Below are positions 1 to 64,000 of a DNA stretch of 64,000 bases, piece by piece. The position numbers and the translations under genes are program-made. Source of the DNA: Planctomycetota bacterium (GTDB taxonomy: Bacteria; Planctomycetota; Planctomycetia; Pirellulales; Pirellulaceae); the NCBI GenBank assembly GCA_016872725.1, contig VGZC01000033.1, forward strand, positions 1-64,000, given 5' to 3'. The notes beneath the pieces were generated by a model. The model searched no databases, was not told the origin of the DNA, and saw nothing but the letters and a program-made list of their open reading frames with translations. The stretch's first letter is position 1. Each line of letters opens with the position of its first letter.

Positions 1-74
1 CGAAGCCCCTCCCGCAGATTGTCCAGTGACTTCTCATCCATGCCCCACTTGATAACCGACCCGTCGATTTCCAC
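1..74 (-). CDS. Partial outward-facing open frame of unknown family, inside the terminal inverted repeat
   Basis: On the minus strand a frame runs from a GTG at 74 to the left edge without a stop; its product begins VEIDGSVIKWGMDEKSLDN. The frame is in fact open from a TGA near 190, so the start is uncertain. The same codons recur on the plus strand at 63964-64000, where a TAG lies directly before the shared part. Two identical outward-facing copies suggest the 5' end of a multicopy gene or element. I do not recognise the family. It may also be non-coding repeat DNA. Confidence 0.25.
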   Translation of the reverse strand, partial: MEIDGSVIKWGMDEKSLDNLREGL

Positions 75-103
75 CAACGCCCGTTCTTGTGGAATGGACA
101 GCT
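38..103. repeat. Left copy of a perfect 66-bp inverted repeat
   Basis: Bases 38-103 are the exact reverse complement of bases 63935-64000, 66 of 66 positions. Identity stops at 103/104 (G here, where C would be needed at 63934). The other end cannot be seen, because the right copy reaches the last base of the window, so the true repeat probably extends over 1-37 as well. The rest of 1-215 holds no gene I can support. Confidence 0.93.
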
Positions 104-215
104 GCCTTCGATACCGCGCCCGCCGAGCTGTTTGTGGAAGCCGAGGCGTTGAATCGGCGACTTGACGGATCGCTCAAACAGCCGCCCGCACCGATCGGCG
201 CGAATGGGCGGCGCG

Positions 216-476
216 TCAGCCGACGGGAAGGCCGCCCGCCGTCGATGTCGAGTAGAGAAAGATGCGGCCGCATTTCGAGCAGAGTTTTGCTTTCACCACG
301 CCCGCTCGGGGGATCGAAGCCGTCACGCCGCTTTGGGCCGCGTCCCGCGTCGCGAACCCCAATTCCACATGCCCGACGCCCGAACCCATCGCGCGATCGG
401 TCGCGTCCACGATCTTGATCGGCTGCAATCCGCCCCGGCAATCGGGACACTCGGTTCGGTCTTCCCATGTCGACAT
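216..476 (-). CDS. Small zinc-ribbon protein
   Basis: This 86-residue protein has a CPDC pair near residue 10 and a CSKC pair near residue 68, the usual layout of a four-cysteine zinc ribbon, with a GHVELGFA stretch between them. A short GAGG lies about 11 bases before the ATG. Small proteins of this form are common in planctomycetes, where they are usually of unknown function. It lies downstream of the amidase on the same strand, 176 bases away. No enzyme domain is present; binding of nucleic acid or protein through the ribbon would be a guess. Confidence 0.6.
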   Translation of the reverse strand: MSTWEDRTECPDCRGGLQPIKIVDATDRAMGSGVGHVELGFATRDAAQSGVTASIPRAGVVKAKLCSKCGRIFLYSTSTAGGLPVG

Positions 477-652
477 CGGAGCGATTCCTCAAGGCATGGC
501 GCCACGCGTCCAGATAAACAACCACCCGATCCGCGGTGCGGTCGGCTCGGACCGTCCGTCGCGTTCATCGTGACAACCCGACCGACGTATCGCAAGCGAT
601 CGTCGCGACGATTCCCGCGCCCCACGCCCCTCACCCTGCGCCCGGCGCCCCG

Positions 653-2335
653 TTATCGATTGGCGCCCTCCGCGCGCAGCTCGGGCCTCCGGCGATGGAA
701 GTCGGTCGACTGCTGGAATTGGTCCGCCAGGAAAAGGATGTCCGTCTCGGCGAACAGTCGGCCGGTGATCTTCGCGCAGACCGGCTGACTCACGCCGTCC
801 CGTTCGGCGATCGCCGCGGGAAAGACGACGGTGGGGTGGCCCGTGAGGTTCGTGATCAAGAGATCGTCACCGCCGACATACGCGTCGATGTCCTCGAACA
901 GCCGGGCCATCGCGCGCATCAACCGAGTTCGGAATCGGTTGGCGCGAAGGTACTCGACGGCCGGCACGAACTGGGACTGCTGAAAGACGGGCGGCCATCG
1001 ATTCAGGCCGTCGGTGATCCCCTCCCGCGTGAAATGGTCGAACACGGTCGCGGCCTCGACATTCAAGATGAACGACAGGGCCGATACGGGCGGGTCCGAC
1101 GGAAGGGTAATCGGGCGAAGGTCATGGCCTCGTACCCGGAGCGCGTCGAGCACGGCGCGCGTCGCGTCGTCATCCGATCCCTCGAAGAAACCGACCCGCA
1201 ATCGGCGATCGGGTTCGGGCCACGCGAGCGGCCGATTGACGGCCGTCACGTCGCGCCCGTCCCGCCCATGGATGGCGGCGAGCACGATCGCGCAGTCGCG
1301 CGCGGAACGGGCGATCGGTCCGATCTTGTCCATGCTCCAGGCAAGCGTCATGCATCCGTGTCGGCTGACGCGACCAAACGTCGGTCGGAGCCCCGTGACG
1401 CCGCAGCGCCGGCACGGCGAGATAATGCTCCCGAGCGTTTCGCTGCCGAGCGCGAATCCGGTCAAGCCGGCCACCGTCGCGGCCGCCGACCCGGCGCTCG
1501 ATCCGCTCGACCCCTGCGAGGGCCGCCACGGATTGCGCGTCATTCCTCCAAACCATTCATCGCCCCAGGCCAACGCGCCGAGCGTCAGTTTGGCGACGAG
1601 CACGGCGCCGGCTTCGTCGAGCCGTTCGGCGACCGTCGCCTTGTGATCCAGATTCTGTTCCTGAAAGGGCTTGGCGCCCCACGTCGTTCGATAGCCCGGA
1701 TAGGCGATCAGATCCTTGGCTCCCCACGGGATCCCGTGCAAGGGGCCGCGATCGGTTCCCGCCGCCAATTCCCGGTCGGCATCGCGCGCTTGGCGCAAGG
1801 CCCGTTCGTCGGTGCGGGACACCACGCAACGCAGGATGGGGTCGTAGCGTTCCAATCGTGCCAAATACAACCGGGTCAGTTCCTCACTCGAGATCGCCCG
1901 ATTCCGGAGCAGGCCGCCGAGCTCGATAACCGTGAGGAACGCGAGTTCGTCGTCGTCCGAGGGTCGCTCGGCCGCCGCGCCGGGCCATACCAACGCGCGC
2001 GTCGCGTCCTTGTCGGACAGCGCGGGGTCATCGGCGAAAAACGCCAGCGCGGGCGGATCCGCGTATTCCAGGCTCGCTTCGCGAAGCCGCGCCCACTGCG
2101 TTCGGAGCCGTCCGAGCGGGGCGGCGAGCGACTCGCGCTGCGCGTCGTCGAGCGGGATCCCCGAGATCCACTCGGCCTGCCGCACCATCTCGGCGGTGGG
2201 CATGTCCGACTGTTCGGCCTGAACGGCGAGCGCTCGATGCAGGACGGGCGTTCCCACTCCGGTTCCGGCGAGCATGCCGAGCATGGCGCGGCGATCGAAA
2301 CGGCGAGGGCCGCGCGAGTGGGTTGGGTCGGCCAT
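653..2335 (-). CDS. Exported amidase-signature hydrolase
   Basis: A 560-residue member of the amidase signature family, which hydrolyses amide bonds with a Lys-cisSer-Ser triad. The Lys is in GIPWGAKD, the cis-Ser in GSSGSSAGSAAA and the nucleophile in GSETLGSI. The N-terminus has a twin-arginine-like stretch (RRFDRRAMLGML) followed by a small hydrophobic segment, so export by Tat is likely. I chose the ATG at 2335 because GGAGG lies five bases upstream; a longer frame exists but lacks this site. It is about 100 bases downstream of groEL on the same strand. GatA is unlikely because of the signal sequence and the absence of gatB and gatC nearby. The substrate is unknown. Confidence 0.85.
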   Translation of the reverse strand: MADPTHSRGPRRFDRRAMLGMLAGTGVGTPVLHRALAVQAEQSDMPTAEMVRQAEWISGIPLDDAQRESLAAPLGRLRTQWARLREASLEYADPPALAFFADDPALSDKDATRALVWPGAAAERPSDDDELAFLTVIELGGLLRNRAISSEELTRLYLARLERYDPILRCVVSRTDERALRQARDADRELAAGTDRGPLHGIPWGAKDLIAYPGYRTTWGAKPFQEQNLDHKATVAERLDEAGAVLVAKLTLGALAWGDEWFGGMTRNPWRPSQGSSGSSAGSAAATVAGLTGFALGSETLGSIISPCRRCGVTGLRPTFGRVSRHGCMTLAWSMDKIGPIARSARDCAIVLAAIHGRDGRDVTAVNRPLAWPEPDRRLRVGFFEGSDDDATRAVLDALRVRGHDLRPITLPSDPPVSALSFILNVEAATVFDHFTREGITDGLNRWPPVFQQSQFVPAVEYLRANRFRTRLMRAMARLFEDIDAYVGGDDLLITNLTGHPTVVFPAAIAERDGVSQPVCAKITGRLFAETDILFLADQFQQSTDFHRRRPELRAEGANR

Positions 2336-2437
2336 ACGATCCTCCGGTCCCACCTCCAAAACGCAATCGCCGCCCGGCGCGGGCGCCGGGCGGCGATGAA
2401 CGATGGAACGCTTGATCCGGCGATGGGGTGCCCGGGA

Positions 2438-4162
<1,725 letters not shown>

Positions 4163-4190
4163 GGCCTCTATTCCGCGAGGTGCCGCGTCC

Positions 4191-4517
4191 CTAGTCTTCC
4201 AAAACGGCGAAGATCTCGTCCTCGCGCATGAGCAGCAGTTCCTGATCACCGACCTTGAACGTCTCGCCGGCATAGCTGCTGAAGATGACCCGATCCCCGA
4301 CCTTCACCTGCATCGCGCTGCGTTCGCCGCTATTGAGGAGCCGGCCGTTCCCGACGCTCACGACGGACCCGCGAGCGGGCTTGTCCTTCGCCGTATCGGG
4401 GAGCACAATCCCGCCCGCCGTCCTATCCTCCGACGCGTCCCGCTCGACGACCACTCGGTCGCCCAGCGGCTGAAGTTTGAGCGAGGTTCGAGTCGCCTTC
4501 TTGGTTGCCGTCGCCAT
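4191..4517 (-). CDS. groES: Co-chaperonin GroES (10 kDa)
   Basis: A 108-residue co-chaperonin that caps the GroEL ring. Conserved stretches are QPLGDRVVVERD, the mobile-loop region TAGGIVLPDTAKDKP, and VKVGDRVIF...LLMREDEIFAVLE at the end. The ATG at 4517 follows a GGAGG about nine bases upstream; an in-frame extension to 4727 lacks similarity to the family and is rejected. The N-terminus has a lysine-rich lead (MATATKKATRTS) about ten residues longer than in E. coli. First gene of a groES-groEL operon. Confidence 0.95.
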   Translation of the reverse strand: MATATKKATRTSLKLQPLGDRVVVERDASEDRTAGGIVLPDTAKDKPARGSVVSVGNGRLLNSGERSAMQVKVGDRVIFSSYAGETFKVGDQELLLMREDEIFAVLED

Positions 4518-5084
4518 GATCCATGCACCTCCGATCGAATGAACGGTTTGACTGGGATTGGTTGGGAAATCGGTTCGACAGTCTGGCCGTGATGGCCAGC
4601 GGTCGGGGGCCTGCCATTTCTGCACCGGAAGAACCCGTTTGGCGACCTCTTGGGCAATCCGCGCGCCAAACGCGCGAAAACCGTCGCCGCTCGCCGGAAA
4701 CCATATCCGCTCCTGCCGCATTTCCAAACGAAGGAACTCTCGGGCCGCCTTGGACGGGCATATTGCCTCGACAACCGTTCATCGGCCCGAGTCCGGGGCA
4801 TTTCTTCGCGAGACGGTTCGGGGAACGTCGCCGAGCGTTGCCACCGAAAGGTATGCCTGACGCCTTGGGATGGTTGCTGCCAATTTGGCACGCGCCCGTG
4901 CGGCGTGCGCCGGTGCGGGTGAGAGGAACGGAACCGAGCCCGTCATCGCGCGGCTCACAGGAATCGAACCGGGACGGGGGAGGTCAAGCCGAGGTATTTT
5001 CGGTCGGTTCCGTGAACCGACCGGCGGGTCGGAGGGTCCACAAGAAGTGCGATCGTCGCGAAAGGCATGGAAAGGGGTATCGGG

Positions 5085-5113
5085 TTGACACCACCCGGAT
5101 GAAAGCGTAGGGT
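5085..5113 (+). promoter_or_regulatory. Sigma-70-type promoter upstream of cimA
   Basis: TTGACA at 5085-5090, a 17-base spacer and TAGGGT at 5108-5113. The -35 box is a perfect consensus. Transcription would start near 5120, only about 15 bases before the terminator hairpin at 5135. Confidence 0.65.
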
Positions 5114-5134
5114 AGCGCGGCGAACGACGTTGGC

Positions 5135-5171
5135 AGCCCTGAGCCCGAGCGGTATCAGGGCTCTTTTTTTT
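5135..5171 (+). terminator. Intrinsic terminator or attenuator in the cimA leader
   Basis: AGCCCTGA (5135-5142) pairs perfectly with TCAGGGCT (5155-5162) across a 12-base loop, followed by CTTTTTTTT (5163-5171). There is no plus-strand gene upstream for it to end, so it sits between a strong promoter and cimA. It could be an attenuator for cimA-valS or the end of a roughly 50-base RNA. There is no room for a leader peptide before the hairpin. Confidence 0.75.
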
Positions 5172-5290
5172 GAAGTCGTTCCCGGCAAGGCCGGTCGCTT
5201 GGTTGCCCCGAACCGGGTGAACGGTACTTGGAGTCGGCGGCCTCGCGGTTTTCCCATCTGGTCCCAAGGTTTCGATTCGACGAGCTCAGC

Positions 5291-6946
5291 ATGTCGGCGA
5301 ATTGGCGCGATATCGAGATCTACGACACGACGCTGCGTGACGGCGCGCAGGGCGAGGGGATTAGTTTTTCGCTCCACGACAAGCTCCAGATCGCCCTTCG
5401 GCTTGATGAAATGGGGATCGATTTCATCGAGGGAGGCTATCCGCTGTCGAACGAGAAGGACGCCGAGTTCTTCCAAAAGGCGAAGGGCCTTTCGCTCCGG
5501 CACGCGAAATTGTGCGCGTTCGGCATGACGCGTCGCAAGAATGTCGTCGTCGACCAGGATATCGGGATCGTCGCCCTGCGGGATTCGGGCGCTCCCGTGT
5601 GCACGATCGTCGGCAAGACGTGGGACTTCCATGTCACCGATGTCCTGCGCGCGACGCTCGACGAACATGTCGCCATGATCCGCGACAGCGTGGGCTATCT
5701 GGCGGGACAAGGCCGCGAGGTGATCTACGACGCGGAGCATTTTTTCGACGGGTGGCGGGCGAACCCCGAGTTCGCTCGCCGGGCGATCCGAGCGGCGGCG
5801 GAAGCCGGTGCGCGGATCATCGTGCTTTGCGACACGAATGGAGGTTCGTTGCCCGAGCAGGCGCGTGAATTGACGACGGCGGCGCGTGACGCGGTGGCCG
5901 AGTTCCGCGTGGACGTCGGCATCCACTGCCACAACGACGGGGATCTGGCGGTGGCCAACACGCTCGCGGCGATCGATGCGGGCGCGGTCCACGTTCAAGG
6001 CACGGTCAACGGGATCGGGGAACGGTGCGGCAATGCCGACCTGATTTCGATCCTCGCGAATCTGGGGCTCAAGAAACCCGCCTACCGAGTGCTGGGCGGT
6101 CGGCCGCTCAATCATCTCACCGAACTCTCGCGCTACGTTTACGAGACGGCGAACATGCATTGGCGGTCGAGCCAGCCGTTCGTGGGCCAGAGCGCGTTCG
6201 CGCACAAGGGAGGCATGCACGCCCACGCGATCGCGCTCGCCTCGCGAACGTACGAGCACGTCGATCCCCAGCTTGTGGGCAACGAGCGCCGCATCCTCGT
6301 GAGCGAACTTTCGGGCCGCTCGAATGTCCTCGCCCTCAGCGGGAAACACCAATTGCACGGCGATCCGAAACTGATGGAAACCGTTCTGGCCCAGGTCGTC
6401 GCCCTCGAAAACGAGGGATACCAGTTCGAGGCGGCCGAGGCGTCGTTCGTCTTGCTCGTACAGCGCTGCGCTTCGCACTTCCGTCCCCATTTCGAAACGG
6501 CCAAGTACCACGTCGAGGTCGGATTCGAGACGGGCCAGGGCCTCGTGACGGAAGCGACGGTCAAGGTCCGGATCGGGGATTGCGATCGTCACGAGGTCGC
6601 GGAGGGGGACGGCCCGGTCAACGCGCTCGACGCCGCGCTCCGAAAAGCGCTGACACCCTGCTATCCGCGATTGACGTCGATGCGGCTCACCGATTACCGG
6701 GTGCGCGTGGTGAATTCGGAGGCCGGCACGGCCGCGCGCATCCGCGTGCTCATCGAAAGCGCCGACGATACCGAGGTCTGGGGCACGGTCGGAGTCAGCG
6801 AGAACATCATCGAGGCAAGCTGGATTGCCTTGCTCGACGCGATCGAATACAAGCTCTACAAGGACGACGAGCGGCAATGCGAGCCCGAACGGGCGTCGAC
6901 CGAGCGGGCGTCGGAACCGGCGGCTTCGCCGGTTCGCGAGGCGTGA
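5291..6946 (+). CDS. cimA: (R)-citramalate synthase
   Basis: A 551-residue enzyme that condenses acetyl-CoA and pyruvate to citramalate, the first step of threonine-independent isoleucine synthesis. The N-terminus has the HMGL-like motif YDTTLRDGAQGEG with the metal-binding Asp. The barrel continues with GIHCHNDGDLAVANTLAAI and VQGTVNGIGERCGNADL, and the C-terminus has the LeuA-type regulatory fold. The ending NIIEASWIALLDAIEYKL is typical of CimA. I chose the ATG at 5291 because the family starts just before this motif; a TTG at 5228 would add 21 unlike residues. It is followed 56 bases later by valS. The leader carries a terminator hairpin, so attenuation is possible. Confidence 0.93.
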   Translation: MSANWRDIEIYDTTLRDGAQGEGISFSLHDKLQIALRLDEMGIDFIEGGYPLSNEKDAEFFQKAKGLSLRHAKLCAFGMTRRKNVVVDQDIGIVALRDSGAPVCTIVGKTWDFHVTDVLRATLDEHVAMIRDSVGYLAGQGREVIYDAEHFFDGWRANPEFARRAIRAAAEAGARIIVLCDTNGGSLPEQARELTTAARDAVAEFRVDVGIHCHNDGDLAVANTLAAIDAGAVHVQGTVNGIGERCGNADLISILANLGLKKPAYRVLGGRPLNHLTELSRYVYETANMHWRSSQPFVGQSAFAHKGGMHAHAIALASRTYEHVDPQLVGNERRILVSELSGRSNVLALSGKHQLHGDPKLMETVLAQVVALENEGYQFEAAEASFVLLVQRCASHFRPHFETAKYHVEVGFETGQGLVTEATVKVRIGDCDRHEVAEGDGPVNALDAALRKALTPCYPRLTSMRLTDYRVRVVNSEAGTAARIRVLIESADDTEVWGTVGVSENIIEASWIALLDAIEYKLYKDDERQCEPERASTERASEPAASPVREA

Positions 6947-7002
6947 TCCGGGCGGCCTCGTCCACCGCGGAATCGCACGACTTTCCGAAGATCCGAGCAA
7001 CC

Positions 7003-10000
7003 ATGTCGCGTCTCGAATTGCCGAATCGTTTCGATCATGCCGAGCTCTGTCCGGGGATCTACGCGCGCTGGGAGCGCGAAGGGCGATTTGACGCCGATCC
7101 TTCGCCCGATCGCCGACCGTTCTCGATGGTCATCCCTCCGCCCAACGTCACCGGCGCGCTCCATCTCGGCCACGCGCTCAACAACACGCTGCAGGACATT
7201 CAGGTCCGCATGCGCCGGATGCAGGGATACAGCGCGCTATGGGTTCCGGGAACCGATCATGCGGGCATTGCGACGCAGGCGGTTGTCGAACGGCGTTTGC
7301 GCGAGGAGGAGGGCAAGACGCGGAACGACTTGGGACGCGACGAACTGGTGCGCCGGATCTGGGACTGGAAGAACCAGTACGAGAAACGGATCCTCGGCCA
7401 GCTCAAACGGCTCGGATGCAGTTGCGATTGGCGGCGCACCCGGTTCACGCTCGACGCGGTCTGCGCGAAAGCCGTGCGCCGCACATTCTTCGATCTGTTC
7501 CAAAAGGAGTTGATTTTTCGAGGAAAGCGGCTTGTCAATTGGGACACGTTCCTTCAGACGGCGGTGAGCGACGACGAGGTATTCACCGAATCGGTCGCGG
7601 GCCATCTCTGGCATTTCCGATATCCGGTGATCGATCCTCTGCCGGGCGAGCCGCCGCACGTGACGATCGCGACGACGCGGCCCGAGACCATGCTCGGCGA
7701 TACGGCGGTCGCCGTTCATCCCGAGCCCGGCCGCGCGCTCGACCGCGCCGAAGCGGACCTGACGCGGCGGCGTGGGGAGTGTCCGGCCAAGGAGCGACCG
7801 GCGCTCGACGATCAGCTCGACGCGCTGCGGCGGCGGCGGGGGGAGTTGATCCCGCATCTCGAGTGCCTCGCCGCCATGGCGCGCCGAGGTTGCCGGCTCA
7901 GGTTGCCGCTCGTCGATCGCGAGATTCCGCTGGTGGCGGACGCGTGGGCGAAGCCGGAGATGGGCAGCGGTTGCGTGAAGATCACTCCGGCGCACGACGC
8001 CAACGATTACGAGGTAGGCCGTCGGTGCGCGCTCCCGATGGTCAACATCCTGCGTCCCGACGGAACGCTCAACGAGAACGCGGGCCCGTTCCGAGGGCTC
8101 TCGATCGCCGACGCGCGGCGCGCGGTGATCCAGGCGATGGACGAGAGGGGCCTGGTCGAGAAGATCGAACCGCACACGTTGGACCTGCCGCACTCGGACC
8201 GCAGCAAGACGCCGATCGAACCGTACCTCGCCGACCAGTGGTTCGTCCGAATGGCCGAGCTCGCTCAATCGGCGATGGACGCCGTCGCCGACGGGCGCGT
8301 CCGGATCGTTCCCGCGCGCTATGCGAAAGGCTATCACGATTGGCTCGCCGAAAAACGCGACTGGCCGGTCAGCCGCCAATTGTGGTGGGGCCATCAGATC
8401 CCCGTGTGGACGCGCCCGGTCGCCGACGCGAGCGAGTTCGACGATTGGTCCGCGCGACTCCGCGCCCTGCCCGCGCACCAGGCGGGACGTATTGCGAGCC
8501 AGATCGAGCGGCCGAGCGGAACAAGCGGCGCCGACGCACGCGGCGCGGGGCTGTTGCATGTTTGCGTTCGGGACGACGACTCCGAACTCGAAGGATGGCT
8601 GGTCGGGAACGGCTTCGTCCGCGAAGAGGACGTGCTCGATACGTGGTTCAGTTCCGCGCTCTGGCCCCATTCCACGCTGGGATGGCCGGATGCGACGCCC
8701 GAACTGGCCTACTACTATCCGACGAGCATCCTGATCACGAGCCGCGACATCATCACGCTGTGGGTCGCGCGGATGGTGCTGACCGGCTTGAACAACATGG
8801 GCGACGTGCCGTTCCGCGAGGTCTTTGTCCATCCCAAGATCCTTGACGGTGACGGCGAGACGATGTCGAAGTCGAAAGGCAACGGCATCGATCCGCTCGA
8901 TATCATCGCGAAATTCGGACCCGATGCGCTGCGGTTCGGCATGGCCCACCTGACGACCGAGACGCAGGACGTGCGCATGCCGGTTGAATTCGAATGCCCG
9001 CATTGTGAAGCGGCCGTCAAGCAGACCCGCGAGAATCGAACGCTTCCCCGGCTGGATTGCCCGCATTGCGGCCGCCCATTCGCGACGCAATGGGCATCGA
9101 ATCCCGAGGACGCGGCGTTGCCCCGCGCGGCGGCGGTGAGCGAGCGGTTCGAACAGGCGCGGAATTTCTGCAACAAGCTCTGGAATGCGTCGCGATTCGC
9201 CTTGTTGCATCTCGAAGACTACCAGGACGCGCCCGTCGGATCGGATGCGCCGGCGGTCGAGGATCACTGGATCTTGAGCCGGCTCGGGACGGTGACGCGC
9301 CAGGTGACCGGCGCGCTCCAATCGCACCAATACGCCGAGGCGACTCGGATCCTGTACGGTTTCGCGTGGGACGAGCTTTGCGGGTTCTACGTCGAGATGC
9401 TCAAGGATCGGTTCCAGGACGCGGTCCGGCGGCCCATCGCGCAGCGCGTCCTGGCGCACGCGCTCGATGTCCTGTTACGGCTTCTGCATCCGATCATTCC
9501 GTTCATTACCGAAGAGATCTGGCGCTTGCTGGGGACGGTTGCGCCTCGGCGGGGCCTGACGCCGACCGAGGCGAGTCCGAGCATCATGGTGGCGGACTGG
9601 CCGGTCGCCGACCCTTCGCATGCGAATCCGGCCATGGAATCGCGGTTCGCCGTTTTTCAAGCGGCGCTGGGAGGCGTGCGCGAAATCCGAAGCCGGCAGA
9701 ACATTCCGCCCAAGGATGAAGTCGAATTCTCGGTGCGTTGCGACGACGAAACGGCCCGTTCGCTCGATTCGATGCGCGCGTATTTCGGCCGAATGGCCAA
9801 CGCGCGCGCGATCGCGATCGGGTCCGCGGCCGAATCGCCCGCTCCGAATGCGGCCGTGTCGCTTCCCAATATGGAAATCCAGGTTGATCTCCGAAAGCAC
9901 ATCAATGTCGACGCCGAGCGGGCTCGGCTCGAAAGACAATCGCGTGAGGTCGACAAGCAGGTCGCGGCGAAGCGAGCCAAATTGGCGAATGCCGCGTTTG

Positions 10001-10122
10001 TCGATCGCGCGCCGGCGGACATCGTGCGGCGCGAGCGGGAAAGCCTCGCGGAACTCGAAACGCGGCTCGCCGCCGTCCGCGATTCGCTCGACCGCCTGCG
10101 ACAACTCGGTTCCGGCTCCTGA
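7003..10122 (+). CDS. valS: Valyl-tRNA synthetase
   Basis: A 1039-residue class I synthetase that charges tRNA-Val. It opens with PPPNVTGALHLGHAL, containing the HIGH box (HLGH) near residue 54. The editing domain has TTRPETMLGDTAVAVHP, and the KMSKS box is ETMSKSKGN near residue 620. The C-terminal coiled-coil arm (ERARLERQSREVDKQ) is present. Between KMSKS and the anticodon-binding domain, around residues 664-690, there is an insertion with two CPHC pairs, a likely zinc ribbon. A second charged insertion interrupts the editing domain after VAVHP. It is downstream of cimA, so branched-chain amino-acid synthesis and valine charging share an operon. Confidence 0.96.
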   Translation: MSRLELPNRFDHAELCPGIYARWEREGRFDADPSPDRRPFSMVIPPPNVTGALHLGHALNNTLQDIQVRMRRMQGYSALWVPGTDHAGIATQAVVERRLREEEGKTRNDLGRDELVRRIWDWKNQYEKRILGQLKRLGCSCDWRRTRFTLDAVCAKAVRRTFFDLFQKELIFRGKRLVNWDTFLQTAVSDDEVFTESVAGHLWHFRYPVIDPLPGEPPHVTIATTRPETMLGDTAVAVHPEPGRALDRAEADLTRRRGECPAKERPALDDQLDALRRRRGELIPHLECLAAMARRGCRLRLPLVDREIPLVADAWAKPEMGSGCVKITPAHDANDYEVGRRCALPMVNILRPDGTLNENAGPFRGLSIADARRAVIQAMDERGLVEKIEPHTLDLPHSDRSKTPIEPYLADQWFVRMAELAQSAMDAVADGRVRIVPARYAKGYHDWLAEKRDWPVSRQLWWGHQIPVWTRPVADASEFDDWSARLRALPAHQAGRIASQIERPSGTSGADARGAGLLHVCVRDDDSELEGWLVGNGFVREEDVLDTWFSSALWPHSTLGWPDATPELAYYYPTSILITSRDIITLWVARMVLTGLNNMGDVPFREVFVHPKILDGDGETMSKSKGNGIDPLDIIAKFGPDALRFGMAHLTTETQDVRMPVEFECPHCEAAVKQTRENRTLPRLDCPHCGRPFATQWASNPEDAALPRAAAVSERFEQARNFCNKLWNASRFALLHLEDYQDAPVGSDAPAVEDHWILSRLGTVTRQVTGALQSHQYAEATRILYGFAWDELCGFYVEMLKDRFQDAVRRPIAQRVLAHALDVLLRLLHPIIPFITEEIWRLLGTVAPRRGLTPTEASPSIMVADWPVADPSHANPAMESRFAVFQAALGGVREIRSRQNIPPKDEVEFSVRCDDETARSLDSMRAYFGRMANARAIAIGSAAESPAPNAAVSLPNMEIQVDLRKHINVDAERARLERQSREVDKQVAAKRAKLANAAFVDRAPADIVRRERESLAELETRLAAVRDSLDRLRQLGSGS

Positions 10123-10163
10123 AGGCCGACCCGAATCGTCGATCCGAAACCGCGGCGACAACC

Positions 10164-12713
10164 ATGCCCCGACACGGCCGAACGACGACAATCCCCGAGC
10201 CATCCGCTCCGAGTCCGGTTCGGCGAAGGAGCCCGCGTTGGGCCATGGTTCTTGTCGCGGCGGCTTTGTTGTCGCTCGCGGCGGTCTTCGCCGACTGGTG
10301 GATCGCAATGCCCGATTCCGCGGCGCCGCGTTACGTCGGCGGCGGAACGTGCGTCGAATGCCACGCCGAGCAGGCCGAAGCCTGGGCCGGCTCGCATCAC
10401 GACATGGCGATGCGCGTGGCCGATCCCGAAACGGTGCTCGGCGATTTCAACGACGCCGAACTGGTTCATCACGGCATGACGTCGCGCATGTTCCGGCGCG
10501 ACGGCAAGTTCATGGTGCATACCGAGGGCCCCGATGGGAAACCGGCCGACTTCGAAGTGAAGTACACGTTCGGCTTCGATCCGCTCCAACAGTATCTTGT
10601 CGAATTCGACGCGCCGGATGACCGGGACGGGAACACGGTCGGCCGGCTCCAGACGCTGCGCGTTTCCTGGGACACCAAAGCGCGGCGCTGGTTCTATCTC
10701 GCGCCGCCGGACGTATCGGAAAAACTCGCCCCGACCGATGATCTGCACTGGACGGGCATCGCGCAGCGCTGGAACAACATGTGCGCCGACTGCCACTCGA
10801 CCAATCTGCGTAAGAACTACGATCCCGATTCGGGAACGTACCGCACGACGTTCACCGACATCAATGTCGGTTGCGAGGCGTGCCATGGTCCGGGCAGCGC
10901 GCACGTCGAACTGGCGCGGGCGACATCGCTGTTTTGGGATCGCAAGCGAGGATACGGTTTGCCTTCGATCGGCGGTTCGGATTCGCGAGCCGAGATCGAG
11001 ACGTGCGGGCCGTGCCATTCGCGGCGTCGGGTGCTCGATCCCGATTTTCGCGGCGGGCGCGGCTACTTCGACCATTTCGGAACGGAATTGCCGACCGACG
11101 CGACCTACTTTGCCGACGGCCAGATCCTCGACGAAGTCTACGTGATGGGCAGTTTCCTGCAGAGCAAGATGTACCACCGAGGCATCCGGTGCTCCGATTG
11201 CCATGATCCGCACTCGGCGCGGCTCAAGCACGAAGGCAACGCCGTGTGCACGTCGTGCCATCAGCATCCGGCGGCGAAGTACGATTCGCCGAGCCACCAT
11301 CACCATCGGCCCGGCTCGCCGGGCGCGTCGTGCGTGGAATGCCACATGCCCGAGACGACGTACATGGACGTCGATCCCCGCCGCGACCACAGCCTTCGCA
11401 TTCCGCGTCCCGATCTTTCGGTGGCCCATGGCCTTCCAAACGCCTGTTCGCGATGCCATGTCCGATTCGGCGCCGAGCATCAGGGAGTTCCCGAAACGGC
11501 CGAGTCGCTCGCGCCTTCGGAGGCGAACCGTCCGTATCGGGATCTGGTCATCGCCGCGCGAACCGACGCGTCGACGCGGAGCGGCCTGCGGGCCGTGGAC
11601 GCGTGGTGCGCGTCGGCGACGCGCGCGTGGTTTCCGCGCCGGACGGGCGAACTTCGGCACTTCGGCGAACGGCTCGCGCCCGCTTGGCGCGGCGAACCGG
11701 ATGCCCGCGACGGAGTGCTCGAAGTATGCCGGCAAATGAACTACCCGGCGATCCTCCGCGCGGCGGGCTGGCAGTGGATCAGCCAATTCCCATCCGAGTC
11801 GACCCTCGATGCGGCTCGGGACGCGGTGCGCGACGCCGATCCGCTGGTCCGCGCGGCCGCCGTGCGCGTCGTCGAGTCGTGGATACCGGCGCGGGAGGAC
11901 CTGGATGGAATGGCGCCGGAACAGCGCGCGGCGGTGGCCGAGGACGTGGCGAAACGGATCGGTCCGTTCCTGGTCTGTCTGGACGATCCGGTCCGCCTGG
12001 TTCGGATCGATGCGGCGGCCGCGCTGAGCCACGTTCCGGGCGAACTCCTGCCCGCCGTGACGACCGGACCGCAACGCGAGAAACTCGCGCGTGCCAAAGG
12101 CGAGCTTCGAGCAAGCCTTCAGTTGAACAATGACCGCGCCGGCGCGCACGTGGCGCTCGGCGTGCTTCGGGAACAGGAGGGCGACGTCGAGCAGGCGGCC
12201 GAGGCGTACCGCCGGGCGATCCGAGTCGAACCTCGGGCGGCCGGACCGCGCAGCAATCTGGCGGCCCTTCGCGAACGTGAAGCCGCGGCCCTTCGGTCCC
12301 GCCCGCGCCAAGCCGCGGCGATGGGTGATCAACGCGCGGCGGAACAAATGTCCGCGGACTTGGCGGCGCGGGACCAGGAGATCGCCGACCTGAGGCGCGA
12401 GGAACTGGAACTCCTCCGGCGCGACGCGGGCCTGGCGCCCGAGCACGCGGAAATCCAGTATCGGTTCGGCTTGGCCCTTTACCTCAACAACGCGCTCCCC
12501 GAAGCGGCGGCCGTCCTGCGCCGTGCCCAGGAACTTGATCCTCGATCTCCCCGTTACCTCCTCACGCTCGCCTTGCTCCATCAGAAGCTCGAACAATTCG
12601 ACGAGGCGATCGGTTACGCGAACCGTTTGATCGAATTGGTTCCGAATGACCCCGGCCATCGGCAGTTGCTGGACACGTTGCGCCGGCAGCGCGAAACGGC
12701 TCGGCCAAGATGA
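10164..12713 (+). CDS. Multihaem (eight CxxCH) cytochrome c with HEAT-like and TPR repeats
   Basis: An 849-residue protein with an N-terminal signal anchor (about residues 25-45) and eight CxxCH haem sites in the first half: CVECH, CADCH, CEACH, CGPCH, CSDCH, CTSCH, CVECH and CSRCH. After the haem region come HEAT-like segments (about 520-630) and TPR units (about 650-840) such as GAHVALGVLREQEGDVEQAA. This matches the planctomycete tetratricopeptide multihaem family, thought to act in periplasmic electron transfer, some members resembling nitrite reductase or hydroxylamine oxidoreductase. Eight haems recall the octahaem group, but without a structural comparison no reaction can be assigned. 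It starts 41 bases after valS; no clear ribosome site was seen. Confidence 0.85.
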   Translation: MPRHGRTTTIPEPSAPSPVRRRSPRWAMVLVAAALLSLAAVFADWWIAMPDSAAPRYVGGGTCVECHAEQAEAWAGSHHDMAMRVADPETVLGDFNDAELVHHGMTSRMFRRDGKFMVHTEGPDGKPADFEVKYTFGFDPLQQYLVEFDAPDDRDGNTVGRLQTLRVSWDTKARRWFYLAPPDVSEKLAPTDDLHWTGIAQRWNNMCADCHSTNLRKNYDPDSGTYRTTFTDINVGCEACHGPGSAHVELARATSLFWDRKRGYGLPSIGGSDSRAEIETCGPCHSRRRVLDPDFRGGRGYFDHFGTELPTDATYFADGQILDEVYVMGSFLQSKMYHRGIRCSDCHDPHSARLKHEGNAVCTSCHQHPAAKYDSPSHHHHRPGSPGASCVECHMPETTYMDVDPRRDHSLRIPRPDLSVAHGLPNACSRCHVRFGAEHQGVPETAESLAPSEANRPYRDLVIAARTDASTRSGLRAVDAWCASATRAWFPRRTGELRHFGERLAPAWRGEPDARDGVLEVCRQMNYPAILRAAGWQWISQFPSESTLDAARDAVRDADPLVRAAAVRVVESWIPAREDLDGMAPEQRAAVAEDVAKRIGPFLVCLDDPVRLVRIDAAAALSHVPGELLPAVTTGPQREKLARAKGELRASLQLNNDRAGAHVALGVLREQEGDVEQAAEAYRRAIRVEPRAAGPRSNLAALREREAAALRSRPRQAAAMGDQRAAEQMSADLAARDQEIADLRREELELLRRDAGLAPEHAEIQYRFGLALYLNNALPEAAAVLRRAQELDPRSPRYLLTLALLHQKLEQFDEAIGYANRLIELVPNDPGHRQLLDTLRRQRETARPR

Positions 12714-12844
12714 TCCCGTCGGGGCACACCGATCGTGTCCGGTCCGGACGATCCTCGCCTTTTCCCGCGCGTTCGCATCGGCCACAATGGGCGAACCGTC
12801 GCACGCCGCTCGGCTCGCCCTTGTCCGCGATTCGGGGACAGCCC

Positions 12845-13294
12845 ATGGACCCATCCCCGCCGATGACCAAGGCCCTTTCCCGAGGAAAATCAAAATCCGC
12901 CGTCGGGGGTGAGGGCTGTCTGCGCGTCTTTTGCGCGATCTTCCTGATCGTCGAGCTCGTTGCGACTCTCTTCTGGAACGGCATCGTAGCCGTGTTCCTG
13001 TTTCAGGTGCTCGGCGGATTCCATCGAGGACGTCCCGAGTGGTTCCTGACGATCTTCCTGATTCCGTTCCTGTTGGTCGGCCTGGCGCTGATCGCCGATC
13101 GCGAAGCGGGTCCGCTCGCGGATCGCGTGATGCCCTGTTTGTGTCACTCGACGCCTCGCGGCGTTCGCCCCGAGCCGCCGATCGGCGAACGCGTCAGACG
13201 GCGACGGGCGCGGCGATGTGTGGATGCGGATCATACGCGTCCAGACGGAAGTCCTCGTACGCGAAGTCGAAGATCGATCGGACGTCCGAGTTGA
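12845..13294 (+). CDS. Small membrane protein, possibly a truncated remnant
   Basis: A frame of about 149 residues from ATG 12845 has two clear membrane segments ([19 protein letters not shown] and [19 protein letters not shown]). After about residue 90 the sequence turns into arginine-rich noise and overlaps the 3' end of the convergent thyA by 101 bases. The first half reads like a real protein, the second does not. I infer a gene that has lost its true C-terminus by frameshift or deletion. Not recognised as a family; some similarity in feel to planctomycete DUF3592-type membrane proteins, unproven. Confidence 0.4.
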
Positions 13295-13988
13295 TCCACA
13301 TCGCGGGAAGCGGCCGGGGATCGCGAGTGAGCTGCAATCGGGCCTGCTCGACGTGGTTCGCGTACAAATGGGCGTCGCCGAACGTATGGATGAACTCGCC
13401 CAATTCCAAGCCGGTCACGCGCGCGACCATCATGGTCAAGAGGGCGTATGACGCGATGTTGAACGGAACGCCCAGGAAGACATCGGCGCTGCGCTGGTAC
13501 ATCTGGCACGAAAGACGGCCGTCCGCGACATAGAACTGGAAGAGCAGATGGCACGGAGGCAGGGCCATTCTCGGGACGTCCCCGACATTCCACGCGCTGA
13601 CGATGAGCCGCCTTGAATCGGGATTCGTCCGGATCTGATCCACGACTTCGGCGATCTGATCGACATGGCCTCCGTCCGAGGTCGGCCAATGCCTCCATTG
13701 CCGGCCGTAGACCGGACCCAGCTCGCCGTCCGCGTCCGCCCACTCATTCCAAATCGTGACGCCCCGCTCGTTCAGCGAGCGAACGTTGGTTTCACCCCGC
13801 AGGAACCAAAGCAGTTCGTGGATGATCGACCGCACATGGAGTTTCTTGGTCGTCAGCAGGGGAAATCCCGCCGCGAGGTCGAACCGGACCTGCCGGCCGA
13901 AGACGCTCATCGTCCCCGTTCCCGTACGATCGCACTTTCGGACGCCGTGGTCCAGGATGTCTTGAAGAAGGTCCAGGTACTGTCGCAT
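13194..13988 (-). CDS. thyA: Thymidylate synthase
   Basis: A 264-residue enzyme that methylates dUMP to dTMP with methylenetetrahydrofolate. The active-site cysteine is in [13 protein letters not shown], and the dUMP and folate sites are seen in [19 protein letters not shown] and [12 protein letters not shown]. The length equals that of the classic bacterial enzyme. It begins 18 bases after the methyltransferase stop and so closes an operon of permease, methyltransferase and thyA. A GAGGGG lies shortly before the ATG. Confidence 0.97.
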
Positions 13989-14006
13989 GGAAGGACCCCT
14001 CGATGG

Positions 14007-14672
14007 TCACATGCCCTTGATTGCCGACCACGTCCAGTGGCGATCGCTCGTAGGTTCGACCGACTCGGACGGGTAACCGAGTGAATGGACGCGTTCGCGG
14101 ATTTCGGGGAGCGTGAGGGCGGCGCGGAGCGAGGCGGCGAACAGGGCGCGGCCTTCCGCGCATTCCGACCCGGCATGCAGCGCGACAAGCTCGGCGAGCT
14201 CCCGTTCGGTGTCGGGACGCGACAAGTCGCGGAAGAAGAGGCGCGCGCCCGGCGCCGCGACGCGCGACGCCTCGGCGAGCACGTCGCGCGGTTCGGGCAC
14301 ATGATGGAGGATGCTGTTCGAAACCACATGCGCGAACATCCCGTCCGCGAAAGGCAGACGCTTCGCATCGACATGCGCGAGCGCGACGCGGTCCCGCATG
14401 CCGCTCGCCTCGACATGGTATCGGGCGATCTCGAGCATGGCGATCGACAGGTCCACCGCCATTACGCGGCAGTGTTCGGTCCGGCGGCAAAGCAGAACGG
14501 GAATCCTCGCCGTGCCGGTCCCCAAGTCGAGCAGATCGCCTTGGACGTCGCCGAGCGCCAGCAAGTCGTCGACGAAACGCGTGTTGACCCGTTCGTGGTC
14601 CATCGCATCGTACGCGGACGCGTCGTCCGGCGTGTCCATGACCTCGGGTTCCCGTTCGCGGGGAATGGGCAT
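14007..14672 (-). CDS. SAM-dependent class I methyltransferase
   Basis: A 221-residue protein with the SAM-binding motif I LLDLGTGTARIPVLL near residue 47, motif II acidic VMAVDLS, and a motif IV region (FAHVVSNSILHHVPEP) typical of the UbiE/COQ5-like group (Methyltransf_11/25). The ATG at 14672 shares its A with the stop of the permease gene (TGATG), which implies translational coupling. A long upstream extension of the frame is antisense to nothing useful and overlaps the permease, so it is rejected. The substrate is unknown; the position between a nucleobase-type permease and thyA is suggestive but not decisive. Confidence 0.85.
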   Translation of the reverse strand: MPIPREREPEVMDTPDDASAYDAMDHERVNTRFVDDLLALGDVQGDLLDLGTGTARIPVLLCRRTEHCRVMAVDLSIAMLEIARYHVEASGMRDRVALAHVDAKRLPFADGMFAHVVSNSILHHVPEPRDVLAEASRVAAPGARLFFRDLSRPDTERELAELVALHAGSECAEGRALFAASLRAALTLPEIRERVHSLGYPSESVEPTSDRHWTWSAIKGM

Positions 14673-16321
14673 CACACGACCTTTCCGTGCGTCAAGGCGC
14701 CGTCGGTCTCGCGAGGGGACTCTTCGCCCGCTTGGTCGCAAGGCACCGGTTCGGCCCATCTCGACCAGACGACGAGCAGCACGGACGACGCCAGGTAGGC
14801 GCCCGCGTACTGGGCGACGAGATCGCGATCGTGGGGTGCGAGGGTCCAGGGCCAGAATAGGGCGCCGCCGGGCAGCGGCGAGTGGATCACGCCGAACGCC
14901 GCGCACGCCGCGGCGATCGCGAAACATGCCGACGCTCGAACTAGTCGCCGGTCCACGATGGCCGCGAGGCTCGATGCCCACAGCAGACTGGTCACGATAA
15001 AGCCGTTCGAAAGGAGTTCGACCGTTTCGAGTTGCCGGCGCAGCGCGGGATCGGTCAGGTCGCCGATGGACCGGCCCAGGTTGCCGAGCACCTGGTTGGC
15101 GAAATTGCCTCCGAGGAACGCGAGCGCGGGCACGCAGGCCAGGGCGACCGCCGTGTAATGCCGCCGAGGCACCGCGTGGAAGCTCTGCGCCGTGATTTCG
15201 AGCCCGACGAAGATGAGGATCGGAAAAACGGTCGGTTTCGGAATCCACTGGTACAGATATCCGAAGTAGCCGAGGACACCGGCCGATCCGATGAAAAGGG
15301 CGGTCGCCAGCGTGTACGCCGAACGACCGCCCATCGCCTTGTACGCGGGATGTCCGATGTACGGCGTCGTCTGAATGACGCCGCCGCAGAACCCGGCGAC
15401 CAGCGTGGCGAACGCCTCGACGCCGATCACGGGGCCGGTCGGAAAACCATCGCCGACCGCCGCGGCGCTCTCCGTGCAGTCGATGCCCCCCACGACGGTC
15501 GCGAGCGCGAACGGCAGGACGACCGGCAGGTAGGCGAGCGCGTCCCCCATCGCCGACCACCAGCCGAAGGCGAACGCTTCGAGCCATTCCGAGGGAAACA
15601 GCGCGTCGCGCGGCTCGAAGCCCGGCGATTCCATTTCAGGCGCCCACCCGGCCGCGCGCATCGCGTAGTACATTCCGCAGCCGACGAGGAGCGCCGCGGC
15701 CGCGCCCGGTATCCGAAGGGGGAAACGAATCCGCGCGACAAGCGTTGTCAGGATGACGGCGAGCGACGTCATGCCGATGATCGGCATGCTGAGGATCTCG
15801 AGGAGCGGCAGGAAACTGATGAGGACGAGCGCGATGGCGGCGAGCGATCCCAAGAGGCCGGCGCGTGGAACATGCCGGCGAACCGAACCCGCGCCCAGCG
15901 CGCAGAGCATCTTGAACAGGCCGCTCAAGACGATCGAACAAATGCCGATGTGCCAGGCGTAGGTCGCCGCCGCGATCGGATCGAGTCCGCGCGCTTCGGC
16001 GGATTGGAACGCTGGACCTAACACGAAGAACACCATGCCGAACGTGCTCGGCGTGTCCAAGCCGAGCGGCATGGCCGTGACGTCGTCGCGACCCGTCCGA
16101 CGCGCCAAACGCAACGCCATGATGAAGAACAGCAGATCGCCGACCAATACGCCGATCGCCGTGCCCGGTACCATCGTCCGAACGCAAAAATCGGCTGGAA
16201 ACTTGTAGACGGCGGAGAGGAGCCCCACCGCCAGCAGCAAATCGGCGATGTTGTCTAACATCAATCCAAAAAAGGCGTTAACGTCGCCTGTGGACGCCCA
16301 TTTTGGAATTGGTCGCGGCAC
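14672..16321 (-). CDS. NCS2/xanthine-uracil-type membrane permease
   Basis: A 549-residue membrane protein with at least ten hydrophobic segments, among them LMLDNIADLLLAVGLLSAVY, LLGSLAAIALVLISFLPLLE and ALATVVGGIDCTESAAAVG. The GIDCTESAAAVG stretch resembles the conserved substrate-site region of NCS2 nucleobase transporters (AzgA-like), and SAYTLATALFIGSAG follows. The GTG at 16321 is chosen because GGAG lies seven bases upstream. The alternative TTG at 16393 is itself the -35 box of a good promoter, so it cannot be the start. First gene of an operon with a methyltransferase and thyA. Substrate likely a nucleobase or related anion. Confidence 0.75.
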   Translation of the reverse strand: MPRPIPKWASTGDVNAFFGLMLDNIADLLLAVGLLSAVYKFPADFCVRTMVPGTAIGVLVGDLLFFIMALRLARRTGRDDVTAMPLGLDTPSTFGMVFFVLGPAFQSAEARGLDPIAAATYAWHIGICSIVLSGLFKMLCALGAGSVRRHVPRAGLLGSLAAIALVLISFLPLLEILSMPIIGMTSLAVILTTLVARIRFPLRIPGAAAALLVGCGMYYAMRAAGWAPEMESPGFEPRDALFPSEWLEAFAFGWWSAMGDALAYLPVVLPFALATVVGGIDCTESAAAVGDGFPTGPVIGVEAFATLVAGFCGGVIQTTPYIGHPAYKAMGGRSAYTLATALFIGSAGVLGYFGYLYQWIPKPTVFPILIFVGLEITAQSFHAVPRRHYTAVALACVPALAFLGGNFANQVLGNLGRSIGDLTDPALRRQLETVELLSNGFIVTSLLWASSLAAIVDRRLVRASACFAIAAACAAFGVIHSPLPGGALFWPWTLAPHDRDLVAQYAGAYLASSVLLVVWSRWAEPVPCDQAGEESPRETDGALTHGKVV

Positions 16322-16364
16322 GAAACCACTCCGGGCATGCGGTTTGCAACGGATGGAAATCGTG

Positions 16365-16393
16365 AGTGTACGGTGAGCGGCGGGACCTGTCAA
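16365..16393 (-). promoter_or_regulatory. Promoter of the permease-methyltransferase-thyA operon
   Basis: On the minus strand TTGACA (16393-16388) is followed by a 17-base spacer and TACACT (16370-16365). Transcription would start near 16358, giving a leader of about 37 bases before the GTG at 16321. This site decides the start codon of the permease. Confidence 0.72.
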
Positions 16394-16405
16394 ACGACCT
16401 GTCCT

Positions 16406-16429
16406 CGGTCCGGTTCCGGACCGTTTTTT
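16406..16429 (+). terminator. Perfect palindrome with T-run between divergent genes
   Basis: CGGTCCGG (16406-16413) and CCGGACCG (16416-16423) form an 8-bp stem with a two-base gap, followed by six T (16424-16429) on the plus strand. It looks like an intrinsic terminator, but no plus-strand gene ends here. Since it lies between two divergent promoters and its T-run touches the -35 box of the sigma gene, it could instead be an operator. Confidence 0.5.
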
Positions 16430-16457
16430 GGCTCCCGCGGGCTTTTCGTGTTAGGAT
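16428..16457 (+). promoter_or_regulatory. Possible promoter of the ECF sigma gene
   Basis: TTGGCT at 16428-16433, an 18-base spacer and TAGGAT at 16452-16457, about 60 bases before the start of the sigma factor. It is a moderate match to the housekeeping consensus and overlaps the palindrome above. Confidence 0.4.
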
Positions 16458-16519
16458 GCGCGACGCGGTCCGAGCGGCCGTGAACCCTTCTCATCTTTTG
16501 ACGTAAAGAACGAGGATCT

Positions 16520-17176
16520 ATGGACGGTCCAACGGTGGATGACGTTCGGCTCGCGGTGCGGTTCCCCGCCGCGCCGTCGGAGGCGGAGGGCCTGCTGACA
16601 GACGAGCGGCTCATGATGAAATACGCGGCGACGCGGGATCGCGGGCTTTTCACGGAACTGGTCCGCCGATACGAGCGCGAATTGTACAACTATTTGTGCC
16701 GCTATTTGGGAGACACGCACTTGGCCGAGGACGTCTTTCAAACGACGTTCCTTCAGGTGCATCTCAAGCGGGATCAATATGACGGGGAACGCCGGTTCCG
16801 CCCCTGGCTCTACGCAATCGCCTATCACCAGGCGATCGATGCGCAGCGGCACGCGCGGCGCCGCCGCATGGTCAGTATCGATCGATCCAGTGCGGCGTCC
16901 GAACTCTCGGGCGATACGGTGAAACTCGCCGATCTGCTTGTGACCGAGGGGGAGGATCCGGCGGTTCAGGTTGTCGATCGGGAGGACGGCGAACGCGTCC
17001 GACGCGCCCTGCAGACCCTCACCGATCCGATGCGAAGCGTTGTCCACCTCGTTTACTATCAGGGGCTCAAATACCGGGAAGCCGCGGACATCCTGTCGAT
17101 TCCCGTCGGCACCGTGAAGAGCCGATTGAATGCCGCGATCGCCCGATTGACCGAGTATTGGAACGGGAAAGAGTAG
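16520..17176 (+). CDS. ECF-type RNA polymerase sigma factor
   Basis: A 218-residue sigma-70 family protein of the extracytoplasmic-function type. Region 2 is seen in FTELVRRYERELYNYLCRYLGDTHLAEDVFQTTFLQVH and WLYAIAYHQAIDAQRH, and region 4 in LKYREAADILSIPVGTVKSRL near the end. The N-terminus has about 45 extra residues before region 2. The start has a GAGGAT just upstream. The next gene begins with the base after its stop and encodes the matching anti-sigma factor, so the two are surely co-transcribed. Its regulon is unknown. Confidence 0.92.
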   Translation: MDGPTVDDVRLAVRFPAAPSEAEGLLTDERLMMKYAATRDRGLFTELVRRYERELYNYLCRYLGDTHLAEDVFQTTFLQVHLKRDQYDGERRFRPWLYAIAYHQAIDAQRHARRRRMVSIDRSSAASELSGDTVKLADLLVTEGEDPAVQVVDREDGERVRRALQTLTDPMRSVVHLVYYQGLKYREAADILSIPVGTVKSRLNAAIARLTEYWNGKE

Positions 17177-18289
17177 ATGAAGGCGCGTGACCGACTTCTC
17201 GGCTATCTGCTTGGCGCGCTGGATGCCGGCGAGCACGCGGAGGTCGAGCGCGCGTTGGCCGAGTCACCCGAATTGCGGGACGCGCTCGACGCATTGCGAA
17301 TCCACCTGGCGCCCCTCGATCAGGCGCGCGGCGAACACGAACCACCCAGCGGCCTGGTGGAACGGACTTGCGAACGCGTCGAGTGGGAGGAAGCACGGCG
17401 CGCCGATCCGACGGGGACGCCGGGCCCCCCCGAGGTTCCCGTCGCGCCCGCGACACGATGGGCATTCGCCTGGGATCGGCTCGCCCCAGGACGCCGCGCC
17501 ACGCTCGCCGACAGTCTCGTCGGCATCGGCGTTTGCCTCGCCGTCGCGATTCTTTTTTTTCCGGCTCTCCTTTCGAGCCGCGAGGCGGCGCGAAGGACGA
17601 TCTGCGAGGACCACCTGCGCCGCCTGGCCACCGCGTTGCATTTGTATGCCGAACAGTATGGAACGGCGCCGTATATTCCTCCGATCGGCAATCGGGCGAT
17701 CGCCGCCAACGTGCCGCTGACGCTGAGGGAACTCGAACTGCTCGGCTCTTCGGAGGATCTACTCTGTCCCGGCGCCGAACCCAGGCATCTGGACGAGGAT
17801 CTGCCGAAGGCGGACGACCTCGATCGCGCGACGGGCATTCTGCTGGGCTACCTGCAGCGGATCGCCGGAGGTCACTATGCCTATACGCTCGGAGTTCGCG
17901 ACGGCGAGCGGTACGGCCCCGCCTCGTTCGAAGCGCGCGCGTGGTTCGCCGTCGCGTCCGACGGCCCCTCGCCGCGCCTGCGCGGCCGCATGTCCGACCA
18001 TCACGGAGGCCGTGGTCTTAACGTGCTGTTCGAGGACGGCCACATCGCGTTCCTGAGGAATTGCCGACTCGCCGCGACCGGCGACGACGTGTTCCATAGC
18101 GCGGCCGGATTCGTCGAATGCGGACTCTCCAAACACGATTCATCACTGGGGCCGAGTCACGCTCACCCCTTGACGGCGCCCCTCCTCCAAACGTCCGCGC
18201 TTCCCGCCGCAAACCTGCTGCCCGTCGGAGGACTCGGCCGCCCCTCGCGCCCGATCGATTCCAGTCCGCTCGGTATCGATCCGCGATGA
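17177..18289 (+). CDS. Membrane anti-sigma factor fused to a DUF1559-like H-X-DG domain
   Basis: A 370-residue protein. Residues 1-80 form a helical acidic domain (LLGYLLGALDAGEHAEVERAL) of the anti-sigma type but without the zinc HxxxCxxC motif. A membrane segment follows at about 112-132. The outer part resembles the pilin-like DUF1559 family: REAARRTICEDHLRRLATAL after the membrane segment and HGGRGLNVLFEDGHI near residue 280, the H-X-DG motif. It therefore joins a sigma-binding domain inside the cell to an outer domain that may sense a signal. The last 50 residues are Pro/Leu-rich. It starts directly after the sigma stop (TAGATG). Confidence 0.75.
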   Translation: MKARDRLLGYLLGALDAGEHAEVERALAESPELRDALDALRIHLAPLDQARGEHEPPSGLVERTCERVEWEEARRADPTGTPGPPEVPVAPATRWAFAWDRLAPGRRATLADSLVGIGVCLAVAILFFPALLSSREAARRTICEDHLRRLATALHLYAEQYGTAPYIPPIGNRAIAANVPLTLRELELLGSSEDLLCPGAEPRHLDEDLPKADDLDRATGILLGYLQRIAGGHYAYTLGVRDGERYGPASFEARAWFAVASDGPSPRLRGRMSDHHGGRGLNVLFEDGHIAFLRNCRLAATGDDVFHSAAGFVECGLSKHDSSLGPSHAHPLTAPLLQTSALPAANLLPVGGLGRPSRPIDSSPLGIDPR

Positions 18290-18621
18290 CGGACAAGCGG
18301 GGAGGGAGCCGACGCCATCGGTATGGCCCGTCTCAAGCGGGCAGATGCCTCGAAATCCTCGCCCCTCTCGCCGCCGCGATTGCATCCAGGTCGATCTTCG
18401 GCAACATGCGTTGCCGATCGGCAACGGGCGGTCGGGGCGCGTGTGTCCCGCATGAAGAAGGCCTTGGATCGATAAGTTCATGACGAGTCACGGTTTCGCC
18501 ATGGCGATTCGCTTGTCGCGATCGTCCGCGGCGCGGGCCTTGCATTGGCGGAACGTCGGCCGAACGATCGGCGTTCGAGCGATTGCCAACGGTCTTCACC
18601 CGGAAGTGAGACGGATTCGCC
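18290..18621. other. Intergenic region without recognised features
   Basis: About 330 bases between the anti-sigma gene and the next plus-strand gene. I see no convincing gene, promoter, hairpin with T-run or repeat here. Confidence 0.5.
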
Positions 18622-19509
18622 ATGCATGTTCGCCATTTGATCGAACTCGCGGGATGGCTCGTAGACGAGTCCGATTCCGGAACCGTCCCCGCTTGCCGAC
18701 CAAGTCAAGAATGGAATCGCGGAGCGACATTCGATTACTGGATGCAGAGCCGGTGCCGGTTGGAGCGGTGGGGATACGCGATCCGCGCGTTCGACTCGCG
18801 GTTGGCGACCGATCCCGAGTCATGCGCCGAGGCTTGGCGCGGCGCGTGTCCGGTGTTTGAGGAGATCCTCGCGAGCGAAATGCTGACTCGCGTGGTGGCG
18901 GCACTCGACATCGCTCGGCAGGCGGAATCGGTTCGCGCCGGATCCACGATAGGACCTCGCACGGTCGCCATCGATCATGCCGACATGTCGAACCGTGTGT
19001 TGCGGAGATTGGTCGCCGCGCGGGGGGGGCCCGCGGACGTGCTCGAATCGTTGCACCGTTTGCGGCGCCGCGTGGAATACTGGACCGACCGGTTGATCGC
19101 GGCGATCGGCTGCGCCGGCGCGCTGCGCGGTACCGCGTTCGACTCCGACCGCGCGACGCGGTTCAGCGACGTGCCGCTGACCGACCAACCGTCGAACGGG
19201 AGCGGCGCGTGCCTCCGCGGAGTCCGCGACGCGCTGCGGGACGCTTTCGCGTGGCCGCAAAGTGCGCCGACGCCCCATGCGACGTCGAACCGCCGCATCG
19301 CGGCCGCCGTGCTGTCCGGGTGGGGACGTGGTCCGACCGAGGGACCATGGCCTCACGCCATTTGGCTCGAACACCTCTTCACGCAAGCGGCGGAAGCCGC
19401 AAAATGGGTTGACGACGCCCTCGAATGCGGCAACCGCCGCGCGGCGGCCGCATCGGAACAGGTTCGGTTCGACGGGCCGACCGCACTTCGAGGCCGACAC
19501 GTGCGCTGA
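18622..19509 (+). CDS. Conserved planctomycete-type protein of unknown function
   Basis: A 295-residue soluble protein beginning MHVRHLIELAGWLVDESD, with many tryptophans and aromatic clusters (FDYWMQSRCRLERWGYAIRAF) and a helical C-terminal half ending near WVDDALECGNRR. It has no signal peptide, no membrane segment and no catalytic motif I can name. The first 60 residues recall a family of planctomycete proteins of unknown role. An ATGCATG at the start allows two overlapping starts, the first in frame. It is convergent with the kinase gene, 30 bases away. Confidence 0.6.
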   Translation: MHVRHLIELAGWLVDESDSGTVPACRPSQEWNRGATFDYWMQSRCRLERWGYAIRAFDSRLATDPESCAEAWRGACPVFEEILASEMLTRVVAALDIARQAESVRAGSTIGPRTVAIDHADMSNRVLRRLVAARGGPADVLESLHRLRRRVEYWTDRLIAAIGCAGALRGTAFDSDRATRFSDVPLTDQPSNGSGACLRGVRDALRDAFAWPQSAPTPHATSNRRIAAAVLSGWGRGPTEGPWPHAIWLEHLFTQAAEAAKWVDDALECGNRRAAAASEQVRFDGPTALRGRHVR

Positions 19510-19539
19510 ACCGACGTTCGGCGGCGCACGCCGGACGGT

Positions 19540-21204
19540 TTATCGCCGCCGTTCGTAGTATTCGCTCATCAACCGCATGCGGCGGATGTGATATCCGAAG
19601 ATGATCCCGGTAACGATGAGCACGGCGAGGAAGACGACGGCGTAGTGCGGCGGCACGGCCTCCGAGGGGCGCGCGGCGACCACGAGCAGGAACCCGATGA
19701 TCGAAGCGATCGTCATGTAGGCGGTCAGCCGAGCTCGAAAGAAGGCGACCGACACGACGATCAGCAGCGCGAAGCCCGAGAAGAGCGGACCGATCGGGCC
19801 GCGAGCCAGCAATAAGAGCCCGGTGAGGAACATCACGTCAAGCGTCGCCCAAAGGAAACCCGCGCGGCGCGACCCGTGTTCACGATCGAAGAGCGGCTGG
19901 AGGGCGAGCGAGCAGAGCGCCCAGAGCGCCATGATGCCCGTGAACTGAAAATGGTAGCGCCAATCCGAGCGGACCGTTTCCCAGCCCTGCGAGAAGAACC
20001 TCGCGTGCCGACCCAAATCGGCAAGTCCCAGCCCGATGAGATGGGCGCATACAGCCGGGAATCGCCGAGGCAACCGACGCAGGGTCGCCGCCATGCTGGT
20101 CGTCGCGATCGGAGGCGGCTCCCCGCGCAGATAGGCGTCCAGGTCCGTAACGACGTCGTCCGCCGTCGCGTATCGGCGATGGGGATCCTTTTCGAGGCAC
20201 TTGAGACAGATGCGCTGCAGCTCACGGGGAACGGACGCATTCAGTTTTCGGGGTGGTATCGGTTCGATCTCGACGACCTGCAGCCAAAGGTCCATCTGGT
20301 TCGCGGCCTGAAAGGGTGGACGGCCGGTCAGCATGGCGTAGAGGACGGCGCCGAGCGCATAGATGTCGGCCGGCTTGCCGATGCGGTGCGATTCGCCGCG
20401 CGCCTGTTCGGGCGCCATATATTGGAGCGTTCCGACGATCTGCCCCGTCGCCGTCAACTCGGGGCCGTCGTCGAGCCGTTTGGCGAGCCCGAAATCGGTG
20501 ATGCGGGGCTCGCCGTTTTCGTCGATCAGGATATTGGCCGGTTTGAGGTCGCGGTGGACGACCTGTCGGGAATGCGCGTGCGCCACGGCCGACGCGATCT
20601 TCTTGACGAGTTTCGCCGCTTCCTCGGGTTCGATCGGTTCGGAGGCAAGCCGTTCGGCGAGGCTTCGGCCGTCGATCAGAGGCATCGTGTAGTAATGGAC
20701 GCCGTCCAGCTCGCCGATCTCATGGACGGCGACGATTCCCGAATGATCGATGCGCGCGGCCGACTCGGCCTCCGTCTGGAACCGCCTGATCGTCGATCGG
20801 TCGGCGAGCGGCCCGCTCAGGATCATCTTGAGCGCGACGACCCGATTGAGCCGCCGATGCCGAGCTCGGTATACGACGCCCATGCCGCCGCGGGCGATTT
20901 CGGAGAGCAGCTCGTAATCTCCGAAGGACCGGCATGCTCCGCGGGGCGGATCGGGGTCGGTGTCCCCGGCGTCCGGGGCACCCAGCGCGCAGGTCGGCGC
21001 GTCGAGCCGCCGGTCGGTGGGCGGCTTCCGTTCCCAGCCCCTCCGATTCGCGGCCTGGTCGCGCATCGCGCGGTGCGCGGCGAAGAAGGCGGACAATTCA
21101 CCGGCGAGTTCCGGGTACCGCGCCAGGACCGCGTCGCGATCGACGGGCGCGCCTTCCTCCTCCGCAGCGAGGATCTCCGCGATGACGGGGCCGAGGGATA
21201 ACAT
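19540..21204 (-). CDS. Membrane-anchored Ser/Thr protein kinase
   Basis: A 554-residue Hanks-type kinase. After a helical N-terminal segment (about 1-95), the kinase domain (about 96-360) has the glycine loop IARGGMGVVYRARH, the lysine in VVALKMI, the catalytic loop HRDLKPANIL, DFGLA and the APE motif in YMAPEQARG. All key residues are present, so it should be active. The C-terminal part has four or more hydrophobic segments (about 410-545). The ATG at 21204 is preferred over an upstream extension that overlaps the DUF1501 gene. Planctomycetes encode many such kinases; the target is unknown. Confidence 0.9.
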   Translation of the reverse strand: MLSLGPVIAEILAAEEEGAPVDRDAVLARYPELAGELSAFFAAHRAMRDQAANRRGWERKPPTDRRLDAPTCALGAPDAGDTDPDPPRGACRSFGDYELLSEIARGGMGVVYRARHRRLNRVVALKMILSGPLADRSTIRRFQTEAESAARIDHSGIVAVHEIGELDGVHYYTMPLIDGRSLAERLASEPIEPEEAAKLVKKIASAVAHAHSRQVVHRDLKPANILIDENGEPRITDFGLAKRLDDGPELTATGQIVGTLQYMAPEQARGESHRIGKPADIYALGAVLYAMLTGRPPFQAANQMDLWLQVVEIEPIPPRKLNASVPRELQRICLKCLEKDPHRRYATADDVVTDLDAYLRGEPPPIATTSMAATLRRLPRRFPAVCAHLIGLGLADLGRHARFFSQGWETVRSDWRYHFQFTGIMALWALCSLALQPLFDREHGSRRAGFLWATLDVMFLTGLLLLARGPIGPLFSGFALLIVVSVAFFRARLTAYMTIASIIGFLLVVAARPSEAVPPHYAVVFLAVLIVTGIIFGYHIRRMRLMSEYYERRR

Positions 21205-21298
21205 AAATGTGTCACGTCGCCGGACACCGCGGATGGCGGTCGTCGGATCGCGTTGGGCAAAGCCGCCCGGCGATGGGGTACATCGCTCGGCGCCCCGC

Positions 21299-22552
21299 CT
21301 ATGCCAGCAGGTCGACACCCGGGAACGACGCACCCAAGACCGATTCGCTCGATACGCCCAGCCAACCATCCAGGAGCGTTCCGTAGACCGACCGGAAATC
21401 GACGGTGTGCTTGAGGCTTCCGCCTCCCCCGCCCTGCAAGTCGGTCAGGCTGGGATGCGTGCCGTGGACGCCCGCCTTGAGTTTCGAGCCGAACAGGAAC
21501 ATGGCGGCGGCCGCGCCGTGATCGGTGCCTTCGCTTCCGTTCTCCTTGACCCGCCTGCCGAACTCGCTCATCGTGATCGTCACGACCCGGTCGGCCTGGC
21601 CCTGCTGGGCCAGATCGTTTTGGAACGCGAAGATCGCGTCGTTCAATTGGGTCATGAGCGTATCGTGGCGTTGGCGTTGGCCGCGGTGCGTGTCGAATCC
21701 GCCGATCGACGTCCAATAGACACGGGTCCCGAGTCCGCCTGAAACGAGTCCGGCGATGACGCGCAGGTTCCGGCCGAGTCCCGTCGTCGGGTAATCGACT
21801 TTCGACGCGTAGGACGAGGCGAGCCGTCGGATTCGGGCGCTCGCGTCGTTCGCGACGGCCGACGCCCGCGCGATCCACTCGACGCTCCCCGGAGCGCCCT
21901 CGGGAACGGACTGGCTCATCGCCTTGTACAATTCGGCCCGACGCGGATCGTTGCGATCGCCCCGGTATCGGAACGACTGCGGATCATTGAAACAAACGGC
22001 CGCCTGGATCTTGCCGCTCAGCGACAACGGCGATTTCTCGGTTCCCACCGCGATCATCGGAATCTGATCGCGGTGTTCGCCCAGACACGCGTCGCAGGCT
22101 CGGCCCAGCCAACCCGAGCCGACGTCGCGGCCCTTCGGGTCGGCCGCGAACCAGATCTCGGTCGCCGTGAAATGGCTGTAGTTCGTGTTCGGATAGCCCA
22201 CGCCCGGAACGGCCGCGAACGCGCCTTGATCGAGGAGTTCCTTCCAGCCCTTCAGATTCGGGTGCAGGCCCAGTTCCTCATTGATCTTGAGCACCTGGTC
22301 GTCGGCGATCCGAGTCGCCTGACGAACTTTCGCGTATTCCTCATGGCCGTACGGAACCAGCGCGCTGATCGCGTCATGGCCGCCGGATAACTGGACCACG
22401 ACCAAGACCCGGTCCGCCGATTCGGCCGGCTCGGGCGCCGCGGCGGCCGTTCGGAGGACGAACTCCGGAATCGCCGCTCCCACGCCGATCGCTCCCAAAC
22501 CGCGAGCCAAGAATGCACGACGAGATCCGGAATCCAAGAACGACCGCGACAT
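21299..22552 (-). CDS. Tat-exported DUF1501 protein
   Basis: A 417-residue protein of the DUF1501 family, related to sulfatase/alkaline phosphatase folds and very frequent in planctomycetes. The N-terminus SRRAFLARGLGAIGVGAA is a twin-arginine signal. Family stretches include VVVQLSGGHDAISALVP, GVGYPNTNYSHFTATEIW, GGFDTHRGQ and TMSEFGRRVKENGSEGTDHG. It is downstream of the DUF1800 gene on the same strand, 163 bases away; the pair DUF1800-DUF1501 is conserved across many phyla and the two proteins probably work together outside the cytoplasm. Exact activity is unknown. Confidence 0.9.
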   Translation of the reverse strand: MSRSFLDSGSRRAFLARGLGAIGVGAAIPEFVLRTAAAAPEPAESADRVLVVVQLSGGHDAISALVPYGHEEYAKVRQATRIADDQVLKINEELGLHPNLKGWKELLDQGAFAAVPGVGYPNTNYSHFTATEIWFAADPKGRDVGSGWLGRACDACLGEHRDQIPMIAVGTEKSPLSLSGKIQAAVCFNDPQSFRYRGDRNDPRRAELYKAMSQSVPEGAPGSVEWIARASAVANDASARIRRLASSYASKVDYPTTGLGRNLRVIAGLVSGGLGTRVYWTSIGGFDTHRGQRQRHDTLMTQLNDAIFAFQNDLAQQGQADRVVTITMSEFGRRVKENGSEGTDHGAAAAMFLFGSKLKAGVHGTHPSLTDLQGGGGGSLKHTVDFRSVYGTLLDGWLGVSSESVLGASFPGVDLLA

Positions 22553-22669
22553 GATCCGATTCCTCGCTTACAGGTTCACTCGATCGAATGCGTTCCCACA
22601 ACCTATCGAAAACCGCCTCGCATCGATCGTCGGCGGCCGATCGGACGTTTTTCACGCACCGGACACTTC

Positions 22670-22734
22670 GCTGACCTCAGTATTTGGCTTACCCGGTATT
22701 TGGCTGACCCGGCCTCTAGCTGACCTGGTATTCG
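22670..22734. repeat. Four degenerate 16-bp tandem units at the end of the DUF1800 gene
   Basis: Units start at 22670, 22687, 22703 and 22719 with consensus GCTGACCCGGTATTTG. The last unit covers the stop codon and final codons of the DUF1800 gene; the other three lie in the gap before DUF1501. This looks like local tandem duplication of the gene's 3' end. Confidence 0.75.
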
Positions 22735-24704
22735 GGGCTGCCGAGCAGCATGACGACGATCGCCTTCAGCCTGGCGTTGATCTCGTCCCGCCGAACGGTC
22801 CATTCGGAGGATGGGGGGATTTCGCCCAGGAAGTCGATCATCGCCTTGCGCTTGTCGGCTCCGATATCCAGGACGAGGCATCGGCGAATCAGATGGTCCA
22901 CCACCTCCTCCGCCGAACGGAACTCCGCGCCGTCCGTGAGTGTCGCGAGGATATCGACGTTGCGCTGGTCGACGAGTTCGGCGACGAAGTTGTATCGGTC
23001 GAGCAGTTGCTTGGAGGTGATCCATGCTTGGCCTTCGTCCCAGCCCGCCACATTGGGCGGCTCGAACAAGGCATGCCCGGCGGTCTGGCACGCCGCGTCG
23101 ATCCGCGCGTAATCGACATCCTTGATCCCGAGCGTCTTGATCGTACCGACCATCAGCTCGGCCGGACTCTTGATGTGCGCCGCGCGGGCTTCGGCTCCGT
23201 AAAACTCCTCGGACATGAACAGATTGCGCAGCATGGGCCTCAGTTCGTAGTTGTTCGACCGCAACACATGGGCGATCGCATCGATCGTCTCGGGCTTGGG
23301 ATTGCGGTGAACGAAGAACTCGAACAGCTTTTTTGAGACATAGTTGGCCGTTGACGGATGCTGCAGCAGGATATCGACCACCTCGTCGCCGCTCCAGTTC
23401 CCCTTCTTCCCCAAGACGTCCTTGGGCGTTTCGTCGTAGCGGGATCCCAGGAACCGAAACTGGCCGGTCGGCGCGTCGTACGTATAGCCGGTGAGCGCGC
23501 GGGACGCCTCGCGGACGTCGTTCTCCGAATACCCGTTGGGCTTGTGATTGGCGCTGTTCTCCTCGCCGATCGAAAACAGTTCCTGAAGTTCCCGGCCGAG
23601 GTTTTCGTTCCCGTTTCCCTTGCGGTTCGTGTGGTTATCGAGATAGCGGATCATCGCCGGATCCTGGACGATCCCGTGCAAGAGGCCGTTGAATTGGTCG
23701 GCGTACCGGCGGAACAGTTGGTTTTGGGAATGGACGAGATAGGGGTCGTTGAAGTCGCGGAAGTTGACGGCGAAGTGGTCGTGCCAGAACAGGGTCAGTT
23801 TTTCCTCGAGCGGCCTGGGGGACTCGACCATGCGCCGGATCCACCATTTCCGCATGTCGGCGATCTGGTTACGGAAATTGCGGCGCTGACGCTGTTGGAG
23901 TTCCTGCCTCGCCATGCCGGAGAGATACTGTTCGTACGCGGGCCCGCGCGACTGCGGCCGGACGTCCAGTTCCAGATTGGCCGTCGGTCGCTCGTGGTAC
24001 TCGACGACGTACTGTACGGCCTTGTACATGCCCATATCGACGAGCGCCTGGATTTCGCTCGGCGTACCGCCGAATCCGGCGCGGGCGAGCAGGTGGCGGG
24101 CCTTTTCGTAGTCCCAGTCCTTCGACGGAATCAACTTGAGTCCGCCGAGCAGGTCGGCTTCGAGCGTCGCGACGGTGTCCATCGCCTCGTTCAGTTTTCC
24201 CGATTGCTCGGCGACCTGCCGTTTCGCATTCTCGACCGCCTCGGTCGCCTGTTTTTCGGCATCGGTCGCGGCGGCCGCCTTGTCGGCCTTGGGCTTGTCA
24301 TCGGGTGCGGCGTTCGCCGCCTCGCGCGCCGCGTTCGCCGCCTTCGAGGCTTCGGCGAGCCGGCTCTGATTGCGGCCCAATTCGCCTCGGCCCTTTTCCA
24401 AGGCCGATTCGAGATTCCAGGATTCCCGCATCGCGTCGAAGAGTCTGGATGCTTGTTCGCGCCGCGCGGCGTCATTCGCGGCGCGCGCCCGAGCCCGCTC
24501 TTGATTGGCTTTGGCCTGTTTCGCCTCTTTTGGTTTCACGGCCTTCGGAGCGTCGTTGGCCTTTTCGGCTTCGTCCGTTTTCCCTTGCTTCGGTTTCCCC
24601 TCCTCCTGTCCAACGACGGATCGATCGACGATCGGGGAGAGGGCCAGGCAGCCGCCAAGAATGACCGCCGAGAGGGCCCGCGAAAGATGGAGGAGTTTCC
24701 GCAT
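22716..24704 (-). CDS. Exported DUF1800 protein
   Basis: A 662-residue protein. A signal peptide (MRKLLHLSRALSAVILGGCLA) is followed by a long Lys/Ala/Glu-rich, probably coiled-coil region (about 35-190) and then the DUF1800 domain. Family stretches are ARHLLARAGFGGTPSEIQ, EEKLTLFWHDHFAV, NENLGRELQELFSIG, EASRALTGYTYD and FEPPNVAGWDEGQAWI. The coiled-coil insert before the domain is larger than in most members. The ATG at 24704 has GGAG seven bases upstream. It precedes a DUF1501 gene in the usual pairing. The four 16-bp repeats begin over its stop codon. Confidence 0.9.
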   Translation of the reverse strand: MRKLLHLSRALSAVILGGCLALSPIVDRSVVGQEEGKPKQGKTDEAEKANDAPKAVKPKEAKQAKANQERARARAANDAARREQASRLFDAMRESWNLESALEKGRGELGRNQSRLAEASKAANAAREAANAAPDDKPKADKAAAATDAEKQATEAVENAKRQVAEQSGKLNEAMDTVATLEADLLGGLKLIPSKDWDYEKARHLLARAGFGGTPSEIQALVDMGMYKAVQYVVEYHERPTANLELDVRPQSRGPAYEQYLSGMARQELQQRQRRNFRNQIADMRKWWIRRMVESPRPLEEKLTLFWHDHFAVNFRDFNDPYLVHSQNQLFRRYADQFNGLLHGIVQDPAMIRYLDNHTNRKGNGNENLGRELQELFSIGEENSANHKPNGYSENDVREASRALTGYTYDAPTGQFRFLGSRYDETPKDVLGKKGNWSGDEVVDILLQHPSTANYVSKKLFEFFVHRNPKPETIDAIAHVLRSNNYELRPMLRNLFMSEEFYGAEARAAHIKSPAELMVGTIKTLGIKDVDYARIDAACQTAGHALFEPPNVAGWDEGQAWITSKQLLDRYNFVAELVDQRNVDILATLTDGAEFRSAEEVVDHLIRRCLVLDIGADKRKAMIDFLGEIPPSSEWTVRRDEINARLKAIVVMLLGSPEYQVS

Positions 24705-25150
24705 GGGCGCGCTCCACGATGAAAGGCCTGTGTCACACCCGATCCAAACCCAAGCCGGACCGGGCACAGGCGGTCGGCTCCAAGGTAGCCGGTTCCCATC
24801 CGTCCCGCAATAGAAACCGCGCATTCCCCTGGATTCGGACCGTTTGGACGCGCGCCCCACGGGGGGGCGGCGCGCGCTCACGGCTCGCGAGCCGTTTCGC
24901 CCGGTTCGGGCAACCCGGAATTCGTGGCTCGACGAGGGTGGCGATCCCAACTGTCCGGTTCGCGCCGAGTGACACGAGTGCGTCATCGACCTGGTCCGAT
25001 TCGGGGAAAAGCGACCGATCTTGGGGCAAGTCCATTGTCCGATCGGAGGATCGCGCCGAGCATTCCCGTGGTTGGCCGCGGGTGCGGGTCCGCTTCGGTT
25101 CGTGGTCCGTCGCGACGCGGCGCATGCCCTCGAGGGAAAGGAGTCGGAAG
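24705..25150. other. Divergent intergenic region
   Basis: About 445 bases between the DUF1800 gene (minus) and the PEP-CTERM gene (plus). It should hold both promoters, but I find no clear match to the housekeeping consensus, and no gene or hairpin with a T-run. Confidence 0.5.
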
Positions 25151-26104
25151 ATGGTTGGAACATGGAAACGGACTCGAATCACGCGTCGGTCGGCCGCGGC
25201 GGGACTTGCCGGCATCGCGGCCGTCTTGTTCGGCGGCCATCGCGCGTCGCGCGCCGATCTGGTGATCGCTCAGCTGAATTCGGCCCACCACGTGACGTTC
25301 GACGCGGCCGTTCCTGACGTGCTCGCCGGGCCCTTCGCGGGGCTCGGACTCGATCCTCTGCCTCAGCCCGGACAACTCGATTCGGACTCGTGGGCCGTAC
25401 TTGGGCTGAAGGACGGCGATTCGGCGTTCGGCGGAAGCCACGCGGCGGGCGCGTTCGCGCGGGGGACCAGCGCGGGGCAGGTGGCGACGGGCGGCATGTA
25501 CGCTTTCGGATCGGCCGTCGATCGTTGGCTGGGCATCCAGCCCACCTCGCTGGACTTCACGCCGGGCAGCGTCCTGCTTCGTGCGCGCAACGCGACCGGC
25601 TCGACGGTCGGCCGTTTTGAAGTCGCGTACGATCTGCGCTATCTGAACGACCAACCGCGGGCCACCGGGATTCGTTTCGGATACGCCATCGATGGGGGCC
25701 CCTTCGTCGATCTCGCGCCGCTCGCGTTCGTGACGCCGCTCGGGCCGGATGCGTCGCCCGGTTGGAAGACCGTTGGCCGCAGCGCGGTGATCGACGGCCT
25801 GATCCCCGATGTCGGTCGGCTCTACTTGCGTTGGCTCGGAGACGACTTCGGCGGAACGGGCGCGCGCGATGAAATCGGCATCGACAACCTGTCGCTTGCC
25901 TTCTCGCCGCTCGTCGTGTCCCCCGAGCCCGCCTCGTGGGTCCTCTTCTCAGCCGGCGTTCCCGCCTTCTGGCTCGCCTCGCGAGGCTCGAACCGAAAGG
26001 TCTCGACCATCGCCCGGTCGCGTTCGGCGAACCGCTCCGCCAGATCGGTCTGCACCGTGAATGTCAGGCCGACTCGCCGCCCCTGTTCATCCGACAAATG
26101 GTAA
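25151..26104 (+). CDS. PEP-CTERM secreted protein with an abnormal C-terminal tail
   Basis: A 317-residue exported protein. A signal peptide (AAAGLAGIAAVLFGGHRASRA) is followed by a beta-rich domain without a named family. A PEP-CTERM sorting signal follows: PEPASW, a hydrophobic stretch (VLFSAGVPAFWLA) and basic residues, ending at about 26000. Such signals are cut by exosortase. The normal protein should end here, yet the frame runs on for about 35 more residues of non-conserved sequence, antisense to the convergent gene. AGGAG lies seven bases before the ATG. The tail suggests loss of the original stop codon by deletion. Confidence 0.75.
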   Translation: MVGTWKRTRITRRSAAAGLAGIAAVLFGGHRASRADLVIAQLNSAHHVTFDAAVPDVLAGPFAGLGLDPLPQPGQLDSDSWAVLGLKDGDSAFGGSHAAGAFARGTSAGQVATGGMYAFGSAVDRWLGIQPTSLDFTPGSVLLRARNATGSTVGRFEVAYDLRYLNDQPRATGIRFGYAIDGGPFVDLAPLAFVTPLGPDASPGWKTVGRSAVIDGLIPDVGRLYLRWLGDDFGGTGARDEIGIDNLSLAFSPLVVSPEPASWVLFSAGVPAFWLASRGSNRKVSTIARSRSANRSARSVCTVNVRPTRRPCSSDKW

Positions 26105-27384
26105 TAGACCCATTGCATCGACACGTCCGAAACCATGCCGGTCGCCGTGACGCGGAGCACGCGGACGCCGTCGCTTGACTTGCCCTCGGCGCTGTCGACG
26201 ACCTGCCCCGAATGGGCCTTGAGCGCCTGGATCGCTTCCTCCTGGAACGGCCTCAGCGCGAGGGTCTTTCCGGGCGGACCGTCGGCGAGCGGTGTAACGA
26301 CGAGCTGTCCGACGAGCGAGCCGTCGTCGAAGAGGCGGAGCACCATCGAGTCGTGCCGGTCGACGATCACGCGCCATCCCTCGTCGTGCACGAGCGAGAA
26401 CGCGCCTTCACGGCTCACGACACGAACCAACCGTCCGGCGTCGCTCATGCCGACGTCGAGCCGGCCGATCGCCTCATCGGACAATTCGGCGATCGGCGTC
26501 GCATGGGATTGGGAAACCACGCGCAGCCGGGCCGTCAGTTCCAGGCCGGGCTGCGTGTCGCTGATGTCGCGGTCTTCCTTGAGCGACACGGCGAGCCAAA
26601 CCACGTCGCGCGCCGCGAGATCGAAATTGACCTTCGCTTCCAGTTCGATGCGGGTTCCCGAACCGTCCGCCCGCCCCGTCACCTCACCGGTGATCTCGAT
26701 CAGCGCCACACCCCGCTCGATCCGCCGGAACGTCGCGCGCGTGTCGCACACGGTCACTCGGCTCAAACCCAGGAAGGCCGCCATCGTGTCCGCATCGATG
26801 TCCCACGATTCACCGATACGCACCGGCCGGATCGGCAGCAAGCGAGGCACGGCCAACGTGCAACCGGGCACGTCGAGCAGGTCCAATTCGGAGCGAGTGA
26901 GCGGTCGACCGGGCGCGGCGAACGTGAGATGCGCGCCGCGCAGCGTCGCGAGCACGAGCCGTTGTTGTTCCGAAAGCGTCTGCCGGCTCACCTGGTCGCG
27001 GATCCGGGACTCGACCTGCGCCGATCGATAAAAGCGGGCGGCGTGGATCGCATCCCCGCCGCTTTCCCCCAATCGCCGTTCGCCAAAGGTCTGCTCGCCC
27101 CGCAACGTCACCGGAGACCGCCGCTCGCCTTGTTCGGCCGCATTCCATTTCATCTCACCCTGGGCTTCGAGCACCACGTGATGCACGCGACAGATTCCGG
27201 GTTCCGCCACAGTCAACTCGATCGGCGCCGATGGGCCGTCCCCCGGTTCCGCCCAAATGAAACCTCCGAGCGCCAAAACAACTATGGACGCTAGCAAGCC
27301 GATCCGTACACTGGATTCCCAACGCGCGGCGATCGTCCGCACGTTCCGAATACGCCACCGAGTCGGGCGGGCAGGGGCGTTCAT
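25822..27384 (-). CDS. Exported protein of unknown function with an abnormal C-terminal tail
   Basis: About 520 residues with a signal-anchor segment (VRIGLLASIVVLALGGFIWA) near residue 35. The mature part is beta-rich and ends in a region (ADGPPGKTLALRPFQEEAIQAL...LAERFAERDRAMVETFRFEP) that looks like the end of a domain for lipid or protein binding, but I cannot name the family. After FRFEP, near 25987, about 50 Ser/Pro/Lys-rich residues follow; these are antisense to the PEP-CTERM gene and look unnatural. The ATG at 27384 was chosen just before the signal; a longer open frame upstream is not protein-like. Confidence 0.65.
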   Translation of the reverse strand: MNAPARPTRWRIRNVRTIAARWESSVRIGLLASIVVLALGGFIWAEPGDGPSAPIELTVAEPGICRVHHVVLEAQGEMKWNAAEQGERRSPVTLRGEQTFGERRLGESGGDAIHAARFYRSAQVESRIRDQVSRQTLSEQQRLVLATLRGAHLTFAAPGRPLTRSELDLLDVPGCTLAVPRLLPIRPVRIGESWDIDADTMAAFLGLSRVTVCDTRATFRRIERGVALIEITGEVTGRADGSGTRIELEAKVNFDLAARDVVWLAVSLKEDRDISDTQPGLELTARLRVVSQSHATPIAELSDEAIGRLDVGMSDAGRLVRVVSREGAFSLVHDEGWRVIVDRHDSMVLRLFDDGSLVGQLVVTPLADGPPGKTLALRPFQEEAIQALKAHSGQVVDSAEGKSSDGVRVLRVTATGMVSDVSMQWVYYHLSDEQGRRVGLTFTVQTDLAERFAERDRAMVETFRFEPREASQKAGTPAEKRTHEAGSGDTTSGEKASDRLSMPISSRAPVPPKSSPSQRK

Positions 27385-28087
27385 GCGGTACCCGGCCCCA
27401 TGCGACGGGCCTACTCCCGAACCGGACGCCGGAAAGGTCAAGGACGGCGACTCAGGTGCGAATATCTGCCGGCTGGAAGGCCGGGAAGCGAACGACATGG
27501 AAGGGTCCCTCGCGATCGTACCGAACTCGACGCCGCGCGTGCGGCTTTCGAATCTCGTCGTCCAGCGGCCGGGTCGGATTTCAGTGAATTCCACGTCGTG
27601 CGCCCGCTCGCGCCGCGCGACGAAACGAAAAACGCCGTTTCGGCGTCTCATTTTGATACAGGAGCTCCGTCCGTGGGACGACGATCCGTTTTCCTCGATC
27701 GAGCGCGAACCCGAGATTCGGTCGCGCGTCCATGTGATCTGGGGTATCTGTCGGCACGGGCGGGACACACTGCGACGACCGGACGCGAAGACGGGTATCT
27801 ACCGAAACATTCGGCACGAAAAGGGTTTAGATAGGAACTCGCGAGGTCGAAAAATCGGGTTCGCGGCGAACACAATGGAACGAGGACGCGTATTCACGGG
27901 TGGATTCGCAGGCCCGGGACTGCGGCGCCCGAAATTTCGGCGCGGAAATTGCCGTTCGGTTTCGTTCGACTTGGTTCCGTGTCGACTTCGTGCGGGCAAC
28001 GCGATTCAGACGGGATTGAAGAACCGAGTATCGGTGGGAACAGGGCATGGCTAGAGATGGGTGGAGAAGGAAGAGGCACAGAGGAAG
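27385..28087. other. Long divergent intergenic region upstream of the HTH-sigma gene
   Basis: About 700 bases without a gene I can support. It contains a small perfect hairpin, ACGCCG-TTT-CGGCGT at 27632-27646, followed by CTCATTTT, a weak terminator candidate on the plus strand. No clear promoter was found for either flanking gene. Confidence 0.5.
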
Positions 28088-29752
28088 ATGAACAGCGGAT
28101 ATCGCAGCGTGATCCTTCGGCAGCTGCGGGATCAGCAGGTGAAATACGCTCCCCGCGAGAAGAAGCTCGATCAAGTCAATCGGGCCGAGCAGTTGCTGGG
28201 GGAGATCGACCCAAGTCGCACGTACTCGTACGAGTACCTGTGTTTTCGGATCACCGACTATCGGCCCGACGCGTCTCCGAATTTGACGGTTTCCGGGCGG
28301 GAAGCCCGGCATGATCTGCGTCTATTCGTCGAGGACGTTTCGGATGCGGCGAACGTGCGTGTCGAGGATCTGGCGGAGCCGGTGCACACGGTCGAGGATC
28401 TGGCGCGGATCTTCAATGTGTCGTCCAAGACGATCGCTCGGTGGCGCGAGCAGGGTCTGGTGAGCCGCCGGTTGATTTTTCAAGGCCGCAAGCGGGTCGG
28501 TTTTCTGCGGAGCAGCGTCGAGCGGTTCGTGGCTCAGAATCGCGAGCGGGTCAAGCGGGGCGAACGATTCAGCCAGTTGAGCGAAGACGAGCGGACGGCG
28601 ATCGTCGAGCGGGCCCGCAGGCTCGCCAAGTCGGGCGGCTGCCCGTCCGAAATCGCTCGCCGGATCGCCCGGCAGATGGGGCGGAGCGTCGAGACGGTTC
28701 GGTACACGCTCAAGCAATTCGACCAGAAGCACCCCGAGTCGGCCGTATTCCGAGGGCGGCGCGGCCCGTTGACCGCCGATTCGAAGCGCCGGATCTTCGA
28801 GCAGTATTTGGCGGGGGTCGGCGTCGACTTGTTGGCCAAACGGCATGCGCGTGCGACGGGGAGCATCTTCCGTGTGGTCTGGGAGATGCGGGCCAATCGC
28901 ATCATCGAATTGCCCCTGGACTACATGTACAACCCGTGCTTTGACGATCGGGCGATGGAATCCGAGATCCTTGCGCCGATGACCGATCCGTTGGCGGCCG
29001 CGCGCCGGTCGCGACCTCCCGCGGGGCTGCCTCCGTATTTGGCCGCGCTCTATGAGGTTCCCTTGCTGACTCGGGAACAGGAGTTCCACCTGTTCCGCAA
29101 GTTCAACTACCTGAAGTTCCGGGCGGCTCGGCTTCGCGCGGGCCTCGATCCGAAACGGGCGCGTCCCACGATCATGGACGAGATCGATCGGCTCTACGAC
29201 GAAGCGGTCCGCATCAAGAATACGATCGTGCAGGCCAATCTGCGCTTGGTGGTGTCGATCGCCAAGCGGCATGTATCGGTGTCGGACGATTTCTTCAGTC
29301 TCGTCAGCGACGGGAACATGTCGCTGATCCGCGCCGTCGAGAAATTCGACTTCGCTCGAGGAAACAAGTTCAGCACGTACGCGAGCTGGGCGATCATGAA
29401 GAACTTCGCCCGGTCGATTCCCGAGGAATACCGCCACAGGGACCGGTTCCGAAGCGGTCAGGACGACGTCTTCTTCGGCCGGCCCGACGATCGGGCGGAC
29501 CAGATGGCCATGGAAACGCGTCAGAAGCTCCGGGAGCAGCAGGTCGGCCGCATTCTCGCGTGCCTCGACGAGCGGGAACAGCGGATCATCATCAACCGGT
29601 TCGGCCTGGACCATGCGCGCGAACCGCGGACGCTCAGGGAAGTCGGCGACGAAATGGGCGTTACGAAGGAGCGAATCCGCCAAATCGAGGCGCGGGCACT
29701 CACCAAGCTCCGCATGGCGGCGCAGACCGAGCGGCTCGACGCGTCCGAGTAG
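28088..29752 (+). CDS. Sigma-70 family factor with N-terminal helix-turn-helix domains
   Basis: A 554-residue sigma factor. The C-terminal half has region 2 (TIVQANLRLVVSIAKRHV, LVSDGNMSLIRAVEKFD and KFSTYASWAIMKNFARSI) and region 4 (LDEREQRIIINRFGL and VTKERIRQIEARALTKL), close to RpoD. The N-terminal half has a MerR/HTH_17-like domain (EDLARIFNVSSKTIARWREQGLVSRR, about residues 105-135) and a second HTH-like part (CPSEIARRIARQMGRSVETV). Region 1.1 is absent. Factors with this layout occur in planctomycetes. I chose ATG 28088 with GAGG just upstream; a GTG at 28061 is also possible. The role of the HTH part may be promoter-specific DNA contact. Confidence 0.88.
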   Translation: MNSGYRSVILRQLRDQQVKYAPREKKLDQVNRAEQLLGEIDPSRTYSYEYLCFRITDYRPDASPNLTVSGREARHDLRLFVEDVSDAANVRVEDLAEPVHTVEDLARIFNVSSKTIARWREQGLVSRRLIFQGRKRVGFLRSSVERFVAQNRERVKRGERFSQLSEDERTAIVERARRLAKSGGCPSEIARRIARQMGRSVETVRYTLKQFDQKHPESAVFRGRRGPLTADSKRRIFEQYLAGVGVDLLAKRHARATGSIFRVVWEMRANRIIELPLDYMYNPCFDDRAMESEILAPMTDPLAAARRSRPPAGLPPYLAALYEVPLLTREQEFHLFRKFNYLKFRAARLRAGLDPKRARPTIMDEIDRLYDEAVRIKNTIVQANLRLVVSIAKRHVSVSDDFFSLVSDGNMSLIRAVEKFDFARGNKFSTYASWAIMKNFARSIPEEYRHRDRFRSGQDDVFFGRPDDRADQMAMETRQKLREQQVGRILACLDEREQRIIINRFGLDHAREPRTLREVGDEMGVTKERIRQIEARALTKLRMAAQTERLDASE

Positions 29753-29835
29753 GCCGTGGGGGCCCCAATGGGCGGGCCTGACTTCACCCTCCGGTGGGCC
29801 CATGCACGCTCGCCGGACGCGCCCGCGGATCTCGG

Positions 29836-29864
29836 TTGTCGTTCCCGCGAAAGGCGGGTATAAA
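29836..29864 (+). promoter_or_regulatory. Promoter of the CBS-korAB-CBS cluster
   Basis: TTGTCG at 29836-29841, a 17-base spacer and TATAAA at 29859-29864. The transcript would start near 29871, about 80 bases before the first CBS gene. Confidence 0.65.
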
Positions 29865-29952
29865 GGGGATCTGAGTCGCCACGACCTCTACGGTCCGTGT
29901 GGTTTGCCGGACCGGGTGCGACGGCCGTGGCCGGTGGCGGAGAAGGCCCGTG

Positions 29953-30417
29953 ATGGAATTGCGTCTCGATTTGGACGACGAGCTGGTTCAGCACGTCTAC
30001 TCCGCCGAATCGCTCCGCGTCGATGCCGGATGTTCGGTGCGCGACGTACTGCGTTTGATGAAGGAACGGGATCGCGGGTGCGCGCTGGTTTGCCGCGACG
30101 GCAAACTCGACGGAATCTTCACCGAACGCGACGCGCTCCGGTTGATGGCGACCGCCCAGGATCTCGACCAGTCGATCGAAGCCGTCATGGCGGCTTCTCC
30201 CGTTTCGGTCCGCCTTGGGGACACCGTCGCTCAGGCGATCCGCAAGATGTCCGAGGGCGGATATCGGCGGCTCCCCGTCGTGAATGACGACGGGGAACCG
30301 CTTGGAGTCCTCAAGGCGTCGGGCATTCTGCATTTCTTTGTCGAGCATCTCCGCAACGTCGTTTACACGTTACCACCTCAGCCGCATCAAGTGATGCAGG
30401 AGCGTGAAGGCGCTTGA
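29953..30417 (+). CDS. CBS-domain pair protein
   Basis: A 154-residue protein made of two CBS domains, which bind adenine nucleotides or related ligands. The repeats are seen in VRDVLRLMKERDRGCALVCRDG with GIFTERDALRLM, and in VAQAIRKMSEGGYRRLPVVN with GVLKASGILHFF. There is no enzyme domain, so it probably acts by binding a partner. GGAGAAGG lies eight bases before the ATG. It lies 188 bases upstream of korA behind a good promoter, and a second CBS protein follows korB. A regulatory role on KorAB is an inference from context. Confidence 0.88.
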   Translation: MELRLDLDDELVQHVYSAESLRVDAGCSVRDVLRLMKERDRGCALVCRDGKLDGIFTERDALRLMATAQDLDQSIEAVMAASPVSVRLGDTVAQAIRKMSEGGYRRLPVVNDDGEPLGVLKASGILHFFVEHLRNVVYTLPPQPHQVMQEREGA

Positions 30418-30605
30418 GCGAAAACGGGGTTCGGCCAGGATGTCGCCGCGCCTCGAATTCCCGAACCAGGGCATGATCCCACGCCGATCCCGCCTGTTGC
30501 GCCCTGGTCGGCCGCGTCGATTCAGTCCCGTCGCGGTCTCTCCGACTCCGCCCGGCTCGCCATCGTCCGACCCCGCGTCCAACTTCGAGGATTCAAGAGT
30601 TCACC

Positions 30606-32477
30606 ATGTCCGCTCCCACGACCGAATCGGCCCCGAGAACCCAGAAGCCCGTGGAGATCATCGAGTCCGCCACGGTGCGGCTTGCCGGCGACTCAGGCGA
30701 CGGAATGCAACTGATCGGAAGCCAGTTGACGAACACGTCGGCGCTTGCCGGCAACGACGTCGCGACGTTTCCGGACTATCCCGCCGAGATCCGCGCGCCG
30801 CGCGGAACGCGCGCCGGCGTGAGCGGATTCCAGGTTCAGTTCGCGTCCGAGGAGATCTTTACGCCCGGCGATCAGCTCGACGCGCTCGTCGTCATGAATC
30901 CCGCCGCACTGATCACTAACATCGGCGACCTGAAACGCGGTGGTGTCCTTGTCGTCAACAGCGACGCCTTCGAGGAGAAAGACCTTCGCACGGCCGATCT
31001 AAAGAGCAACCCGCTCGACGATCCGACTATTGTCGGTCAATTCCGGGTGGTTCGCGTGGCGATGACCGAATTGACGCGAAAATCGGTCGAGCCGACGGGC
31101 ATCTCGGTGAAGCTCGCCGACCGCTGCAAGAACTTCTTCGCCATGGGACTCGTGTTCTGGCTCTATGGCCGGGAACTCGATTCGACGGTCCGTTTCATCC
31201 GATCCAAATTCGGCGGAAAGCCGGAGATCGCGCAAGCGAATGAAATGGCGCTGAGGGCCGGATGGAACTACGGCGAAACGACCGAGGCGTTCATCAGTCA
31301 GTTCCAGGTCGATTCCGCCAAACTGATTCCCGGCACCTACACGACGCTGATGGGAAACCAGGCGCTCGCCTGGGGTCTGCTCGCCGCGTCCCGGCGCAGC
31401 GGCAAGGAGCTGTTTCTCGGCTCGTATCCGATCACGCCGGCGAGCGACATCCTGCACGAGCTGAGCCGTTTCAAGAATTTCGGCGTGCGCACGTTCCAAG
31501 CCGAGGACGAGATCGCCGCGATCGGCTCGGCGATCGGCGCCGCGTTCGGCGGGGCGATGGCGACGACGACGTCGAGCGGTCCCGGCATCGCGCTCAAGGG
31601 CGAGGCGATAGGGCTGGCCGTCATGCTCGAATTGCCGCTCATCGTCGTCAACGTGCAGCGAGGCGGTCCAAGCACGGGATTGCCGACCAAGACCGAACAG
31701 GCCGACCTGTTCCAAGCCGTGTTCGGCCGAAACGGCGAATGCCCGATGCCCGTGATCGCCTGCCGAAGCCCGGCCGACTGTTTCGACGCGGCCGTGGAAT
31801 CGTGGAGGATCGCGGCCGAGTTCATGACGCCGGTCATGCTCCTTTCGGACGGCTATGTCGCCAACGGCGCGGAACCGTGGCGGATCCCGAAAATCGACGA
31901 TTTGCCCCAAATCCCCATCACGCATCCGACCGAACCGAACGAAGGCGACCGGTTCCTGCCCTACCTGCGCGACGCCAAACTCGCTCGGCCCTGGGCACTC
32001 CCCGGAACGCCAGGCCTCCAGCACCGCATCGGAGGCCTTGAAAAGCAGGATCGCACGGGCGCGGTGAGCTACGATCCGGAAAACCACCAACGGATGATCG
32101 AGATCCGCGCCCGGAAGATCGCGAACATCGCGAACCACATTCCGTTGCAGGAAGTCCAAGGTCCGTCGAAGGGGCCTCTGCTCGTTCTGTCCTGGGGCGG
32201 TACCTACGGAGCGTGCGCGACGGCCGTGGCGCGGTGCCGCCGCGCGGGACGGGATGTCGCCCACGCCCATCTGCGGTACCTCAACCCGTTCCCAAGGAAC
32301 CTCGAGGAAATCCTGAAGGCATACGATCGAATTCTCATTCCGGAAATCAATGCGGGCCAGTTGCGATTCATGATCCGCGGTACGTACCTCGTCGACGCGG
32401 TCGGGTTCAGCAAGATGACCGGCAAACCGTTCACGATCGGCGAAGTGACGGACGCGATCCAAGGCCAACTCGCCTGA
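30606..32477 (+). CDS. korA: 2-oxoacid (2-oxoglutarate):ferredoxin oxidoreductase, fused gamma-alpha subunit
   Basis: A 623-residue subunit that with KorB oxidises a 2-oxoacid, probably 2-oxoglutarate, to its acyl-CoA and reduces ferredoxin. The N-terminal gamma domain has VRLAGDSGDGMQLIGSQLT. The alpha domain begins near GNQALAWGLL and includes YPITPASDILHEL, FQAEDEIAAIGSAIGAAFGG, TTTSSGPGIALKGEAIGLA and VNVQRGGPSTGLPTKTEQ. The last 100 residues form the alpha C-terminal domain. No separate ferredoxin subunit is seen, as is usual for the two-subunit KorAB type. KorB follows 121 bases downstream. The two flanking genes encode CBS proteins. Confidence 0.93.
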   Translation: MSAPTTESAPRTQKPVEIIESATVRLAGDSGDGMQLIGSQLTNTSALAGNDVATFPDYPAEIRAPRGTRAGVSGFQVQFASEEIFTPGDQLDALVVMNPAALITNIGDLKRGGVLVVNSDAFEEKDLRTADLKSNPLDDPTIVGQFRVVRVAMTELTRKSVEPTGISVKLADRCKNFFAMGLVFWLYGRELDSTVRFIRSKFGGKPEIAQANEMALRAGWNYGETTEAFISQFQVDSAKLIPGTYTTLMGNQALAWGLLAASRRSGKELFLGSYPITPASDILHELSRFKNFGVRTFQAEDEIAAIGSAIGAAFGGAMATTTSSGPGIALKGEAIGLAVMLELPLIVVNVQRGGPSTGLPTKTEQADLFQAVFGRNGECPMPVIACRSPADCFDAAVESWRIAAEFMTPVMLLSDGYVANGAEPWRIPKIDDLPQIPITHPTEPNEGDRFLPYLRDAKLARPWALPGTPGLQHRIGGLEKQDRTGAVSYDPENHQRMIEIRARKIANIANHIPLQEVQGPSKGPLLVLSWGGTYGACATAVARCRRAGRDVAHAHLRYLNPFPRNLEEILKAYDRILIPEINAGQLRFMIRGTYLVDAVGFSKMTGKPFTIGEVTDAIQGQLA

Positions 32478-32598
32478 CGATCCGCCCGCGCGGCCGCCGC
32501 GGATGAGCGGCGGCGCGAACGGCATGCGACGTGATCCCTCCGTTTTGTAGGCAATCCCGTTCAAGTCCCCAGTAAGCCCCGTTCGAGCGAACCGTGCA

Positions 32599-33615
32599 AT
32601 GACCAATCCCCTGCCTGTGTTGACCGCCAACGATTTCGCCAGTGATCAGGATGTCCGCTGGTGTCCCGGTTGCGGCGACTACTCGATTCTCGCCCAGATG
32701 AAGAAGATGCTTCCGCAGCTTGGACTGCCTCGCGAGCGGATCGTCTTCATTTCCGGGATCGGCTGTTCGAGCCGTTTTCCGTACTATCTGAATACGTACG
32801 GCATGCACAGCATCCACGGCCGCGCGCCGACGATCGCGACGGGGATCAAGTGCGTTCGCCCCGATCTGCGGGTATTCGTCATTACGGGAGACGGCGACGC
32901 GCTGAGCATCGGCGGCAACCATTTGATCCATGCGATCCGCCGCAACATCGATCTGAACATCGTCCTGTTCAACAACCGGATCTACGGGTTGACCAAGGGG
33001 CAGTATTCGCCGACTTCCGAAGTCGGCAAGGTCACCAAGAGCACGCCGATGGGCGTGATCGACAGCCCGATGAACCCGCTCTCGGTCGCCATCGGCTGTG
33101 AAGCGACGTTCGTCGCCCGGTCGATCGACGTCCACATCAAGCACCTTGGCGAAGTGCTTCGGCGGGCTGCCGAACATCGCGGCACTTCGTTTGTCGAGGT
33201 CTATCAAAACTGCAACGTGTTCAACGAAGGCGCATGGAACTACGCGAGCGATCGCGACACGAAGATCGAAACCACGCTTGAGCTCGAACACGGCAAGCCG
33301 TTGATCTTCGGCAAGAACCGCGACAAGGGCATTCGCCTCAACGGAACCGAACCCGAAGTCGTTCCGCTCGGCAACGGCGTCACCGAGGACGACCTGCTGT
33401 TCCATGACGAGAAGTCGAACGAGCCGACTCTGGCGTACCTGCTGAGCCGCATGCGGTATCCGGAATTCCCGGAGCCGATCGGCGTGCTGCGCGACATCCA
33501 GCGACCGACTTATGATTCGCTCCTGAACGATCAGATCGCGCAGGCTCGAACCGCCAAGGGCGACGGCGATCTCGAAGAACTTTTCCATTCCGGCGATACA
33601 TGGGTAGTGGCATGA
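32599..33615 (+). CDS. korB: 2-oxoacid (2-oxoglutarate):ferredoxin oxidoreductase, beta subunit
   Basis: A 338-residue subunit that binds thiamine diphosphate and one Fe-S cluster. VRWCPGCGDYSILAQMKK holds two cluster cysteines, GIGCSSRFPYYLNTYG a third, and NCNVFN a fourth. The thiamine-diphosphate motif is TGDGDALSIGGNHLIHAIRRN with NNRIYGLTKGQYSPTS. The GQ(Y/A)SPT pattern is typical of 2-oxoglutarate rather than pyruvate enzymes. Its stop overlaps the start of the second CBS gene (ATGA), so translation is coupled. Confidence 0.95.
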   Translation: MTNPLPVLTANDFASDQDVRWCPGCGDYSILAQMKKMLPQLGLPRERIVFISGIGCSSRFPYYLNTYGMHSIHGRAPTIATGIKCVRPDLRVFVITGDGDALSIGGNHLIHAIRRNIDLNIVLFNNRIYGLTKGQYSPTSEVGKVTKSTPMGVIDSPMNPLSVAIGCEATFVARSIDVHIKHLGEVLRRAAEHRGTSFVEVYQNCNVFNEGAWNYASDRDTKIETTLELEHGKPLIFGKNRDKGIRLNGTEPEVVPLGNGVTEDDLLFHDEKSNEPTLAYLLSRMRYPEFPEPIGVLRDIQRPTYDSLLNDQIAQARTAKGDGDLEELFHSGDTWVVA

Positions 33616-34130
33616 CGATCTGCCCGTACTGCGACCATCGGAACATCCCGGGCGCGGATGTCTGCGAACGGTGCGCCCACTCGTTGACGTCGTTCCATCC
33701 TCCGACTCCCACGACGGACGTGGAACGGAGCCTGCTGCGCGACCGCATTCGCGTGCTTGATCCGAGGAGTCCGATTGTGGTCGAGCCGTGCACGACCGTG
33801 CGGCACGTCTTGCGGACGATGGTGGACTACAAGATCGGATGTGTCCTCGTGGTCCGCGACTCGCAGTTGCTCGGCATTTTCAGCGAAAAGGACGCTCTGC
33901 GGAAACTCAATGACGCCGCGCGGGAACTCGGCGACCGACCGATCTCGGATTTCATGACGGCGCAGCCCGAAACGCTCGATCTCGACGCGAAGATCGCGTT
34001 CGCCGTCCAGCGGATGGACCTCGGCGGCTATCGTCACATTCCGATCGTCGACGAATCCCAACACGCGACGGGCGTGATTTCCGTCCGCGACATCCTTCGG
34101 TATCTCACCGAACGCATGACCGTCGCATAG
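33612..34130 (+). CDS. Zinc-ribbon plus CBS-domain pair protein
   Basis: A 172-residue protein. The N-terminus MTICPYCDHRNIPGADVCERC is a four-cysteine zinc ribbon, followed by two CBS domains: VRHVLRTMVDYKIGCVLVVRD with GIFSEKDALRKL, and IAFAVQRMDLGGYRHIPIVD with GVISVRDILRYL. The ATG at 33612 overlaps the korB stop by four bases; an in-frame ATG at 33600 is an alternative. It is similar in form to the CBS protein before korA, so the cluster is bracketed by related ligand-binding proteins. The ribbon may bind nucleic acid or a partner. Confidence 0.88.
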   Translation: MTICPYCDHRNIPGADVCERCAHSLTSFHPPTPTTDVERSLLRDRIRVLDPRSPIVVEPCTTVRHVLRTMVDYKIGCVLVVRDSQLLGIFSEKDALRKLNDAARELGDRPISDFMTAQPETLDLDAKIAFAVQRMDLGGYRHIPIVDESQHATGVISVRDILRYLTERMTVA

Positions 34131-34147
34131 CCCCGCGGGGCGCGTGG

Positions 34148-34199
34148 GGCAAGCTCCCGGCTTGCCGACCCGCGCGCGGCAAGGACCTCCCGGCTTGCC
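34148..34199. repeat. Two hairpin repeats between convergent genes
   Basis: GGCAAGC...GCTTGCC occurs at 34148-34166 and a related GGCAAG...CTTGCC at 34178-34199, both sharing CTCCCGGCTTGCCG. Each can fold into a hairpin. They lie between the convergent CBS and SDR genes and may end transcription from both sides; similar sequences are dispersed in planctomycete genomes. Confidence 0.6.
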
Positions 34200-34223
34200 G
34201 CGATCCATGCGGTTTCGTCGGTA

Positions 34224-34955
34224 CTACGCGTAGGCCGCGCACGTCGGCTTGATGATGACCTCGGGGACGTGGGCGCGAGGAGGAAGCCGGGCGATGGCGG
34301 CGACGAGCGTTCCGATGTCGTCGGGCTGGAGGATGGCCGCCCGGTGCGCGTCGGTGACGGGAGTCGGCCGATGGTCGAGGATCGGTGTGTTCGCCTCGCC
34401 CGGATAGATATTGGTGACTCGGATGCCATGTTGATTGTCCTCGTTCCCGACGCACGTTCCGAGCGCCGTCATCGCGAACTTGGAGGCGCAATACCCCACG
34501 CCTCCGAGCGCCATGGCCCGCTTGCCGGCGATCGACGAGACGTTGATGATCAGCCCATCCTTCATCGCGCGCATTTGGGGAAGCGCTTCGTACATGCAGT
34601 AATAGGCTCCCGAGGCGTTTACGGCGAGCAGTTCGTCCCACTGTTCGGGCCGCAATGCGGCCATGGTCCGGTTCGGAACATTGAATCCGGCGCAATTCAC
34701 GAGGATCGTGATTGGTCCGATCCGTTCGGTCGCCCACCCGAAGAGCCTCCGGACGCTCGACCGATCGGCGACGTCGACGGCGTGGAACTCGATCGGCGGA
34801 TCCCCCGTCCACCGGCTCGCCGCGTCGCGCAGCACATTCTCGCGCCGTCCGGCGATGGCGACGCGCGCTCCCGCCGCGGCCAGCTCGCGGGCGATGGACC
34901 ATCCAATGCCCGTTCCGCCGCCCGTCACCAACGCCGTCTTCCCTTGCAACGTCAT
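34224..34955 (-). CDS. Short-chain dehydrogenase/reductase
   Basis: A 243-residue NAD(P)-dependent oxidoreductase of the classical SDR type. The cofactor motif TGGGTGIG is at residues 12-19, the NCAG equivalent is LVNCAGFN, and the catalytic Ser-Tyr-Lys are seen in INVSSIAGKR and GYCASK. Length is typical. The ATG at 34955 follows GGAG by eight bases. The ending PEVIIKPTCAAYA is conserved in a planctomycete subgroup of unknown substrate. It is divergent from the DUF1080 gene. Confidence 0.9.
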   Translation of the reverse strand: MTLQGKTALVTGGGTGIGWSIARELAAAGARVAIAGRRENVLRDAASRWTGDPPIEFHAVDVADRSSVRRLFGWATERIGPITILVNCAGFNVPNRTMAALRPEQWDELLAVNASGAYYCMYEALPQMRAMKDGLIINVSSIAGKRAMALGGVGYCASKFAMTALGTCVGNEDNQHGIRVTNIYPGEANTPILDHRPTPVTDAHRAAILQPDDIGTLVAAIARLPPRAHVPEVIIKPTCAAYA

Positions 34956-35219
34956 CGCACGGCTCTCCGAAAAAAACGCCTTGACTCGCCGCCGCTCTCC
35001 GATCGATGGATGGTCGAATCCGCCGCCCACCCGCTCCCGTCAGAAGATACCGGGTTCGGCGACCGTTTGGCACCACCCTCGGCTCCGGACGGACGTCGTG
35101 AGGACAATCGGTTCGTCGGATTCGTGTGCTTCGCGCAATGCGTGGTCTATCTCGTACGCGCGCGGCCGCTCCGATATGATGCGACGTGTTCGCTTGGGGA
35201 AAGAGGAGGATCGACGATC

Positions 35220-35933
35220 ATGTGGGCCGTCCGATTCGCGGGCCACCGCGTGTCTTTCGCCGCGTCGATGCTGTCGGTCTTGGTCGGCCCGTTCGCGCAA
35301 GGCTCGTTGATTCGAATCGCGGCGGGTCGGGAAGACGGGAACCGATCCGGCGCGGAACGCGTGCTTTTCAACGGGCGCGATCTCGAAGGATGGCGAGTCC
35401 TCGACGCGCACTGTTTTGACGCCCATGGAGCGGTCGAGGTCGCGGACGGGCGCATCGTACTCGATGCGGGCCGTCCCGCGACGGGCATCGCGTGGACGGG
35501 CGACGTTCCTCGGGGCGCGTACGAGGTCGAATGCGAGGCCGCCCGATTGGAAGGAGACGATTTCTTTTGCGCGGTGACGTTCCCGGTCGGCCGCGAATTC
35601 TGCACGTTCATCGCCGGGGGATGGGGCGGCGGAACGACGGGCCTCTCGAATGTGGACGGCGCATCGGCGGTCGACAACGACACGACGGGATACGTCGATG
35701 TCCGCGGCGGGCAGTGGTACGCGATTCGGATTCGTGTCGACGACCTACGCGTGCGGGTCTGGATCGACGGGCGCCGCGTCGTGGATGTCGAACGAGCGGC
35801 CCATCGCTTCTCGGTATGGTGGGAACAGGAACCGGCTCGCCCGCTCGGCATCACGACGTGGCACACGAAGGCCGCCGTTCGCAAGGTCGTTCTTCGGACA
35901 TTGGATGCCGGGCCGCCCGCGTCTCGGGAGTGA
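35220..35933 (+). CDS. DUF1080-like (LamG-fold) exported protein
   Basis: A 237-residue protein with a signal peptide (about 1-28) and a concanavalin-like beta-sandwich of the DUF1080 group: VLFNGRDLEGWRV is the family's opening motif and WYAIRIRVDDLRVRVWIDG the closing one. Some DUF1080 members hydrolyse 3-keto-disaccharides, others may only bind sugars. AGGAGG lies eight bases before the ATG, and a TATGAT -10 box lies at 35175-35180. The PIG-L deacetylase follows seven bases later, so the two form an operon probably acting on glycans. Confidence 0.82.
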   Translation: MWAVRFAGHRVSFAASMLSVLVGPFAQGSLIRIAAGREDGNRSGAERVLFNGRDLEGWRVLDAHCFDAHGAVEVADGRIVLDAGRPATGIAWTGDVPRGAYEVECEAARLEGDDFFCAVTFPVGREFCTFIAGGWGGGTTGLSNVDGASAVDNDTTGYVDVRGGQWYAIRIRVDDLRVRVWIDGRRVVDVERAAHRFSVWWEQEPARPLGITTWHTKAAVRKVVLRTLDAGPPASRE

Positions 35934-35940
35934 GTTTGTC

Positions 35941-36807
35941 ATGGACCATGAACGGGCGCGGGTTCTCGTACTCGCGGCGCATCCGGACGACGCGGAATAC
36001 CACGCGGGCGGATTGCTCGCCGCGCATGCGAGCCGAGGCGCGGACGTACGGATCATCTCCGTCACCGACGGGTCGGCGGGCCACCATCGACGCCATCCTC
36101 GGGAATTGGCCGTATTGCGGCGCGACGAGGCGCGTGAGGCGGGTCGCGTGCTCGGAGCGGAATACGTCACTTGGGATTTCCCGGACGCGGCCCTGTTTCC
36201 GACGCTGGAACTGCGCCGGCGCATGATCCGCGAGATGCGAGCGTTCCGACCCGACCTGATCCTCACGCACCGTACGTGCGACTATCATCCCGACCACCGG
36301 GCGGTCGGCCAGTCCGTTCAAGACGCTTCGTACCTGGTCACCGTGCCGCTCGTCGCGCCCGACGCGCCGCATGTCGACACGGCGCCCGTCGTCGCCCATA
36401 TGTGCGACCTCTTCACGCGTCCGTACCCGTTCCGACCGCGCGTCGTGTTCGATGTCGAGCCGTGCCTGGACGTGATCGTGCGGATGCTCGCCTGCCATCG
36501 CAGCCAGGTCTTCGAGTTCCTGCCGTACAACCAGGGAAACGAGCGAGTCCCCGAATCCGAGGACGACCGGATCGCATGGCTCGCGGCCTGGTATCGGCGC
36601 ATGATCCGTCCAAGGGCCGACCATTTCCGCGCGGCGCTTGTGGCTCGGTATGGCGAGGCGGGGAACCGCGTCGAGCATATCGAGGCGTACGAGATCAGTG
36701 AATACGCGGCGCCTCTCGCGGACGACGAGCTTGACCGGCTCTTTCCCGACCCGGCGTCGTCGCCCGGGGGTGTTCCCCGGATCCGGGTCGAAAAGGGCCC
36801 GCAATGA
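35941..36807 (+). CDS. PIG-L/LmbE family zinc deacetylase
   Basis: A 288-residue hydrolase of the LmbE-like family, which removes acetyl groups from N-acetylglucosamine-type substrates. The metal motif AAHPDDAEYHAGG is near residue 12, the second part is THRTCDYHPDHRAV, and LACHRSQVFE follows. All expected metal ligands (His, Asp-Asp, His) are present. No signal peptide, so it is cytoplasmic. GGAG lies shortly before the ATG. Its stop TGA is directly followed by the reversed stop of the next gene (TGATCA), so the two convergent genes have no gap. Confidence 0.9.
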   Translation: MDHERARVLVLAAHPDDAEYHAGGLLAAHASRGADVRIISVTDGSAGHHRRHPRELAVLRRDEAREAGRVLGAEYVTWDFPDAALFPTLELRRRMIREMRAFRPDLILTHRTCDYHPDHRAVGQSVQDASYLVTVPLVAPDAPHVDTAPVVAHMCDLFTRPYPFRPRVVFDVEPCLDVIVRMLACHRSQVFEFLPYNQGNERVPESEDDRIAWLAAWYRRMIRPRADHFRAALVARYGEAGNRVEHIEAYEISEYAAPLADDELDRLFPDPASSPGGVPRIRVEKGPQ

Positions 36808-37785
36808 TCAGTCCGCCGCGAACGCTTCGTAATGCCGAACGGCTTCGGCATCGGTCATCCCCGGCGCGATGATCCAACGGCACCGCGCGTCCGCCGATTC
36901 ACGGGCGCTCAGATCGCGACCGAACAGCGACAAATAGAGCGAACGATATCCGGGCGCGCCGGGCGTCGCCGGGTTCCACGGACAGGAAACGGCGAAACAA
37001 TCGCCGGGCCTCGCCATCAGCAGGGCCGCGAGGCCGCTCGACGTATCGCGCCGCAGGGCGAGCGGCGCGGCGGCCGCGCGCCCCAGATCCCAATCCACGG
37101 GGCTCGGCCCGATCGACCAGCGGCCGTCCCGAATGCGCGCGGCGGCGCCGTCGCCGATCGGGAACATGACGTACTGGCCTTTCGATTCGACGGGGCGGTC
37201 GGCCCGTTCAAAACGAATCGCGCCTCGCTCGTCGCGCGCGGCGACCGACGCGACGAAGGACTCGGTGAGATACGACGAAACGAATAGCTCGAATTGCGGC
37301 ATGTCGACGCGCGGCGTCACCGTCAGTTCGAGGTCGATCGTGCGCGACGCGATCCAACGGTAGACGCCGGTGATCGCGACCGGATGTTCGTCGGCGGCCG
37401 GCCATCGGCATTCGACCGATCCGTCGTTCCGCAGCCGAGTCTCGGTCGGCCAGTCGCGCGCCGCGTCGCCGTAACGCCGATTCGTCGAGAAGACGCGATA
37501 CGGGCTCAAGAGGCCCGGCGGATGGACGATCGAACGCCCGGTCGTCGCATCGACCAGCGGATAGATGCCCTGGTAGGCGCCGTCGACCTTGAGCACGCCG
37601 CGCATCGCGCCCGTGTCGAACGCATAAAGCCCGCGTTCCGATGATCGGAACGCGAGCGAAGGGGGCTCGCCCAGCGCCGCCACGGGAACGACCAACCACG
37701 CGAACGCCGCCGCGCGCATCGCGATGCGCGGACGAGTCCACTTACCGATCGCAAACCCAAACCAAGAAATCCGGCGCCGTTCCAT
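36808..37785 (-). CDS. Exported protein of unknown function
   Basis: A 325-residue protein with an N-terminal membrane or signal segment (MRAAAFAWLVVPVAALGEPP) and a beta-rich body containing VYRWIASRTIDLELTVTPR and FVSSYLTESFVASV. Planctomycete proteins of this kind lie near carbohydrate genes, but I cannot name a family. A GGAG five bases before the ATG at 37785 supports the start; a very long extension of the frame toward 40161 is antisense to the GH32 gene and is rejected. It is divergent from the GH32 gene and may share its control region. Confidence 0.7.
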   Translation of the reverse strand: MERRRISWFGFAIGKWTRPRIAMRAAAFAWLVVPVAALGEPPSLAFRSSERGLYAFDTGAMRGVLKVDGAYQGIYPLVDATTGRSIVHPPGLLSPYRVFSTNRRYGDAARDWPTETRLRNDGSVECRWPAADEHPVAITGVYRWIASRTIDLELTVTPRVDMPQFELFVSSYLTESFVASVAARDERGAIRFERADRPVESKGQYVMFPIGDGAAARIRDGRWSIGPSPVDWDLGRAAAAPLALRRDTSSGLAALLMARPGDCFAVSCPWNPATPGAPGYRSLYLSLFGRDLSARESADARCRWIIAPGMTDAEAVRHYEAFAAD

Positions 37786-37815
37786 GTCGACTCCATCGCG
37801 GAATGACCGTGCGGA

Positions 37816-37844
37816 TTGTCGCTCGTGGGCAGTATTGCTACACT
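37816..37844 (+). promoter_or_regulatory. Promoter of the GH32-like gene
   Basis: TTGTCG at 37816-37821, a 17-base spacer and TACACT at 37839-37844. The leader to the ATG at 37966 would be about 115 bases. A TTG start proposed at 37816 is this -35 box. Confidence 0.62.
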
Positions 37845-37965
37845 CGCGAATGATTGTCCAGTGCGCCGGTGCGGAATGCGACGGTCGAATCCCGCGTCGC
37901 CCTCGGCCGGGGGCCGCTCGATGACCCCCATCGCAACTTCGTGGACTCGTGGGGAGCCGATCGCC

Positions 37966-40125
37966 ATGCGAAGAACGCCAAGCGGAATGCGTCTTCTGGT
38001 CGCCGTATTCGCGGCGCTTGCGATCGCGACGGAAACGCCCGTTCGGTCGATCGAACCTGGGACGGTCGTCGGTCCCGCCCTGGGACGGAGCGCGGATACC
38101 GCGGAGTCCAGCGCGCGGGTCGAGCCGGAGGACAAGCCGGTCGGCGACAAGACGCTTGTCGTGTGGGTGGCGCTTGGCCGCCTCGATCAGCGGGGCGGGA
38201 GCGCGCTGACGCTCGAGGATCCCCGCGATCGGTTCGACGCGATCGTGTTTGGGGAACTCGCTCCACGCAAATGGATGGCGGGCAGCGACGGGTTCACACG
38301 CACGCAGCGCGACCAGAGCGCGGCCGCCGAGGAAACCGAGCAAGCTGGCGCGCTCACGCAGATGGCGGCCGTCCATCAGGGACGCGACATCACGCTGTTC
38401 CGCGACGGACGCGAGTATGCCAAGCACACCATCGCCGGACAACCGATCGAGTTCGGACCGCGAAGCGTCGTCGTGATCGGAAAACGCCACCGCCGCGCGG
38501 GTGAACCGTGTTTCCTCGAGGGTTCCGTCGATGACGCGCGCGTGTACGACCGAGCCTTGGCTCCGAGCGAACTCGCCGCGCTGCGGCCCAACGCGGCATC
38601 GGGACCGAACGACCGGCCATGGGCCTGGTGGACGTTCGATGACGGCGAGGCGAAAGAGCGGACGGGCCGGTTCCTCCTTTCGCAGCTCTCCGGCGGCGCT
38701 CGAATCGAAAACGGGAAGTTGGTCCTCGACGGCGTCGACGGAACCCTGATCGCCAAATCGGGGCGCCCGATCGCGATCGTCGATGAGACGCCGAGCCGGC
38801 CGGATCCCGTACCCGCCGATTGGCTCACCTTCCACCTCGCGCATCCCGGTCCGGGCCAGGCGATGCCCGGCGATCCGAACTGCGCGTTCTATTGGAACGG
38901 CCGGTACCACCTGCACTATATCTACGCCAATCAGGACGGGTTTGTGTTCGCGCATGTGTCGAGCGCCGACATGCTGCATTGGAAGTGGCATCCAACGACG
39001 TTGACGCCCGTTCGGACCGAACACGGCATGTTCAGCGGAACCGGTTTTCTGACCAAGGATGGAAAGCCCGCGATCATCTACCACGGCCAGGGCTCGGGCC
39101 GGAATCAGATCGCGATCGCCGAGGACGATGCGCTGGAACGGTGGAGTCCGCCGATGGCGCTCGAACCGCGCATCGCGCCGGGCCAGGACGCCTCGAAGAT
39201 CGCGCATTGGGACCCCGATGCGTGGTGGGACGGAACGGCGTATTACGCGCTGTCGGGCGGTTCTCCGGGAAGCGGAAAACCGCCGACCCTGTTCAAGTCG
39301 GGCGACCTGCGATCGTGGGATTACCTCGGCCTGTTCCTCACGCGCGACATGCCCGACGTGCAGCCCGACGAGGATATCTCGTGTCCGAATTTTTTTCGGA
39401 TCGGCGATACGTGGATGCTGCTTTGCATCAGCCACAACAAGGGCTGCCGCTATTATCTGGGTGACTGGAAGGATGAACGGTTTACTCCCCGGTTCCACGC
39501 GCGCATGAATTGGAGGGCCTGGGATTGCTTCGCGCCCGAGAGTGTCTTGACTCCGGACGGGCGCCGAGTCATGTGGGCGTGGTGCAATCTGGGAACTCCT
39601 CAAACGGGAATCCAGTCGCTGCCGCGCGAGCTGAGCCTTCCGGAGGACGGCGTTTTGCGCATCCGACCGCTCCGCGAGCTCGAATCGCTGCGCGAGGACG
39701 AAGCGGTCTCGGAGCGGATTGCCTTGAAGGACGGCGCGGCGCATCGTCTGGATGGACTCGCGGGAGACGCGGTGGAATTGCGATTCGCGGTGGAGCTCGC
39801 GAAGGCGTCGGAGTTTCGTTTGGACGTGCGATGCGGCCATGGCGGCGATGGAGGCATTCCGGTCGTCATCGATCGCGGGAACGGAACGCTTTCGCTGGGC
39901 GAATCGCGAGCTCCGTTCGCGTTGAAGGACGGCGAACCGCTCGAACTCCGCGTATTCCTCGACAAAAACGTCATTGAGGTTTTCGCCAACGATCGGCAGG
40001 CGATCGTCGCATCGCATCCGATGACCCTGGACCACGGCCATGTCCGGGCCATCGTCCGAGGTGGCGACGCGGTGATTCGCGAGTTGCGTTCCTGGCGCAT
40101 GCGATCGACCTACGCGACCCGATGA
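37966..40125 (+). CDS. Exported GH32-like glycosidase with N-terminal LamG domain
   Basis: A 719-residue protein with a signal peptide, a LamG/concanavalin domain (ending LEGSVDDARVYDRALAPSEL near residue 200) and a five-blade GH32 propeller with a C-terminal sandwich. The nucleophile is Asp303 in GDPNCAFYWNGRYHLHY, and the transition-state Asp is in HWDPDAWW near residue 416. The general acid/base is normally Glu in a Glu-Cys pair; here the sequence is DEDISCPNFF (Cys473), so Ser stands before Cys. Activity on fructans or sucrose is therefore uncertain. The ATG at 37966 follows GGGGAG. The next gene starts 68 bases on and may be co-transcribed. Confidence 0.85.
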   Translation: MRRTPSGMRLLVAVFAALAIATETPVRSIEPGTVVGPALGRSADTAESSARVEPEDKPVGDKTLVVWVALGRLDQRGGSALTLEDPRDRFDAIVFGELAPRKWMAGSDGFTRTQRDQSAAAEETEQAGALTQMAAVHQGRDITLFRDGREYAKHTIAGQPIEFGPRSVVVIGKRHRRAGEPCFLEGSVDDARVYDRALAPSELAALRPNAASGPNDRPWAWWTFDDGEAKERTGRFLLSQLSGGARIENGKLVLDGVDGTLIAKSGRPIAIVDETPSRPDPVPADWLTFHLAHPGPGQAMPGDPNCAFYWNGRYHLHYIYANQDGFVFAHVSSADMLHWKWHPTTLTPVRTEHGMFSGTGFLTKDGKPAIIYHGQGSGRNQIAIAEDDALERWSPPMALEPRIAPGQDASKIAHWDPDAWWDGTAYYALSGGSPGSGKPPTLFKSGDLRSWDYLGLFLTRDMPDVQPDEDISCPNFFRIGDTWMLLCISHNKGCRYYLGDWKDERFTPRFHARMNWRAWDCFAPESVLTPDGRRVMWAWCNLGTPQTGIQSLPRELSLPEDGVLRIRPLRELESLREDEAVSERIALKDGAAHRLDGLAGDAVELRFAVELAKASEFRLDVRCGHGGDGGIPVVIDRGNGTLSLGESRAPFALKDGEPLELRVFLDKNVIEVFANDRQAIVASHPMTLDHGHVRAIVRGGDAVIRELRSWRMRSTYATR

Positions 40126-40193
40126 CGATCCGATTGCCTTTGCGTTGGGGCCAAGCCACAATGATCGTGTCGACAGTCAAAGGAAGGCCCGTC

Positions 40194-43100
40194 ATGGTCC
40201 ATCTCGGTCGGTCCGCGCGTGTCGCTCGTCTGGTTCGGATCGTGTCCGTCGCCGCGCTCAACGTCGCGTGGCTGGCCGCGGCGGTGGCCGCCGAAGATCC
40301 CTCGGTCGCGCATGAGGTCCATCTTGGGGATCCGGCGCTCCGTGGATCGCTGCGCCATCAACAGCAATGGGGCGACTTCGGCATCGATGCGGCGGCGGCC
40401 GCCACGGGGAACAAGGGCCTTCCTCTGAAGATCGCCGACCGGACGTTCGAACGGGGACTCGGGCATCACGCGCAAGGCGAAATCACCGTCGCGTTGAACG
40501 GGCGGTACGTCGAGTTCCGGACTTGGATCGGCGTCCAGTGGATGGGGGGCGGCAAGGGCAGCGTTCGGTTCCGCGTCGATGTCGACGGCACGCCCGTGTT
40601 CGAGAGCGAAACGATGTCGGACAGCGATCCGGCGCGCGAGGCGCGCGTTCCGATCGCGGGCGCCCGGGAAATGCGTCTGGTCGCCCTCGATTGCGGCGAC
40701 GGAATTTCCTGCGACATGGCGAACTGGGCCGAAGCGAGGCTGGTGCGCGATCCCGCGGCGCCGTACTTCGACAATCCCGCCGCGACGCTGTCCGGCGCGC
40801 CTGCGCCGCCGGCCGGCGCGTCGGTCGCCGACTTCGCGCTGATCGCGGCCGACACGGGCCCCCAGATCGCCGTGATGGAATCGATCGCCGCATTCACGGC
40901 CGACGTGCGCCCCGGCGAGGATGTCCGCGTCGTAGTGCCCGCGCGCCAATGCGCGACGCCGTTCCGGGTCGACGCGCGGGTCTCGCTCGCATTCGGCTCC
41001 GCCGCCGATGTGACGCTCCGCGTCGGCGACCAGACCGTGACGCGCGCGTTGCGACAAGGCGAAACGGCGACGGTTCGCTGCGAATCGCCCGGCGCCGAGG
41101 CGTGCGACATCGAGCTGATCACGCGCGGGGTCGAGAACGAGGCGGCCGTACGGTGGAGCGAGCTCACGTTCACGCGCAAGGACCACCCTGCGATCCCCGT
41201 GCCCCTTGGTTGGAATAAGGAGGAAATCCGATTCCCCGCGCGCGAGTTGCCCGCCCTGCGGCCCGCGATCGAGTCGGCGCTGGTCGAATGGGATTGGCGC
41301 ATGCAGGACGGCATCGGGACCGCCCGCGAAGCTCGAAGTTGGCCGCAAGCGATCGAGACGATTCTCGATCAAGGCGACAAGCTGCTCGGAAGCCTCGCCG
41401 CCGCGGGATCTCCGCACGACGCAATCGGACGCGACTGGAACGCGCTGCGCGAGGAATGGCGATCGCGTTCCGGCGAGGGCACGGTCGACGACGCGCGATG
41501 GGAGGATCTCTGGCGGAGAACCCGATGGACGAAGCGGCGCATGGCGTTCGGGCATCCGCTTGCCCAGGTCGGACCGATCGCGTTCGTCAAACAGGTTCCC
41601 GGCAACTTCAGCCACCAACTCACGCAGTACTTCGGAATGTGCGCGCGGCCGGGCGGCGGCCTGTTCGTGCTCGACGCGCCCGGGCGTTCCATGCAATGCC
41701 GACGGCTTGGAGAACTGCCGCCGGGAAGTTATCAGCAGCCCGATGTTTCCTGGGACGGTAAGCGAATCCTCTTCGCGTATTGCGAAACCGATTCGGCGCC
41801 GGCCGACCGTGTTTCGCGGCAGGACCGCAAATACCATATCCACGAAATCTCCGCGGATGGAACCGGCTTGAGACGACTGACCGACGGACCGCACGACGAT
41901 TTCTCGCCGCGCTACCTGCCGGACGGGAAGATCCTGTTCATTTCGACGCGGCGCGGCGGATTCCATCGATGCGGCGCGGGGCCGTGTCCCGTCTATACGA
42001 TGGCCACGGCCGACGCCGACGGCTCGAACGTCCGCGTGATTTCGTTCCACGAGACGCACGAATGGGATCCCGCCGTTCTTCATGACGGGCGGATCGTCTA
42101 TACGCGGTGGGACTACGTCGACCGAAACGCCGTTCATTACCAGCATCTATGGACCGCTCGGCCCGATGGGAGCGACGTGCGGTCGTTCTACGGCAACAAC
42201 ACGTTCAATCCCGTCGGTATCTGGGAATCGCGGCCCGTTCCCGGTTCGCACCGGGTGATGGCGACCGCGGCGGCCCACCATGCCATGACGGCCGGATCGA
42301 TCATCCTGCTCGATGTTTCCCGCGGCATCGACGGGCTCGACGCCATTACCCGATTGACGCCCGACGCGCTGTTTCCCGAGAGCGAGTCGCCCGTTCAGAA
42401 CTGGCACGCGCCCGTCGGCGTGACGTCGCGGCCCGACCCGCCGGAAGCCGAGCGGCGATGGCCTGGCCACTGCTACCGGAGTCCGTTCCCCCTTTCGGAA
42501 ACCCATTTCCTCGCCGCCTACAGTTTCGCTCCGCTGGTCGGCGAGCCGCTCGCCAACGAGCCGAACATGTTCGGTGTTTACCTCGTGGACACATTCGGCA
42601 ACAAGGAGCTGATCTATCGCGACCTGAACATCGCGAGCTTGTGGCCGATTCCTTTGCGGCCCACGCCCGCGCCGCCCGCTCTGGCCTCGCTGCTCGACGC
42701 GTCCACACCCGACGAAGGGACGTTCTTTGTGCAGAACGTCTACGAGAGCTGGCCGAAACTGCCGATCAACACGCCGATCAAGAGCCTGCGCATTGTCCAG
42801 GTCCTTCCCAAGACGACACCCAACGCGAATAGCCCGCGCGTCGGATTGGCCAACGCGTCGCCCGGAAAACAGGTACTGGGCACGGTGCCCGTGGAACCGG
42901 ACGGCTCGGCCTACTTCCGGGCGCCGTCCGGAATTCCCCTTTCATTCCAGGTCCTCGACGATCGAGGCATGGCCGTGCAGACGATGCGCAGCTTGACGTA
43001 CCTGCAACCAGGCGAGCAATCGAGTTGCATCGGATGTCACGAATACCGAAACACGGTGCCTCTCGCGCGGGTCGCGCCCCTCGCGCGCGACCGTCCGCCG

Positions 43101-43538
43101 TCGGTCATCAAGGAAGGTCCGGACGGATCGAAACCGTTGAGCTATCCGTTGCTGGTGCAGCCGGTGCTGGACAAACACTGCGTCGAGTGCCACAGCGGTT
43201 CGGAGGCGGCGGGCAAAGTCGTCCTGACGGGAACGCCCGAGGGTGAGTTCACCACGTCGTATCATGCGCTGGCCCCGCGCGTCGCCTTTTCCCAGTGGAG
43301 CGGTTCGCCCCAATCGAACGGGGAACCGCTCACGCGCCCCGATCGGTTCGGGGCGCGGGCGAGCCCGCTCATGAAGATGTTGCTCGACGGGCACGAGGGC
43401 GTTGAATTGTCGCCCGACGATTTCGAACGGCTCGCGACCTGGATGGATGCGAACGCCCTTTTTTACGGCACGTTCGACGTCGAGGACCAGAAACGCCAAC
43501 AGGCCGGTCAACGGATCGCAGGCCCGGCCCTCGAATAA
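40194..43538 (+). CDS. HzsA-related dihaem protein with NPCBM and PD40 propeller domains
   Basis: An 1114-residue exported protein. The signal peptide is at about 1-32. An NPCBM/NEW2-like sugar-binding domain follows (FERGLGHHAQGEITVALNG), then a spacer with PD40 propeller blades (YQQPDVSWDGKRILFAY, HDDFSPRYLPDGKILFIS). The C-terminal third has two haem sites, CIGCH (Cys945) and CVECH (Cys996). This layout matches a planctomycete group related to the alpha subunit of hydrazine synthase but present in bacteria without anammox. No other hydrazine gene is here, so a sugar or extracellular-redox role is more likely. AAGGAAGG lies before the ATG. Confidence 0.8.
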   Translation: MVHLGRSARVARLVRIVSVAALNVAWLAAAVAAEDPSVAHEVHLGDPALRGSLRHQQQWGDFGIDAAAAATGNKGLPLKIADRTFERGLGHHAQGEITVALNGRYVEFRTWIGVQWMGGGKGSVRFRVDVDGTPVFESETMSDSDPAREARVPIAGAREMRLVALDCGDGISCDMANWAEARLVRDPAAPYFDNPAATLSGAPAPPAGASVADFALIAADTGPQIAVMESIAAFTADVRPGEDVRVVVPARQCATPFRVDARVSLAFGSAADVTLRVGDQTVTRALRQGETATVRCESPGAEACDIELITRGVENEAAVRWSELTFTRKDHPAIPVPLGWNKEEIRFPARELPALRPAIESALVEWDWRMQDGIGTAREARSWPQAIETILDQGDKLLGSLAAAGSPHDAIGRDWNALREEWRSRSGEGTVDDARWEDLWRRTRWTKRRMAFGHPLAQVGPIAFVKQVPGNFSHQLTQYFGMCARPGGGLFVLDAPGRSMQCRRLGELPPGSYQQPDVSWDGKRILFAYCETDSAPADRVSRQDRKYHIHEISADGTGLRRLTDGPHDDFSPRYLPDGKILFISTRRGGFHRCGAGPCPVYTMATADADGSNVRVISFHETHEWDPAVLHDGRIVYTRWDYVDRNAVHYQHLWTARPDGSDVRSFYGNNTFNPVGIWESRPVPGSHRVMATAAAHHAMTAGSIILLDVSRGIDGLDAITRLTPDALFPESESPVQNWHAPVGVTSRPDPPEAERRWPGHCYRSPFPLSETHFLAAYSFAPLVGEPLANEPNMFGVYLVDTFGNKELIYRDLNIASLWPIPLRPTPAPPALASLLDASTPDEGTFFVQNVYESWPKLPINTPIKSLRIVQVLPKTTPNANSPRVGLANASPGKQVLGTVPVEPDGSAYFRAPSGIPLSFQVLDDRGMAVQTMRSLTYLQPGEQSSCIGCHEYRNTVPLARVAPLARDRPPSVIKEGPDGSKPLSYPLLVQPVLDKHCVECHSGSEAAGKVVLTGTPEGEFTTSYHALAPRVAFSQWSGSPQSNGEPLTRPDRFGARASPLMKMLLDGHEGVELSPDDFERLATWMDANALFYGTFDVEDQKRQQAGQRIAGPALE

Positions 43539-43787
43539 CCGCCTCGAATCGCGGGCATCGACCCGGGGCGGCGCCGCCGCTTGCAGAGACTCGCGTCGAC
43601 TTCCCCCGGGTCTTGAAGCGAAAAGACCGCCTCGTGAACGCCCGACTTGGCCCGTCGTTCCATCCTGCCGCGGACAGGCTGGACCTTGGGCGTTCCGCGA
43701 AATAGACTCGCGGGGAAGCCGAACCGGCGCGCCGGCGTCGTCGCGCTTGTCCGTTCTTGTTGCACGATTTTTTTCGGGCGGCCATCC

Positions 43788-46745
43788 ATGAAAATCGGAC
43801 CGGGGTTCGATCGCGGAGCCGGCGCGCGTTGCGCGGCGGGAGCCCTGGTGATCGGTCTGTGCGGGAGCCTTGCGACGGCCGACGATTCGTTTCCGGTCGT
43901 CAAGCGCCGCCCCCCCTGGACGGCGTCGCGCATCACCGGGACGCCCGAACGGCCTCTGCCGTATTCGGTCGAACGGGTCTTCACGAAGCTGACGTTCGAT
44001 CAGTGCGTGGACGCCGCCCATGAGCCGCTGTCGGATCGGTGGTTTGTCGTCGAACAGTACGGAAAAATCGTGTCGTTTCCCAATCGGCCCGACGCCGATC
44101 GAGCGGATCTGGTGATCGATTTCGCCAAGGCGATCCCCGGCACGAAACAGGTCTATGCGCTCGCGTTCCACCCCGATGTCCGCGGCAACCGTTATTGCTA
44201 TGTGTGCTATATCCTCGCCGACAACCTCGCCGACGGTACCCATGTCTCGCGTTTCACGCTCACCGATGGCGACGCGCCCACGATCGATCCGTCCTCCGAA
44301 TTGCCGCTCATCACATGGCTCTCGGGCGGTCACAACGGGTGTTGTTTGAAGTTCGGGCCCGATGGATGCCTCTACATTTCGACGGGTGACGGCGTCGGGC
44401 CCAATCCTCCCGATACCTTGCGGACCGGTCAGGACGTATCGGACCTGCTCGCCTCGATTCTCCGGATCGATGTCGATCGGCGCGACAAGGACCGCAACTA
44501 CACCGTCCCGCGCGACAATCCGTTCGTCGACACGGCCGGCGCGCGGCCCGAAATCTGGGCTTACGGGTTCCGCAATCCGTGGCGCATGAGCTTCGACCGC
44601 GCGACGGGCGATTTGTGGGTCGGAGACGTCGGATGGGAGATTTGGGAGCTGATGTACCGCGTCGAGCGAGGCGGGAACTACGGGTGGTCGATCATGGAGG
44701 GGCGGCAGCCGAACAACCCGCAGTGGCCGCGAGGCCCCACCCCCATCCTGCCTCCCACCATCGATCACCCGCACTCCGAATCGTCGTCGATCACGGACGG
44801 CCTGACGTATGCCGGATCCCGAATTCCCGAACTGCGGGACCATCATGTCTACGGCGACTACGACACGGGCATCCTATGGGCGTTTCGATACGAGGACGGC
44901 CGGGTCGTCAACCACCACCGCTTGGCCGACACGACGCTGCGGATCGTCGGATTCGCCGACGACGATCGGGGCGAGTTCGTGATCCTCGATCATACGGCCG
45001 GAATGTTGTATCGGCTCGTACCCAATCCCAAACGCGAATCGAGCGGCGCGTTTCCCCGCCTCTTGAGTGAAACGGGCCTTTTTCAATCGGTGGCCGACCA
45101 GGCGCCGGCGCCCGGTGTCGTGCCGTATCGGATCAACGTCGAGGGGTGGTTCGACCATGCGTCCTCGGAACGCTGGGCCGCCCTGCCGGGTTCCGAGTCG
45201 ATTCGCATGGTGGACGGTCGGCGCGTCTACCCGATCGACAGCGTTCTGGCCAAGACGCTCTCGCTGGACGTGGAGGTCGGCAATCGGGCGAGTCGGCGCC
45301 GCATCGAAACGCGGATCCTGCATTGGGACGGCGAGGAATGGAGGACCTACAGCTATGGGTGGAACGCCGAGCAGACCGATGCGGAACTCGTCGACGCGCG
45401 CGGCGACGAGAAGACGATCCGTGTTCCGGATGCGGACGCGCCGGGCGGCTCGCGCTCGCAAACATGGCGTTTCCCGGGACGCGTGGAATGCCAGCGATGC
45501 CACAACAAATGGTCGGGGCCTCCGCTCGCGTTCGATCCGCCGCAGCTCCATGCGCGCGACCGCGACGCGCCCGGCACATCGCAGTTGGAGACGTTCGTCG
45601 CGCGCGGCCTTTTCGAGGCCCCGCCGGGAGACAATGGCGCCGTCGCGCTCGTCGATCCGCGCGATCCGCGATTCGACTTGGATCGGCGAGCCCGTTCGTA
45701 CCTGCACGTGAACTGTTCGCATTGCCATCGCATGCATGCCGGAAGCGGCGTGCTCGCGCAGATGCCGTTCGATGTGCCCCTTCCCAAGACCGACATGGTT
45801 GACATCGCGCCGTCCAAGGGCGCGTTCGGACTGCCGGGCGCCGCGATCATCGCGCCGGGAGATCCGGCGAGGTCCGTGCTCTGCTACCGCATGGCCAAAC
45901 TGGGCGGCGGACGCATGCCGCATATCGGTTCGACGGAGGTCGATACGGAGGGCGTGCGACTGATCTGGGACTGGATCCTCGCCATGCCCGACGCCTCCCA
46001 AGGCCGTACCGACATGACGACCCGAAGCCGGGAGACGCGCGAGCGAGTCAACAGCGATTTGGGGGCGCTTGCGGCGGCGGGCGACGGTGAGCGGGCGGCG
46101 CCCATTCTCGATCGATTGCTCGCATCGACCACCGGAGCGTTGACGGTGGCGATGGCCGTTGAGCGCCGAGCGATCTCGACAGCGCTCCGCGAAGCGGCGA
46201 TCCGGAAAGGCGCGGCCCACACCGAACCGGCCGTCCGCGACCTGTTTGAGCCGTATCTCCCTGCCGATCAGCGCGTCCAGAGGTTGGGCACCGCGATCCG
46301 TTCCGATCGCATCCTCGCCATGACCGGGGACGCCTCGAAAGGGCGCCGAGTCTTCTTCGAGACCACCGGAGGACAATGCGCGAATTGCCATCGCGTCGGA
46401 AACGAAGGTCAGGACGTCGGCCCCGATCTGAGCGCGATCGGCGGGAAACTCGATCGAAGGCAATTGCTCGATAGCATCCTCGAACCGTCGAAGGCGATCG
46501 ATCCCGCGTACCTCGCCTACGTCGCCGAACTCTCCGATGGCCGAATCGTGACGGGGCGCCTTGTATCGAAGGATGAACGGGAAGTCGTCCTCAAGACGGC
46601 TCGCAACGAGGAACTTCGCTTCCCAAGCGGGCAAGTCGACCAAATCACCGCTCAGGTCCAGTCGTTGATGCCCGAGTTGCTCCTTCGCGACCTGACGGCC
46701 GAACAGGTCGCCGACCTGCTCGCGTTCCTCGGCACGCTTCGATAG
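43788..46745 (+). CDS. PQQ-type sugar dehydrogenase fused to c-type haem domains
   Basis: A 985-residue exported protein. Residues 1-32 form a signal peptide. The beta-propeller (about 60-430) is of the soluble aldose dehydrogenase type: GGHNGCCLKFGPDGCLYISTGDG, EIWAYGFRNPWRMSFDRATG and GDVGWEIWELMYRVERGGNYGW. Haem sites follow at Cys568 (CQRCH), Cys643 (CSHCH) and Cys864 (CANCH); the last sits in a PVC-type cytochrome domain (GPDLSAIGGKLDRRQLLDSILEPSKAI). Sugar or alcohol oxidation with electrons passed along the haems is the likely role; whether PQQ is bound cannot be decided from motifs. It lies 249 bases after the HzsA-related gene. Confidence 0.88.
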   Translation: MKIGPGFDRGAGARCAAGALVIGLCGSLATADDSFPVVKRRPPWTASRITGTPERPLPYSVERVFTKLTFDQCVDAAHEPLSDRWFVVEQYGKIVSFPNRPDADRADLVIDFAKAIPGTKQVYALAFHPDVRGNRYCYVCYILADNLADGTHVSRFTLTDGDAPTIDPSSELPLITWLSGGHNGCCLKFGPDGCLYISTGDGVGPNPPDTLRTGQDVSDLLASILRIDVDRRDKDRNYTVPRDNPFVDTAGARPEIWAYGFRNPWRMSFDRATGDLWVGDVGWEIWELMYRVERGGNYGWSIMEGRQPNNPQWPRGPTPILPPTIDHPHSESSSITDGLTYAGSRIPELRDHHVYGDYDTGILWAFRYEDGRVVNHHRLADTTLRIVGFADDDRGEFVILDHTAGMLYRLVPNPKRESSGAFPRLLSETGLFQSVADQAPAPGVVPYRINVEGWFDHASSERWAALPGSESIRMVDGRRVYPIDSVLAKTLSLDVEVGNRASRRRIETRILHWDGEEWRTYSYGWNAEQTDAELVDARGDEKTIRVPDADAPGGSRSQTWRFPGRVECQRCHNKWSGPPLAFDPPQLHARDRDAPGTSQLETFVARGLFEAPPGDNGAVALVDPRDPRFDLDRRARSYLHVNCSHCHRMHAGSGVLAQMPFDVPLPKTDMVDIAPSKGAFGLPGAAIIAPGDPARSVLCYRMAKLGGGRMPHIGSTEVDTEGVRLIWDWILAMPDASQGRTDMTTRSRETRERVNSDLGALAAAGDGERAAPILDRLLASTTGALTVAMAVERRAISTALREAAIRKGAAHTEPAVRDLFEPYLPADQRVQRLGTAIRSDRILAMTGDASKGRRVFFETTGGQCANCHRVGNEGQDVGPDLSAIGGKLDRRQLLDSILEPSKAIDPAYLAYVAELSDGRIVTGRLVSKDEREVVLKTARNEELRFPSGQVDQITAQVQSLMPELLLRDLTAEQVADLLAFLGTLR

Positions 46746-46767
46746 CGCGTGAACCCGCGCGAAAGGC

Positions 46768-47787
46768 TCACTCGGACGGTCCCGTCGGCTCCGAGACTTC
46801 GACCGCCTTCACGTCGCCGTTCGCCGGAAGCTCGACGACGCACGATCCGCCGAGATTCGTTTCGATGCGGATCACGACCGCGATCTTGCCCGACTTCGCG
46901 GCGCGGAAGGTCATCGGGATGAAATGCGTCGCCTTCTCGGACTCCGAATCGACGTCGAAGCGGAATCCCTCGACGTCCGACGCGACGCTGACAACCTTGA
47001 AAGGCGTCTTGCCGCGGACCAGGATCTTCTTGGTGACCTCGTCGCCGACGCCGACCGATCCCAGAACGAGCGGAGTCGGGCTGACGGTCAATGCCGAACG
47101 GACGCGGCCCTCCACCGCCAACGGTATCGACTCGCGATACCCGTCATTGCTGACGAGGGTCAACTGGTCGTTGATGTAGCCGGCCTTCGCTCCTTTCTTG
47201 AGTCGCACGGTCATGTTGTATGCGACGTTGCCTCCTCGGCGGCCGGCTTCCTGAATCTCGACTTCAAGGTCTTCGTTCGCGCTTCGCACGTCGGTGATTC
47301 GCCAATCGGGGCGTCCGGCGTAGCTGACTCGCACCCGCGTTTCCGCGCCGGCTCCCTGGTCCACTTCTCCGAATTGAACGAGTCCCGGCTCAAACACGAT
47401 ATCGCTTCGGATGTAGCCCGAAACGTGAAGTTGCACTTCGGCGTAATAGGGCCGATCGATCGTCACGGTGAGGGTCGCGGACCGCGAACCGAGGAACGAG
47501 CGGGTATTGAACGTCGCGACGATGTCCGCCTTGTCCCACGTCTTCAGCGTGTCGACCGTCACCTCGGGCGACGTGCATCCGCAGCTCGAACGGACCCCCG
47601 CGATGTGGATCTCCTCTTTGTAGAGGTTCTGGAGCGTGAACCGGTGCTCGACCTTCGCTCCGCGCGCCACGACTCCAAATTCGTGGCTCGTTTCCTTGAA
47701 CATCTTGCGAGCCCATTCCTGGGCGCTCGCGACCGCGGGCGACAGGAGGATCACGATCAGCGCGAACCGCGCGACATGGCGTACCAC
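46768..47787 (-). CDS. Exported DUF1573 protein
   Basis: A 339-residue protein with a signal peptide (ARFALIVILLSPAVASA) and tandem immunoglobulin-like folds. The first domain has the DUF1573 signature FGVVARGAKVEHRFTLQN followed by SSCGCTSPE. The GTG at 47787 is chosen because GAGGA lies eight bases upstream; the longer frame has no signal at its start. Such proteins are abundant in planctomycetes and bacteroidetes, probably at the cell surface. It converges with the dehydrogenase gene, 22 bases away. Confidence 0.85.
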   Translation of the reverse strand: MVRHVARFALIVILLSPAVASAQEWARKMFKETSHEFGVVARGAKVEHRFTLQNLYKEEIHIAGVRSSCGCTSPEVTVDTLKTWDKADIVATFNTRSFLGSRSATLTVTIDRPYYAEVQLHVSGYIRSDIVFEPGLVQFGEVDQGAGAETRVRVSYAGRPDWRITDVRSANEDLEVEIQEAGRRGGNVAYNMTVRLKKGAKAGYINDQLTLVSNDGYRESIPLAVEGRVRSALTVSPTPLVLGSVGVGDEVTKKILVRGKTPFKVVSVASDVEGFRFDVDSESEKATHFIPMTFRAAKSGKIAVVIRIETNLGGSCVVELPANGDVKAVEVSEPTGPSE

Positions 47788-48108
47788 GGGTGGTTCCTCA
47801 ATGCGTGACTTCAGCCTTGATCCGGCCGGCGCCTCCGCCACCGTTGCGACTCCGCGCCCGGTGCGGACCATCCGCGGGTCCCGGCCGTCAGCGGTCTCGC
47901 CAGACCGCCCAAAGTACTACGCAACGTTAGCATCCTCAATTCGACAATTCGGCGGGTGGACCGGTAAACGACCATGCCGGCGGTCCATGAGGCCGCATTA
48001 TCCGAATATTCGACAAAATCCCGCACGGTCGGTAGCGTTTTTGAGGATTTTGGGACTGCGGATTTCCTGTTTTCACAGGACTCGCCCTGTTGCCGGCGCC
48101 GAGTCCTC
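47788..48108. other. Intergenic region with a possible promoter for DUF1573
   Basis: About 320 bases. On the minus strand TTGAGG (47939-47934), a 17-base spacer and TACTTT (47916-47911) form a moderate promoter match for the DUF1573 gene. A small hairpin, CCTGT-GAAA-ACAGG on the minus strand, lies near 48069-48082 without a T-run. No gene seen. Confidence 0.4.
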
Positions 48109-49419
48109 CTAGCGATCCGCGCTATCTTTCGGGACCGAATGCAGGCTCCGCCCGTTTCCCCGGCTCGCGCGCGAAGGCGCGCCACGGGGTTCGGAATGGA
48201 AGGTGCGGGTTCGCTCCCCATGGCCGTTCGCGCTCGGCCACTCCGTCGCTCGATCCGTGGCGGCCACGTCGAGCTGCACGAGGGGCGACGCCTGGGAAAA
48301 TCGGTTTGCCGATGGATCTCCCGATTCCGTGAAACCCGACTCCCAGTCGCTTGAACCTGAAATCGTGCCCGATGCATAGGGCGGTCGGTGGAGCCAATGC
48401 CGTTTGGACGCAGGATAGAAAACGATCCAACCGACGAAGATCGTCGTGGTGACCGCTCGCGAAAGGCCGATCCAGCCGTCGGGCAACACGGCGGATAGAT
48501 CGATCAGTGTTCCGTCCGTAGGAAAGGGGCCACATCCAAAAAGGGCTGGGATCCGGTACCAGTAATAACACGAAACGGTCGCGGCCGCGAAGACGCGGAC
48601 GAGTCGCCCTTCGTGACGCTTGGGAACGAGCCGGCGAATGCCGATAAAGGCGGCGAGCGTGGCGGACGCGCCAAGCAGAACGGGCGTTGAATCGGAAAGG
48701 GCGGACGACCATTCCCATCCGCCGACGTGGTCGGGCACGTGGAACCAACCCCAGACGAATCCCGGAAACGCGCCGACGAGCAACCACTCGGACGCGATCT
48801 GCGGGAAGCAGCTCGTGCCAAGCATCGGATGGATCGCATCCGTGGAATCGGGACACGGATTGGTGCATCGCTCGCACGCGTCGCAGTGGGCATTGTCCAC
48901 GGCGATCAGCGGCTTGGACCCGTAGAGCTTTTCGACGCCGTGGACCGGACAAAGTCCCGAGCACCAGCCGCTCTTCCATTCGAATACGGCTCCCATGGCG
49001 ATCGAAAGGGCGCCGAGCGCGGCGAGCACCGCGGCGGTCGACTGGGCGTTCGTGTTGAGCTCGAACCGCCGCCACAGCACGATGACGAAGAGCGCGACGA
49101 CGCCCGCGAAGTTGAGCCAGACACGGCTGAGCGGTGAGAGACTTCGTCGCGCCGAGAGTCCGGCATGCCGCGCGGCCACGGCCGTCGTCCCCAACGGACA
49201 GACGTTGCGCCACACGCCCGGCGCAAATACGATCAACGCGGGGGCGACGGGGATCAGGGTATTCCAAAGGGCCGCCAAGCCGACCTCGGGCAGAACGAAC
49301 AGGAGCGCGAAGATCGCCACGCCGATCAGCCACGCGGACACCTGGGCCAATCGCCAAGCCGACCTCGAACGAGCATTCAATGACGTCGCCAGTGATGGTG
49401 CGGGATCCTGCGGAGGCAT
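48109..49419 (-). CDS. Polyferredoxin-type membrane Fe-S protein
   Basis: A 436-residue membrane protein of the NapH/RdxA/CcoG-like group. Hydrophobic segments surround NVCPLGTTA and SGWCSGLCPVHGVEKLYG, and a ferredoxin-like HCDACERCTNPCPDS follows, enough for one or two 4Fe-4S clusters. More membrane segments come after residue 220. The last 80 residues are hydrophilic and low in complexity. The family carries electrons across or along the membrane, often to a periplasmic reductase. AGGA lies six bases before the ATG. The neighbouring haem proteins make an electron-transfer role plausible here. Confidence 0.8.
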   Translation of the reverse strand: MPPQDPAPSLATSLNARSRSAWRLAQVSAWLIGVAIFALLFVLPEVGLAALWNTLIPVAPALIVFAPGVWRNVCPLGTTAVAARHAGLSARRSLSPLSRVWLNFAGVVALFVIVLWRRFELNTNAQSTAAVLAALGALSIAMGAVFEWKSGWCSGLCPVHGVEKLYGSKPLIAVDNAHCDACERCTNPCPDSTDAIHPMLGTSCFPQIASEWLLVGAFPGFVWGWFHVPDHVGGWEWSSALSDSTPVLLGASATLAAFIGIRRLVPKRHEGRLVRVFAAATVSCYYWYRIPALFGCGPFPTDGTLIDLSAVLPDGWIGLSRAVTTTIFVGWIVFYPASKRHWLHRPPYASGTISGSSDWESGFTESGDPSANRFSQASPLVQLDVAATDRATEWPSANGHGERTRTFHSEPRGAPSRASRGNGRSLHSVPKDSADR

Positions 49420-49594
49420 GGCTGTCCTTCATGGAACTCGGAGGGTGTCGAGCGGATTCGCTTTCGCGGGTGTGGGGTACCGGTGGGAACCTACTCCGAG
49501 TGTAACTTCCAACCGCACGGGAATCCACAACCGGACAGTCGCCGTGTGGAAAGGCCCGCAAGGCCCGGTCGGATTCGTCGCCCCCCGCCCGAAC

Positions 49595-50365
49595 TCACGG
49601 AGCCTCGGGCGCGATCTGCTCGGGGGCCGTGATTCCCGGCGGAAGTTCGAGGATCCGGATGGTGCGGAAGTGGATTTCGGACCCTTCCGATTCGAGGCAC
49701 AGATAACCTTTGCGCATTGAGGAATCGCGAATGGAATTGACGAACTTGCCGTTGATGGAGAGTTTCACCGTTCCATCCGCGCAAACGACGTCGTACGTAT
49801 TCCATTCTCCCTTTCCCTTGCAGCGCAGCTCGCGCGACATGCTGCGGGTTCCTCGCGGGTTATCCGGCGTCGCCGTCAGGCCGTTCGCGCCGAACAACTC
49901 GCCCGAGATGTATCCGATATGCTGCGGAGCGCCGTCCGGCGTCCGGTGGAGCCGGATCCACTCGAGTTCTAGCATCTGCACTTCCATCCCCTTGGGGAGT
50001 CGGCGGTCCGCCGGGACCGACCCCTCGCTCCAAACAAAGACGCCCGAGTTGCCTCCCGCCTCCATGTGCCGCCATTCGATGTGCAGGATGAAGTTCTCGT
50101 ATTGCTTCGCCGACCGCATGACGCCGATCGGTTGCCCGGTGCAAACGAGCAGACCGTCGTTGACCGTCCACGTATCGTCGGCCGTGTTGACGTTGACCCA
50201 GCCCGTCAAGTCCTTTCCGTTGAACAGGTCGACAAACGCGGGGGCGGATGCCTGTGGGGTCTCCGCGGCGGGATCATCGGCCTGAGCCCGTGAAAAGACC
50301 GCTCCAACCGCCATGCCGCAGGCAACGATCATCGCGAGGATCGGATTGTCAGTCGAACGACTCAT
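49595..50365 (-). CDS. DUF1080 exported protein (3-keto-disaccharide hydrolase family)
   Basis: A 256-residue protein with a signal peptide ([21 protein letters not shown]) and a full DUF1080 domain: [68 protein letters not shown] and [19 protein letters not shown]. It matches the core family better than the DUF1080-like protein at 35.2 kb. The family includes hydrolases of 3-keto-glycosides. It is on the same strand as the polyferredoxin gene, 175 bases upstream of it. Confidence 0.9.
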
Positions 50366-50716
50366 CGGAATTTCGCTCCCTAACGCGTTTTCGAACGTTG
50401 CGAATGGTGAATCGACCACTCCATCTCTATCCAACGTGCCCGTAGACGATGTCCGCACATCCGAGGCCGCGTATCCGCTCGGTTGAAGAACGTCCAAGGG
50501 CCTCGGCGGTCAGCATAGGCCCGCGCGAAGTCGCCTGCCACCCCCGAATGCCGGTCGGCAGGCCCTTTGTTGCGGCCTGGAAAGCGGGTATACTGGACCG
50601 GCCGTGCGGCGGCGGGTTCTCTCCGAAAGAGCCGTTGTCCGCGGACCTTCCAACGTTGACCACCCTGCCTTGGCGCACGGTGCGCCGCATTGTCCACCTT
50701 GAATGAGGAACCCGCC
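50366..50716. other. Divergent intergenic region with a promoter
   Basis: About 350 bases between the DUF1080 gene (minus) and the coiled-coil gene (plus). On the plus strand TTGTTG (50567-50572), a 16-base spacer and TATACT (50589-50594) are a fair promoter match for the coiled-coil gene. No other feature was recognised. Confidence 0.45.
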
Positions 50717-51400
50717 ATGCGATGGGTCGTCGTTTCGTTCGCGTGCGCGTTCGCCGCGCTGTCGACAGCACCCACTTCCTGCCAAGCCCAGATCTTCCGT
50801 CGCGTTTGGGAGCGGCGCAAGGCCGAAGTCCGCTCGGAACTGCTCGGCGAATTGTCGTCGAAAATGGACGCGGACCTGGAGCGCGAGGTCGCCGCGGCCC
50901 AAGCTCGGTTGCGCGACGCGGCCGCCGATCAGATCCGCAAGCAGGGCGACGCCCTTTCCGGCGAAGTACGCCAACAGGTCGGCGCGCTGCAACAGGAGTC
51001 GATTCAGACGGTGAATGCCGAAGCCGAGAAGATCGAGTCGCGGATGCAGGCCAAAGTCGCCGAAATGGCTCAGCAATACGAACAGCAGCTCGCCCAGCTC
51101 CGCGCCGAACACCAGGAGAAACTCCAAGCGGCCGCCGCGAAGCTCCAATCGGATTTCGAGGCCCGGTCGGCCGAGATGGCCAAGTCGACGGAGCAGCGCG
51201 TCGCGGGCGTGACGGACCAACTCAAGGCCGATATCGCGGCCGCCGTCGAGAAACTCGCCCGGTCGAATCCGCCTCCGGCGCCCGAAACGCCGGCCAAACC
51301 CAAGGAAGAACCGGCTCCGACCGCTCCTCCCGCTCCCGTCACCGAGTCCAAGCCGGGTGACGGGAACTCGGGTGACGGACCGTCGGGAGGTGACAAATAG
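50717..51400 (+). CDS. Exported coiled-coil protein
   Basis: A 227-residue protein with a signal peptide (VVVSFACAFAALSTAPTSCQA) and a long alpha-helical, Gln/Ala/Glu-rich coiled coil (about 30-185) with repeated patterns such as AAQARLRDAAADQIR and QQYEQQLAQLRAEHQEKL. The C-terminus (about 190-227) is Pro/Lys-rich, then Gly/Asp-rich. There is no catalytic motif. It may have a structural role in the envelope. GAGGA lies before the ATG, and a promoter with TATACT lies about 120 bases upstream. Confidence 0.8.
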   Translation: MRWVVVSFACAFAALSTAPTSCQAQIFRRVWERRKAEVRSELLGELSSKMDADLEREVAAAQARLRDAAADQIRKQGDALSGEVRQQVGALQQESIQTVNAEAEKIESRMQAKVAEMAQQYEQQLAQLRAEHQEKLQAAAAKLQSDFEARSAEMAKSTEQRVAGVTDQLKADIAAAVEKLARSNPPPAPETPAKPKEEPAPTAPPAPVTESKPGDGNSGDGPSGGDK

Positions 51401-51507
51401 CCGTCACCTGATCGAATGCCGCGAGGCACGGCGCGGCATGTTCGCGATTCCCCGCGAGCGCTCGGCGGCCGCCATGGCTTCATCGAGCGGTTCGCGCCGG
51501 TCGAGCC

Positions 51508-52251
51508 TTAGGGCGGCGGCGTCCGGCGCGGGATGGGAACGAGCATCGACGTGCGCGACCGATAGGCGCGATAGTCGTCGCCATGCGCGTGGATCAGATC
51601 CCGCTCTTCGAGCTGGATGGCGACGAGGATATACGCCGTCGTGACCGCGGCGAACAGGAAACGGCCGATCGACATGGCGGGCGTCGCCCAGAACGCGATG
51701 ATGAACCCGAGCATGATCGGATGCCGAATCCAGCGGTAAAGGTAGGGCGTCATGAACGGAGTCGGTGCGTCCTTCCAGCCGGCGAAATGACCGTAGGTCT
51801 GCCGGAGGCCGAACAAGTCGAAGTGGTCGATCATGAACGTCGCGCCGAGGACGACCAGCCAGCCGGCCGCGGAAATCCCATGGACCGCCGCGATGATCGC
51901 GGGGTTCGTGACGGCCCAGACCGGCTGCGGTAAGGGCCGCCATTGCCAATAGAGGAGCAGAAGCAACAGGCTCGCGACGAGCACGTACGTGCTCCGTTCC
52001 ATGGGGGCCGCGATGACGCGGGTCCACCATCGCTTGAACGCGGGCCTCGCCATCACGCTGTGCTGAACGGCGAACAACGCGAGCAGGAGCATGTTGACGA
52101 GAATCGACGCGGCGGGAGACCCGGTGGGTCCCGAGTCGATCGACTTCGGTACGACCTGGTTCGCGAGGAATCCGATCGCGTAAAGAAACGACGCGAGGAA
52201 AATCAGATAGGAAACGATTCCGTAGGCGAGGACCGCTGCGCGTCGACGCAT
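51508..52251 (-). CDS. MddA-like methanethiol S-methyltransferase (NnrU/isoprenylcysteine methyltransferase superfamily)
   Basis: A 247-residue membrane protein with six hydrophobic segments. The C-terminal SAM-binding part has LYRWIRHPIMLGFIIAFWATP (RHPxxxG) and AYILVAIQLEERDLIHAHGDDYRAYRSR, the pattern of the ICMT/PEMT superfamily. The N-terminal part (YLIFLASFLYAIGFLAN and FAVQHSVMARPAFKRWW) matches MddA, which methylates methanethiol to dimethylsulfide. The ATG at 52251 is spaced nine bases from GGAG; an ATG at 52257 is too close to it. It converges with the coiled-coil gene. Function assigned from family resemblance only. Confidence 0.75.
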   Translation of the reverse strand: MRRRAAVLAYGIVSYLIFLASFLYAIGFLANQVVPKSIDSGPTGSPAASILVNMLLLALFAVQHSVMARPAFKRWWTRVIAAPMERSTYVLVASLLLLLLYWQWRPLPQPVWAVTNPAIIAAVHGISAAGWLVVLGATFMIDHFDLFGLRQTYGHFAGWKDAPTPFMTPYLYRWIRHPIMLGFIIAFWATPAMSIGRFLFAAVTTAYILVAIQLEERDLIHAHGDDYRAYRSRTSMLVPIPRRTPPP

Positions 52252-52485
52252 GGCCATGGGCTCCTCGAATGAGGTTGCGGGTCCGCGGTCCGGGCCATTG
52301 TCGCCGAAGCGGGCGCATTCCGCCACCGCGTGCTCGATTCCGCGTCCGCCTCGTTCTCCTTATGCGCCGATGTCGCGCGATGTCTCCTCGTGTGGCGGGA
52401 ATCGGTGGCGGCGGCCACCGCGCCGCGTTACACTCGTTTTCGCGTTCGCGGTGGCTCCAAGACCGTTTCGACCGGGGATTCGGCC

Positions 52486-55400
52486 ATGCGGTGGCGTCGT
52501 CTTCTTGCATGGGTCTGCTGCGCGTTGGGCTCGACCGCATCGGCGGGCGAATGGCCCCGGGAGCTCAAGGCGTACCGGGGCGCGACGCCCGTGACCGACG
52601 GCGTCCTGGCCCCGTCCGAATGGGAGGACGCGACGCGATTCGAGGGCGTGTCGGGGTGGACGTCCGAGTTCACGCCGACGACGCGCGCCGACGACCTTTC
52701 GCTCCGCGGTTGGGTCAAGTACGACGCGGCCTCGATTCATTTCGCATTCGACGTCACCGATGATGTGCTGTACGGAATCGACACCCCGCGCTGGTTGCCG
52801 GAGGAGAACCCGCGCGCCCATGAACTCACGCGGGAAGGCTGGCCGTGGTTCGGCGACGAAATGGAGTTGCTCGTCAACGCGTCCAATGTCTGGCGCGACG
52901 ATGAAGACGCGGCCGGTAACGGCTCGTCCTGGCAGATGGTCTGCAATCTGACCAAGTCCCGGCTCGACGGCGCCGGTGCCGGCGGATTGCTCGAAGGCGA
53001 GCCTCGCTCGGATGAGCGCGCCTGGAACACCTATCGGCATTGGATCGAATCAGGCGCGATGCGCGCCGCGGCGAAGCCCAAGATCGAGGGCAAAGGCTAC
53101 ACGATCGAGTGGGCCATCCAATTCAATCCGTGTCTCGAAACGGCGCCGGGTGTGTTCTTTCGGCCGACCGATCGGCCGGTTCCCGTTGGTCTGAATATCG
53201 CCGTCGGTGATCTGGACGAAGCGGCGAAGGGCGCCGGGAACTTCGGGCACTTCCATCACGAGGAGTGGTTCGCTGGAGAAAAGGGGAAGCGGACGAACGT
53301 GCGGCAATGGGGCACGCTCTGGCTCATGCCCGACGGCCAAACTCCCTTTCCCGAGCCGACGGACAGTCCGAGCGAGCGGGATCGACGTCCCTTCGACGCC
53401 GCCGAAGCGGCCCGGCGCATGCGTGTGCCCGAGGGTTTTCGGGTGACCGTGTTCGCGTCGGAACCCGATGTGCGCAATCCGATCGCCATGGCGTGGGATG
53501 ACCGGGGACGCATCTGGATCGCCGAGAACTACACCTATTCCGATGGTTCGCAACGGTTCGATCTCACGCTTCGGGACCGTGTGCTGATCCTGGAGGACAA
53601 CGACGGGGACGGACGCGCGGATCAACGCAAGGTCTTCCTCGATTCGGTGCAAATGCTCACGAGTGTCGAGGTCGGACGCGGCGGAGTCTGGCTCCTTTGC
53701 CCGCCGCGACTCCTGTTCGTTCCGGACGCCGACACGAACGGCGTGCCCGACGGACCACCCCGCGTCGTGCTCGACGGTTTCGACGTCGCTCGCGACAACT
53801 ACCACAACTTCGCCAACGGTCTGCGATGGGGGCCCGATGGTTGGCTTTATGGACGGTGCGGCCATTCCTGCCCAGGGAAGTTGGGTGTTCCCGGAACGCC
53901 CGACGCCGAACGCGTCCCGATCGACGGTGGCATCTGGCGGTTCGATCCCGAACGGAACGTCGTCGAGGTCCTTTGTCACGGAACGGTCAATCCGTGGGGG
54001 CACGACTGGGACGCGAACGGCGAGCTCTTCTTCATCAACACGGTGATCGGCCATCTTTGGCACGCTATTCCAGGCAGCCATTTCAAGGAGTCGTTCGGCG
54101 AGAGCCAAAACGTGGCCGTGTACGAACGCATGGATACGATCGCCGACCATTACCATTTCGACGTGAAGGGCGGATGGAGCGCGAGCCGTGATGGCAAGGC
54201 CAACGAACGGGGAGGAGGCCACGCGCATATCGGCATGGCGATCTATCAGGGCACGACGTGGCCCGAAGCCTACCGAGGTCGATTGATGACGCTGAACATG
54301 CACGGCCTACGCGTGAACGTCGACCGGTTGGAGCGGTTAGGCGCCGGGTTCGTCGGTCGCCATGAACCGGATTTCCTGATCGCCGAGGACCCGTTCTTTC
54401 GAGGTATCGACCTGAGTATGGGTCCGGACGGCAACGTGTTCGTGCTCGACTGGAGCGATATCGGAGAGTGCCACGAGCACGACGGAATCCACCGAACAAG
54501 CGGCCGGATCTATAAGGTGTCGTACGGCGAAACGCGTGCGTCCGGTCCGGTCGTGAAGCCCGCATGCTTGGCGGGCGGCGGGCGATTGCCTCGACTTTGG
54601 AAGGCCTATCAAGGGGGGCGGACGACGCCGGACGCGTTGCGCGGTCTGCTGCGGGATCCGGACGAGTCGATGCGCGTTTGGGCCATTCGCCTGCTGACCG
54701 ATCATTGGCCGCTCGATACGCTCGTCGGTCCACCGGCCCGCGCCCGATATCCCGAGGATGACGTAACCCGTGCCGAGTTCATTCGGATGGCGCGGGAAGA
54801 CGATTCGGGATTGGTTCTCCTCGTGTTGGCGTCGACCCTTCAGCGTTTGGCCGTTCCGCATCGGCCGGAGCTTGCGATCGAACTGGTCCGGCGCTCCGCC
54901 TTCGCGCGGGATCCCGCCTTGCCGTTCCTGGTCTGGTACGGGTTGATGCCGGTCGGCGACGCGGACCCCGAGGCGCTCGTACGAATCGCGCGGGAATGCC
55001 GTTTGCCGGCCGTCACGCGCTGGACGGCGCGGAATCTGGCGAGCCGAATCGACGCGGCGCCAAGCCCCATCGACCACCTGCTCCGGGTTGCCGAGACGCT
55101 TCCCGAGGACACCCGCGAGGGCGTGGTCGAGGGGCTGGTCGACGCGATGCGGGGCCGGCGGAAGGTCGAGGAACCCGCGTACTGGTCGGAATTCGTCGCG
55201 ACGCCGACCGCGCGCCGCGCGGCCGACCGGGTCCGCGAGCTGAGCATTGTGTTCGGAGACGGCCGCGCGCTCGACGAGATCCGGCAACTCGCCCTCGACG
55301 GCAAGGCCGAGTTCGCGTCGCGCGCGAGGGCGCTCGAGTCGTTGATCGAAGCCGACCCCGAGGACCTTCGCGCGGTTTGCGAAGCGCTGCTCGACACGCG

Positions 55401-56163
55401 CGGATTGAACACGATCGCGATGAGGGGCCTCGCGCGGTTCGATGATCCCGAGATCGGCCGCCGGATCGCCGCGCGCTACGCCCGCTTCCATCCCGACGAT
55501 CGCCCCGCCGTGCTGGAACTGCTCGCGTCCCGTCCCATATTCGCCACCGCGTTGCTCGACGCATTGGCCGCCGGGCGGAATGCGATTCCGCGTTCGGATC
55601 TCAAACCGTTCCACGTTCGCCAGATCCACGCGTTGGGCGACGCGGCCTTGCGCGACCGGTTGAAACAGGTATGGGGCGAAGTTCGCGAAACGCCCGAAGA
55701 ACGGCGCCGCGCGATCGAATCGCTCCAAACGAGGCTGACTCCCGACGTGCTTGGCGACGCCGACTTGACGCGCGGCGTTCGCCTCTTCCAGGCCAACTGC
55801 GCCTTATGCCATGTCCTCCGCGGCGAAGGCCGCGCGACGGGACCCGACCTGACCGGAGCCCAACGTTCGAACCTGAACTACTTGCTCGAACATATCATCG
55901 ACCCATCGGCGATCGTCGGGAAGGACTATCGCATGTCGGTCGTCGGGTTGCGGGACGGCCGTGTGCTCAATGGATTGGTTGTTTCTCGAAACGACCGTGT
56001 CTTGACGCTGCAGACCGCGACGCGCACCGAGACGATTCCCATGTCCGAGGTCGAATCGACGCGCGAGACGCCGCAATCGGCGATGCCGGACGGCTTGCTC
56101 GATTCCATGGCGCTTGACGAAATACGCGACCTGATCGCCTACCTGATGAGCGATGCGGGATAG
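52486..56163 (+). CDS. PVC-type dehydrogenase: CBM9-like, propeller, HEAT and cytochrome c domains
   Basis: A 1225-residue exported protein. After a signal peptide (about 1-21) a CBM9/DOMON-like sugar-binding domain (about 25-280) is followed by a propeller (about 300-700) of the planctomycete membrane-bound dehydrogenase group: FRVTVFASEPDVRNPIAMAWD, RIWIAENYTY, NFANGLRWGPDGWLYGRCG and NPWGHDWDANGELFFINTV. HEAT-like repeats follow (about 740-1080) and a C-terminal cytochrome with CALCH (Cys1105) and the ending GKDYRMSVVGLRDGRVLNGLV. The CBM9 fusion suggests a carbohydrate substrate. It is divergent from the mddA-like gene. Confidence 0.87.
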   Translation: MRWRRLLAWVCCALGSTASAGEWPRELKAYRGATPVTDGVLAPSEWEDATRFEGVSGWTSEFTPTTRADDLSLRGWVKYDAASIHFAFDVTDDVLYGIDTPRWLPEENPRAHELTREGWPWFGDEMELLVNASNVWRDDEDAAGNGSSWQMVCNLTKSRLDGAGAGGLLEGEPRSDERAWNTYRHWIESGAMRAAAKPKIEGKGYTIEWAIQFNPCLETAPGVFFRPTDRPVPVGLNIAVGDLDEAAKGAGNFGHFHHEEWFAGEKGKRTNVRQWGTLWLMPDGQTPFPEPTDSPSERDRRPFDAAEAARRMRVPEGFRVTVFASEPDVRNPIAMAWDDRGRIWIAENYTYSDGSQRFDLTLRDRVLILEDNDGDGRADQRKVFLDSVQMLTSVEVGRGGVWLLCPPRLLFVPDADTNGVPDGPPRVVLDGFDVARDNYHNFANGLRWGPDGWLYGRCGHSCPGKLGVPGTPDAERVPIDGGIWRFDPERNVVEVLCHGTVNPWGHDWDANGELFFINTVIGHLWHAIPGSHFKESFGESQNVAVYERMDTIADHYHFDVKGGWSASRDGKANERGGGHAHIGMAIYQGTTWPEAYRGRLMTLNMHGLRVNVDRLERLGAGFVGRHEPDFLIAEDPFFRGIDLSMGPDGNVFVLDWSDIGECHEHDGIHRTSGRIYKVSYGETRASGPVVKPACLAGGGRLPRLWKAYQGGRTTPDALRGLLRDPDESMRVWAIRLLTDHWPLDTLVGPPARARYPEDDVTRAEFIRMAREDDSGLVLLVLASTLQRLAVPHRPELAIELVRRSAFARDPALPFLVWYGLMPVGDADPEALVRIARECRLPAVTRWTARNLASRIDAAPSPIDHLLRVAETLPEDTREGVVEGLVDAMRGRRKVEEPAYWSEFVATPTARRAADRVRELSIVFGDGRALDEIRQLALDGKAEFASRARALESLIEADPEDLRAVCEALLDTRGLNTIAMRGLARFDDPEIGRRIAARYARFHPDDRPAVLELLASRPIFATALLDALAAGRNAIPRSDLKPFHVRQIHALGDAALRDRLKQVWGEVRETPEERRRAIESLQTRLTPDVLGDADLTRGVRLFQANCALCHVLRGEGRATGPDLTGAQRSNLNYLLEHIIDPSAIVGKDYRMSVVGLRDGRVLNGLVVSRNDRVLTLQTATRTETIPMSEVESTRETPQSAMPDGLLDSMALDEIRDLIAYLMSDAG

Positions 56164-56208
56164 AGCGGACCTATTGCGACTTCGACGGAAACACGGTCCA
56201 ACTCCCGT

Positions 56209-56583
56209 TCACGATGAAAACAGATCACGCGCTCCCGTTCCCGTGCGATGCGGTTCGTCGGAGGGGCCGTTGAGCTCGATGCGGCGCGGCGCGAGGGTCC
56301 GTTCCTTCGAATGGAAGCGATCGGACGCGAGTTCCCAAAGCCACCATTGAACGAACAGGAGCACGGCCGGAACGCTGAGCACGACCGCCTGTTCCAGGCG
56401 GCTCACCTCGCCGATTCCCAGCGCGGCCGAAATAACCTGGTACGCTCCCCTCGCGATCCCCACGTTGATCCACAGCAGGACGATGGTCGCGATGCATGTC
56501 GCGATCCAGTTCGCGCACCCTTCGCCGGAGGACCTCCGTCGCCGACGCGCCATGCGGCGTCGAATTGCCGTGCGCCGGATCAT
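56209..56583 (-). CDS. Small membrane protein coupled to the OleC-like gene
   Basis: A 124-residue protein with an arginine-rich N-terminus and two membrane segments (WIATCIATIVLLWINVGIA and LEQAVVLSVPAVLLFVQWWLW). The ATG at 56583 overlaps the stop of the OleC-like gene (ATGA), so the two are translationally coupled; an internal ATG at 56553 is possible. Not recognised as a known family. It may anchor or assist the adenylating enzyme, by context only. It converges with the dehydrogenase gene, 45 bases away. Confidence 0.6.
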   Translation of the reverse strand: MIRRTAIRRRMARRRRRSSGEGCANWIATCIATIVLLWINVGIARGAYQVISAALGIGEVSRLEQAVVLSVPAVLLFVQWWLWELASDRFHSKERTLAPRRIELNGPSDEPHRTGTGARDLFSS

Positions 56584-58286
56584 CCTCTCGCCTCACGCCT
56601 CATGCCGAATCGGCGCGACGCCCATGCGGCGAGTTGTTCCCGAAAGATCTTGGCGTTATGCCGGATGTCGACCGGCAGGCGGCGCATCAGGAAGACATGG
56701 CGGATGGCCGAGGTCAACGGATGTTGTTCAAGTTCGCGACGGATTTCCTCGACCAGGACGCGCCGACCGCGACGTCGCGAAGGCCAATGTTCGGGCCATG
56801 GCTCGGCGACGATCGCCGGGACCTGATCGCCCGGTGGTCCGATGCCGACAAGCGCCGACCGATATACGGCGGGGTGTCGATTCGCGATCGCCTCGCACGG
56901 GATGGTGAACAGCACGCCCGACCGGGTCCGCACGCGATGGGACTTCCTGCCGCAAAACCAGAATCGATCCATGGGATCCAGGTATCCGACATCACCCATG
57001 CGGTGCCAGACCGTTTCACCGTCCGTGATCTTGTGCAGCGCGTTGGACTCGCGGCGCGTCACATACTCCCGCGTCACGACCGGGCCTCGCACGATCAACT
57101 CGCCGATTTCACCTTGCGGAAGGGCGATCGCTTCATCCAGCCGCGCGATGGAGTCGTCGCGGATCGCGATGATCTTCCAGTCCAATTCGGGGAAACGGTT
57201 TCCCACGCAATAGCCGCGACCGTCCCGAGTCTGGGGAGCCGTTTCATTGAGAAGAGCCGACGACGCGATCGACGCGACCGGCAATGCCTCCGTCGCGCCG
57301 TACGGCGTGTGGATCTCGCCCTCGGCGTGGATCGCGTCGCGCATGCGGAGCAGCACGTGCGGCGGCACAGGCGCGCCCGCGCTGAAGACCCGGCGGACCG
57401 ATTCGAGCCGCTCGCCGCGACGTTCGCAATACCGACCGACCGTGTTCCACATCGCGGGCGATCCGAACGCCTGAGTGACCTGCCAATCCCGCGCCGCCTC
57501 GATGATCTTCCGCGGATCCACGCGTGCCGGTCGAGTGGCGTCCATGTCGGGAATGACCGTCGTCACGCCCATCGCGCTATTGAACAAGGCGAATAGGGGA
57601 AAGCCCGGCAGATCGATCTCGCCTTTTCGGATTCCATAATAGTCCCGCAGCGCGTCCACTTGGCCGTTGAAATGGGAGTGCTGATACAGGACGCCCTTGG
57701 GGGGCCCCGTGCTTCCGGTCGTGAAGATGACCGCCGCCGCGTCGCGGGCGTCGACCGAGTCGGCGAACGTTTGGGGATCGCCGCGGCGCCGAACCTCGTG
57801 GAGCGTGATTCCGCCCCACCACCAGCGCCGACCGACGGTCACGAGATGCTTGGCGCCGGGAAACCGTCGCCGACACCAGCTACGGACCGCGTGCGCGAGC
57901 GGAACCGCGACGAACCCATCCGGTTGCGACTCGGCGAGGCATCGCAGCAGATGGGTCCGTCCCATGCCGGGATCGATAAGCACGGCGACGTAGGCTCCTT
58001 TGAGGAGTCCGAAGACCAGCGATACGAAATCGAAACCGGGACGTACCATCAGAACGAGCCTCGCGCCGCGCGGAACGCCCGATGCCGCCAAGCCACTCGC
58101 GATCCGGTTGCTGTCCTCGTCCAATTCCCGAAACGTGAACCGATCGTACCGGCGTCGTCCATCCGCGTCACGGCCGCGCGGGACGACGACCGCGATCGCA
58201 TCGGGCATCTCCGTCGCGATCGCGGCGAGCCTCGCTCCGACGTTGGCGGTTCGCGCATTCGAGGGAACGGGACAGATGATGGGCAT
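56580..58286 (-). CDS. OleC-like AMP-forming ligase (fatty acid/beta-lactone synthetase family)
   Basis: A 568-residue adenylate-forming enzyme. The phosphate loop is IFTTGSTGPPKGVLYQH near residue 188, followed by LPGFPLFALFNSAMG, GSPAMWNTVGRYCE, HTPYGATEALPVASI and GDVGYLDPMDRFWFCGR. These stretches match OleC, which turns beta-hydroxy acids into beta-lactones in long-chain olefin synthesis; related ligases in planctomycetes are called fatty-acid-CoA ligases. No oleA, oleB or oleD is in the window, so the pathway is not shown. It is preceded 12 bases upstream by an ATP-grasp gene and followed by a coupled membrane protein. Confidence 0.82.
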   Translation of the reverse strand: MPIICPVPSNARTANVGARLAAIATEMPDAIAVVVPRGRDADGRRRYDRFTFRELDEDSNRIASGLAASGVPRGARLVLMVRPGFDFVSLVFGLLKGAYVAVLIDPGMGRTHLLRCLAESQPDGFVAVPLAHAVRSWCRRRFPGAKHLVTVGRRWWWGGITLHEVRRRGDPQTFADSVDARDAAAVIFTTGSTGPPKGVLYQHSHFNGQVDALRDYYGIRKGEIDLPGFPLFALFNSAMGVTTVIPDMDATRPARVDPRKIIEAARDWQVTQAFGSPAMWNTVGRYCERRGERLESVRRVFSAGAPVPPHVLLRMRDAIHAEGEIHTPYGATEALPVASIASSALLNETAPQTRDGRGYCVGNRFPELDWKIIAIRDDSIARLDEAIALPQGEIGELIVRGPVVTREYVTRRESNALHKITDGETVWHRMGDVGYLDPMDRFWFCGRKSHRVRTRSGVLFTIPCEAIANRHPAVYRSALVGIGPPGDQVPAIVAEPWPEHWPSRRRGRRVLVEEIRRELEQHPLTSAIRHVFLMRRLPVDIRHNAKIFREQLAAWASRRFGMRREARG

Positions 58287-58298
58287 GGCCAGTCCAAT

Positions 58299-59195
58299 TC
58301 AATCCGGCGGCGAACGGCGGTCGTTGACCGATTCCTCGAGATGATCCAGCACGCACCGCGCCGCGTCGATCCCGGTCGCGGCCGCCAGTCCTTTCCAACC
58401 GGGCGATGCATTGACCTCGATCACGAAAAGCCGTCCGTCGCGAGCGGGCACCACGTCGACTCCGGCGAGCGACGCTCCGATCGCGCGGGCCGACCGCAGG
58501 GCGAGTCCGCCCAGATCCGACGTGACCTCGAGCGGCTTTCCGACGGCGCCGCGGCTCACATTCGTGCGCCAATCGGCCCCGTTCTCCCTCAGCATCCCGA
58601 ACACGCGATTACCCACGACGAGCAGCCGATAGTCGCGCCCGCAATGCTCGATGTACTCCTGGATGTACAGTACCGATTGAAGTTGGACCAGCGATCGGAA
58701 GGCGCGTTCGGCGAGATCGGGATCGGAAAGCCGCACGATGCCGCGGCCTTCCGCGCCGAAGATCGGCTTGACCACAACGTCGCGTCCCAAGACATCGAAG
58801 GCCCGGCACGCGTCGTCGACGCCTTGGCAGACAATCGTGCGGGGGACGAGCAGGCCCGCATCCTGCAGCCATGCAAGCGCGAGGAATTTGTCGACGGCCG
58901 CCTCCACCGCCCGCGGCGGATTCACGACGACGCCCCCCGCGCCCGCGTAACGGCCGAGCACATTCATGCGGAATACGACCTGTTCCAACGAGCCTGGACC
59001 CATGGCGCGAATCAGGATCGCGTCAAAGGCTCCGAGCGGTTCGTTCGCCGTCGCCGATTCGGGCCAGTCCGCGCCGCCCAAGCCGGCGTGCATGCCGTCG
59101 AATGGGACCGGATCGACACGATGCCGCGCGCCTGCGGCTCGACGCAAATCGCCGACATACCAGCTTTCGGCCGATCCCAGATAGGCGAATCGCAT
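58299..59195 (-). CDS. ATP-grasp ligase of the RimK/MptN type
   Basis: A 298-residue ATP-grasp protein that probably joins glutamate or a similar amino acid to a carboxyl group. The fold is seen in VDKFLALAWLQDAGLLVPRT, VVVKPIFGAEGRGIVRLSD, LYIQEYIEHCGRDYRLLVVG and FVIEVNASPGWKGL. RimK modifies ribosomal S6, whereas MptN-like enzymes add glutamate to tetrahydromethanopterin, a cofactor that planctomycetes use in C1 metabolism; the sequence alone does not decide. The ATG at 59195 starts the conserved MRFAYLGS; no clear ribosome site. First gene of the operon with the OleC-like ligase. Confidence 0.8.
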   Translation of the reverse strand: MRFAYLGSAESWYVGDLRRAAGARHRVDPVPFDGMHAGLGGADWPESATANEPLGAFDAILIRAMGPGSLEQVVFRMNVLGRYAGAGGVVVNPPRAVEAAVDKFLALAWLQDAGLLVPRTIVCQGVDDACRAFDVLGRDVVVKPIFGAEGRGIVRLSDPDLAERAFRSLVQLQSVLYIQEYIEHCGRDYRLLVVGNRVFGMLRENGADWRTNVSRGAVGKPLEVTSDLGGLALRSARAIGASLAGVDVVPARDGRLFVIEVNASPGWKGLAAATGIDAARCVLDHLEESVNDRRSPPD

Positions 59196-59397
59196 GGCGA
59201 ACGGTCCGAATCGTGATGCGGTTCCGATAAACAAGGCTCCGGTCCGAAAACGGCGACCGGCGGTGGCAATTGCGACGACGTTTGCCATAATCGGCGGCCG
59301 ATGCCGAATTGTCGACGGAGCTCGGACTCGCCGAGTCGCGACGGAGGCATTCGATCGTAGACGGACGCCCCGAACGGCGAAAGAGGAGGTGTCGGCC

Positions 59398-60456
59398 ATG
59401 TCGGAAGCAGAACGACCGATCGCCCGATTGCCGCAATCGGGCTCTTTCCCTCGGACGACGACCGTCGGTTCGTACCCCGTTCCCGAGTGGCTCGTGACGG
59501 CGCCGAGCGAACAGGCGGTGATTGACGCGACGCGCGTCGTCTTTGACCTGCAGCGGCAGGCGGGCATCGATCTGCCGACGGACGGCGAGTTTTATCGATT
59601 CGACGTCAACCATCCCGATACGAACGGGATGATCGAGTATTTCGTGCGGCCGTTGGGCGGTGTGCGGTCCCATCTGGGCCGCTCGGATCGCGAGGCATTC
59701 GCGGCGAACCGGACGATGCGTTTTCGCGCGAAACCGGCCGCCGTGGTGGAAGGAGCCTTGACCGAGGGCTCGCTCGACTTGATCGATGATTGCCGTCGAG
59801 CCGCGTCGGTCGCGGGAGGACCGTTCAAGTTCACGTTGACCAGCCCCTATATGCTGGCTCGCACGCTCCTCGATCGGTACTACGGGGACCCTGAAACGCT
59901 TCTCATGGAACTTGCCGACGTACTCGCGTCCCAGGTGCGAGGCCTTCCGTGCGCGTGCGTGCAGATCGACGAGGCCAATATCCCGGGGAATCCGGGGGAT
60001 GGTCCGATGGCCGCGCGAGCCATCAATCGGGTGCTCGATGCCGTCGACGCGGGGACCGAACGCGCTGTGCACTTCTGTTTCGGCAACTATGGCGGCCAGG
60101 TTATCCAGCCCGGAGACTGGCGTTCGTTGATCGAGTTCCTCAACGCGTTGCGAGCCGACCACCTCGTGCTCGAATTGGCGCATCGGCCCGCCGACGATTT
60201 GGAGACGCTCCGGGACGTCCGCCCCGATCTCGCGCTTGGGCTCGGCGTGATCGACATCAAGGTGAATCACGTCGAGACGGCCGACGAAGTGGCAAGGCGC
60301 ATCGAACGCGCGGCCGCCGTGCTCGGCGCCGAACGCATCGCCTACGTCCACCCCGATTGCGGTTTCTGGATGCTGAAACGATCGGTCGCCGATCGGAAAA
60401 TGGCGGCCCTCGCGCGAGGGCGGGACCTTTTCCTCGGCGGGAGACCGGCGGATTGA
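59398..60456 (+). CDS. MetE-like (cobalamin-independent methionine synthase C-terminal type) protein
   Basis: A 352-residue protein equal to the catalytic half of MetE. Zinc ligands are seen as His and Cys in AVHFCFGNYGG, Glu in LVLELAHRPADD and Cys in YVHPDCGFWML. TTTVGSYPVPEWL at the start and CVQIDEANIPG are also typical. The N-terminal half of full MetE is absent, so it resembles the archaeal core enzyme and may use a methyl donor other than methyltetrahydrofolate. AGGAGG lies nine bases before the ATG. A CATAAT at 59286-59291 may be its -10 box. It is divergent from the ATP-grasp gene. Confidence 0.85.
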   Translation: MSEAERPIARLPQSGSFPRTTTVGSYPVPEWLVTAPSEQAVIDATRVVFDLQRQAGIDLPTDGEFYRFDVNHPDTNGMIEYFVRPLGGVRSHLGRSDREAFAANRTMRFRAKPAAVVEGALTEGSLDLIDDCRRAASVAGGPFKFTLTSPYMLARTLLDRYYGDPETLLMELADVLASQVRGLPCACVQIDEANIPGNPGDGPMAARAINRVLDAVDAGTERAVHFCFGNYGGQVIQPGDWRSLIEFLNALRADHLVLELAHRPADDLETLRDVRPDLALGLGVIDIKVNHVETADEVARRIERAAAVLGAERIAYVHPDCGFWMLKRSVADRKMAALARGRDLFLGGRPAD

Positions 60457-60551
60457 TTGTGGACCGAAGCGACGGTCCTTTCGCTTTCCGACGAACGGAG
60501 TGAATCGCCAAGTCCGCGCGATTGGACATCGGATCACCGAAGGAGCGACGC

Positions 60552-61001
60552 ATGGCACGTTCCGAACCGGCATTTCGACTGGGGCCCTTCCGGTTCCTCG
60601 CGACGCATATCGAAATCCAGGGCCGGCCGAACGTCGAGGCGTGGCTTGAACCGCTGGCCTTTGCCCTGTGGTGCCAACGGGCGAGCCCCTGGTGGATCGG
60701 CGACCTTCTGAACGCGGGCGACGAGCGATTCGGCGAGGCGTTTTCGCAGGCATGCGAAGGACTGATTTCCGGCGAACAACTGCAGCGATATGAGTCGATC
60801 GCGCGGCGCGTTCCGCAAGCCAATCGGCGAGCGGCCCTTTCGTGGTCGGCGCATGCGGCCGTCGCGCGGTTGTCGGGCGATCTGCAGCGGGAGGTCCTGG
60901 AACTCGCCGAACGTCACGGCTGGGACAGCGTCGAACTGCGCCGCCGGGCCCGGGCCGCTCAACAGGGCGAACCGTGGCGTCCCGACCCAGGGCAAGGGTG
61001 A
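60552..61001 (+). CDS. Small conserved protein with WWIGD motif
   Basis: A 149-residue soluble protein. The central part SPWWIGDLLNAGDERFGEAF is followed by AALSWSAHAAVARLSGDLQ and GWDSVELRRRAR. This order (WWIGD.LN.G..., LSWS.H..VA.L..., GW...ELR) recalls small proteins found in phages, plasmids and actinobacteria, in which helices near the C-terminus may bind DNA. I cannot give a firm family or role. GGAG lies about eight bases before the ATG. It lies 95 bases after the MetE-like gene and may be in the same transcript. Confidence 0.6.
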   Translation: MARSEPAFRLGPFRFLATHIEIQGRPNVEAWLEPLAFALWCQRASPWWIGDLLNAGDERFGEAFSQACEGLISGEQLQRYESIARRVPQANRRAALSWSAHAAVARLSGDLQREVLELAERHGWDSVELRRRARAAQQGEPWRPDPGQG

Positions 61002-61124
61002 TCGACCATACGGGAAGCGGGATCGTTCCCAGTTTCGCGAAGGCCGCGTGCGACCGATCTCCGCCTGAGACCGTACCGAAGGAAACGGGACGAAACGAGT
61101 GCCGGCCGTGGGGACGCCGGCATA

Positions 61125-61133
61125 TGCTACAAT
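61125..61133 (+). promoter_or_regulatory. Possible extended -10 promoter of panB
   Basis: TGCTACAAT fits the extended -10 form TGnTAnAAT. No -35 box is seen at the normal distance. It would give a leader of about 120 bases before panB. Confidence 0.35.
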
Positions 61134-61260
61134 GGCGCCGAACATGGCCGGCGGCGACGGCAAAGTCGATGGGCACCGCTCAGCCGAACGCCCCTTGTCG
61201 GCGCCGCGATGGGCGCGACAGGGGGCCTTTGAGCCGGAGATTCCGAGGGGATCGGCGGAA

Positions 61261-62064
61261 ATGACTTCGATCAAACAAGTGTCGATCCAGACGCTGCAGG
61301 ACATGAAGAGTGCGGGCGACCGGATCGCCATGTTGACCGCCTACGATTTCTTCATGGCGCAGACGCTGGACGAAGGGGGAGTCGAGATCCTGCTCGTGGG
61401 CGATACGGTCGGCATGGCCGTCGGCGGGCATTCGACCACGATTCCCGTGCGCCTTGACCAGATCGTTTACCATGCCGAAATGGTGGCGCGCGGTGCGAGT
61501 CGGGCGATGGTGGTCGGCGACTTGCCCTTCCTCACGTATCAAGTCACCACCGAGGATGCGGTGCAAAACGCGGGGAAGTTGATGCAGGCGGGAAAAGTCC
61601 ATGCGGTGAAGCTCGAAGGAGGCCGCTCCATGGTTCCGATTGTCAAGAGCATTCTCCGCGCCGGAATTCCCGTGATGGGGCACCTTGGATTGACGCCCCA
61701 GTCGGTCTACCGTTTTGGAGGCTGGAAAGTCCAAGGTCGCGACGCCGTCAGCGCTCAGCAGGTCCGTGATGCGGCTCTCGCCCTGCAGGATGCGGGCTGC
61801 TTCGCAATCGTCCTCGAAGCCATTCCCGCCGACCTGGCGCGCGACGTGAGCCAGTCTCTCGACATTCCGACGATCGGAATCGGCGCGGGACCGCACTGTG
61901 ACGGACAGGTTCTCGTCACTCCCGATATGCTGGGTGTCACCGGGTTCACGGCACGATACATCAAACACTACGCTCAGCTTCGGACGGTCATCCACGATGC
62001 CGTCCGGCAATATGTGGCCGACGTCAAGAGCGGATCGTATCCGACCGAGCAACATGCGTACTAG
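61261..62064 (+). CDS. panB: 3-methyl-2-oxobutanoate hydroxymethyltransferase
   Basis: A 267-residue enzyme that makes ketopantoate from 2-oxoisovalerate and methylenetetrahydrofolate, the first step to pantothenate and coenzyme A. Family stretches are IAMLTAYDFFMAQTLDEGGVE with the metal-site pattern LLVGDTVGM, VKLEGG, VMGHLGLTPQSVYRFGG and IGIGAGPHCDGQVLV. Length is normal. The ATG at 61261 is the family start. Its TAG stop overlaps the reversed stop of the SHD1 gene in a CTAG palindrome, so the two genes meet with no gap. Confidence 0.97.
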   Translation: MTSIKQVSIQTLQDMKSAGDRIAMLTAYDFFMAQTLDEGGVEILLVGDTVGMAVGGHSTTIPVRLDQIVYHAEMVARGASRAMVVGDLPFLTYQVTTEDAVQNAGKLMQAGKVHAVKLEGGRSMVPIVKSILRAGIPVMGHLGLTPQSVYRFGGWKVQGRDAVSAQQVRDAALALQDAGCFAIVLEAIPADLARDVSQSLDIPTIGIGAGPHCDGQVLVTPDMLGVTGFTARYIKHYAQLRTVIHDAVRQYVADVKSGSYPTEQHAY

Positions 62065-63074
62065 CTGCGTTTTCGGCGGCGGAACGCATAGATCGAGCCG
62101 CCGCCGCCAAGCAGGGTGACGACCCCGATTCCGGCACGGATTAGGCGGGCGAAATTCACGCCGTGTACTTTGACCACGGTGCCCGTGGAATTGGGTGCCG
62201 ACAGATCCACGGTTCCCGCCGTACCACCCTGATTCTCCCAAGCAATACCGCAGCTGGGACAATGGGTCTTGCCCCGGGATTCCTCAGCGGTGAACTCCCG
62301 CCTGCAATTCGTACATGTACCGATCTCTTGAAACTGAAACGGAGCGTCGCCACCCAACGGCGCCGGTCCGGAACCCGGACCGTTCGCGCCGGGCCCACCC
62401 GGGGTGGGTCCGCCGATGTCCGGCAGTCCCGCGCCTGGGCCATTCACTCCAGGGACGCCTGGAAATCCGTCCGTTCCCCCAAGACGGCGGCGTTCCATCG
62501 CTGTTCCGGTCATGCCGCCTGGAATCCCACTGGAAATGCCGCTTCTCGACATTCCGGAAAAACCGATGCCCGGAAACCGGGAATTCACGCCATTCGGCGG
62601 TGAAGGAAATCCGGACGACGTCCCGGATCGCTCGTCGTCCGGGGACGCTCCGGTTGGAAAACCCGGTCCGCCTGGAATTCCCGGAGACGGGGATCCTCCA
62701 GATGCGCCGGGATAACCGCCAATTCCCAGGTTGCCCGGAATGCTCCCCGGCGCGCCACCCAAGCCCTGTCGTCCATTGGGGAACGACGGTGCCTCCGGAA
62801 AACCACCGGGCATGCCACCCGGCATTCCGGCGTCGGGCATGCCGCCGTGAAGGCCGCCTGGAAAACCGCCGGAAGGCCCACCCTGCAAACCGCCAGGGAA
62901 TCCCCGCTCGAAATCGGTCGCGTCGCCGCCCGTTCCGCCCGAACCGGAGCCGAAATGGTTACTGTGGGCTCGCGCCACCTGGGGAATCGTGTCCTCTTCA
63001 CCGCGTTCGGTGAGCACGTCGCGCACGTACTGCTGATCTTCGTCGCTCAAATCCTCGAACGGTAGATTCGCCAC
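62061..63074 (-). CDS. Downstream part of a split SHD1 protein: Gly/Pro-rich region, zinc ribbon and membrane anchor
   Basis: A frame of 337 residues from a GTG at 63074 that begins inside an SHD1 domain (NLPFEDLSDEDQQYVRDVL). A long Gly/Pro-rich region (about 45-250) with repeats such as GGFPGG and GIPGG follows, then a zinc ribbon (CTNCRREFTAEE...HCPSCG) and a C-terminal membrane segment with RRRKRS. The frame is open upstream of the GTG to the TGA at 63156-63158, and the 27 codons between complete the SHD1 domain (FVRVYGNNVILNRGG). It is therefore the second part of one gene split by a stop. Whether the GTG is used is unknown. Confidence 0.7.
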   Translation of the reverse strand: MANLPFEDLSDEDQQYVRDVLTERGEEDTIPQVARAHSNHFGSGSGGTGGDATDFERGFPGGLQGGPSGGFPGGLHGGMPDAGMPGGMPGGFPEAPSFPNGRQGLGGAPGSIPGNLGIGGYPGASGGSPSPGIPGGPGFPTGASPDDERSGTSSGFPSPPNGVNSRFPGIGFSGMSRSGISSGIPGGMTGTAMERRRLGGTDGFPGVPGVNGPGAGLPDIGGPTPGGPGANGPGSGPAPLGGDAPFQFQEIGTCTNCRREFTAEESRGKTHCPSCGIAWENQGGTAGTVDLSAPNSTGTVVKVHGVNFARLIRAGIGVVTLLGGGGSIYAFRRRKRS

Positions 63075-63155
63075 CCGACCTCCGCGATTCAGAATGACGT
63101 TGTTCCCATAAACGCGGACGAATCGCGCGTTCGCCGAATTCCCTCGTTTATCCGT

Positions 63156-63557
63156 TCAATTGCGGATCTTGGGGGTGCCGACCTTTCTCATCGGGGACGT
63201 CGAACGTGCTTCGCCGGTTGAATCTCTGGGATTCCTCGGAGTCGATTCGCGGGGAGTTCCGAGGGAGTTGTTGGCGTCGTTCGATGCGGGAGCGGCTCCA
63301 CGATTCGACAGATCCACCACAAGATCTCGATCCGAGGGTCCCAGGCGGTTGATGGGAACGGAGACCTCGGTGCCATCCTTGCGGAACTTGACGGCGGTGC
63401 CTTCCAGCCGCAGAAATTCGGCCTTCATGGTGCGGCCATCGACGTCCGTCCAAATGCGTTCTTCCGCCGCCATCTCCGCAAACGGCCGGAAAGCGCTGGC
63501 CCACGCCACAAGAGCCATTGCGAACCGAACACGATTCCGGGATACCCTACGCAACAT
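63156..63557 (-). CDS. Upstream part of a split SHD1 protein
   Basis: A 133-residue exported protein with a signal peptide (MALVAWASAFRPFAEMAA) and one complete SHD1 domain: RIWTDVDGRTMKAEF, then VKFRKDGTEVSVPINRLGPSDRDLVVDL. A Ser/Asn/Pro-rich linker leads to the TGA at 63156-63158. The codons after it continue in the same frame as a second SHD1 domain, and the TGA falls where the first domain has Trp (R-x-W-T-D). GAGG lies eight bases before the ATG. SHD1 proteins of planctomycetes normally have two such domains, so this is probably the N-terminal piece of one longer protein. Confidence 0.75.
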   Translation of the reverse strand: MLRRVSRNRVRFAMALVAWASAFRPFAEMAAEERIWTDVDGRTMKAEFLRLEGTAVKFRKDGTEVSVPINRLGPSDRDLVVDLSNRGAAPASNDANNSLGTPRESTPRNPRDSTGEARSTSPMRKVGTPKIRN

Positions 63558-63934
63558 TGGCTATCCTCTACCAAGTGTGGGAAATGAAGCCAATCTTGGA
63601 AATCGCGCCGAACAACCGCACTACGGGCGCACGACTTCCCTCTTGGAATACCGTGGAAATGCCTGTTTCGGCGTGGAGTCGACTCCTGATAAGACGCGGC
63701 TCGCGACCATGAAGTGGAACCCGACAACCACTCCATCGCGGAATATCCAAGCCAAGTATACAAGGAACTCCACAGCGCCGGCAACCTCGCGACAAACGCG
63801 AACTCGTCCAGCCTTCGCTTGTGGAGAATGGAACAGCATCGCCCCGCATCGCCCCAGGGGACACCCGCATCGCCCCAGGGGCCCCTGGGCCCCTGGGACA
63901 CCCGGCGCCCCTGGCCCCTGGGCCCCTGCGCCGT
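63558..63934. other. Region between the SHD1 gene and the right inverted repeat, with GC-rich short repeats
   Basis: About 375 bases without a gene I can support. A TATACT (minus strand, 63760-63755) could be a -10 box for the SHD1 gene, without a matching -35. From 63836 to 63930 the sequence is made of short repeats, listed separately. Confidence 0.5.
63836..63930. repeat. GC-rich low-complexity repeat cluster
   Basis: GCATCGCCCC occurs at 63836, 63846 and 63867, followed by several copies of GCCCCTGG and its complement CCAGGGGC, for example GGCCCCTGGGCCCCTGG near 63880. The stretch is largely self-complementary and ends five bases before the right inverted repeat. Confidence 0.75.
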
Positions 63935-64000
63935 AGCTGTCCATTCCACAAGAACGGGCGTTGGTGGAAATCGACGGGTCGGTTATCAAGTGGGGCATGG
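63935..64000. repeat. Right copy of the perfect 66-bp inverted repeat
   Basis: Exact reverse complement of 38-103. It runs to the last base of the window and so is probably truncated. On the plus strand it holds an open frame beginning with GTG at 63964 (VEIDGSVIKWGM), directed outward, the same as the left copy. In this copy a TAG (63933-63935) is next to the start of the shared part. Confidence 0.93.

Follow-up and report, generated by a model that had tools for sequence, protein, structure and literature searches.

A short stretch of the minus strand near one end of the window—the whole 64,000-nucleotide piece of planctomycete DNA that was analysed—carries two open reading frames that share one frame and are parted by a single TGA. 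The locus raises the question of whether these are two genes, one gene broken by a mutation, one gene with a wrong base in the assembly, or one gene whose TGA is read as an amino acid. The reading we favour, and hold to be probably correct, is a single gene broken by a recent nonsense mutation, in which one base change turned the Trp codon of the second of two SHD1 domains into a stop; the encoded protein would be exported and probably anchored in the membrane. An ordinary cause, either a nonsense mutation or an assembly base error, is the most likely explanation, rather than a special reading of the code.

On the minus strand, 63557-62061 forms one frame with TGA 63158-63156 as its sole inner stop; 133 codons precede this TGA, and 364 codons without any further stop follow it up to the final TAG at 62063-62061. 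Both the coordinates and the continuity of the frame agree with the sequence-only reading, which had described a single frame split by one TGA. ATG 63557 is the first possible start of the frame, because a TAG stands two codons 5' of it (TAG CCA ATG). The parts of the gene are listed in Table 1. A promoter scan gave one sigma-70-like site upstream of the gene (63784-63755; 0.3 expected), and a terminator scan gave three terminator-like sites within it (2.2 expected), none of which lies at the TGA.

Table 1. Features of the interrupted SHD1 gene and of its convergent neighbour, in window coordinates
Feature	Coordinates	Strand	Basis or remark
Whole interrupted gene	62061..63557	-	497 sense codons, one inner TGA, final TAG; order of parts: signal-peptide-like N-terminus, SHD1, linker, SHD1, Gly/Pro-rich linker, zinc-ribbon-like motif, C-terminal hydrophobic segment
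Product of ordinary termination	63156..63557	-	133 aa, one SHD1 domain, probably exported
Signal-peptide-like N-terminus, residues 1-31	63465..63557	-	Judged by eye
First SHD1 domain, residues 34-82	63312..63458	-	Trp36 intact; Pfam match and predicted structure
In-frame TGA at near-invariant Trp, residue 134	63156..63158	-	Frame and homologue alignment
Second SHD1 domain, Pfam stretch 129-182 of the read-through frame	63012..63173	-	TGA cuts the first strand
GTG, first in-frame start past the TGA	63072..63074	-	27 codons on; GGAGG four bases before
Gly/Pro-rich linker, about residues 195-408	62334..62975	-	Read from the translation
Zinc-ribbon-like CxxC...CxxC motif, residues 414-442	62232..62318	-	Below Pfam cut-off
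Hydrophobic C-terminal segment, then RRRKRS; likely membrane anchor	62082..62144	-	Judged by eye
panB (ketopantoate hydroxymethyltransferase), convergent	61099..62064	+	TAG overlaps TAG of the SHD1 gene

The identity of the domains depends on reading across the stop. With the TGA read as W, the protein reaches 38.8 bits against PF03983 (SHD1) in two stretches; this lies above the curated cut-off of 23.7 and places the protein in the SHD1 family. The first half by itself scores 21.5 bits, which is under the cut-off, and the half after the stop, taken alone, is not recognised as SHD1 at any E up to 1. An AlphaFold2 model of residues 30-195, made with three aligned sequences, shows the same unit twice, each time four strands with a helix (mean pLDDT 74.4, pTM 0.39, linker below 50), with the Trp of either SHD1 copy placed in the first strand. 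The top PDB match of this predicted fold is 2HBP, the SHD1 domain of Sla1 (probability 1.00, TM-score 0.76 by target length), at an E of only 9.5e-3; no match in the fold search reaches 0.001, and the list also contains many other small barrels. The model is thus of a predicted SH3-like SHD1 fold. A sequence search of solved structures returned nothing at E up to 1, and a PF03983 search of the organism's own genome was uninformative, giving no match although the domain is present there.

In yeast, the SHD1 domain of Sla1 binds peptides. The likeness to Sla1 lies in the two window domains, which both match Pfam SHD1 when read through, and in 2HBP being the best fold match; the window protein differs in being bacterial and in having a signal-peptide-like start, two SHD1 domains and a zinc-ribbon-like motif. 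Extracellular bacterial proteins that join SHD1 with other domains are mentioned in PMC5906684.

The sequence-only reading had also placed the stop on the conserved Trp of the second SHD1 domain, and alignment bears this out. In a four-row alignment (A1), Trp134 is invariant, as are three cysteines of the zinc-ribbon-like motif. We matched a profile of the second domain, built from four rows of which one is the window read with W, to the ORFs of 47 loci; the window itself accounts for two of these (L001 and L018), and several of the rest repeat a single gene. Among the 78 non-redundant stretches obtained, first and second domains alike, the Trp column holds W in 74 (the window's own first domain included), F in 1, a gap in 3 and Cys in none. 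Of the three gaps, one belongs to the window after its stop and two to matches that start past the column. Where stretches reach the end of the profile, W is present in 30 of 32, the exceptions being the window and one match that starts past the column.

A family-wide search covered 241 genomes, 208 of which gave a match, with at most six candidates scored per genome and with relatives drawn from other genera. Apart from the window itself, none of the nine top-scoring matches (E 1.7e-183 to 6.5e-36) is interrupted by a stop. The stop of the window consequently falls within a frame that is open in relatives, as a nonsense allele would; a TGA conserved in relatives, the mark of programmed readthrough, was not seen among the matches listed, which are from other genera only. 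Eight weaker matches among those listed do contain stops, and all eight were fetched. Recurrent inner stops in SHD1 genes were considered on this account and rejected, since by eye each of the eight is an ordinary gene end just past a C-terminal SHD1 domain. These are gene ends that the profile has overrun, so the inner stop is peculiar to the window among the matches listed.

Because the relatives are uninterrupted and carry Trp at the column of the stop, the two halves are, judged from sequence, one gene. Comparison with relatives had been named beforehand as a means of telling one gene from two, and the nine uninterrupted matches speak against two. A second gene starting after the TGA is, in our estimate, very improbable. 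The in-frame GTG at 63074, with GGAGG four bases before it, does offer a conceivable start; however, the GGAGG lies in the codons of a GGR motif that is also present in the nearest relative, and the nearest relatives are single genes. A product begun at this GTG (63072..63074) would have no signal peptide, and its second SHD1 domain would be cut to about half. We rejected two separate genes on these grounds—the relatives are single, and the first in-frame start past the stop is inside the SHD1 domain. The genome also appears to hold this gene once: a search with the read-through protein gave 1 match only (24 of 24 candidates scored), and a further search for a second copy found none among the best 40 of 77 candidates scored, the other matches all falling on a contig-end repeat some 70 bases long.

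The part of the gene that follows the stop has not visibly decayed. Conservation of the second SHD1 domain is 47-48% between the window and three relatives, against 43-57% among the relatives themselves; for the first domain the corresponding ranges are 35-51% and 33-43%. The zinc ribbon stands at 59% between the window and its nearest relative and at 22% and 30% for the other two (20-28% among relatives), and the C-terminal tail is poorly conserved throughout, at 24-28% against 24-30% among relatives. There is no sign here of relaxed constraint after the stop, the second domain being as conserved as it is among relatives, and this is as expected if the stop is very recent. An undecayed second half implies that the stop is recent, or absent from the organism, or tolerated.

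A tolerated stop could be one that the cell reads. Reassignment of UGA to Trp was rejected on stop usage, the presence of RF2 and the features of tRNA-Trp. TGA is the commonest stop in this genome, ending 121 of 189 non-overlapping ORFs of at least 300 codons (464 kb); RF1 and RF2 (prfB) both score over their cut-offs. Among 47 matches in a tRNA search there is no UCA anticodon and one tRNA-Trp, with CCA. This sole tRNA-Trp has A9, G24 and a five-pair anticodon stem (positions counted by hand), and it shows none of the three UGA-reading features named in PMC13092985. That source describes a tRNA-Trp (CCA) with a 4-bp anticodon stem; the present case resembles it in having a UGA at a Trp position and a tRNA-Trp with CCA, but differs in that the stem keeps five pairs and A9 and G24 are unchanged.

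Functional readthrough of UGA by an ordinary tRNA-Trp, so that both a short soluble form and a long anchored one are made, was among the three possibilities offered in the sequence-only reading, next to a recent nonsense mutation and a sequencing error. We regard it as unlikely, and it found no positive support. An intact and conserved downstream frame is what functional readthrough would also give, background reading of UGA by the cell's own tRNA-Trp has been shown in E. coli (PMC13092985), and Belinky et al. (PMC7918605) argue that bacterial genes with in-frame stops are in many cases no pseudogenes, and that such stops are mostly short-lived. Against this, no relative among the matches listed shares the stop, RF2 is present with TGA as the main stop, and tRNA-Trp CCA has none of the three changes described for UGA reading. 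The RNA past the stop is also unremarkable; the 89 nt from the stop are no more stable than shuffled sequences (z 0.43), and four shorter pieces fold no better than shuffles (z -0.58 to 0.94). The lone stop in an otherwise intact and conserved gene does recall the in-frame stops of PMC7918605; however, the large-scale set in that source required stops in at least two species, whereas the stop of the window is found in no relative among the matches listed. In the portions of the literature returned by searches on SHD1 in Planctomycetes, on the full name of SHD1 with bacteria, and on readthrough in Planctomycetes, no such case was found.

A more specific form of this proposal is that the TGA is a lineage-specific leaky stop, which would yield mostly a free exported protein with a single SHD1 domain and, in a minority of cases, a two-SHD1, zinc-ribbon, membrane-anchored form with UGA read as Trp. 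We give this slightly less credence than functional readthrough in general. If it were true, one base would set the ratio of soluble to anchored SHD1.

Selenocysteine, which the sequence-only reading had left aside, is the other amino acid that a UGA might encode. A tRNA-Sec family search gave ten matches, three of them over cut-off; the top match has a UCA anticodon by ARAGORN, and the other two over cut-off fall on tRNA-Leu and tRNA-Ser genes. With its pieces summed, SelB also passes its cut-off. The tRNA-Sec (UCA) is located at L125:1501-1600, and SelB lies elsewhere in the genome. As both tRNA-Sec and SelB are encoded, the source planctomycete probably makes selenoproteins.

This machinery is one thing that might recommend selenocysteine insertion at this site. 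The other is a hairpin past the UGA which, with a G opening its loop 23 nt from the UGA, fits the loose model for bacterial SECIS elements given in PMC13188914. We nevertheless consider such insertion negligible in probability. The same loose model is satisfied at 107 of 213 frame-ending TGA and 216 of 400 inner TGG control sites, so that such hairpins are just as frequent there; the controls came from frames of at least 400 codons with overlapping frames not removed, the inner TGG being sampled from such frames. The window UGA lacks the stricter GG/GU loop, which 45 of 213 and 112 of 400 controls possess. A survey of selenoproteins required Cys homologues (PMC1088965); here the homologous position is Trp (74 of 78 stretches) and never Cys, and the site, a conserved Trp in an SH3-like domain, is not a known redox site. 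Identity as a selenoprotein was rejected on the Trp of the homologues and on the control rate of SECIS-like hairpins.

There remain the two ordinary causes. Under the first, a base error, the gene of the organism would be intact and the TGA would be a wrong consensus base or the allele of a minority strain; we judge this possible but rather unlikely. The contig is 64,033 bases long, with the 5' end of the SHD1 gene 476 bases and the TGA 875 bases from its end, and both contig ends fall in a dispersed repeat, which probably broke the assembly. A break in a repeat 476 bases from the gene start leaves room for a base error, and such an error would fit the otherwise intact frame and the undecayed second half. 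Assembly errors are a known source of internal stops; Cooley and Wright (PMC11017572) attribute many internal-stop pseudogenes to them, and the present gene resembles those spurious cases in its internal stop, its fragmented assembly and its closeness to a contig end. The TGA itself, however, lies outside the repeat, and the window genome differs from the cases of PMC11017572 in the absence of inner stops from the matches tested elsewhere in it. These were sulfatase (26), PSD1 (6) and ABC (58) matches, with inner stops in 0 of 90; the 90 are matches rather than genes, some being pieces of one gene, and two of the ABC matches are below cut-off. Since 90 of 90 family matches are free of inner stops, the assembly does not look error-rich.

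We also scanned 464 kb by codon usage for inner stops, which gave 23 candidates. In 17 of these a start codon lies within 13 codons, and we treated them as tandem genes; the remaining six, by eye, resemble gene ends or tandem genes. The scan says little, because TGA 63158-63156 itself would escape it (low power); GC by codon position was likewise uninformative for the Gly/Pro-rich part.

We rank a real mutation, carried by the sampled strain, above a base error, because the other conserved genes tested are free of inner stops. What stands of the sequence-only reading is one gene interrupted at the Trp of the second SHD1 domain, as its uninterrupted homologues indicate; readthrough by tRNA-Trp gained no positive support. 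With a nonsense mutation, RF2 would for the most part end translation at the UGA, leaving a probably exported product of 133 residues that has one SHD1 domain but is not anchored in the membrane. The second SHD1 domain, the zinc ribbon and the anchor would be lost with ordinary termination, and the full-length protein would be lost as well, or would arise only in the small amounts that background leakage at UGA allows.

The locus matters mainly as a caution on annotation—for the two ORFs, the annotation should show a single interrupted gene in place of two proteins. Should the stop be kept in several strains with the downstream frame intact, the gene would become a natural test case for usable UGA leakage in bacteria.

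Some minor observations concern the surroundings of the gene. The dispersed repeat lies at 63929-64000 and, in the opposite orientation, at about 1-103, and it recurs in at least eight other places in the genome at 89-97% identity (best 40 of 77 candidates scored). At the contig end it contains the short frame LSIPQERALVEIDGSVIKWGMDEKSLDNLREE, and the likeness extends further in at least two other copies. A GC-rich run of short repeats at 63822-63940 (minus strand GGGGCCCAGG, GGGGCGATGCGG and similar) lies between this contig-end repeat and the upstream region of the SHD1 gene. On the other side of the gene is panB, which by eye is absent among the flanking ORFs of at least 200 aa near the genes of the two nearest relatives; in the window, panB and the SHD1 gene converge, and their TAG stops overlap in the palindrome CTAG.
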